Below the pieces are notes generated by a model. It searched no databases. It was not told the origin of the DNA and saw only the letters and a list, made by a program, of their open reading frames with translations. A program made the position numbers and the translations under genes. Below, piece by piece: positions 1 through 32,538 of a stretch of DNA of 32,538 nt (the stretch's first letter is position 1; each line of letters opens with the position of its first letter). This stretch comes from Candidatus Roizmanbacteria bacterium GW2011_GWC2_34_23 (GTDB lineage: Bacteria; Patescibacteriota; Microgenomatia; UBA1406; GWC2-37-13). Location of the stretch: the NCBI GenBank assembly GCA_000990305.1, contig LBPR01000014.1:1-32538 (forward strand). The letters run 5' to 3'.

Positions 1-150
1 TGGAAAAAAACAGGAATTGAATTTGAAGATTTGTTAAAGAAACTTATCGGTTTTGCCGAAGAAAAATATCAAAAGAAAAAACAAATAACTTATACTTTTA
101 ATTCTAATATTTTGACCCAAGCTTCATCAAATAAACTTTCTTTAAAATGA
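1..150 (+). CDS. C-terminal fragment of a truncated CDS, function unknown
   Basis: Open frame 1 from the window edge to TGA at 148-150 (WKKTGIEFEDLLKKLIGFAEEKYQKKKQITYTFNSNILTQASSNKLSLK*). Confidence 0.5.
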   Translation, partial: WKKTGIEFEDLLKKLIGFAEEKYQKKKQITYTFNSNILTQASSNKLSLK

Positions 151-158
151 TTATGAGC

Positions 159-947
159 TTACCCTTCCAACCGGGCAAACTGGCCGGTTTTTTTTGATTG
201 ATTAAACATAAAGTTAAAAAATGTTATTGCTAAAAAAATAAAAATAAAATTGAGAAAAAAAGCCATAAGGATAAGTTGCCATTGAATTCCCTTATCTATA
301 ACATTGGCTCGTGCTGCTTCAAAGACATAAGTTGGTGGTAATAAATAAGCCATCATTTGTAAAGGCTTAGGTAATATTGACACCGGGTAAATCACCGCCA
401 TTAGTGGTTGGAGAACGGCAATTAAACCCCAAGAAAGTGCTTGAACATTGGTTCCAAAACGAAAAATTAAACCAAGAATTACGATTGCAAACCCAAAACC
501 AAAAAAGGCCAAATTAACAAAATATATAATTAGATTAATTATTCCTAAATCAAGTAAATTGGTACCAAAAAAATAGAAGGAAATAATACCTCCAAATAAT
601 AATACTATTAACGACTTTACACATCCGGAAATCGTATAGGCAATTAGGTACTCCAGATTAGAAATTGGAGATATAAAAATATTAGTTAAATTTCTTGCCC
701 AGACATCCCATAGACAACCTACGGCAATCGAATATTCGGTCATATTGATAACCTGCCATAAAATCATCCCAATTAAAACTTGTTTACTAATTATTAACCC
801 TGTGGTTCCTGATAAATAATTAGTTAAAAAACCAAAGATAATTATTGACAAAAGTGGAAATATAATAATATCATTTATTACTTCTAACGATCTTTTTGTA
901 ATAAAAAATTCGTGTAACATTATAGCTTTTATTCGCTTCCAAGACAT
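159..947 (-). CDS. ABC-2 type transporter permease
   Basis: Multiple hydrophobic segments; adjacent to an ABC ATPase. Start revised from 980 to the ATG at 947 (MSWKRIKA...), which removes the overlap with the ATPase gene. Confidence 0.85.
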   Translation of the reverse strand: MSWKRIKAIMLHEFFITKRSLEVINDIIIFPLLSIIIFGFLTNYLSGTTGLIISKQVLIGMILWQVINMTEYSIAVGCLWDVWARNLTNIFISPISNLEYLIAYTISGCVKSLIVLLFGGIISFYFFGTNLLDLGIINLIIYFVNLAFFGFGFAIVILGLIFRFGTNVQALSWGLIAVLQPLMAVIYPVSILPKPLQMMAYLLPPTYVFEAARANVIDKGIQWQLILMAFFLNFIFIFLAITFFNFMFNQSKKTGQFARLEG

Positions 948-948
948 A

Positions 949-1860
949 TTATTTTGATCGGGAAATTTGTAAAAAAACATCTTCTAAGGTTGGTTTTTGA
1001 ATTTCAATATCAGTCATCCAAATTCCCTCACTACTGATACCAAAAATAATTTTTGGCACCAATTTTTCTTTTGTTTTGATGATGACAATGTTGTCTTTAC
1101 TAAACTCAAATTCTTGTTTATTTTCTGTTAAATATTTTTCAATAATTTCTTTACCTTTATCAAATGTTAATCGCAAAGTCGTTGTTTCAATTTTTTTAGT
1201 TAAATTAATCGGGGTATCCTCGGCAACTATTTTTCCATTACTTAAAAAAATTACCCGATCACAAATACGATCTATTTCATTCATATTGTGGCTTGTATAA
1301 AGTATAGAAATTTTATTATCTTGTTTAATTTGTTCAATTAAACTCAAAGTTTTATCAGCAATATCCGGATCAAGAGATGCGGTTGGTTCATCCATTAAAA
1401 TTACTTTTGGGTCATTTAGCAAAGCTTTGATAAAATTAACCCGGGTTTTTTCACCAGATGATAAATGTTTATATTGACTATTTAATAAATTTTTAATTTC
1501 AAAATAGTCAACTAATTTTAAAATCTTTTTTTTAGGATCATCTACAAGATAAAGATTTGCAAAAACAATCAGGTTTTCCCAAACTGTTGTTCTTCCCTGA
1601 AGTGCATTAAAAGCCGATGTGTAATTAATCGTTCGTAAACATTCCTGACGATTCGTAGAAAAATCCTTATCAAAATACCTGATGCTTCCTGAATTAGGAG
1701 TAGTAATGCCAAGCAACATCTGAATCGTTGTTGTCTTCCCGGCTCCGTTTGGCCCAAGCAAACCCAATATTTCTCCTTCTTTTAAATCAAAGGAAATATT
1801 ATTTACCGCAGTAAACGAACCAAATTGTTTAGTTAGATTTTTTATTTGTAGGACTGCCAT
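949..1860 (-). CDS. ABC transporter ATP-binding protein
   Basis: Walker A GPNGAGKTT, signature LSSGEKTR, Walker B VILMDEPTASLDPD. Confidence 0.95.
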   Translation of the reverse strand: MAVLQIKNLTKQFGSFTAVNNISFDLKEGEILGLLGPNGAGKTTTIQMLLGITTPNSGSIRYFDKDFSTNRQECLRTINYTSAFNALQGRTTVWENLIVFANLYLVDDPKKKILKLVDYFEIKNLLNSQYKHLSSGEKTRVNFIKALLNDPKVILMDEPTASLDPDIADKTLSLIEQIKQDNKISILYTSHNMNEIDRICDRVIFLSNGKIVAEDTPINLTKKIETTTLRLTFDKGKEIIEKYLTENKQEFEFSKDNIVIIKTKEKLVPKIIFGISSEGIWMTDIEIQKPTLEDVFLQISRSK

Positions 1861-1936
1861 AGTTTTATTATATCAGTTTATTTATAGGTAGAAACTTTAA
1901 AAAAGAGCGTTGTGGTGATATAATACAATCAATAAC

Positions 1937-3433
1937 ATGACTATACAAAATGAGACATTTAATTATAAACCTCTTCCAAATGAAAAAGAGGGCTTTCAAG
2001 TTATGGGAGGATCCTTAGAAATTTTACGGAGAGAGACGCAAATATGGGGAATTTCCAAATTGATGAAATTGGGAGCTGATATCCCGCAGAATATCATGCG
2101 AGCAGAACAAATAACAAAAGCTATTGAAACAGGTAGACAAAGATTTGACATCCTACATAATGCTGACATCGGAATGCCGATGGATAAAGATCTAGAAATT
2201 CAACCTATAATTGATCAAGCTAATCTTGACGCAGCCAATTTTATTAACGAACACTCTAAATATCAAAGATATACAAATTCTCAGGGTTTACCTGAATTAA
2301 GAAATTCTGTTGCTAATTTTTATCAAAAATTTTGGGGCCTCAACATAAATCAGAGTTGGGTCGTTGCTTCGAATGGCGCATCGGAAATGTGGCAAAGATT
2401 TGTTGCCTCTCAATTAGCGCCGGGTGATTTAGTTATGACTCTTGACCCTCATTACAATCCATTTGACGTTGATTTAGCTATGAAAGGAGCAGGTTGGGTC
2501 CCGATTAAAACTAAAGCAGAGAATGGTTTTCACTTTAATGAAGATGATTTATCAAGAGCCTTTAAAGAAAAAAAGGAAAATCAGCCTTTAGGAAGAATTA
2601 AAGCAGTCTATATTAATAGTCCGGCAAATCCAACTGGAGTAGTTTACACAGAAAAAGAAATTAATATTTTGGTCGATTTTGCATTGAGAAACAACCTTTT
2701 TATTGTTATGGACGGAGTATATTCCCTTTACAACTACAGCAATAACCCTACATTAATGGATTATTTAAAAAACCTTCTTGAGGATAAAAGAAAATTAGTT
2801 TATAACAAATTAGTCTTCCTCGACAGTATGTCAAAATTAGCAACAACAACAGGAGAAAGAATCGGAATAAACTTTGTCCCTAATGATAATTTAAGAGATC
2901 AATTAGGAAGAGCTTTAAGTGTTAGGGGTAATCCTCAAAATCATGGTCAACTACAATCATCTTATATTTTGGACCGTCTGACTGAAGATTATACGCAAAA
3001 TAGATCACCTGAAAAAAAAAGTATTTTAGAAGAACGAAGAAAGTTATATTTTCATAAAATGCATTTATTTTACGAGCAGTTTTACAAAAATGCGGGAGCC
3101 CATGTATTGAATAAGTCAAGAGAACCTGAGGGTGGCTTGTATATACCCTTATTATTGGATGGCAATAAGGTAAACGCTCTTGATTTTTTTGATTTTTCGA
3201 TGAATCAATTTATTGGTCATAACATATCTGACAAGAAACATGCTACTTCCTTTGTACCAATGGCCGTTACTTTTCCTGACGGTAGCTCTGCAAGTTTCAG
3301 AGTAGGAGATTTTGAACAAGCTCAAAAAGAAATTAGAGTTTGCATTGGTCTTGATGTAAGTGAAATTAATGATGCAGCTGAAGCATTAGCCAATCAATTA
3401 ATAGAATATAATTTATCTTTATCTAAAGATTAG
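1937..3433 (+). CDS. PLP-dependent aminotransferase class I/II
   Basis: NSPANPTGVVYTEKE motif; PLP-lysine region LDSMSKLATTTGERIG. Confidence 0.88.
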   Translation: MTIQNETFNYKPLPNEKEGFQVMGGSLEILRRETQIWGISKLMKLGADIPQNIMRAEQITKAIETGRQRFDILHNADIGMPMDKDLEIQPIIDQANLDAANFINEHSKYQRYTNSQGLPELRNSVANFYQKFWGLNINQSWVVASNGASEMWQRFVASQLAPGDLVMTLDPHYNPFDVDLAMKGAGWVPIKTKAENGFHFNEDDLSRAFKEKKENQPLGRIKAVYINSPANPTGVVYTEKEINILVDFALRNNLFIVMDGVYSLYNYSNNPTLMDYLKNLLEDKRKLVYNKLVFLDSMSKLATTTGERIGINFVPNDNLRDQLGRALSVRGNPQNHGQLQSSYILDRLTEDYTQNRSPEKKSILEERRKLYFHKMHLFYEQFYKNAGAHVLNKSREPEGGLYIPLLLDGNKVNALDFFDFSMNQFIGHNISDKKHATSFVPMAVTFPDGSSASFRVGDFEQAQKEIRVCIGLDVSEINDAAEALANQLIEYNLSLSKD

Positions 3434-3458
3434 TTCGAAAATTTTAGTAAAATACAAT

Positions 3459-4376
3459 ATGAACTTCAACAACTTTCAAATTCTTCTTTCTGTTTTTTCG
3501 CTAATTTTTGTTGGCTATATTTCTAAAGCCTTTAAAATAATTGATGAAGATTTTGCGAGAAAAGCCATTAAGTTTTTATTTTTTCTTCCTTTACCAATTT
3601 TAGTTTTTTTATCTTTTGCCACAACTAAACTAGATATATCCTTAGGAATTTACCCAATAATTTCAATAATTATTCAAAGTATATTAATAGTGATTAGTTA
3701 TTTTATTGGAAAATTACTGAAGTTTGATAATAAAACGATCGGTACACTGATCGCTGCATCAGGTATCACCAGCACTTTAGTATTCGCACTGCCTTTTATT
3801 CAGGCTTTCTATGGAATTGAAAACCTAAAGTATTTATTTATGTATGATTTCGGTAACGGTCTCATGGCTTGGACAGTTGTCTACTTGATAACCGGATATC
3901 TGGGAAATAAAAAACAGTTAGGGATTAAAAAGGGAATAATATCTTTTGTAAAAAATCCCATGATCTTTGCTTTATTTTTTGGAGTTATCTTTGGTTTATT
4001 AAATATAAAATTACCTCAGTTTTTTACTCAATTTAAAACAACACTGTCAGGATTCATCAACCCATTGTTATTTGTTTCCATTGGTATTCTCTTAGATTTT
4101 AAATATTTTTTATCAAAAGAAAATCTAACCAAACTATTTCTTTCTGCTGGTATTATTATGGGGGTTTCAGTCTTGTTAGCTTTTATGTTTACCTCGCTAT
4201 TTGATATTAGCGGAATCGGTCAAAAAGTAATTTTAATTTCTGCTGTCTCACCGGCAGCCGCACTTGCGGTAGCTTTTTCTGTTGAACATGATTTGGATCA
4301 AAAATTTGCGAGCGCCTTGGTCGCCTTTACTATGGTTCTGGGAATAATCTTAGTTCCTCTAATAATTCTCTTATAA
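3459..4376 (+). CDS. AEC (auxin efflux carrier)-like permease
   Basis: About 10 hydrophobic helices, AEC-like organisation (N-terminal LSVFSLIFVGYISK, C-terminal SAVSPAAALAVAFSVEHD); 25 nt after the aminotransferase gene. Confidence 0.8.
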   Translation: MNFNNFQILLSVFSLIFVGYISKAFKIIDEDFARKAIKFLFFLPLPILVFLSFATTKLDISLGIYPIISIIIQSILIVISYFIGKLLKFDNKTIGTLIAASGITSTLVFALPFIQAFYGIENLKYLFMYDFGNGLMAWTVVYLITGYLGNKKQLGIKKGIISFVKNPMIFALFFGVIFGLLNIKLPQFFTQFKTTLSGFINPLLFVSIGILLDFKYFLSKENLTKLFLSAGIIMGVSVLLAFMFTSLFDISGIGQKVILISAVSPAAALAVAFSVEHDLDQKFASALVAFTMVLGIILVPLIILL

Positions 4377-4379
4377 AAT

Positions 4380-4733
4380 TTACGTAGTAATTACCCTTTG
4401 TTCTAAGCTTAAGATTCGTTCTTCATGATTATTTATTTTATTGTTCGTTCGATTATTTTGCTCTGTTAAAACAGTGTGTTCTGCCTCAAATTTATTATAT
4501 TTTCCAATTAACCAGTCAAGCTTATCAAAAACCTTATTCTTAAAATCTTTAAATTCTTTTTTGAAATCATTAACCGGTTCTAGTTCAAAGTCAACGTACT
4601 TTGTCATCCTATCAATCCTTGTATTTAATCTTAATTCAGTATCTTTTAAGTCCTTTTTTGTAGCAAAACCATCTAAGTCCTTTTTTGTAGCAAACGTTTT
4701 TTCTAATTTTTTTACATCCGCATCAGTAATCAT
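4380..4733 (-). CDS. Small coiled-coil protein with repeated ATKKDL motif
   Basis: FATKKDLDGFATKKDLKDTELRLNTRID heptad-like pattern, charged throughout, no catalytic motif. Confidence 0.6.
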   Translation of the reverse strand: MITDADVKKLEKTFATKKDLDGFATKKDLKDTELRLNTRIDRMTKYVDFELEPVNDFKKEFKDFKNKVFDKLDWLIGKYNKFEAEHTVLTEQNNRTNNKINNHEERILSLEQRVITT

Positions 4734-4895
4734 AGGGTTTTATTTAAACAAATAACTAATAATAAATCAATCATAAAATACTATAAAACTAGTGTCTACC
4801 GCTTATAACCTACAAAGATGCAGTTTTAGATTATTAGAGCAACATAAAAATGACGATAGATACCCTTATAAATAATATGGTATATAATAGTGTCT

Positions 4896-5687
4896 ATGAT
4901 AAACGTGATGAAATCAGCCGCAACTGAGGCTGGGACTATCCTCCTAAATTACTATAAGAAGAATCTTACTCTAAACTATAAGACATCTCACAAGGATTTT
5001 TATACTATAGCAGATGTTGAAAGCCAAAAGGTTATTAAAGAAATAATTACTAAGCTTTTACTCAAGAAAGCTATCGGTGAATCAGAAATTGGTTTTATCG
5101 GTGAAGAAAATTTGAACGTGTCTGTGAATAAAAAACATCTTTTCGTTATTGATCCACTTGACGGCACCACTAACTTTGCTTCCGGATTTGATTTTTTTAG
5201 CATTTCAATTGGTTATTTCTATGAAGGCTTATCAACTGCCGGCTTAATTTATCGTCCAACCACAAAAGATTTTTATTATGCCCAAAAAAATAAAGGAGCT
5301 TATAAAAATAGCCAACCTTTAAAAATAGTTAAAAAACCATTAAAAGAATGCTTATTTGACGGGGTTGTTAGTTCTCGACCAGATAAGTATCCAGGGCTAT
5401 TTAAGAGCTTTGAAAAAATTTTTCCTTATGTTTCCGGTTTCAGGTCTATCTTTTCCATGGCCTTAAGTAATTGTTTATTGGCAGAAAATATCTTTAATAT
5501 CGTCGTCAACGGTCATACGTTTATTTGGGATATATCCGCAGCAAAATTAATCATTGAAGAATCTGGAGGTATTATGATGGATTTTAAAGGCTTACCAGTC
5601 AACTTTGATCTGAATAACCCCAAGCTGGCATACAATACCATATCCTGCCATCCACGGCTAAAAAGTGAAATTCTAAAGTTTTTCTAA
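4896..5687 (+). CDS. Inositol monophosphatase family protein
   Basis: GEEN, DPLDGTTNFASG and WDISAAKLIIEESGG metal/phosphate motifs. ATG 4896 preferred over GTG 4890 because TATAAT (4883-4888) sits 7 nt upstream. Confidence 0.88.
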   Translation: MINVMKSAATEAGTILLNYYKKNLTLNYKTSHKDFYTIADVESQKVIKEIITKLLLKKAIGESEIGFIGEENLNVSVNKKHLFVIDPLDGTTNFASGFDFFSISIGYFYEGLSTAGLIYRPTTKDFYYAQKNKGAYKNSQPLKIVKKPLKECLFDGVVSSRPDKYPGLFKSFEKIFPYVSGFRSIFSMALSNCLLAENIFNIVVNGHTFIWDISAAKLIIEESGGIMMDFKGLPVNFDLNNPKLAYNTISCHPRLKSEILKFF

Positions 5688-5955
5688 TTCCAGCACTTCT
5701 CCCACCTCAAAAGAATAGAGAAGTCCCAGCAATTAATTATTAATTATTATCTTTAGGTCTTCATGACAATATAAACTATTAAATTAAATAGGGGATTCAT
5801 GCGTATAAAACCTGGACAAGGACTGATAAGCGGAAAAGGGAATAATTGGGGATTAATTACTGATTAATTAAGAATTAATTAAATAATAAAAAAATAATTA
5901 TTATCAATTTAGATTGTTATACCAACATGCCGCTTCTCTTCCTCCCGTCGTGGTT

Positions 5956-5985
5956 AACGTCGTAAAAGCTTCATTTTACGACGTT
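5956..5985. repeat. Perfect 12-bp stem hairpin
   Basis: AACGTCGTAAAA-gcttca-TTTTACGACGTT. Confidence 0.9.
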
Positions 5986-6323
5986 GTATAGGTTCTTTTC
6001 TCCGACTATATATATCCATTAATACGTCATCCGATCGGTTTGGCATAATTTGTGTAATTATCTTCCGGAGAAACAAGTTCATATCCTTCTCTCAGTTTAG
6101 CGTGTTAATAATACTGTTAGCGAGTTAAAGAGTTAACGAATTAATTAACAAATAATTGCTAGAGATGATCACTTCTCTCTGTGTCGTTTGAACAAACAAA
6201 TATTTAGAGCGTTTTAAAGTCCTAAACTAGCGTTTTTGAGGCTAAAAGTATCAGAAACAGAAGGTATCTATTTATGAGAGGAACGTATTATACGAGATAA
6301 TATAAATAAGTGTTTTTGAGGCT

Positions 6324-6349
6324 ACTACATTATAACTTTATAATGTAGT
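6324..6349. repeat. Perfect palindromic hairpin
   Basis: ACTACATTATA-actt-TATAATGTAGT, 11-bp arms. Confidence 0.9.
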
Positions 6350-6484
6350 TTGATCATATTTAGAGCGTGTTTATAATCTAAATAGTTAATTTAGCCTTGA
6401 TTTTTTACTATTATCCACATAATTACTATAGGTTATTTATTCACGTTCGTGAGAATGCCATTCCCCTCTCCCCGACTTGGTTAA

Positions 6485-6610
6485 GTATTAAATTTTAAAT
6501 ATTAAAGGTTAAAGAAATATTAAACATTTAAATATTAAACGTTTTCATGTTTAACTGTTTAATCTTTAACAGTTTATTTAACATTTAACTGTTTAAGATT
6601 TAATATTTTG
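6485..6610. repeat. Imperfect inverted word-repeat array
   Basis: Left half rich in AAATATTAAAC words, right half in GTTTAACTGTTTAA words, roughly complementary. Confidence 0.6.
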
Positions 6611-6620
6611 AGGCTATTCT

Positions 6621-7436
6621 CTACCAACTGAGTGAAAGCAGGGTGATAGCCAATACGAAAACCCATACACTCACATACTCTCTGATTGTTTCTTTAAACA
6701 ATTTTTCGTCAATGTGATGATGGATTATTCCTGTAACACTGTAATAGGTTGCCGTCAAAAATAGTGCGTATACGGCTGTTTTTAAAGGCAAAAAAGAAAT
6801 TATTAAGCTCGCTTCTAACATTATTAAAGCTGTAAAAAAAGAGTAAGAGAGGACGTCCTTATCAAGATAGCGATTAAGCCTGATAGACCAGAATAGTTGA
6901 AGACTCAATAAAAAAGCGCTTATCCCCGCCCCAATTATATTAATTAGAAAATTATATTTGAAGGAAAAAAGGACATTAAAAAATAAAAATGAAACGACCG
7001 CCTGATAAAAAAAATTGATTGAAAAAGCAGCCCTGTAAAGCTGAAGGTTCTTCTCTACTCCAACATTAAAAATGTTGGCACAAAGCAAAACAGCGTAAAT
7101 TGACACTTCATAAATAAAAATAAATGGCAAGCGTGTTAACCATCGAGCCGGAAAAAGAAAATAAAACAAGTAAAAAAATAAAGTAATTAATTCCGGTATT
7201 AAAAAGAGTCCAAACCAACCGATTTTTTTTATCCCTTCCAGCAAGGAAAAATAACATAATAAATAAGTAGTTATTATAAAAACCGGCATAAAAAAAATAA
7301 CTTTATCAAAATTAAAAAATGTAGAAAAAAGCATTAATAAGCCTAAAATCAAAACAGAAATGACCAAACGGATTCTTTTGTCAATCTTCATTGCTTTTTT
7401 TTCAAAAAACTGTCTTAGTTCTTTTGTACCGAACAT
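6621..7436 (-). CDS. Integral membrane protein, unknown function
   Basis: 271 aa, about 7-8 hydrophobic helices, directly downstream of yebC on the same strand. Confidence 0.7.
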   Translation of the reverse strand: MFGTKELRQFFEKKAMKIDKRIRLVISVLILGLLMLFSTFFNFDKVIFFMPVFIITTYLLCYFSLLEGIKKIGWFGLFLIPELITLFFYLFYFLFPARWLTRLPFIFIYEVSIYAVLLCANIFNVGVEKNLQLYRAAFSINFFYQAVVSFLFFNVLFSFKYNFLINIIGAGISAFLLSLQLFWSIRLNRYLDKDVLSYSFFTALIMLEASLIISFLPLKTAVYALFLTATYYSVTGIIHHHIDEKLFKETIREYVSVWVFVLAITLLSLSW

Positions 7437-7442
7437 AAATGA

Positions 7443-8156
7443 TTAACCTAAATTGGTAAAAACTCGTTGAACGTCATCTAAGTCTTCTAAGGCTTCGACG
7501 ATGTCTAAAATTCTTTTTTCTTTATCTGAATCAAGTACTATCGGAGTCGAAGGTAGATAATCAATCTCAGCTAAGTCATATTTTATATTATTTAAATGGG
7601 TTTTTAGTAAGCCAAAATTATTGAAAGGAAAAAAAACAAAGAAATGACTTTCATCCTCATTAATATCAAAAGCCTGTAATTCTTCTCCAATCTTGAAAAC
7701 CGCCTCTTCATTAACTTCTGTTTTCTGAAAACTGACGAATGCACATTTTTTAAACAGATAAGCGACTGAGCCTTGGGTTCCAAGTTTACCGGAATTTTTT
7801 TCCAAGAAATTCCTAATCTCAGATGTTGTTCTGTTTGAATTATCAGTGGTAGATAAAATTAGTAAAAAAACGCCGTATGGACCAAAGCCTTCATAGATTA
7901 CTTCTTTCAGCATTATTCTATTAGGTCCAAATCCTTTTTCAATCGCCCGTTTAATATTTTCTTTTGGCATATTGGAAAACTTAGCCTTATCCATTGCCAA
8001 ACGCAGTTTAACATTGTTAACTGGATCAATAATTCCCCCACCTTCTATAACGGCAATTGTAATCAAATGAGACATCTTAGCAAAGACATTTGCTTTTATC
8101 TTGTCATTTACCCCTTTTTTTCTTTTAATATTAGCCCATTTCGAATGTCCTGACAT
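7443..8156 (-). CDS. yebC: YebC/PmpR family transcription/translation regulator
   Basis: MSGHSKWANIKRKKGVNDKIKANVFAKMS N-terminus is diagnostic; start moved from 8180 to 8156 accordingly. Confidence 0.93.
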   Translation of the reverse strand: MSGHSKWANIKRKKGVNDKIKANVFAKMSHLITIAVIEGGGIIDPVNNVKLRLAMDKAKFSNMPKENIKRAIEKGFGPNRIMLKEVIYEGFGPYGVFLLILSTTDNSNRTTSEIRNFLEKNSGKLGTQGSVAYLFKKCAFVSFQKTEVNEEAVFKIGEELQAFDINEDESHFFVFFPFNNFGLLKTHLNNIKYDLAEIDYLPSTPIVLDSDKEKRILDIVEALEDLDDVQRVFTNLG

Positions 8157-8216
8157 ATCTCCCCCCATTATACTTGACAATTAATAATTTTAAAATATAC
8201 TTGTCCATAAACAACT

Positions 8217-9008
8217 ATGAAAGATTTCTCAGCTCTTGAAAAGCAGGCAATAAATAATGCTATGAATGGTCAATGGTTGGAAGCCATCAAATTTAACGAA
8301 AATATTATCAAAATCGATAAGAAAAATATTGAAGCTTTTCTTCGACTTGGATTTGCCTATCTTCAAACAAATAAAATAAAAAAGGCAAAACAATACTATT
8401 TACAAGCTCTAAAAATTCAACCTAATAATATTTTTGTTAAAAAAAATCTTGAAAAAATAAAAATTTTAGAAGCAAAAAAATTAACCTACTTAAACGCTCC
8501 TCCAGTCGATCCTTTACTTTTTGTCGATATTCCCGGTAAAACTAAAACTGTCAGTTTAGTTAATTGCGGTCCAAAAAACGTTCTTGCAAAGCTCGCAGTT
8601 GGACAGAAAGTTTTTTTAATCAACAAAAAAAGAAGAGTAGAAATAAGAACGGAAAATAAAGAATATGCCGGTTGCCTTCCTGATGATCTTTCAAAAAGAT
8701 TGGCAATATTTATTAAAAACGGTGGTATTTTCTCCGTCTATATTAAAGAAACCTCTTTAAAGCATACTATCGTCCTTATCAAGGAGGAAAAAAAAGGTGC
8801 CAAAATGATAAAATATATTGCCTTTCCATCAGATTTAGGTGTTAATCTTTCTCAAATGGAAAATTCTTCCGGGGAAGAAAATAATGAGGAAGATAGCGAA
8901 GAAATTAGTTTGCTTGATTTAGAAAAGCTCGCCGAAAGTTTGAATAATGAAGAAAAAGATTACCTACCTTTTGATCATGAAGAAAAAAGTGAGGAGGGTG
9001 AAGAGTAA
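8217..9008 (+). CDS. TPR-repeat protein with acidic C-terminal tail
   Basis: TPR-like repeats (WLEAIKFNENIIKIDKKNIEAFLRLGFAYLQTNKIKKAKQYYLQALKIQPNN), C-terminal Glu/Asp-rich region. Confidence 0.8.
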   Translation: MKDFSALEKQAINNAMNGQWLEAIKFNENIIKIDKKNIEAFLRLGFAYLQTNKIKKAKQYYLQALKIQPNNIFVKKNLEKIKILEAKKLTYLNAPPVDPLLFVDIPGKTKTVSLVNCGPKNVLAKLAVGQKVFLINKKRRVEIRTENKEYAGCLPDDLSKRLAIFIKNGGIFSVYIKETSLKHTIVLIKEEKKGAKMIKYIAFPSDLGVNLSQMENSSGEENNEEDSEEISLLDLEKLAESLNNEEKDYLPFDHEEKSEEGEE

Positions 9009-9011
9009 CGG

Positions 9012-9185
9012 TTAGCTTCGCTTTGCTCGGTAATGAACTACCTTATTTTTGAAAAAAACTATTTTACCTTTTAATTTCTTTCCTTGAACTATTCGTGTGA
9101 TTTCTCCCGGAACATTAAAATCTTTCATTGAACGAAGAGCAACAATAAAAGATAGAGATAGAATCAGTATAAAAGTAAATAACAT
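9012..9185 (-). CDS. Small membrane protein, hypothetical
   Basis: MLFTFILILSLSFIVALRSMKDFNVPGEITRIVQGKKLKGKIVFFKNKVVHYRAKRS; the upstream 17 codons of the tracked ORF are translated intergenic repeat. Confidence 0.45.
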   Translation of the reverse strand: MLFTFILILSLSFIVALRSMKDFNVPGEITRIVQGKKLKGKIVFFKNKVVHYRAKRS

Positions 9186-9310
9186 ATTATATTTTGAATA
9201 ACAAATATCAAACATCAAATAACAATTGAATAACAAATAATAAATATTTAAAACGTTTTGTTATTTGATATTTAAAATTCAATTGATATTTGTTATTAGT
9301 TATTTATTAT
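9186..9310. repeat. Intergenic word-like inverted repeat array
   Basis: AATAACAAATATCAAACATCAAATAAC on the left, complementary GTTATTTGATATTT...ATTGATATTTGTTATT on the right. Confidence 0.75.
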
Positions 9311-10219
9311 TTAGTTAACCGCCCATTCCTTCTCTAAATCCCCTAACTCTAAAATTATATCAGATACGGTTGTCTCCCCTATCTTCAATTTACATTTAAA
9401 AAAATCTGCTAAACGTTGATAAGTTTTTGTTGTGCTTATTTTTTTGTCAGTTATTAATAAACAATCGGTAATAATTTTTTCCTGATTTAACAAATCTACA
9501 ACACGAATTCCCTCTCCTTCAATCATCTGACCAATCAATTGGGCGGTTTTATAACTTTTTGTATATACAATTTGAACATTGATATCATAATTTCTATAGG
9601 CTCTTTGAAAGAAACTACCTTGAAATTTTTTGTAAAAAGAATTATAGTCAAACATACTATTGCTACCCTCTGATTCAAAAGGCTCTAAATCAATTATCTG
9701 AAAGCTCTCTTTGCCATTGGTTGAAAAAATATAGAGAAGAAAAAGCTTATCAATTAGGTTGGCGTTAGAATTCGTTAAAAGAATTTCCATAACGGTAGGT
9801 GTTTGTTTTAAAATTGAGTTATCATAATAAATAGTGGTTTTTTTTTGATAAAAATACAGGTCTACTAAAGTCGAAGTTGTTGCCGAAAAAGTTTTTCTTA
9901 TAATGTCCGGTTTTTTTTCTAAACTAGCCAATTTGCCAACTGCCCCGACTTTATATTTACCGTAACCGCCCGGAACAATTACTTTAACTAAGTTAGAAAA
10001 GGATAATAGATAGTTGACGTTTTTTTGGTCTAACGAATAAAATCGTGTTTTTTCTCCATAAAAAACCACATTAATCTTATCTCTTCCTTTCAAAAACACT
10101 GAGGAAGTAATGGATTTAAACAAATAATAGGTTAGACCCAAAGTAACAAAAAGAATAAATAAATTCTTTTTATTGAAAATTGAAAATTGAAAATTGAAAA
10201 TTTTCTTATGATATTCCAT
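9311..10219 (-). CDS. Single-TM envelope protein, possible LytR C-terminal-like domain
   Basis: N-terminal TM helix, extracytoplasmic region and a C-terminal IVYTKSYKTAQLIGQMIEGEGIRVVDLLNQEK segment resembling LytR_C; 14 nt overlap with the upstream antiporter gene. Confidence 0.5.
   Translation of the reverse strand: MEYHKKIFNFQFSIFNKKNLFILFVTLGLTYYLFKSITSSVFLKGRDKINVVFYGEKTRFYSLDQKNVNYLLSFSNLVKVIVPGGYGKYKVGAVGKLASLEKKPDIIRKTFSATTSTLVDLYFYQKKTTIYYDNSILKQTPTVMEILLTNSNANLIDKLFLLYIFSTNGKESFQIIDLEPFESEGSNSMFDYNSFYKKFQGSFFQRAYRNYDINVQIVYTKSYKTAQLIGQMIEGEGIRVVDLLNQEKIITDCLLITDKKISTTKTYQRLADFFKCKLKIGETTVSDIILELGDLEKEWAVN
10172..10202. repeat. 7-bp tandem repeat (ATTGAAA)x4 in coding sequence
   Basis: attgaaaattgaaaattgaaaattgaaaatt, encoding FNFQFSIFN near the N-terminus of the 9311-10219 protein. 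Confidence 0.95.
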
Positions 10220-11933
10220 GTTCTATTCTAAGCCTTCTTATCTTATTTATAATATCTTCTTTGTCTAATTTATGCCAATGATAGATTCTTTTTATGATTG
10301 AAAGAGATGCTTCAAATTCCGGTTGAACAACCAAATTTGCACCCATATCTTTCATTCTTACTTGATCTGCCTGTCTGTGAACTCGACTTATAATATAGAT
10401 ATCTCTATTAAGTTTTTTTGCATTAAGGACAATGGCCTCTTGCACCGATCTTTCTGGAACGGCTAAGATTATTATTGTTGCTACATCAACTTGGGCATAA
10501 TCAAGAATATCAATATCGGCTGGATCTCCATAAATGATATTGGCACCCCGTTTTTTTGCCTTTTCCACTTGATAAAGATTATAGTCAATGGCTACATATG
10601 GTATATTTGCTAGCATCAATGAGCGTCCAACATAACTTCCTATTCTGCCATAACCGCATATCACGACATGATTTTTAATTTCCAAAGTATCAATTGGAGA
10701 TTGATTACTATCGATTCTATAGGCAATAAATTTTTCCAAAAAAGGTACATATTTTTTTATAAATCCTCTTATTGATCTATAAAACTTCTCTTTATTATTA
10801 ATAAATACTGGCGTAAGAATAAAAGTGATTAGTACTGAAGTAATTACAAACAGATATTTTTCAAGTGTAATTATCTTAGTTAGATATGCCGATGACATTA
10901 AAATAAAAGCGTCTTCATCTATCTGGAATAGATACATCGATAGATTGAAACTTGTTTTTGAATGAAACTTTAAAGATAAAAAAATTATTAAAATTATTAA
11001 AGCCTTGATAATTATCACTCCAACTGTAAATAACAATATTGATGGTAAATACGGAATTACTAAGCGTAGTTCAATATGACTGCCAATATAGACAAAAAAA
11101 ATTACTCCAAGAAGATTGCGAAGCGGCCTAATTTCAGAAAAGATATGATAATGCTCTATTGTCTGCGCTAATAATACCCCGGCCAGCATCGCCCCAATTA
11201 AAGTCGGGATTTTCAAAACTATTGACAGTCCAACCACAAAAAAAATAAAAACAACGATAAAAAGATCAAATAATTCTCTTGAAATCCTAGCGATTTTACT
11301 AAAAATTTTGGGTACAATTTTTTGTCCAAAATAAAATAATGCAGTAATAATGGCAGTTGCTTTAATTAAACCAAATGCTGTGTCTTTAATAATTGTCCAG
11401 GCTGAAATATCTTTACTGGTTATTGAGGTAAATATTATTAGGTATGGAATAAAAGCAATGTCTTGAAAAATTAGAATACCCATGGCAATCTCCCCAATAA
11501 ATGAAGACTCTTCTCCCCTATCCTGAATTATTTTTGCAACAATTGTAGTTGATGAAGATGATAAGGCTATTCCAATTAAAAAGGATTCAAGCAGAGAAAA
11601 TTTAAATAATAAACTAAATAAAAAGACAAGAAACATTGATAAAAAAAGCTGCAGTAACCCTCCTATAATGATAAATTTTTTTAGGATAAAAATCCTATTA
11701 AAATTTGTTTCCAACCCTAAAGTAAAAAGTAAAAAAACTATTCCAAAGTAAGCAAAATTTATTATGGCTTCGCTGGTTACCATCGTCGGAAATAGATTTC
11801 CGATTACTAAACCACCAGCTATATAACCGATTAGAGGAGACAACTTAGCTTTTTTTGCAATAATGGCTAAGGCGAAAGGAATTGATAAATATATAAAGAA
11901 ATTTAGTACTAAAGATAACGAAATCTCACCCAT
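10206..11933 (-). CDS. Kef-type cation/proton antiporter with TrkA-N (RCK) domain
   Basis: Na+/H+ exchanger-like membrane domain (LLFTLGLETN, GIALSSSSTTIVAKII) followed by NAD-binding HVVICGYGRIGSYVGRSL. Start moved to MGEIS at 11933. Confidence 0.93.
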   Translation of the reverse strand: MGEISLSLVLNFFIYLSIPFALAIIAKKAKLSPLIGYIAGGLVIGNLFPTMVTSEAIINFAYFGIVFLLFTLGLETNFNRIFILKKFIIIGGLLQLFLSMFLVFLFSLLFKFSLLESFLIGIALSSSSTTIVAKIIQDRGEESSFIGEIAMGILIFQDIAFIPYLIIFTSITSKDISAWTIIKDTAFGLIKATAIITALFYFGQKIVPKIFSKIARISRELFDLFIVVFIFFVVGLSIVLKIPTLIGAMLAGVLLAQTIEHYHIFSEIRPLRNLLGVIFFVYIGSHIELRLVIPYLPSILLFTVGVIIIKALIILIIFLSLKFHSKTSFNLSMYLFQIDEDAFILMSSAYLTKIITLEKYLFVITSVLITFILTPVFINNKEKFYRSIRGFIKKYVPFLEKFIAYRIDSNQSPIDTLEIKNHVVICGYGRIGSYVGRSLMLANIPYVAIDYNLYQVEKAKKRGANIIYGDPADIDILDYAQVDVATIIILAVPERSVQEAIVLNAKKLNRDIYIISRVHRQADQVRMKDMGANLVVQPEFEASLSIIKRIYHWHKLDKEDIINKIRRLRIEHGIS

Positions 11934-11974
11934 AAACAAAAGTATAGCATTGTTTTATAATGAAGAATTATCTA

Positions 11975-12059
11975 TTTTTTATTTTGCGAGTTATTTATTT
12001 AACGAGTTAAAAACAAACTCGTTAAACCCGCTAAACTCGTAATAAATTAATAAATAATT
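11975..12059. repeat. Intergenic ACTCGTTAAA-family repeat, copy A (lacks GC palindrome)
   Basis: Contains tttaacgagtt...aactcgttaaacccgctaaactcgtaataaattaataaataatt; near-identical to copy C except for the missing palindrome. Confidence 0.85.
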
Positions 12060-12069
12060 TGCTTGTTTA

Positions 12070-12435
12070 TTATTTTCTAAGACGTTTTTCGCAGTCAATG
12101 CAAAATGAAGCTTCTGGAATCAGTTTTAACCTTGCCTGAGGAATTGATTTTTTACATCGTTCACAGTAACCATATAGGTTCTTATTTATTTTTTTTAACG
12201 CATTATCTATTTCAGTGGCTCTTTTTTGTAAGTCCTTAATTTCAGCCTCTATGGTATCATGTCCAACCTGTTCACGGACATCAGTGTCAACAGCCGCATT
12301 ATCCGAAGCATGGTCAGGATCGGCAAAGGGATCATTTTTTTTAAGATCTTCTATCTGATTAAGATTTTTTCTCCTTTCCTCCTCCAACCTTTTTTTTTGT
12401 CCCAACACGAATTGTTTTGAAAATTTTTTGTCCAT
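12070..12435 (-). CDS. DksA/TraR-type C4 zinc finger protein
   Basis: YGYCERCKKSIPQARLKLIPEASFCIDCEKR; DPFADPDHASDNAAVDTDVREQVGHD. Confidence 0.88.
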   Translation of the reverse strand: MDKKFSKQFVLGQKKRLEEERRKNLNQIEDLKKNDPFADPDHASDNAAVDTDVREQVGHDTIEAEIKDLQKRATEIDNALKKINKNLYGYCERCKKSIPQARLKLIPEASFCIDCEKRLRK

Positions 12436-13201
12436 AATGTTTTATAAAACTTAAAATTCCATTCCTAAAATAATATACAAAGTGAAAACTTATTGTCAAC
12501 AGAATTATTAATGAAACCAAAAAGTTTAAACTAAGACCTACGAAGTATAAACGATTATCTTTGATTTTGTCAAACAGAAAAATAGTTAAAGCTAAAAACC
12601 AAAGAAAGAACTTCAAAAGAAAACCTTTGTAGTACCTTTCTTTTCTTATTTCAAATAATATTTTGTAGGCTATCAAAACACCGATTACAAACATCAAACC
12701 TTCATATAGACCAACTAAATGCCTAAAGCCATCAAAGCCCACGTATTTTATTTTAAATAAAAAATTTGTTTTTGTGCCAATTTCCACTCCGGAAAAAAAT
12801 GCTCCAATTTTTCCAAAAGCCAGAGCAATAAAAAGAGGAGTAATTAAATAATCAATTAAATCAGCAAAATTTAATTTTCGTGCATTGGTAAACAAATACA
12901 AAATAAAAAGACCACCGAAGATTGATCCGTAAAGAGATAACCCAGGATAACCATTGATAAGAATAAACTTCAATAAATTAAAACCAAAATCTTTAAAATT
13001 TAAAAAAACAAAAATTAGCCGTCCAAAAAAAAGAGCGCCGAACATAGATAAAAATAATCCATCAAAGACATCTTCTTCTTTGAATGATGTTAAGCGAATA
13101 TTTTTCCAAAGTAAGAAAATCGCCCAAAAAAATCCCAAAACCAAAAATACCCCAAAAGTATAGATTTTCAGAAATCCTAAATTTAACAGTATCGGTAGCA
13201 T
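12359..13201 (-). CDS. lgt: Prolipoprotein diacylglyceryl transferase
   Basis: Lgt-like membrane topology with LSLYGSIFGGLFILYLF, ALAFGKIGAFFSG and YEGLMFVIG. Confidence 0.85.
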   Translation of the reverse strand: MLPILLNLGFLKIYTFGVFLVLGFFWAIFLLWKNIRLTSFKEEDVFDGLFLSMFGALFFGRLIFVFLNFKDFGFNLLKFILINGYPGLSLYGSIFGGLFILYLFTNARKLNFADLIDYLITPLFIALAFGKIGAFFSGVEIGTKTNFLFKIKYVGFDGFRHLVGLYEGLMFVIGVLIAYKILFEIRKERYYKGFLLKFFLWFLALTIFLFDKIKDNRLYFVGLSLNFLVSLIILLTISFHFVYYFRNGILSFIKHYGQKIFKTIRVGTKKKVGGGKEKKS

Positions 13202-13234
13202 GGTTTTTAGTATAATTTATTTATCTTAATCTTA

Positions 13235-14752
13235 TTGTCTGCATTTTTTATACGTTTTTATGGTATTAATTGGGACCAAGGCTTTCATCTTCATCCCGAT
13301 GAAAGAATGCTGATAATGGTAGCCGAAAGGATTAAATTTTTTTCTAATCTAAACCCGGATTTCTTTAATTACGGCAGTTTGCCAATATATCTTTTAAGAA
13401 TAATTGCTCCCAATGGTCATTATGATAGCTTACTAATCTCGGGAAGAATTTTATCGGTCGGATTTGATTTATTGACAATTATTTTGATTTATAGGATCGG
13501 GCAATTACTATTTAAAAAAAATAAAATTTCCTTATTATCCAGTTTACTTTATACAGTTGCCTTTTTTCCGATTCAAAATTCTCATTTTTTCGTTGTAGAT
13601 GTCTTTTTAAATACTTTTGTCACTGGATTAATATATATATTACTTGTTTATTCAAAGTCTCCGTCAATAAAAAAGGCAATCATTCTTGGTTTAGTCTTTG
13701 CCGCCATGATGGCTACTAAATTCACTGCCATAATTTTTTTGCCAATAATAATTGTTGTTATTTTATGGAAAACAATGAAGCAATGGAAAAATTCAGCAAT
13801 TTCTTTAATAACTTTTCACTTCTCACTTTTAACTTTTTACTTTCTTTTCATGCCTTATGCCTTTATTCAGCATCAGCAATTTTTTGTCGATTTATCAACC
13901 CAGCTCAAAATGAATTCTAACCCATATATTTTTCCCTATACCCTGCAATACGTTGGGACTGTCCCCTACCTCTATTATCTTAAAAACATATTCTTTTGGG
14001 GATTAGGACCGATTTTTTCTATTCTATCGATAGTTGGTTTATATCAAATATCAAAAAGTAAAAACATTTTATTTTTAATATTTTATTTTTTATATTTCTT
14101 GGCTATCGGGCGTTCTGCTGTTAAATTTATGCGTTATATGTTACCTCTTTATCCATTTTTTGCACTCTTAGCAGGTTATGGTCTTTATAAAATTTATGAA
14201 CGTAATAAACTTTTTGCTTATATGTTAGTAACTTGTATTTTATTATGGTCTTTTACGTTTATTAATATCTATTCATTGCCTCATACAAGAATTGCTGCCA
14301 CTGAATGGATATTAAAAAATGTTCCTGAAGGAGCAGCGATTGCTACTGAACACTGGGATGATGGTATGCCTCTTTATGGAGGTGAAAAATATCTTCGTCA
14401 AGAACTTACTCTTTATGATCAACCAGATGGTGAAAATAAATGGAAAATATTAGATGAAAAATTAAGAAAAACCGATTACATAATTATCGCCTCTAATAGA
14501 CTGTATATTCCCCTACAAAAACTTAATGATTGCAAAAAATATAAATCTTGCTATCCAATAACTTCAAAATATTATCAAAAACTATTTTCCGAAAAACTTG
14601 GATTTAAAAAAGTTGCAGAGTTCACCACATACCCAAAATTGGAAATTGGAAATTGGAAATTGGAAATTCGTGACGACGTCGCGGATGAATCCTTCACTGT
14701 CTACGACCATCCGAAAATTATGATTTTTAAAAAAAATGAAAAGAATAATTGA
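13235..14752 (+). CDS. GT39-like membrane glycosyltransferase
   Basis: HLHPDERML acidic motif after the first TM, multiple TM helices, C-terminal TEHWDDGMPLY and FTVYDHPKIMIFKK. True start uncertain (TTG 13235 or an upstream non-ATG codon). Confidence 0.8.
   Translation: MSAFFIRFYGINWDQGFHLHPDERMLIMVAERIKFFSNLNPDFFNYGSLPIYLLRIIAPNGHYDSLLISGRILSVGFDLLTIILIYRIGQLLFKKNKISLLSSLLYTVAFFPIQNSHFFVVDVFLNTFVTGLIYILLVYSKSPSIKKAIILGLVFAAMMATKFTAIIFLPIIIVVILWKTMKQWKNSAISLITFHFSLLTFYFLFMPYAFIQHQQFFVDLSTQLKMNSNPYIFPYTLQYVGTVPYLYYLKNIFFWGLGPIFSILSIVGLYQISKSKNILFLIFYFLYFLAIGRSAVKFMRYMLPLYPFFALLAGYGLYKIYERNKLFAYMLVTCILLWSFTFINIYSLPHTRIAATEWILKNVPEGAAIATEHWDDGMPLYGGEKYLRQELTLYDQPDGENKWKILDEKLRKTDYIIIASNRLYIPLQKLNDCKKYKSCYPITSKYYQKLFSEKLGFKKVAEFTTYPKLEIGNWKLEIRDDVADESFTVYDHPKIMIFKKNEKNN
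14638..14668. repeat. 7-bp tandem repeat (ATTGGAA)x4 in coding sequence
   Basis: attggaaattggaaattggaaattggaaatt, encoding LEIGNWKLEI near the C-terminus of the GT39-like protein. Confidence 0.95.
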
Positions 14753-16280
14753 TTTAATTAAAACTGATTTTTTTATAATATTTTTTTTGTTAATCGTAGC
14801 AGTGATCCCTCGACTAATATTATTGGATAAAATTCCTCCCGGGATTCATGGTGATGAGGGGTGGATAGGTATTAATGCGTTAAGAATAATCAATGATGGT
14901 TATGCTCCACCCGTCTTTGTTGGCGATCTTCAGGGTACTCCTACTGGCAATTTATATTTGGTGGCTTTTATTTTGAAAATTTTTGGTAATTCAATCCATT
15001 CTTTACGGCTATCAATGGCATTATTGGGAATAATAGCTATACCTTTGTTTTATGTTTTTTTAAGATATTTTTTTGATAAAAAAATATCTTTTTTGACTGC
15101 TTTTGCCATGTCGTTTTCATTAATTCATATTTATTATTCACGTGTTACTTTTATGGTAATTAGTGCTCAATTTTTCCAAATTTTGTCACTAATATTTTTT
15201 ATTCAGTTTGACAAAAATAGGAAACTCTATTCACTGATTTTATGTGCAATTTGCACAGGTTTAGGTTTATATTCTTATTATGTATTTATTCTGTTTCCAT
15301 TTACTTTAATTGTTTATTTATTAACAAAAATTTTAATAACTAAATTTTCTTTTAAGGAAATAAAATATTTATTAATTTTTCTTCTTTTTTTTATTCTGTT
15401 TAGTATTCCATTCGAAAGGATTATTTTTTTCCAATCAAAATTTTATTTTGATCATTTTAAATCCTACTCGACCATTAAAGAACTTTTGACAAAGAATAGT
15501 ACGATAACTTTTATCGGATTACAAGCATTTTTTTATCACGGAATAAATAAAATAAAAATATTTTTTATAGGGAAGAATGTAGATTATATAGACGGTTTTG
15601 GAAAATATTACGTTTTTAATTACTCTTATCTTATTTTTGCCCTTTTCGGTTTGGTGATATCTTTTATTAAAAAATATCGTCAACGTTTTTTTGTATTTTG
15701 TTCTTTTTTATTTTTCCTTTTAGCTCCTAATTTTCTAACATTCAATGGAATTTATAGAAGACAGGTTTTAAATTTTATTAATATATTTTTCTTTTTAGCA
15801 ATTTTTATCGATTTTGTTTTGAATAAAATTACCAAAAAAAAATTGGTGAGGCAATTTTTATTTTTATTAATAATCATATTGGTTATTTATAATTCTTGTT
15901 TTAATTTATTTGTTTATTTTAAAAAAATTCCGAATGATCAAGAAACAAATTGGGTCTTTACTCAAGACTTAACGCAAACTTTTTTAAAACTCAAAAATAT
16001 ATATACTCCTAAAGATAGAGTGTTATTCTATTCGTCCCGCTGGGATTGTAATTATGAATCGATAAAATTTATTATTCCTAATTTGAATTGTGAGGATAGA
16101 TCTACCGAATTCGGAAAATTCTCACAATCTTTTCCAGCGAGTAAAAAATATATATTTATACTTTTAAATGAATATTTAAAAAATATTGAGGAAATCAAAA
16201 AAAAGTATCCTAAAGGTACATTGATTGAAGTCGAAAATGATAATAAGGATTTAATCGGAATTATCTATAAAACCGATTAA
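14736..16280 (+). CDS. GT39-like membrane glycosyltransferase
   Basis: PPGIHGDEGWIGINALRI acidic motif after TM1, polytopic; 17 nt overlap with the upstream glycosyltransferase. Confidence 0.8.
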   Translation: MKRIIDLIKTDFFIIFFLLIVAVIPRLILLDKIPPGIHGDEGWIGINALRIINDGYAPPVFVGDLQGTPTGNLYLVAFILKIFGNSIHSLRLSMALLGIIAIPLFYVFLRYFFDKKISFLTAFAMSFSLIHIYYSRVTFMVISAQFFQILSLIFFIQFDKNRKLYSLILCAICTGLGLYSYYVFILFPFTLIVYLLTKILITKFSFKEIKYLLIFLLFFILFSIPFERIIFFQSKFYFDHFKSYSTIKELLTKNSTITFIGLQAFFYHGINKIKIFFIGKNVDYIDGFGKYYVFNYSYLIFALFGLVISFIKKYRQRFFVFCSFLFFLLAPNFLTFNGIYRRQVLNFINIFFFLAIFIDFVLNKITKKKLVRQFLFLLIIILVIYNSCFNLFVYFKKIPNDQETNWVFTQDLTQTFLKLKNIYTPKDRVLFYSSRWDCNYESIKFIIPNLNCEDRSTEFGKFSQSFPASKKYIFILLNEYLKNIEEIKKKYPKGTLIEVENDNKDLIGIIYKTD

Positions 16281-16281
16281 A

Positions 16282-17334
16282 CTACATAATCTTTTTAATC
16301 AACCCCAATATCCCCTGCTTCCAGCCGACGGTGTGAGTGACACCGGAGCCACGAGATTTAATTTCTTTATAATTTTTTAAATACCATTTATATGCTTTTA
16401 TCAGCGCGTCGGAATTTGAATACCGTGGGTGCCAATTAAGAGCCTTAGTTAGTTTATTTATTGACACAAAAGAATCTTTATCTGCAGTGTCATAAACCCA
16501 TTGGTATAAGGGAGATAGTTTAAGTTTTTCAAATAACCATAAAGCTTTTTTAACCAGAAATGCTGGAGTTGGAAATATTCTTGATTTTGAATTTAAGGCT
16601 TCAAACATTATTTTGAAATCACCTTTGATAGTGGTAAATTTTTCGGCTCCGATATTAAAAGCTGTATTTAAGGTCCGTCCTTTATAAGGAGGACGTACCT
16701 TAGTAAACAAGTAAATCGCTTCACATAAATCATCAATGTCTAAAAGTTGGTAACGGTTATTCCCCGACCCGATTACTGGAATTTTTTTTCCATCATGTAT
16801 CCAGTCAAAAAGAATTTCAAATACACCTAAACGATGGGTGCCCAAAAAAGTTTTTGGTCTAATAATCGTAACATTCAAACCTTTTTTTATATATTGAAAA
16901 CAAAGATTCTCTGCATCAATTTTTGATTGCCCGTAAGGACCTACACCAACTCTAGGATCGCTTTCATAAATTGGATGTTTCTTTGGTACACCATAAACTG
17001 CGGTTGATGAGATATATATAACCCATTTAACTTTATTTTCAAAAGATGCTTTCAAAATGTTATTTGTTCCGCCAACATTTATTTTCATGATCTCCTCGTT
17101 TTTCCATAGAGGTAAAGCCGCCGCCGCATGAATAACAAAATCCATACCTTTGATGTATCGATACATCAAAGCGTTATTTCTAATATCAGCATTTATAAAA
17201 TGGCAATTTTTCGGGTATTCTTTTTTATTAAAATCCGCAATGTCTAAGAGGTAGACATTATATTTTTTTTTAGAAAAAAAACGGGCAAGATGAAGTCCTA
17301 AAAAACCTGCGCCCCCCGTAATCAATATTTTCAT
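16282..17334 (-). CDS. NAD-dependent epimerase/dehydratase (extended SDR)
   Basis: ITGGAGFLGLHLARFF Rossmann motif, YGQSK catalytic YxxxK. Confidence 0.93.
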   Translation of the reverse strand: MKILITGGAGFLGLHLARFFSKKKYNVYLLDIADFNKKEYPKNCHFINADIRNNALMYRYIKGMDFVIHAAAALPLWKNEEIMKINVGGTNNILKASFENKVKWVIYISSTAVYGVPKKHPIYESDPRVGVGPYGQSKIDAENLCFQYIKKGLNVTIIRPKTFLGTHRLGVFEILFDWIHDGKKIPVIGSGNNRYQLLDIDDLCEAIYLFTKVRPPYKGRTLNTAFNIGAEKFTTIKGDFKIMFEALNSKSRIFPTPAFLVKKALWLFEKLKLSPLYQWVYDTADKDSFVSINKLTKALNWHPRYSNSDALIKAYKWYLKNYKEIKSRGSGVTHTVGWKQGILGLIKKIM

Positions 17335-17361
17335 AGGATTTTATGATAACATATTGAATCT

Positions 17362-17934
17362 GTGAAAAAAATTTTAAAAGTCGGCTTTGACCTTGATGGG
17401 GTTATTTTATACAATCCTATAAGATTTGTTCGACCAATTGCTAAATTATTAAAACCACTTAAATCTTTTATTTTAAAACAAAAAGAAGAATTTTTTTATT
17501 ATCCCGAATCTAACGTTGAACAGTTTCTTTTTCGTCTCCTTCATAAAACTAGCTTTATGGCTGACCCTGCACTAAAGGATATAGAATTATTAGTAAAATC
17601 AAAAAAAATTAAAGCTTATATAATAACTGGACGATATAGTTTTTTAAAAAAGGATTATAAAGTTTGGTTAAAAAAAATTAATGCAGATTCAATATTTGAG
17701 AAATGTTATCAGAATAAGGATGATTTACAACCGAATGAGTTTAAAGAAAAAATGATAAAAAAATTGAATCTTGATATTTATATTGAAGATAATTTGGATA
17801 TAGTCCAAAAACTAAATCATCATACTAACGCAAAAATCTTTTGGATTACAAATATATTAGATAAATATATTTCTTATCAATATAAATTTAGAAATCTTAA
17901 GGAAGCGCTTCAAAATTTGCCAAAATCAAAATAA
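17362..17934 (+). CDS. HAD-like hydrolase
   Basis: GFDLDGVILYN (DxDG) motif, IITGR motif II, IEDNLDIV motif; GTG start. Confidence 0.75.
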   Translation: MKKILKVGFDLDGVILYNPIRFVRPIAKLLKPLKSFILKQKEEFFYYPESNVEQFLFRLLHKTSFMADPALKDIELLVKSKKIKAYIITGRYSFLKKDYKVWLKKINADSIFEKCYQNKDDLQPNEFKEKMIKKLNLDIYIEDNLDIVQKLNHHTNAKIFWITNILDKYISYQYKFRNLKEALQNLPKSK

Positions 17935-18797
17935 TTACTTTTTAAACATCTTCTTATAAAAGCAAATTTTTCATTATCGATATAAAAACGAAGGATATCT
18001 CTAGTCGTAATAATACCTAATGGCCGTCTTTCTTTATCAGTGATAATTACACTTCCAATCTTTTTATTAAAAATAAGATTAATCGCTTCTATTAAATGAT
18101 TTTCTTTTGATAAAGTTAATACGTAGCTTTTGGCAAAGTTTTTTACCCGATAGTTATAAAAGCTGATATTTTCCCTACCTCTTTCTCCGTGATGACTGGA
18201 ATATTTTGGACTAATCATTAGGTTAATCAAATCATAATAACTCAAGACTCCCTTTAGTTTTTTATCATGATTGATGACAATTAATTTAGAGATTTTTTTA
18301 GTTTTAAAAAGATGAATCGCTTGAGTGATAGTATCATCTTCAAAAACTGTAATCAAACCCTGCCATCTTTTACTAATGATTTTTTCAACTTTCACTTTAA
18401 AAATCGGTTGGTCTTTAAAATAAGATAATATTCGGCGGGCGGAGATAATCCCTAAAAATTTTTCTGAGGACTTGTCCCTCACCATTATTGGTGAGGGATC
18501 AAAAACCGGTAAATAATGAATTTTTGATTGGATAAAAAGTTCGCAAACTTTGGATAGTGGATAGTTAAGATAAATTTTTGCCGTATGAGTTAGGCAATGT
18601 TCAACTTTAGTATTTGCTGGTAGTGAGGTTTTGATCATCGTAAAGTATGGACTAACAATACCTATATACTTATCATCTTCATTAAAAACGAACGCAGCAT
18701 CGTGCGAGGTTGACAGTTTACTTAGAACTTTGGAAAGATGATCTTCTGGAGAAACTTTAATAATATCGTTCTCTTTTAAAATATTCAAAAGCCGCAT
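17910..18797 (-). CDS. Protein with about four CBS domains
   Basis: Repeated G(I/V)xSxxxxL patterns: YIGIVSPYF, FLGIISARRIL, LKGVLSYYDLI, PLGIITTRDIL. Confidence 0.88.
   Translation of the reverse strand: MRLLNILKENDIIKVSPEDHLSKVLSKLSTSHDAAFVFNEDDKYIGIVSPYFTMIKTSLPANTKVEHCLTHTAKIYLNYPLSKVCELFIQSKIHYLPVFDPSPIMVRDKSSEKFLGIISARRILSYFKDQPIFKVKVEKIISKRWQGLITVFEDDTITQAIHLFKTKKISKLIVINHDKKLKGVLSYYDLINLMISPKYSSHHGERGRENISFYNYRVKNFAKSYVLTLSKENHLIEAINLIFNKKIGSVIITDKERRPLGIITTRDILRFYIDNEKFAFIRRCLKSNYFDFGKF
18475..18498. repeat. Perfect inverted repeat in CBS-domain gene
   Basis: TCCCTCACCA-ttat-TGGTGAGGGA, encoding DPSPIMVRD on the minus strand. Confidence 0.95.
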
Positions 18798-18804
18798 ACT
18801 AAAT

Positions 18805-20004
18805 TTATATCACAAATAAGCCATTTTTGTAAATGAGTTTTTTTGACCCATCTTTTAAGATTGCCTCGACAGTCTTTTTATTAGTATTGATGATATCACA
18901 GTGCTCGACCGATTCATTAAATCCTAGTTTTTCCCAATCTTTTTTCACCATTGTTTTTGTATCACCATTGTAACAATCGTGAAAAGAAGTACCAACGGCT
19001 AAATGAGAGTTTCCGTACTCTCCCCCAAAGTTTTCATCATACAAAGTATTGGCCATGAACTTAGAAATTTTTGAAAATCTTTTATCAGTTAAAGAAAACT
19101 CGCCGATTTTATTGGCGTTTTTTTGTTTAATCATTTCCTGTAAAAGTTTTTCATTTTTATCAGCCGTCGCTTTGATGACAATTCCGTCTTTAAATTCAAG
19201 CTGAATGTTTTTAATAATATTCCCATAACGATAAAGTGGAAAGTTGAAAAATATTTTACCATTAACTCCACGCCAATCAGGCGAAGTAAAGATTTCAAAC
19301 GAAGGAATATTAAATCCCCTAGCCCCCTGCCATTTTCTTTTTTCTCCAAGGGAGATATAAATATCAGTTTTATCAGAAATCAAATGATAACTCTCAACCG
19401 GCATAGAATTCAATTTTTTTATTAAGCCGTTTATTTGTTCAAAGGTTGAATTCCAAGTCTTTATTGGGTTTTCTTGATCTAAATAACAGGCATTAATGAT
19501 TTCCTGCCAAAAATCTTTTAATGATAAACCTGCCTCTTGGGCTATTCCCTCTGTCCCATAAAGACAAAGCGTCCAAGTTAGTTTTCCTTTGTCCTCTTTT
19601 TCAAATAACCAGCGGCGCAACATTTGTTTTTCTGAGTTTGCAGTTATGATTTTTTTGGGCTCAATGTTTTTTAGAAGAAACGGATTTGTTGGAGCGATTA
19701 AATATATTCTATGGTCAATTGTATTGACTAAAGATTTTGTATATTTTTTGGGAAAAAACTTTAGCTGATCATCAGAGGCATTTTCAAACATGACCTTTTG
19801 AAAACTCTCTTCTATTCCCTTGACCATCGGATAAGCGCCTTTTTCTAGGATTCTTTTATAAACCGCAAGCGCGAGTGGAAGGGCCTCTGAATCGTACTGA
19901 AGATATACAACTTCTCCTTTCTTGACCCCTTTCCCCTTACCCAACGCAAAATCGATCATAACCTTTGCGTATTTTTCAAGGATTTTCTTATCCGGTGTAT
20001 ACAT
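18805..20004 (-). CDS. M29-family aminopeptidase
   Basis: C-terminal GEYGNSHLAVGTSFHDCYNGD and NVEHCD-like SVEHCDIIN; overall M29 organisation. Confidence 0.8.
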   Translation of the reverse strand: MYTPDKKILEKYAKVMIDFALGKGKGVKKGEVVYLQYDSEALPLALAVYKRILEKGAYPMVKGIEESFQKVMFENASDDQLKFFPKKYTKSLVNTIDHRIYLIAPTNPFLLKNIEPKKIITANSEKQMLRRWLFEKEDKGKLTWTLCLYGTEGIAQEAGLSLKDFWQEIINACYLDQENPIKTWNSTFEQINGLIKKLNSMPVESYHLISDKTDIYISLGEKRKWQGARGFNIPSFEIFTSPDWRGVNGKIFFNFPLYRYGNIIKNIQLEFKDGIVIKATADKNEKLLQEMIKQKNANKIGEFSLTDKRFSKISKFMANTLYDENFGGEYGNSHLAVGTSFHDCYNGDTKTMVKKDWEKLGFNESVEHCDIINTNKKTVEAILKDGSKKLIYKNGLFVI

Positions 20005-20012
20005 ATTTATTA

Positions 20013-20115
20013 TTTTTTTATTTAGCGAGTTTAACGAGTTGACGAGTTAAAAAAACTCGCAAAACTCCCTGCCTGCCGGCAGGCAGGTCTAAACTCGAAA
20101 TAAATTAATAGTTAA
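20013..20115. repeat. Intergenic ACTCGTTAAA-family repeat, copy B with 20-bp palindrome
   Basis: tttagcgagtttaacgagttgacgagtt...CCTGCCTGCCGGCAGGCAGG (20068-20087)...ctaaactcgaaataaattaat. Confidence 0.9.
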
Positions 20116-20133
20116 TTATATCAATTTAAGTAT

Positions 20134-20976
20134 TTAATCTTTTGGTAAAAAGTGGCGCAGGATATGGCCGGCAAGCTCCGAGGCAACACCGACGCTATAG
20201 AATACCGAATTTATTCCCATTTCCATCAAGGCTTTTTTCATAAGTAAAACACCTGCTTGAGTCAGGCTAATTGACCGATGAAAGATCTTACTTGGTTTTA
20301 TCCCGAGCTTCTTGGTGGCCAAAATAAAGGCGGCCGCCGAAGCACCGGAAGCCGGATTGACAAAGTCGCTAATTAAAATTTCTTTGTTATTAATTTGTTT
20401 TAATTGTTCTTTGTTTCGCCATAAAACTGTTACTGATAAATTCGTCGTTGGCTCATCTTTTAGATGAGTTCTTTTTGTCACCACACGAATTTCATTTTTA
20501 AGTTTAGCGTTTTTACTTTTCCCTAATGCCAATCTAGTCGTCACGAGTCCGGCTCGCTCCAAACTGATTGCCGGTAAATTTCGGTCTTCAATCTTAAACT
20601 GTTTTTCATGTTTATTAAGTAGTTCATAGCCTTCTTTAGCCAAAAGAAAGTATTCGTTAGCAATTCCAGTGTCATGATAAAAGACTGAATTAAAAACAAT
20701 TTTTTGAGCAATTACATTAATCTTGTCCATCAAATATTTAGCATTATCATAATAATTTTCCAAAACGAAGATTTTATTTTTCTCCAATTCTTTCAAGTTC
20801 CATTTACCAAACTGGCCGTGATATTTGCCAATAATTTTTGTATAAGTATCTTTGAATTTAACCAGGTGGTCAACATTGTGGTCGCCAAAAAAATTATCAG
20901 GGTCCAAAAGAAGTGGTTCGACATCAATTTTGTGGCCGTCTTTACCTGATTGGATAACTACTTTATCGAAAATCAT
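20134..20976 (-). CDS. Divergent uracil phosphoribosyltransferase-like PRTase
   Basis: LERAGLVTTRLALG and ILISDFVNPASGASAAAF in the position of the UPRT PRPP loop (canonical DPMLATGGS); VASELAGHI C-terminus. Confidence 0.6.
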   Translation of the reverse strand: MIFDKVVIQSGKDGHKIDVEPLLLDPDNFFGDHNVDHLVKFKDTYTKIIGKYHGQFGKWNLKELEKNKIFVLENYYDNAKYLMDKINVIAQKIVFNSVFYHDTGIANEYFLLAKEGYELLNKHEKQFKIEDRNLPAISLERAGLVTTRLALGKSKNAKLKNEIRVVTKRTHLKDEPTTNLSVTVLWRNKEQLKQINNKEILISDFVNPASGASAAAFILATKKLGIKPSKIFHRSISLTQAGVLLMKKALMEMGINSVFYSVGVASELAGHILRHFLPKD

Positions 20977-21005
20977 ATATATTACCTATATATTACCTAT
21001 TTGTT

Positions 21006-21110
21006 ATTTTTTTATTTAACGAGTTATTTATTTAGCGAGTTTGAAACTCGTTAAACTCCCTGCCTGCCGGCAGGCAGGTCTAAACTCGTAATAAATTAAT
21101 AAATAATTAA
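21006..21110. repeat. Intergenic ACTCGTTAAA-family repeat, copy C with 20-bp palindrome
   Basis: tttaacgagttatttatttagcgagtttgaaactcgttaaactcCCTGCCTGCCGGCAGGCAGGtctaaactcgtaataaattaataaataatt; palindrome at 21059-21078. Confidence 0.92.
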
Positions 21111-21928
21111 AGATATTTATTTATCTCATTTCTCAATTTCATCGCTTCTTCTCGTGGATTTTCGGCAAAAATTATTCCGCGGGAAGAATTTATTATTAAA
21201 CCTTGTTTTTTAGAATTTAAGCCAACTTTCAAAGTTGCTTCTAGATCGCCTCCTTGAGCTCCAATCCCTGGAACAAGCAAAGTCATGTCTCCGACTATCT
21301 TTCTTACTTCTTTTAATTCGCCTGGATAGGTTGCTCCAACTACCAACAGGCAATTTTTGTTCTTATTCCATTTATTAATAACATTTTCTGCAACGATTTG
21401 ATACAAGGGTCTTACCATCTTTGCTCGATCGTACAGAGATGGTATCGAAACCTGAAGGTTTTGGAATTCATCACTACCAGGATTGGAAGTTTTACATAAA
21501 ATAATTATTCCTTTATCTTTACAGTCTAAAAATGGTCTTATAGCCTCTTCTCCAAGGTATGGGTGAAGGGTAACTGCGTCAGCCCCAAGGTATGTAAAAA
21601 TAAATTGAACATACCCCTTGTTTGTGTTGCCTATATCCGCCCGCTTGGCATCAACGATGATTGGAATTTCCGGATATTTCTGTACTAAATAATCACAGGT
21701 GTCTTTTAAGGCATTGATTCCTTCATGTCCTATAGACTCATAGAAGGCCGTGTTCAACTTGTATGAACAAACGAGGTCATGGGTGGCTTCAATGATGGTC
21801 TTATTGAACGAAAGCTGCTTTGCCTCGCCGAAGTCTTGACGAAGGCGGGTTACATCACTATCTAACCCTACACAAACCAATGATTTATTCTTTTTGACAA
21901 TCTTATCTAGTTTTTCTTGAAAGGTCAT
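21107..21928 (-). CDS. pyrF: Orotidine 5'-phosphate decarboxylase (type 2)
   Basis: VCVGLDSD, IIVDAKRADIGNT, LVVGATYPGELKEVR, LVPGIGAQGGD. Confidence 0.95.
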   Translation of the reverse strand: MTFQEKLDKIVKKNKSLVCVGLDSDVTRLRQDFGEAKQLSFNKTIIEATHDLVCSYKLNTAFYESIGHEGINALKDTCDYLVQKYPEIPIIVDAKRADIGNTNKGYVQFIFTYLGADAVTLHPYLGEEAIRPFLDCKDKGIIILCKTSNPGSDEFQNLQVSIPSLYDRAKMVRPLYQIVAENVINKWNKNKNCLLVVGATYPGELKEVRKIVGDMTLLVPGIGAQGGDLEATLKVGLNSKKQGLIINSSRGIIFAENPREEAMKLRNEINKYL

Positions 21929-21930
21929 AA

Positions 21931-22965
21931 TTATTTTTCCTTTAATTTATAATGAGTCTGTTTTCCTTTTCCAATTCGTTCTATCAATTTTAAACTAATA
22001 AGCTTATTAAAATCAAGCCGCCTAGTTGCCTTTGCACGATTTGTTAACCTAGAATAGTCATTATCAGTAATAAAACCTATATCTTGAATAAATTTCAATA
22101 ACTTTTGGTGATAAGGTAAGAGTCTAGTTTGAGGGTTAATATTAATTTTTGGTAAAATCTTTTCAACCCGCAGCAATTCATCTATGATTCCATCGGTGAA
22201 ATATTCCAACCATTCGGTGAAATCAATATTTTTATAAACTTCATAATAATTTCCTTTTATTCCAACCATAGCAAAGTAGCGGCTGACATTTTGGTTGTAA
22301 TAATTTTCAAAACTAAATAGATTAAAAATATTTAGACCCATCGCCGCCATTAAAATTTTAGTCAAAAGTCTGGTTGTCCGACCATTACCGTCAGTAAAAG
22401 GATGAATAATAACCAGTTGTTTATGAAAAATTCCGGCTATAATCAATGGGTCAATTTTCTCCTTATTAGTGCCAACAAAATTAATCAAGTCATTAATTAA
22501 ACCGTCAACATCCTGGTGATCAGGTGGCCAATAAATAGTTTTTCTTAAAATGGGATTATTAACGAAGACTGGTTCGGCTCGAAGATGCCCTGATTTGGAA
22601 TCTGATAAAAGCTTGTTGGTGATCTCCCGATGAATTGACAGAATTAAATTCACAGTAATCTTTACCGATCCTTTTTCAATTTTTTCATTAATTTTTTTTA
22701 AAATATTATTATAATTTAGGACTTCCCTCTCACTGTCTCTAATATACTCAGGTTTATTTTTTAAAATCTGTTTGACATCTGTCAAATGTAAGGGATTACC
22801 CTCAATACTGGTTGAGGCATGGGTCGAAGTCGCCTCGGCATTTTTTCTTAACTCGACTAAAACCGGATCAGGAAAGCGACGATTATTCAGTCCACTCACC
22901 ATTGAAGTTATCCTCTTTATATTTTCAAGAAGCTTGTTGGTAATGATAAATTTTGGATTAAACAT
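21931..22965 (-). CDS. Fic domain protein (AMPylator family) with N-terminal inhibitory motif
   Basis: HPFTDGNGRTTR Fic motif; STSIEGN inhibitory-helix motif; C-terminal winged-helix-like region. Confidence 0.95.
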   Translation of the reverse strand: MFNPKFIITNKLLENIKRITSMVSGLNNRRFPDPVLVELRKNAEATSTHASTSIEGNPLHLTDVKQILKNKPEYIRDSEREVLNYNNILKKINEKIEKGSVKITVNLILSIHREITNKLLSDSKSGHLRAEPVFVNNPILRKTIYWPPDHQDVDGLINDLINFVGTNKEKIDPLIIAGIFHKQLVIIHPFTDGNGRTTRLLTKILMAAMGLNIFNLFSFENYYNQNVSRYFAMVGIKGNYYEVYKNIDFTEWLEYFTDGIIDELLRVEKILPKININPQTRLLPYHQKLLKFIQDIGFITDNDYSRLTNRAKATRRLDFNKLISLKLIERIGKGKQTHYKLKEK

Positions 22966-22996
22966 TAGTCTAATTATAGTCGAATATTAGTCGAAT
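22964..22996 (-). promoter_or_regulatory. Three tandem 11-bp repeats overlapping -10 and start codon of fic
   Basis: ATTAGTCTAAT / TATAGTCGAAT / ATTAGTCGAAT (plus strand); the reverse complement includes TATAAT at 22973-22978. Confidence 0.7.
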
Positions 22997-23013
22997 GTAA
23001 AGATTAAATCAGA

Positions 23014-23631
23014 CTATAAATACGAAGCGATTTTTTTGGACTTGAAATAGTCTTTGGCTTGGGTTAGCTGATCAGGAGAAATTTTTCCGGTTTCAAAAAG
23101 ATGAATGAAAATATCGTTTAAATTAATTAGTGCTTCACATTTATAGCCTCTGTTTCTAATCGCTTCTAGATTATTACCAAGTCCCCTATCAATTAAGACG
23201 TAGACTCCAACGATATTTAGACCACTACCTTCAAGTCTGCCTAATACTTGTAAAGCACTCGCCGGGTCGCTAATTTCATCGTCGATAACAACCACCTTCT
23301 GGTCGGTTTTATAATTTCCTTCAATCAACTTTCCCATTCCATATTGTTTTTTTTCCTTACGAATAAAAATCATTGGCCAATTATATTCAAGAGACATTGT
23401 TGTTGCTAAAGGTATATCAGTGTGTGGACCGGCAATCAAGTCAAACGTTTCGTTTTTAAATTCTGACCAAAGTAATTTGGCGGCAAATGTAAGGACCTTT
23501 GGTTGTGAAGTCAAATATTGCAATTTTATTTCATAAGGAAGGCTATCCGGATTTTTACTTTTTGTAAAAGTAATCGCTCCTGTCTCATAAAGTAAATCGA
23601 TTAGTTTTTGTTTTGATTTTATATCTATCAT
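23014..23631 (-). CDS. OPRT-like phosphoribosyltransferase paralog with altered PRPP loop
   Basis: FIRKEKKQYGMGKLIEGN and VVVIDDEISDPASALQ. Confidence 0.75.
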   Translation of the reverse strand: MIDIKSKQKLIDLLYETGAITFTKSKNPDSLPYEIKLQYLTSQPKVLTFAAKLLWSEFKNETFDLIAGPHTDIPLATTMSLEYNWPMIFIRKEKKQYGMGKLIEGNYKTDQKVVVIDDEISDPASALQVLGRLEGSGLNIVGVYVLIDRGLGNNLEAIRNRGYKCEALINLNDIFIHLFETGKISPDQLTQAKDYFKSKKIASYL

Positions 23632-23635
23632 ATAT

Positions 23636-24307
23636 TTATTTAACCGTCTGTTTATGCTTCGGCAAATTTTTATTATTTTTTAACTCAGCGTTAGATGAGG
23701 TTTTCATAATAAATTTTTGACATTCTGAAAGTTGCTCATAAGTAATTCTTCCATGTTTATAAAGAACTTCCAAAACTTCTTCCATATTGGTAATTGCAGT
23801 ACAATCATAGCCTTTATTTCTGACTGTTTGTGGCCCGCCTTGGCCTCGATCAAGTAAAACTATAATTTGACTTACTTCCAGACCGACCTCTTCAATTGGT
23901 TTGATTGTTTCAAATTTACTGGCTCCGTCGGAAATAACGTCGTCGATAATGACAACGTGTTGTCCTTTATGATAAATACCTTCAATTATCTTCCCTTTAC
24001 CATAATCTTTTTTTTCTTTGCGCAAAAATATCATTGGCCGCCCATAACGAATAGAAATAGCTGTTGACATAGGGAGTGCAGCATATGGGATTCCAGCAAT
24101 CAAGTCAAACGGTTTTAATCTGATTTTTTCCCAAAGGACTTCGGCAACCAGTTCGAGTAAATGTGGAAAAGTTACTAAAAGACGAAGATCAATGTAATAA
24201 GGACTTAAAATCCCTGATTTTAATTTGAATTTACCAAAATCAATAATGTGTACCTCGTGAAGATCAAGGATCATCTTTTCTTTCATTTTCGAATCAAAGA
24301 TGTTCAT
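23636..24307 (-). CDS. pyrE: Orotate phosphoribosyltransferase-like protein
   Basis: FLRKEKKDYGKGKIIEG, VVIIDDVISDGASKFETI, VLLDRGQGG. Confidence 0.82.
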   Translation of the reverse strand: MNIFDSKMKEKMILDLHEVHIIDFGKFKLKSGILSPYYIDLRLLVTFPHLLELVAEVLWEKIRLKPFDLIAGIPYAALPMSTAISIRYGRPMIFLRKEKKDYGKGKIIEGIYHKGQHVVIIDDVISDGASKFETIKPIEEVGLEVSQIIVLLDRGQGGPQTVRNKGYDCTAITNMEEVLEVLYKHGRITYEQLSECQKFIMKTSSNAELKNNKNLPKHKQTVK

Positions 24308-24334
24308 ATTTTTTGATTAGCCTATTGTAGCATA

Positions 24335-24967
24335 CTATTTGTTTTTTTTCAATATTTCTTTCCTTGATTCCTCGGTAAAGCTTAAGCATTTTTTAGCCAT
24401 TTCTTCATTTATCCTTTTGTGCTTTAGTAATATATGAAAAACTTCTTTGACATTGTAAATAACATGGCAGTTATAACCGCCTTTTTTTAAAATCTCCGGA
24501 CCACCCTGCATGCGATCCAACAAAACAACAATATCATTTATTTTTAATCCTGCATCCGAGACTGGCTTAATGGTTTCGAATTTGCTATCACCATTGGTGA
24601 TTACATCATCAACTATAATTGCTTTTTGTCCCTGGTGATAATTACCTTCGATCAATTTTCCCGTTCCATAGGATTTTTTTTCTTTGCGGATAAAAATCAT
24701 ATGCTGATTTTCATTAAGTGAAATAGCCGTGGCAATTGGAATGGCTGTATATGGAACACCAACAATTACATCAAAATATAAGGTTCTCATTGTTTCCCAA
24801 AAAACTTCAGCCGTCAATTTTAAAAGATAAGGATAAGAAACCAAAACTCTAAGATCAATGTAATACGGGGATATCATTCCCGACTTAAGCTTAAATTCAC
24901 CAAACTTAACCCCGTTAACAGAAAACAAATCGAGAATTAGTTTTTCTCTTTGGGAAATTTTATCCAT
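24335..24967 (-). CDS. pyrE: Orotate phosphoribosyltransferase-like protein
   Basis: [44 protein letters not shown]. Confidence 0.85.
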
Positions 24968-25001
24968 AAGATTTTATTTTAAAACTAATAATTTTTCTAA
25001 C

Positions 25002-25901
25002 TCAAAACAAATAATCTTTAATATATTTTTCCGTTATCTTGGCGATTGTTTGTACTGAGTCATCGGTGTAAAAACCTATATGAGGAGTAATAATAATATT
25101 TTTGTGTTTTAGTAAAATATGTTTTTTACTAAAAGATTTTTCACCTTCAACCACGTCTAAACAAACTGCTTTAAATTTTTTTACTTGTTTAATTAAAGCT
25201 TTAGTGTCAATTATTTCTCCCCGCGACGTATTAACTAAAATTGCTCCTTTTTTTATTAAATCTATTTCCTTCTCCCCGATGAGATGAAAAGTTGATTTAA
25301 AAAAAGGCACGTGAATGGAAATAAGATCAGAATTTCTTAAAAGGTTTTCTAAAGAGACATAGGAAAAATTTAGTTCTTTAGCCGCTTTTTCATTTTTTAC
25401 AATATCGTAACCTATCACTTTTAAACCAAAACCACTAACTAATTTAATTAATTCTAATCCAATTTTACCTGTTCCGATTATTCCTAAAACTTTATCCTTA
25501 AAAGAAGTTCCTAAAAAAAATTCGTAGAAAAATTTTCCCTGATGAACTTCTTTGTTGGCTTGAACAATATTTCTGGCACCTGCCATAAGTAAAGCCAATG
25601 CATGCTCGGCAATATTACTGGCTCCATAATTAGGAATATTTTTAACAATAATTTTTCTTTTTTCACAAGCAGTTAAATCAACATGATCTACCCCAACGGT
25701 TCTGGTAATGATTAACTTTAATTTCGGAAATTCACTTAAAATTTTTTCGTTTATGACAGATTGCGACTTAAAAGTGATTATTTCAATATTTTCTTTTTTA
25801 ACAACTTTTTCAAGGTTGTCGAGAGTTAATGAAAAAGAAAACAATTTACCACTTAAATACTTTTTTATTTCCGAATCAACGTCAAAATGAATAATTTTCA
25901 T
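25002..25901 (-). CDS. D-isomer-specific 2-hydroxyacid dehydrogenase
   Basis: LGIIGTGKIGLELIKL NAD motif, VNTSRGEIIDTKAL, IITPHIGFYTDDS catalytic His region. Confidence 0.92.
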   Translation of the reverse strand: MKIIHFDVDSEIKKYLSGKLFSFSLTLDNLEKVVKKENIEIITFKSQSVINEKILSEFPKLKLIITRTVGVDHVDLTACEKRKIIVKNIPNYGASNIAEHALALLMAGARNIVQANKEVHQGKFFYEFFLGTSFKDKVLGIIGTGKIGLELIKLVSGFGLKVIGYDIVKNEKAAKELNFSYVSLENLLRNSDLISIHVPFFKSTFHLIGEKEIDLIKKGAILVNTSRGEIIDTKALIKQVKKFKAVCLDVVEGEKSFSKKHILLKHKNIIITPHIGFYTDDSVQTIAKITEKYIKDYLF

Positions 25902-26626
25902 AATAATACTTTACCTTCAAATATCGGCCCTTCTTTGCAAACAATTAAGCCGTTAACACAGCATTCTCCACAAATGCCAAAACCACCGCATTTGAAAAAA
26001 CTTTCAAGACTTACTTGGCAAAAGATTTTTTTAGTGTGAGATAGCTGGGCGATTTTTTTCATCATAATCATCGGTCCGCAAGAATAAACAGCCTTAAATT
26101 TTTTTCTATTTAAAAGGTCTTCGGTAAGTTGGGTGGTAAAACCCTTAAATCCGGCGGATCCGTCGTCGGTTGTCACTAAAACTTTACAACCTAACTTTTT
26201 GAACTTTGTCACAAAAGGCAGTTCCTTTTTTGTCCTGGCGCCAATGACAACAGTGATATTTTTTCTTTTTTCAGGTGAAATTGATGAGGCCAAAAAATAT
26301 AAAGGAACAACTCCATAACCACCGCCAATCAATAATATTTTTCCGCTTTTGATTTTAAAAGATTGACCGTAAGGGCCTCTGAACGTTACTTTATCCCCTA
26401 CCTTTAATTTATGAATTATTTCTGTAGTTGGACCAATCTTGGCAATGGACAACATTAAAGGCGAAGGTTTGACAATACCAAAAGGTTTTTCATTGAATCC
26501 GGGAAGCCAAATCATGACATACTGTCCCGGCTCGGCCCTGATTGAACTATCAAGAATAAAATTCTTAACCTTAGGTGTTTCTATCTCAACTGACTTTATT
26601 TTTGCTGTTTGATAAATATTATTCAT
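25898..26626 (-). CDS. pyrK: Dihydroorotate dehydrogenase electron transfer subunit
   Basis: FAD/NAD reductase fold with GGGYGVVPLYFL; 2Fe-2S motif CGGFGICGECCVNGLIVC. Confidence 0.92.
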   Translation of the reverse strand: MNNIYQTAKIKSVEIETPKVKNFILDSSIRAEPGQYVMIWLPGFNEKPFGIVKPSPLMLSIAKIGPTTEIIHKLKVGDKVTFRGPYGQSFKIKSGKILLIGGGYGVVPLYFLASSISPEKRKNITVVIGARTKKELPFVTKFKKLGCKVLVTTDDGSAGFKGFTTQLTEDLLNRKKFKAVYSCGPMIMMKKIAQLSHTKKIFCQVSLESFFKCGGFGICGECCVNGLIVCKEGPIFEGKVLL

Positions 26627-27540
26627 GTTTTATGCACAATTCCGCGTAAACTTTTAAGGTCTTTAAAATTATTGGTCTTTAACCATCTCTCAATTTCTTG
26701 ACAGACTTTTTGAAAAACTGACAAACCGCGGTAATAGATTCCGGTACCTATACCGACGGCAGTCGCACCGGCCATGACCGCTTCAATCACATCCTCACCG
26801 GTCATTATGCCGCCGGTGGCAATAATGGGAATTTTGACCGCTTTGTAAAGATCAAAAACCGATCTGATGGTAATCGGCTTAATTGCCGGCCCGCTCATCC
26901 CTCCGATTTTAAATGCCAGAATGGGAAAAGCGCGATTAATATCTATTCTCATGCCCGGTCCTAAAGTATTTCCCATATTTATTATGTCAGCTCCGGCTGA
27001 TTCGGCTGCCTTGGCCACTTCTCCTATGGCTTCAATTGAAGGCGAAAGCTTTACTGAAAGAGGTAATTTGGTTTTTTTTCGGACCGCTTTGGTGATTTCT
27101 ACTGTTGCTTTTGGACTACCTTGTCCAGCTAAAAGTCCATAACCTGGTGTGTGAGGGCAGGAAAGAACGATTTCCAGTGCCTTGATTGGTGTTTCTTGGA
27201 TTTTTTCTGTTAATTTAGCAAACTCAAAAGCATCAGCGGCAACGATGCTCCCAATTAATGGGATTTCTTCATCCCATTTCCTGAACTCTTCAATACCATG
27301 GTCGATGCCTTTATTGGCGTAGCCAACTGCATTCATAAAAACGCCTTCAGTTGCTTCGATTAGAATTGGGTTGTTATGGCCTTTTCTCGGTTCGCTCGTT
27401 AACGACTTAATTGTCACGGCGCCGGCTCCTCCTTTAACCACTCTTTTTAAAGTCGCCACATCTAAACCAAGAATCCCTGATGCAAGTATTGTTGGATTCT
27501 TTAGTTTTATTCCGGCAAGATTAACTGATAAATCTACCAT
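26623..27540 (-). CDS. pyrD: Dihydroorotate dehydrogenase, class 1B
   Basis: NPTILASGILG, IVLSCPHTPGYG, LSVKLSPS, IIATGGIMTGEDVIEAVMAGATAVGIGT. Confidence 0.95.
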   Translation of the reverse strand: MVDLSVNLAGIKLKNPTILASGILGLDVATLKRVVKGGAGAVTIKSLTSEPRKGHNNPILIEATEGVFMNAVGYANKGIDHGIEEFRKWDEEIPLIGSIVAADAFEFAKLTEKIQETPIKALEIVLSCPHTPGYGLLAGQGSPKATVEITKAVRKKTKLPLSVKLSPSIEAIGEVAKAAESAGADIINMGNTLGPGMRIDINRAFPILAFKIGGMSGPAIKPITIRSVFDLYKAVKIPIIATGGIMTGEDVIEAVMAGATAVGIGTGIYYRGLSVFQKVCQEIERWLKTNNFKDLKSLRGIVHKT

Positions 27541-28598
27541 ATTGGTTTAATCACTTCTCCAAAACCAGATTTAACTAATAATTTTCCGTCTTCAAAAACT
27601 TTTATTCCTCGAATAAAAACTCTTTTTACCCTACCTTTTACTTTCCAGCCATTAAATGGTGACCAACCGCATTTTGTCAATAATTTTTTATTATCAATAA
27701 TATACTCTTTTTTTTCATCAACTTCTACCCAAGTATTGTTATTAGTTTTTATGTTAAAAATCCTTTTCGGATTTTCAAAACATAGTTCGATTAATCGATT
27801 AATCGATAATTTATTTTCGGAAACAGCTGTTAATAAAAGCGGTAAAGTTGTTTCCAAACCCGGAACACCGAACGGTGGGTTTCCGCCAGCTGGCGGATGA
27901 TTTTTTTCTTCAATTGTGTGAGGCGCATGGTCAGACTCAATTACGTCAATCCAGTTGAGATTCTCCCACAAAAATTCTTTGTATCCTTTCTCTATTTTAG
28001 GCTTCATCATTCCAAAGGGACCCAATTTGTTAGTATCATTCCAAGAAAGAAACAAATGATGCGGAGTAACGCCGCAGGTAACCACTAATCCATGGCGTTT
28101 TGCTTTAATAACGGTTTTTAATTCAAATTTTGTTGAAACATGACAGATGTGAATTTTTTTATTCATCTTTTTTGCTAATTTAATAACATTCTCTATCATG
28201 TCCGACTCGGCATGCACGAGAATCGGTTTTTTGCCTTTCCAGGCAACGAATATTTTTATTAATTTTTTTTCATCGATAATAAAATTTCCAGTAGTTTTAT
28301 TGAGATATAATTTTAATCCAAATACATACGGCTCCATCTTCATTAATTCTTCCAAAGAAATTCCCAAACTTCCCGCATAAAAACCAATGTCACAAACGGT
28401 TTTTTCCCTGGCAATTTTTTGTTTTTCTTTTAATGATTTAATTGAAGTGATCGGAATCTTATTATTTGGCATGTCCAAAACTGTCGTGAATCCGCCAGCA
28501 ATTGCGGCCGAAGTTCCAGTAAAAAAATCTTCTTTTTCCGTTTGTCCCGGATCGCGTAGATGAACATGAACATCAATTAGACCGGGAAGTTTAATCAT
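27534..28598 (-). CDS. pyrC: Dihydroorotase
   Basis: LIDVHVHLRDPGQTEKEDF, IHICHVST, IESDHAPHT. Confidence 0.95.
   Translation of the reverse strand: MIKLPGLIDVHVHLRDPGQTEKEDFFTGTSAAIAGGFTTVLDMPNNKIPITSIKSLKEKQKIAREKTVCDIGFYAGSLGISLEELMKMEPYVFGLKLYLNKTTGNFIIDEKKLIKIFVAWKGKKPILVHAESDMIENVIKLAKKMNKKIHICHVSTKFELKTVIKAKRHGLVVTCGVTPHHLFLSWNDTNKLGPFGMMKPKIEKGYKEFLWENLNWIDVIESDHAPHTIEEKNHPPAGGNPPFGVPGLETTLPLLLTAVSENKLSINRLIELCFENPKRIFNIKTNNNTWVEVDEKKEYIIDNKKLLTKCGWSPFNGWKVKGRVKRVFIRGIKVFEDGKLLVKSGFGEVIKPIW
27882..27897. repeat. Perfect 16-bp palindrome in pyrC
   Basis: TCCGCCAGCTGGCGGA, encoding PPAGG within NHPPAGGNPPFGVPG. Confidence 0.95.
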
Positions 28599-28630
28599 AA
28601 AATAAATGAGGTACTAATAACTAGTGAAGA

Positions 28631-28653
28631 CTCTAATGACAAATTCATTAGAG
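28631..28653. promoter_or_regulatory. Perfect hairpin in pyrC upstream region
   Basis: CTCTAATGA-caaat-TCATTAGAG, 33 nt before the pyrC start. Confidence 0.55.
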
Positions 28654-28720
28654 GAAATGATATAAAAAATATTTTTATTTATCAAATGAATTTATTTAAA
28701 AAAACGAAGTTTTTACCTTA

Positions 28721-28969
28721 TTATATTGACAGTTTTAATTCTTTCTTCGAAGCCACTACTCCCTGACGGATCACTTCCACGAGTCCGATTGCTACTGGCA
28801 CTAGTAAAGTTGCCAAATTAAGAACCATTGTTTCAGGTGAAGTCACAAACTTATATAGTCCCCCTAATACACCCGTTGTCATTAAAACTATTGCGGTAGC
28901 TCTAGCTCGAGTAATATTCTCCCTAGTATTATTTGGACTTCCATTTAATATCTGTTTTAATTTATCCAT
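28721..28969 (-). CDS. Small protein with two hydrophobic segments, hypothetical
   Basis: 82 aa; TAIVLMTTGVLGGLYKF and MVLNLATLLVPVAIGLVEVI. Confidence 0.6.
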   Translation of the reverse strand: MDKLKQILNGSPNNTRENITRARATAIVLMTTGVLGGLYKFVTSPETMVLNLATLLVPVAIGLVEVIRQGVVASKKELKLSI

Positions 28970-28970
28970 A

Positions 28971-28992
28971 TTATGCTGTCATAATAGCATAA
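28971..28992. promoter_or_regulatory. Operator-like inverted repeat in divergent promoter region
   Basis: TTATGCT-gtcataat-AGCATAA, immediately upstream of the start codon at 28969. Confidence 0.5.
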
Positions 28993-29026
28993 AAAGAATA
29001 TTTTATCAACTATAAGATAAACTAAT

Positions 29027-29055
29027 TTGACAAAATGTTTTACACCGACTAAGAT
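29027..29055 (+). promoter_or_regulatory. Sigma70-like promoter
   Basis: TTGACA (29027-29032), 17-nt spacer, TAAGAT (29050-29055), 7 nt to ATG 29063. Confidence 0.65.
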
Positions 29056-29062
29056 TGTCCTA

Positions 29063-29677
29063 ATGACTATTCTATCTGCTCAGGTTAATGAATTATCTCT
29101 ACATGATTTAAGAAATCAGTTCCGTGGCTCTTTACCTCAAAGAAACGCCGATAGAATGTCTAATCTGGGTAGTAAAGTCCCTTTAGAACTGGCCGATTCT
29201 GTGGCTGATTTTGCTTTTTTAGGTAAAACTACTAGTAATAAAAATGCTGGGAATTTTCTAAGTCAGCTCGGTCAACTAAGCGGAACAAAAGATGATGGAC
29301 GTATAACTGAATTTAAGACCGAACTTATTGAAGTAAAATTTAATGAATCTGAACGTCCGAGACAGGCAATTTTTTTAAACCCTGTAAAACCATCCTTAGC
29401 ACCTAAGGATCAATTTGAAGTACAGTCTCCTGTGATTATTTGGGATAGTGGAAGTGAAATTTCCGTTGCTAGACCTTCATTAATAAATCAAGGGAAATAC
29501 TTGATTACAACGATTCATAAGGAATTAAATGTTGCAGAAAATGCTGAAGAACAATTAATAGCGTTTATTAATTTGAAAGACGAAAATAACCTGTCTACCA
29601 AAACTAGAATTGTAAGTGAAAAAGAATATGCTTCGACGGTAATAAATTCGGTAAAAGAAAAAACGAAAAGCTTTTAG
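29063..29677 (+). CDS. Hypothetical protein, no recognised family
   Basis: ORF from 29027 in the track; the TTG there coincides with a -35 box, so ATG 29063 is the more likely start. Confidence 0.6.
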   Translation: MTILSAQVNELSLHDLRNQFRGSLPQRNADRMSNLGSKVPLELADSVADFAFLGKTTSNKNAGNFLSQLGQLSGTKDDGRITEFKTELIEVKFNESERPRQAIFLNPVKPSLAPKDQFEVQSPVIIWDSGSEISVARPSLINQGKYLITTIHKELNVAENAEEQLIAFINLKDENNLSTKTRIVSEKEYASTVINSVKEKTKSF

Positions 29678-29689
29678 TCTATTCTTTCT

Positions 29690-32538
29690 TTACAAATACT
29701 CATCCCAACTCTTAATTTTTAAGTCACTGATTTTATACTTATCTAACGAATTGACAAAAAAACGGGCGGAATTCAAATCAGTAAACAAGGGAATATTATT
29801 ATCAATGGCCGCTCTTCTGATTAAATATCCATCGGTGATCACTCTTTTAAACGAACCTTCATTATTATAATCTTCACTCAAATTAATGACCAGTGAGACT
29901 TGATGTTTTTCAATAAGATCGATGACGGTCGGGCTGGTTTTTTCAAAAAGTTTGTAAACTATTTTTGTCCGGACTCCTTTGGTTTTAAGAAACAGATGGG
30001 TTTTTTTAGTTGCGTAAAGCTTGAATCCAAGATTTTTTAATCGCCAGATTGATTCGGCAAAACGAAGTTTAAAATCGTCGCCCCCGATCGTCACTAAGGC
30101 GGTTTTATTTTTTAAGGACAAACCTGTTGATAATAAAGATTTTAAATAGGCTTCTTCGGCTGTTTCGCCAAAACAAGCTACTTCCCCGGTCGAACCCATC
30201 TCGACTCCGAGTACCGGATCAGCCCCTTCCATTCTGGCAAAAGAAAACTGGGGTGCTTTGACGGCCACATAGTTTGGATATTTGATTTTATATTCGCGAC
30301 TTTTTCCAAAAAAACTATCAACAATGACTTCGGCAAAATTAACCCCGGTCACTTTGGAAATAAAAGGAAAAGTTCTTGAAGCTCGCAAATTCATCTCAAT
30401 TACATAAACTTCGTTGTCCTTGACCATAAATTGAATGTTAAAAGGTCCGGAAATATTTAGTGATTTTGACAGTTGCTTGGCAATCTCAATCATTCTTTCC
30501 CCACTAAAAAATCGGACTCGCTCGGCCGGATAGACGATCGTTGCATCGCCCGAATGAACACCGGCATGTTCTATATGATTGGAAATGGCAAAAACTTTGA
30601 CCTTGCCGGATTCGGCCACTCCATCAAACTCAATTTCCCGGGCATTAACCATATATTTGGAAATCGTCACCGGATGTTTTTTATTAATATTGGTGGCCTT
30701 TTCAATAAAATGTTTTAACTCGATTGGATTGTAGCAAAGGTTCATCGCCGCTCCGGACAGGACGTAGGACGGTCTAACCAAAATCGGATAACCAACCTCA
30801 CGGGCAAATTTTAAAGCCACTTCCATATCAGCAAAACTATTCCAAATAGGCTGCTTTATTTCCAAATCATCTAAAAGCTGGGAAAATTTTTTTCTATCTT
30901 CGGCCCGATCAATATCAACGGCTGATGTTCCTAATATTTTTATTCCGTATTTATCAACTTTATTAGCAATATTATTTGGAGTTTGCCCTCCGACGGAAAC
31001 AACAACTGATGAAGATTGTTCAAACTCATAGATATCAGCTACTCGCTCAAAACTCAGCTCTTCAAAATATAACCTATCAGAAATATCGTAGTCAGTTGAG
31101 ACGGTTTCCGGATTGCAGTTTATAATAATTGATTTTTTTCCAAATTTTTTAAGCTTCAAAGCAGTATTTACGCAAGTCCAATCGAACTCGACTGAAGAAC
31201 CAATTCGGTACGGCCCAGAGCCTAAAACCATCACACCTTTCTCCCCAATCGGAGTAACGTCATGATGACTACCGTTATAGGTTGTGTACAAATAATTTGT
31301 CTTGGCCGGAAATTCCCCAGCCAAGGTGTCGATTTGAAAAACCGAAGGAATGATTTTGTGCTTTTTTCTGATTTCCCTAACCTCTAATTCTCTAATCCCC
31401 AATCCCTCTCCAATCTTCTTATCCGAAAATCCTAATTGTTTCAGGCGTAATAATTGATGTTGGGGCATTGCGCGCAATGCCCGTACAGCCGTTAATTCAC
31501 GTTCCGCCTCAACGATTGCCTTTAATCGATGTAAAAACCATGGGTCGATCCCGCTTAATTCATAAATTTTTTGAACAGTTATTCCTAATTTTAAGGCTTT
31601 GGTAATAAAAAAGATTCTTTTGGAATTGGCTTGTTTGATTTTGGCTAAAATTTCGTCTATGGTCAGATCAAAATTATTATCAGTCACTCCTTGAGCCCCA
31701 ATATCAAGCATCCTGACGCCCTTTTGGATTGCTTCTTCAAAGGTCCGACCGATCGCCATAATCTCACCAACAGACTTCATAGAACTGCCGATCTTTTCTG
31801 TAGTCCCCTTAAATTTATCCATATCCCAGCGGGGAATTTTGACAACGATATAGTCGAGAGCCGGTTCAAAAAACGATTGGGTAATCTGAGTTACCTGATT
31901 TTTAGCTGCTACATAGGCTAAAGGATAACCTGTTGCCTTAGAAGCCAGAGCCGATGAACGTGATAAGCGGGCGTTGACTTCGATTACGTAATACTCTAAC
32001 GGAGATGCTAACGACGGGGCCTGTCTCGTCTCCTTTCCCGCCAGGGTTCGGCTCTCAATAGGTCGCCTCCACGCTGTCAGGATCCCTGGAGCCTCGACAC
32101 CCGCCGTTTCCGTCGACGGATTCGGGCTTAAAGCAAACTGGACGTTACACTCGCCAATAATCCCCAAACTCCTAACTATTTTTATCGAAAGTTCCCGCAG
32201 GAAGTGGTATTCAAAATTAGTTAACGTTTGACTCGGGGCAACAACGATTGATTCGCCGGTGTGAATGCCCAGTGGATCAAAGTTTTCCATATTACAGACT
32301 GTGACGCAGTTATCATATTGATCACGGACAACCTCATATTCTATTTCTTTATAATGGTGTAAGTATTTCTCAACTAGTATTTGTGGCGAAAAAGCCAGAG
32401 CTTTTTGAGCTAAGAAACTAAATTCTTTTTCATTGTGAACAACTCCTGATTTCTGCCCACCTAAAGAGAAACCGGCCCGAACCATGATTGGATAGCCAAT
32501 TCCTTGAGCTTTTTTTATGCCTGTTTCAACCGTAGTTA
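29690..32538 (-). CDS. carB: Carbamoyl-phosphate synthase large subunit, partial (5' end outside window)
   Basis: Two ATP-grasp modules (IEVNARLSRSSALASKATGYP; IEMNLRASRTFPFISKVTGVNF), oligomerisation domain (IDPWFLHRLKAIVE) and MGS-like domain. The frame stays open upstream of 32485 to the window edge. Confidence 0.96.
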   Translation of the reverse strand, partial: TTVETGIKKAQGIGYPIMVRAGFSLGGQKSGVVHNEKEFSFLAQKALAFSPQILVEKYLHHYKEIEYEVVRDQYDNCVTVCNMENFDPLGIHTGESIVVAPSQTLTNFEYHFLRELSIKIVRSLGIIGECNVQFALSPNPSTETAGVEAPGILTAWRRPIESRTLAGKETRQAPSLASPLEYYVIEVNARLSRSSALASKATGYPLAYVAAKNQVTQITQSFFEPALDYIVVKIPRWDMDKFKGTTEKIGSSMKSVGEIMAIGRTFEEAIQKGVRMLDIGAQGVTDNNFDLTIDEILAKIKQANSKRIFFITKALKLGITVQKIYELSGIDPWFLHRLKAIVEAERELTAVRALRAMPQHQLLRLKQLGFSDKKIGEGLGIRELEVREIRKKHKIIPSVFQIDTLAGEFPAKTNYLYTTYNGSHHDVTPIGEKGVMVLGSGPYRIGSSVEFDWTCVNTALKLKKFGKKSIIINCNPETVSTDYDISDRLYFEELSFERVADIYEFEQSSSVVVSVGGQTPNNIANKVDKYGIKILGTSAVDIDRAEDRKKFSQLLDDLEIKQPIWNSFADMEVALKFAREVGYPILVRPSYVLSGAAMNLCYNPIELKHFIEKATNINKKHPVTISKYMVNAREIEFDGVAESGKVKVFAISNHIEHAGVHSGDATIVYPAERVRFFSGERMIEIAKQLSKSLNISGPFNIQFMVKDNEVYVIEMNLRASRTFPFISKVTGVNFAEVIVDSFFGKSREYKIKYPNYVAVKAPQFSFARMEGADPVLGVEMGSTGEVACFGETAEEAYLKSLLSTGLSLKNKTALVTIGGDDFKLRFAESIWRLKNLGFKLYATKKTHLFLKTKGVRTKIVYKLFEKTSPTVIDLIEKHQVSLVINLSEDYNNEGSFKRVITDGYLIRRAAIDNNIPLFTDLNSARFFVNSLDKYKISDLKIKSWDEYL
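31463..31482. repeat. Perfect 20-bp palindrome in carB
   Basis: GGGCATTGCGCGCAATGCCC, encoding RALRAMP. Confidence 0.97.
31997..32122. repeat. GC-rich in-frame insertion in carB, probable repeat element
   Basis: Encodes about 40 extra residues (PSTETAGVEAPGILTAWRRPIESRTLAGKETRQAPSLASPL) between conserved NVQFALSPN and EYYVIEVN; visibly higher GC than flanks; contains TCCGTCGACGGA palindrome (32109-32120). Confidence 0.75.

Follow-up and report, generated by a model that had tools for sequence, protein, structure and literature searches.

A 20-bp perfect palindrome, probably a very small mobile DNA unit, in hairpin repeats, tRNA genes and ribosomal protein genes

Three AT-rich hairpin repeats lie between genes in a stretch of the Candidatus Roizmanbacteria bacterium GW2011_GWC2_34_23 genome, and two of them carry the 20-bp perfect palindrome CCTGCCTGCCGGCAGGCAGG at the identical nucleotide. 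Is the palindrome an old part of these repeats, or a separate piece of DNA that entered them, and what could have brought it there? We considered the window (the whole stretch of 32,538 nucleotides that was analysed), the rest of the genome (707 kb, 29 contigs), related genomes, and bacterial and viral collections. We suggest that CCTGCCTGCCGGCAGGCAGG is probably a mobile DNA unit, non-autonomous and of very small size, inserted at the DNA level by an enzyme acting in trans.

Filled and empty copies of the host repeat

Each copy of the host repeat is AT-rich, about 85-105 bp long, carries ACTCG/CGAGT words and folds as a long hairpin (RNA fold z of the ACTCG copies -4.9 to -6.1; DNA fold z of copy C -5.8). 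The initial annotation had placed three copies (Table 1) between co-directional minus-strand genes, and this is confirmed on the sequence. The genes around copy A encode a Na/H exchanger and a DksA-type zinc-finger protein. In copy C the palindrome folds into a hairpin of its own, branching from one arm of the host hairpin. A search of the window at up to 3 mismatches gave no palindromes beyond those of copies B and C, and the number expected there by chance is 0.00 (100 shuffles). No Rfam match was found in the window.

Table 1. Copies of the ACTCG hairpin repeat, palindromes and flanking genes in the window (a slash marks the junction)
Feature	Position	Strand	Remarks
Copy A, ACTCG hairpin repeat, empty	11975..12059	.	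RNA fold z -5.8
Copy A junction homologous to the insertion site	between 12029 and 12030		AAACCC/GCTAAACTCG
M29 aminopeptidase gene (PF02073)	18805..20004	-	flanking; host gene context only
Copy B, ACTCG hairpin repeat, filled	20013..20115	.	
20-bp perfect palindrome CCTGCCTGCCGGCAGGCAGG inside copy B	20068..20087	.	
280 aa gene, no Pfam match	20134..20976	-	between copies B and C
Copy C, ACTCG hairpin repeat, filled	21006..21110	.	
20-bp perfect palindrome CCTGCCTGCCGGCAGGCAGG inside copy C	21059..21078	.	
Orotidine 5'-phosphate decarboxylase (OMP decarboxylase) family gene (PF00215)	21107..21928	-	flanking

Copy A had been read as the empty counterpart of copies B and C. It is indeed an empty homologue, and its junction (AAACCCGCTAAACTCG at 12024-12039) has the length of an empty site, but it carries substitutions there and has diverged from the exact empty form AAACTC/TCTAAACTCG. 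As an exact empty site it was dropped in favour of three better copies elsewhere in the same genome (C8:10468, C8:11634 and C26:3513) and of the sister species G014, which has the element in the empty form.

The genome holds 21 exact palindromes; as a control, the same pattern read backwards occurs 0 times. The insertion region is preserved in eleven ACTCG copies, and the palindrome is polymorphic between them, with 4 filled and 7 empty. Filled copies read AAACTC[20]TCTAAACTCG, where [20] is the palindrome. In the exact pairs, a filled copy without its palindrome equals the empty one, so that the difference is +20 bp with 0 bp of target duplication and no loss. All four filled copies use a single nucleotide position. 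They do not group together: copy B, compared without its palindrome, is most similar to the empty copy C26:3513 (0.89 identity), and the filled copy C3:50333 is most similar to the empty copy of G014 (0.93). Hence, the site was either filled on more than one occasion or converted from copy to copy. We infer that the empty state is ancestral, because slippage between the flanking TC repeats would give the shorter AAACTCTAAAC and the observed form is AAACTCTCTAAAC. That the palindrome is an insertion, ancestrally absent, is thus well supported. This bears out one side of the initial annotation, which saw an insertion in, or a deletion from, an otherwise matching element; with seven empty copies, the palindrome is not a fixed part of the repeat that copy A alone has lost.

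Only 4 of the 21 palindromes lie within ACTCG repeats. Most of the others are in other AT-rich word repeats, and one each is in the ribosomal protein genes rplA and rplC; therefore, the palindrome moves independently of its ACTCG host. The host repeat has a history of its own. In G013, whose flanking genes are 83-85% identical, both intergenic slots B and C are entirely without the ACTCG element, and other hairpin repeats occupy those slots in G014 (site B) and G015 (site C). ACTCG repeats are AT-rich hairpin insertions specific to the lineage and distinct from the palindrome, for which they are one favoured landing site. The earlier idea of a composite element holds in that the palindrome inserts in an AT-rich host repeat, and is too narrow in view of the many other contexts and phyla described below.

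Insertions in protein genes, tRNA genes and phages

The ribosomal protein L1 gene (rplA) of this genome encodes EEFEK-SLPAGRQ-GKIEFDV, and all 20 of the 20 aligned relatives have EK-GKIEFDV or a close form. Ribosomal protein L3 (rplC) has the extra residues DLPAGRQ, which its five closest relatives (82-90% identical) lack; the insert is also present at the identical nucleotide in the more distant G017, and G007 has a decayed insert of equal length. Both rplA and rplC inserts add 21 nt, that is 7 aa, a size that preserves the frame. A value of 18 nt for coding inserts, taken from distant TypA and RluD homologues, was replaced by the 21 nt seen against the rplA and rplC relatives. In relatives the palindrome is read through by open reading frames which, by reading of the sequence alone, we assign to TypA, TopA, RecG, chorismate synthase (aroC), DNA ligase, RluD (two palindromes in one gene) and others. 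Insertions of the palindrome explain why the peptide LPAGRQ keeps appearing in metagenomic proteins, where it could confuse annotation and structure prediction.

The D, anticodon or T region of tRNA genes, or of partial tRNA copies, is occupied in several phyla. The clearest case is a phage tRNA-Met that is filled as CCACGAGG[20]TCGCCGG (L225/L352) and is still called a tRNA by ARAGORN; its empty form CCACGAGGTCGCCGG occurs in the related contigs L366, L368, L374, L392 and L394. The palindrome was met in at least 33 stretches of viral contigs, and two independent viral samples share an identical insertion (L203/L230). A 20-nt match in a Runella plasmid was rejected, because it covers the palindrome only in part. 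Insertions nested in the palindrome itself or in similar palindromes were also seen (L102, L158).

Over 205 distinct sites, the first outside base is the only informative flank (A 49%, T 8%, p ~4e-17, 0.24 bit), and positions 2-12 carry no more than 0.05 bit. The DNA flanking the sites in this genome tends to form hairpins: z is below -2 for 9 of 19, against 12% of nearby control windows (p 0.0005). General targeting of hairpin loops was unsupported over all sites (Mann-Whitney p 0.32). The repeated use of the ACTCG and rplC sites is not explained by nearly unspecific insertion alone.

Carriers make up 15 of 57 relatives, and the distribution is patchy even within the genus, where most species lack the palindrome. 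Among the GTDB matches listed are Patescibacteria, Omnitrophota, Bacteroidota including cultured strains, Nitrospirota, Elusimicrobia, Planctomycetes, Chloroflexi, Verrucomicrobia and WOR-1. It is present in multiple copies in Omnitrophota, Nitrospirota, other groups and isolates of Bacteroidota; Longitalea luteola has 29, while Salegentibacter sp. R32 and Flavivirga sp. have 12 each. Of 249 genomes in the order to which Longitalea belongs, 23 have the palindrome, some of them on contigs of 1-2.3 Mb. It would be unusual for a selfish element to keep one sequence in many phyla unless its enzyme is very widespread. No relevant indexed paper contained the 20-mer, its sub-words or LPAGRQ; subscription literature was outside this search, and a prior description is possible.

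What may move the palindrome

The complete 20-bp unit enters between adjacent target bases, with neither duplication nor loss, and 21 nt instead of 20 are added where a reading frame has to stay open. Its targets are AT-rich hairpin repeats, tRNA genes and their fragments, conserved coding genes and the palindrome's own copies. The self-complementary unit may be moved either single-stranded, as a hairpin, or double-stranded, as a blunt duplex of 20 bp. Insertion at the DNA level is suggested since it fits the +20/+21 products without duplication. An enzyme acting in trans can only be presumed, since 149 loci around the palindrome revealed no gene linked to it and Y1 genes have hairpins of their own. 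The most plausible known candidate, a tentative and rather doubtful one, is a single-strand DNA transposase of the Y1/HUH type, which leaves no target-site duplication.

An alternative explanation, which we regard as unlikely, is that the palindrome is an ordinary REP/REPIN and, like those of Pseudomonas, owes its movement to a RAYT (Y1) transposase. Hairpin insertion without target-site duplication belongs to IS200/IS605 chemistry and would suit such a route. REP/REPINs are, like CCTGCCTGCCGGCAGGCAGG, short GC-rich palindromes in many copies; they have a RAYT Y1 transposase and a GTAG/CGTC tag, form doublets and are extragenic (PMC3116915, PMC3733652). Six Y1_Tnp genes are present in this genome, as the initial annotation led one to look for, and 14 of the 15 carriers have at least one. 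Within the genus these genes are more numerous in carriers (p 0.005, with kinship ignored). GIY-YIG counts correlate with carriage as well, so that the Y1 correlation may only mirror repeat tolerance. Against the RAYT route, the palindrome flanks not one of 18 Y1 genes examined in 5 genomes, and most of these genes have different hairpins, for example GGTCAGACCC.. or CAACCTACGAGGTTG; the expected Y1 genes thus exist, and any link between them and the palindrome is hypothetical. Only one Y1 gene occurs in 1.15 Mb of loci around palindromes. In G028, with one palindrome, no Y1 gene was found in a genome 78% complete, which hints at a carrier without Y1. The GTAG and CGTC tags adjoin 2 and 1 of the 205 sites (chance ~1.6). 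The copies are solitary, near pairs are rare, an inverted doublet organisation was not seen, and insertions also occur outside extragenic DNA.

Spread via an RNA copy and reverse transcription, as proposed for the Nostoc SDR elements, is improbable. It would agree with the frequent position of insertions in tRNA-like sequence, at loops or where stem and loop meet, and with a weak overall enrichment of stem-loop borders at the junction (16 versus 9.0 ± 2.6). However, a search of 20 genomes of the genus gave no RVT_1 (reverse transcriptase), and six of these genomes carry the palindrome, in up to 21 copies; this speaks against the RNA route in the genus.

It is very improbable that a functional site (an uptake sequence, a methylation-linked HIP1-like palindrome or a terminator) arose by mutation in place. 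Such a site could account for a sequence fixed across phyla, but not for exact +20 bp insertions that are absent from most species of the genus; the palindrome has no consistent T-run or flank, disrupts tRNA copies and, at about one copy per 34 kb, is far rarer than uptake sequences. A secondary function of the palindrome is possible. Equally slight is the chance that it is the footprint of an excised larger transposon with CCTGCCTGCC ends (partner end GGCAGGCAGG): two joined terminal inverted repeats would resemble a perfect palindrome, but no free halves bound an open reading frame, no common gene lies nearby, and in loci of at most 50% GC the 29 half matches, against 189 full palindromes, are almost all mutated full copies.

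The least probable reading is an artefact of sequencing or assembly, in spite of the named GTDB records among the matches listed being all draft assemblies, mostly MAGs, and of the finished records in plasmid and phage reference collections holding no exact full copy. The palindrome is multicopy in cultured isolates from several independent laboratories, one insertion recurs in independent viral samples, ribosomal genes are entered in frame with conserved flanks, and the rplC insert has decayed in G007. Isolates with up to 29 copies and contigs above 1-2 Mb make a short-read artefact unlikely.

Returning to the mobile unit, we put forward, at somewhat less than even confidence, that CCTGCCTGCCGGCAGGCAGG may be the smallest mobile DNA shared across bacterial phyla: a sequence-fixed 20-bp palindrome that phages help to carry from host to host and that inserts with no target duplication, the word being kept unchanged by the specificity of a widespread, presumed DNA-level enzyme.

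Comparison with known small elements

The palindrome works like the Nostoc SDRs, the Rickettsia palindromic elements (RPE) and the mitochondrial GC clusters, and it lacks what defines REP/REPINs and MITEs. MITEs combine terminal inverted repeats with a target-site duplication, and the exact pairs show 0 bp of duplication. The small dispersed repeats SDR1-SDR8 of Nostoc punctiforme, reportedly described by Elhai et al. in 2008, are said to be 20-27 nt, hairpin-forming and dispersed, embedded in other repeats and nested in their own copies, with no linked gene, and spread through an RNA copy is said to have been proposed for them. PMC3116915 cites that paper as its reference 43. By description, CCTGCCTGCCGGCAGGCAGG resembles them: it is of about 20-30 nt, hairpin-capable, dispersed and multicopy, has clean filled and empty sites in other repeats, nests in itself and has no linked gene. 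Unlike them, it is perfect, loop-less and identical across many phyla and phages, it also enters tRNA genes and, in frame, protein genes, and the genus is without reverse transcriptase.

With RPE the palindrome shares in-frame insertion in conserved genes (here rplA and rplC) and a short added peptide (here SLPAGRQ or DLPAGRQ). RPE are longer than the 20 bp found here and, unlike CCTGCCTGCCGGCAGGCAGG, are confined to one genus. In R. conorii, RPE-4 and RPE-6 end in CGTC (PMC3733652), a tag that our unit does not have. Yeast mitochondrial GC clusters and sponge hairpin elements are mobile GC-rich palindromes in AT-rich spacers, horizontally shared and sometimes genic (PMC4478555, PMC2800124). 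The palindrome is like them in its apparent mobility, GC-rich sequence, AT-rich spacers, horizontal sharing and occasional place in genes, and no enzyme is known to move either; GC42 differs in its 42 nt and putative AG target duplication (PMC4478555, PMC2800124), against 20 nt and no duplication here.

This makes CCTGCCTGCCGGCAGGCAGG one of the smallest DNA elements known that appear to be mobile, and no known enzyme moves it. With exact filled and empty sites, cultured and phage carriers, and insertions in ribosomal protein and tRNA genes, it offers a clean, countable model for the spread of the smallest repeats. Identifying the enzyme would answer an old question, namely what mobilises elements with no room for cargo of any kind. 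We note finally that HIP1 of cyanobacteria (GCGATCGC) is likewise an over-represented perfect palindrome, associated with methyltransferases (PMC4390886); the difference is that the palindrome described here demonstrably inserts.

GIY-YIG nuclease genes and palindromes in tRNA genes

In one phage tRNA-Met gene the palindrome lies within the variable region, and the tRNA prediction is retained. With this insertion the molecule would look like a tRNA of class II, whose variable arm is long.

At four fetched loci (L099, L145, L232 and L070) a small GIY-YIG nuclease gene is located between two copies of the start of one tRNA. The first copy is a 5′ partial tRNA with the palindrome within it, while the second one, beyond the nuclease gene, is an intact tRNA according to ARAGORN in L099, L145 and L070. 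The partial tRNA, the GIY-YIG gene and the second tRNA copy together look like a tRNA-targeting homing-type element, found in several phyla. In genome G023 a GIY-YIG gene occurs in at least 12 head-to-tail copies with a period of 357 bp.

Hairpins and a promoter-like motif at Y1 transposase genes

Most of the inspected Y1 (RAYT-size) transposase genes are flanked by a distinct short hairpin of their own, for example GGTCAGACCCTG..TGTTAGGGTCTGACC or CAACCTACGAGGTTG; the loci concerned are in genomes G000, G008, G017 and G029. The repeated promoter-like motif GTAGGTTATAAGCGGTTGACA, which has the look of an extended -35 element, is present in the window, upstream of the Y1 genes in L247-L252 and upstream of some ACTCG repeats (the AT-rich hairpin host repeats).

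Location of the features
Feature	Locus	Position	Strand
Phage tRNA-Met with palindrome	L352	1196-1287	
GIY-YIG gene between tRNA copies	L099	2115-2480	
Tandem GIY-YIG genes	G023:C2	272-4396	
Y1 gene with own hairpin	L247-L251, L255, L256, L258, L259, L262, L264		
GTAGGTTATAAGCGGTTGACA	window	4794-4813	-

Other palindromes and in-frame inserts

The rplC gene of genome G008 (L472) carries in ribosomal protein L3 an in-frame GC-rich palindromic insert, PASAEASAGK, different from the 20-bp palindrome, which suggests that further families of this type exist. Among the fetched loci, five different contexts contain CCGCCAGCTGGCGG, a second perfect palindrome. In a gene for a RluD-like pseudouridine synthase (L177) the 20-bp palindrome is inserted twice, both times in frame.

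Follow-up and report, generated by a model that had tools for sequence, protein, structure and literature searches.

A palindromic repeat in frame in carB, very likely one copy of a mobile family dispersed in Microgenomates

The first beta-hairpin turn of the carbamoyl-phosphate synthase large subunit (CarB) usually has 10–13 residues, and in the genome of Candidatus Roizmanbacteria bacterium GW2011_GWC2_34_23 it has 49, the carB frame passing without a stop codon through a block of GC-rich DNA. Where did this segment come from, and how is it kept inside a conserved enzyme? Our analysis makes it very likely that this segment belongs to a family of mobile repeats, being a copy of an imperfectly palindromic, non-autonomous unit of ~90–100 nt that spreads in Microgenomates and is kept in genes when it lies in frame in an enzyme loop. 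What had been noticed as a single oddity is thereby extended to a genus-wide and class-wide system.

The insert in the first CarB hairpin turn

The carB gene lies on the minus strand at positions 29690–32536 of the window, by which we mean the whole stretch of 32,538 nucleotides that was analysed, and 948 of its codons fall within it. Its 5′ end is truncated by the contig end, and its first codons are apparently found on a separate contig of the same genome (G000:C6, where G000 is the genome of the window). The encoded protein contains the Pfam domains CPSase_L_D1, D2, D3 and MGS and matches CarB/CPS1 structures in the PDB. In 60-nt windows, GC content is 63–65% across positions 32010–32129 vs 22–55% on either side. 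A covariance model (R1) identified a full-length copy of a palindromic element of ~95 nt, in frame in carB, at 32012–32106 on the minus strand (E = 1.3e-23), although this value is not independent, as the window copy is one of the 18 copies in the model. The copy encodes a peptide close to AGVEAPGILTAWRRPIESRTLAGKETRQAPS, and the predicted translation of the CarB insert includes AGVEAPGILTAWR.

The initial annotation, made from sequence alone, had described an in-frame GC-rich insert of 126 nt at 31997–32122, containing the palindrome TCCGTCGACGGA and a CCAGGG...CCCTGG pair, that expands the turn by about 40 residues. The in-frame insert, the expansion and both sequence motifs held; the extent held only in part, the repeat itself covering ~32012–32106 and the remainder being junction sequence. 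The inverted pair is present at 32041–32046 and 32084–32089. The small palindrome TCCGTCGACGGA (32109–32120) adjoins the element and is an extra of this copy, absent from the family consensus; the CarB loops of two other genomes that carry the element (G017 and G019) have CCGGAANCGACGGG at the corresponding junction. Flanking arms were assigned from the sequence and from a comparison of own-arm with cross-arm pairing: AACGAC at 32010–32015 pairs, with one wobble, with GCCGTT (AACGGC on the coding strand) at 32103–32108. Folded by itself, the window copy is no more stable than its own shuffles (z = −0.12), and its palindromic nature therefore rests on the family alignment rather than on this copy alone. 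Rfam searches of the whole window gave no match at the gathering threshold, including to self-splicing intron families, and no phage match was found.

Comparison with other CarB proteins places the insert precisely. Between strands NVQF and VIEVN, the turn has exactly 10 residues in 71 of 80 CarB homologues sampled from many phyla, and 10–15 residues in most insert-free relatives. Near relatives with 95% identity in the part of CarB that follows the insert have a turn of 13 residues, giving the clean gap that the initial annotation had anticipated (L009–L011), and species with the short DPKS-type turn carry no insert at all. The matching hairpin in the second half of CarB has eight residues in all cases read, the window CarB included. 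No protein-level conservation of the insert, which would have refuted a mobile origin, was seen in distant homologues: human CPS1, the closest PDB match, aligns straight across the site with nothing there.

An AlphaFold2 model of the window CarB, built from 28 sequences (mean pLDDT 79), leaves residues 143–176 (32009–32110, minus strand) without confident structure (pLDDT <50) between intact predicted strands at residues 127–135 and 181–187. Such a low-confidence segment fits a flexible excursion from the hairpin, as predicted by the model. The hairpin strands of E. coli CarB carry metal ligands; the turn itself is not known to have a catalytic role. The proposal that the insert is tolerated through its placement in a beta-hairpin loop is probably right, although this is an inference.

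A dispersed family, in frame in unrelated genes

A DNA search with the window copy found the element in 11 of 20 congeneric genomes, the window genome and 10 further species, and the covariance model gave 49 matches in 12 of the 20, with a maximum of 14 in one genome. Beyond the genus, the model matched 40 of 72 genomes (19 of 34 genera) at the family level and 51 of 374 sampled genomes, from several families, at the class level. The hosts of the element are Candidatus Roizmanbacteria and other Microgenomates (Patescibacteria). The proposal of the initial annotation that the insert is a mobile element analogous to the Rickettsia palindromic elements (RPEs) is supported by the copies that relatives carry in other genes, in both orientations. 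The second nucleotide copy that this proposal called for is present in related genomes but not in the window genome, where DNA search and covariance model alike detected a single copy; mobility is therefore inferred from relatives, and recent movement in this genome is not shown.

Full-length copies measure 85–120 nt, mostly 95–102 nt, and 18 of them align over ~95 nt with the consensus CGGGTGTCGAGG...CCCGACGGCGCGCAG...GCGAGCACCGGCGGGAA...CGAGACAGGCCCCG. The consensus ends in CGGGTG/CCCCG, and the quasi-inverted ends of the element read CGGGTGTC / GACAGGCCCCG (also given as CGGGTGTCGAG / CGAGACAGGCCCCG). In the consensus fold the ends pair, CGGG-TGTC with GACA-GGCCCCG, around an inner stem TCCCG-CGG-GC; the RNAalifold consensus stem has 20 pairs, 7 of which show double changes. 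Degraded copies with internal deletions, in miaA of G004, in the tkt linker of G005 and in a GT2 gene of G009, show decay of the element.

Of the 49 matches in the genus, 28 or more lie in the reading frame of a gene recognisable by Pfam or by orthologues: tkt (6), miaA (5), carB (3), acs (3), fmt (2), miaB (2), GT2 (2), and one each in GT1, clp, tsaD, tatD and a genus-conserved protein without a Pfam match. Hosts in other genera include queuine tRNA-ribosyltransferase (TGT), asparagine synthase, LepA, FemAB, clp and tkt, and further copies occupy intergenic sites. Different species share insertion loops, the same loop often being used in several, and both orientations occur within one loop in acs, miaA, tkt and carB (forward in the window genome and G017, reverse in G019 for carB). 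These data show a dispersed family whose copies occur in either orientation, keep the frame of many unrelated conserved genes and recur in the same loops. Some shared sites could have been inherited, and reversed orientation could have come from inversion between the arms.

The in-gene copies are also restricted in codon phase. The consensus has two open frames per strand, and verified in-gene copies use only one of them: it gives (T/A)GVE... for one orientation, and GPVS... or DSVS... for the opposite one. Translation of the unused open frames yields Arg-rich peptides, which makes selection on the peptide the likely, if inferred, cause of the single phase.

In G057 (L179), the element occurs twice in a single TGT gene; the copies are nearly identical and lie in different loops ~340 nt apart, a pair that may reflect recent movement.

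Flanking arms, nested hairpins and recurrent loops

Directly outside the core, the flanks of most copies are mutually complementary, forming host-specific arms of ~6–12 bp whose sequence is particular to each copy. Across 20 copies, the pairing score is 7.15 within a copy vs 3.77 between copies, a value that none of 20,000 permutations reached. In G070 the element cores hardly differ, and the copies are therefore presumably young: 14 of the 19 have perfect arms of at least 8 bp (8–12 bp; e.g., GAATTGTTGAC/GTCAACAATTC and GAAATTCTGAC/GTCAGAATTTC), against a background of perfect palindromes with arms ≥8 at 6 of ~31,950 window positions. These 14 copies are not all independent, as some share both arm and outer repeat; when nine G070 sites that differ in their flanks were chosen, perfect arms averaged 8.4 bp, vs 2.3 bp between sites.

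Some G070 copies are nested in a larger palindromic repeat, other copies of which hold different cores. The element and this outer repeat have a central hairpin module in common, giving hairpins within hairpins. At L298, L304, L307, L309 and L311, the outer AT-rich palindromic repeat reads GCGAAGATACCAATTTTTTGCGACT ... GGTATCGAGC around interchangeable cores, the element being one of them. A search of G070 for the outer host repeat in uninterrupted form gave none, although the repeat is present there with other cores. Neither a target-site duplication nor an exact empty site was recognised, the orthologous loops being too divergent and mostly occupied by other inserts.

Because most copies have host-specific complementary arms, a particular mode of movement suggests itself: the element would enter the tip of a palindrome, or would copy its own flank into an inverted repeat on entry. 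The arms are compatible with either reading, and we regard both as possible. Entry into existing palindromes has been described for some REP elements (PMC3733652) and for YPAL elements, whose target sites lie across or beside dyad symmetry (PMC2229807). We also considered, and dropped, an argument from reading frame in favour of exact entry into palindromes, since a frame-keeping symmetric excision point always exists.

The loops that hold the element also hold other sequences. In many species, the orthologous host genes carry unrelated inserts in these loops, many of them palindromic. The CarB loop contains AT-rich sequence in G002 and G015 and other inserts in G006 and G012, and the CarB inserts of G002 and G006 each recur as partial copies at other sites of the genome that carries them. 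Since unrelated inserts occupy the same loops and are in part dispersed repeats, these loops act as sinks that gain, lose and exchange repeats.

The CarB loop of G048 (L007) contains in frame what by eye looks like a head-to-head CGTC-type REP pair (CGTCATTCCCGCGCAGGCGGGAATC ... TTCCGGATCACGCTTCGCGTGTCCGGAATGACA), and fmt of G016 (L116) has an in-frame pair resembling it. The CarB loop of G017 (L005) is a composite, in which a TCCTTCGCTAAAGCTACGGAGGGC module (SFAKATEG) comes first and behind it a shortened element with arms AAGCGAC/GTCGCTT. A second palindromic family (GGNACGACCWCCGTGTCGTYCC) is in frame in a glycosidase-like gene and a GT2 gene, both of G015 (L107 and L128), and short, nearly perfect palindromes (GGGTCTGACCCT...AGGGTCNGACCC) are in frame in one and the same glycosidase-like loop of G016 (L083) and G002 (L090). 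In the window genome, the acs loop that the element occupies elsewhere is filled differently, by a repeat-rich insert SDEIRQSQIQSDKTSEKNSDSIQLNPIPSDFI (L129, G000:C3:25000-31000). The window also has intergenic AT-rich inverted repeats at 9175–9319 and 6497–6608 (AATAACAAATATCAAACATCAAATAAC and similar) that by eye resemble the AT-rich loop inserts of relatives.

Competing explanations, known systems and significance

The reading we prefer, and hold to be very likely, is that of a mobile repeat retained within genes when it lands in frame in an enzyme loop. The carB copy would survive because a hairpin turn tolerates extra residues, and because the peptide that each strand encodes in its used frame, with its abundance of Gly, Pro, Ser, Thr and Ala, would be harmless; the neutrality of the insert in CarB is likewise inferred. 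Movement may depend on an activity supplied in trans or on replication errors at hairpins, neither of which has been shown. A bolder reading, which we put forward only as a possibility, is that the repeats grow at hairpin tips by copying, without a dedicated transposase: host flank would be copied into the opposite arm on entry, or the tip module would be swapped. If true, this would yield perfect host-specific arms of ~8–12 bp and nested hairpins with exchangeable cores, and it would be a steady source of new loop peptides in conserved enzymes.

The best-surviving alternative is that the element is a miniature inverted-repeat transposable element (MITE) moved by a conventional trans-acting transposase (RAYT/Y1 or DDE), with inverted ends and target-site duplication. 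Its size, quasi-inverted ends and dispersal are in favour, as are the Y1_Tnp genes that 15 of the 20 congeneric genomes possess, six of them in the window genome. Against it, the element is absent near the 30 Y1_Tnp loci examined in the genus, no longer element sharing its ends was observed, and possession does not follow the transposase (G002 and G015 have several Y1 genes and no copy, and G004 has copies and no Y1 hit). In place of a recognisable target duplication, the flanks are inverted repeats. A MITE of this kind remains possible.

A functional acquisition, in which a regulatory or interaction peptide was added to CarB and kept by selection, is very unlikely. The frame is maintained open, and verified genes use one of the two open codon phases per orientation, as such a peptide would lead one to expect; however, the insert is missing from near relatives whose flanking part is 95% identical, other species have unrelated inserts in the same CarB loop, the same peptide is present in unrelated enzymes, and the segment is predicted without confident structure.

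An ordinary, lineage-specific expansion of the CarB loop by polymerase slippage or indel drift can be all but set aside. Hairpin turns do tolerate indels, and several relatives have unrelated, partly AT-rich expansions in the same loop, but the same nucleotide family occurs in many other genes and at intergenic sites in both orientations, and at least two of the unrelated CarB inserts (G002 and G006) are dispersed repeats themselves; it is the copies in non-homologous genes that rule this explanation out. An assembly artefact or chimeric contig is very unlikely, as judged without read data: although the genome is a draft of 29 contigs with 80% completeness, the frame is intact on both sides of the insert, the insert family is native to the genus, and the same family lies in the same CarB loop of two other species.

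Among known systems, the RPEs come closest. They are palindromic, 105–146 bp long and in frame in conserved genes, and an RPE-bearing guanylate kinase is translated and active (PMC2229807); in R. conorii, nearly half of the RPEs, from three of ten families, lie in ORFs (PMC10969869), and the sites of RPE-4, -6 and -7 are suspected hotspots (PMC3767692). Like the RPEs and the Wolbachia palindromic elements (WPEs; both ~100–150 bp), the element is a dispersed palindrome found in frame in conserved genes and at intergenic sites (PMC2229807, PMC10969869, PMC3767692), and it shares with them a conserved encoded peptide, solvent-exposed insertion sites and possible hotspots. Three features of the RPEs (dispersed repeat, long palindromic stem-loop with inverted ends, in-frame insertion with a conserved encoded frame) are present, although at mostly 95–102 nt the element falls slightly under the RPE size range. 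It differs in its hosts, which are Microgenomates of the Patescibacteria rather than Rickettsia or Wolbachia, in occurring in both orientations in the same loop, and in having host-specific complementary arms at most copies. By analogy, then, the element acts like an RPE, and we do not file it as one, since its hosts lie outside Rickettsia and Wolbachia and the likeness rests on behaviour alone.

Three other groups were compared. CGTC-tagged REPs, which include RPE-4, RPE-6 and the Neisseria dRS3, are known as palindromic and intragenic units, have no dedicated transposase, and in some families lie inside larger palindromes (PMC3733652). They consist of a 4-nt unpaired tag, a stem of 8–9 bp and a loop of 4–5 nt, whereas the element is a single bulged hairpin of ~95 nt whose TGTC pairs with GACA; with neither the unpaired CGTC/TGTC tag nor the short stem, identity with this class was rejected. 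In the GTAG REP systems, a Y1 transposase (RAYT, or TnpA-REP) is believed to mobilise the short palindromic repeats, and Y1_Tnp genes exist in this genus; this identity was also rejected, as the consensus has no GTAG end and the 30 Y1_Tnp loci examined lack the element. ERIC, YPAL and other bacterial MITEs are stem-loops of 100–200 bp with occasional in-frame fusions; they are mainly intergenic (PMC2229807), whereas more than half of the genus copies of the element lie in recognised genes.

In the sources consulted, high-frequency in-frame palindromic inserts are reported for Rickettsia and Wolbachia, which are intracellular alphaproteobacteria. The literature that we searched, mostly without subscription papers, held nothing on point for such repeats in Patescibacteria or Microgenomates, which is weak evidence of novelty. 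The features that appear to be new are the fixed codon phase per orientation, the host-specific arms, the nested hairpins and the loops that collect unrelated repeat families.

RPE-type repeats within genes thus have a counterpart in an unrelated phylum, the habit having arisen or persisted in Microgenomates, ultra-small bacteria with streamlined genomes. With a site-specific inverted flank marking most copies like a footprint, the question of how such repeats move becomes testable, as does that of how new protein segments are seeded into essential enzymes. For the proteins of this group, the finding also counsels caution, in that loop insertions and segments of low similarity can be the debris of repeats rather than domains.
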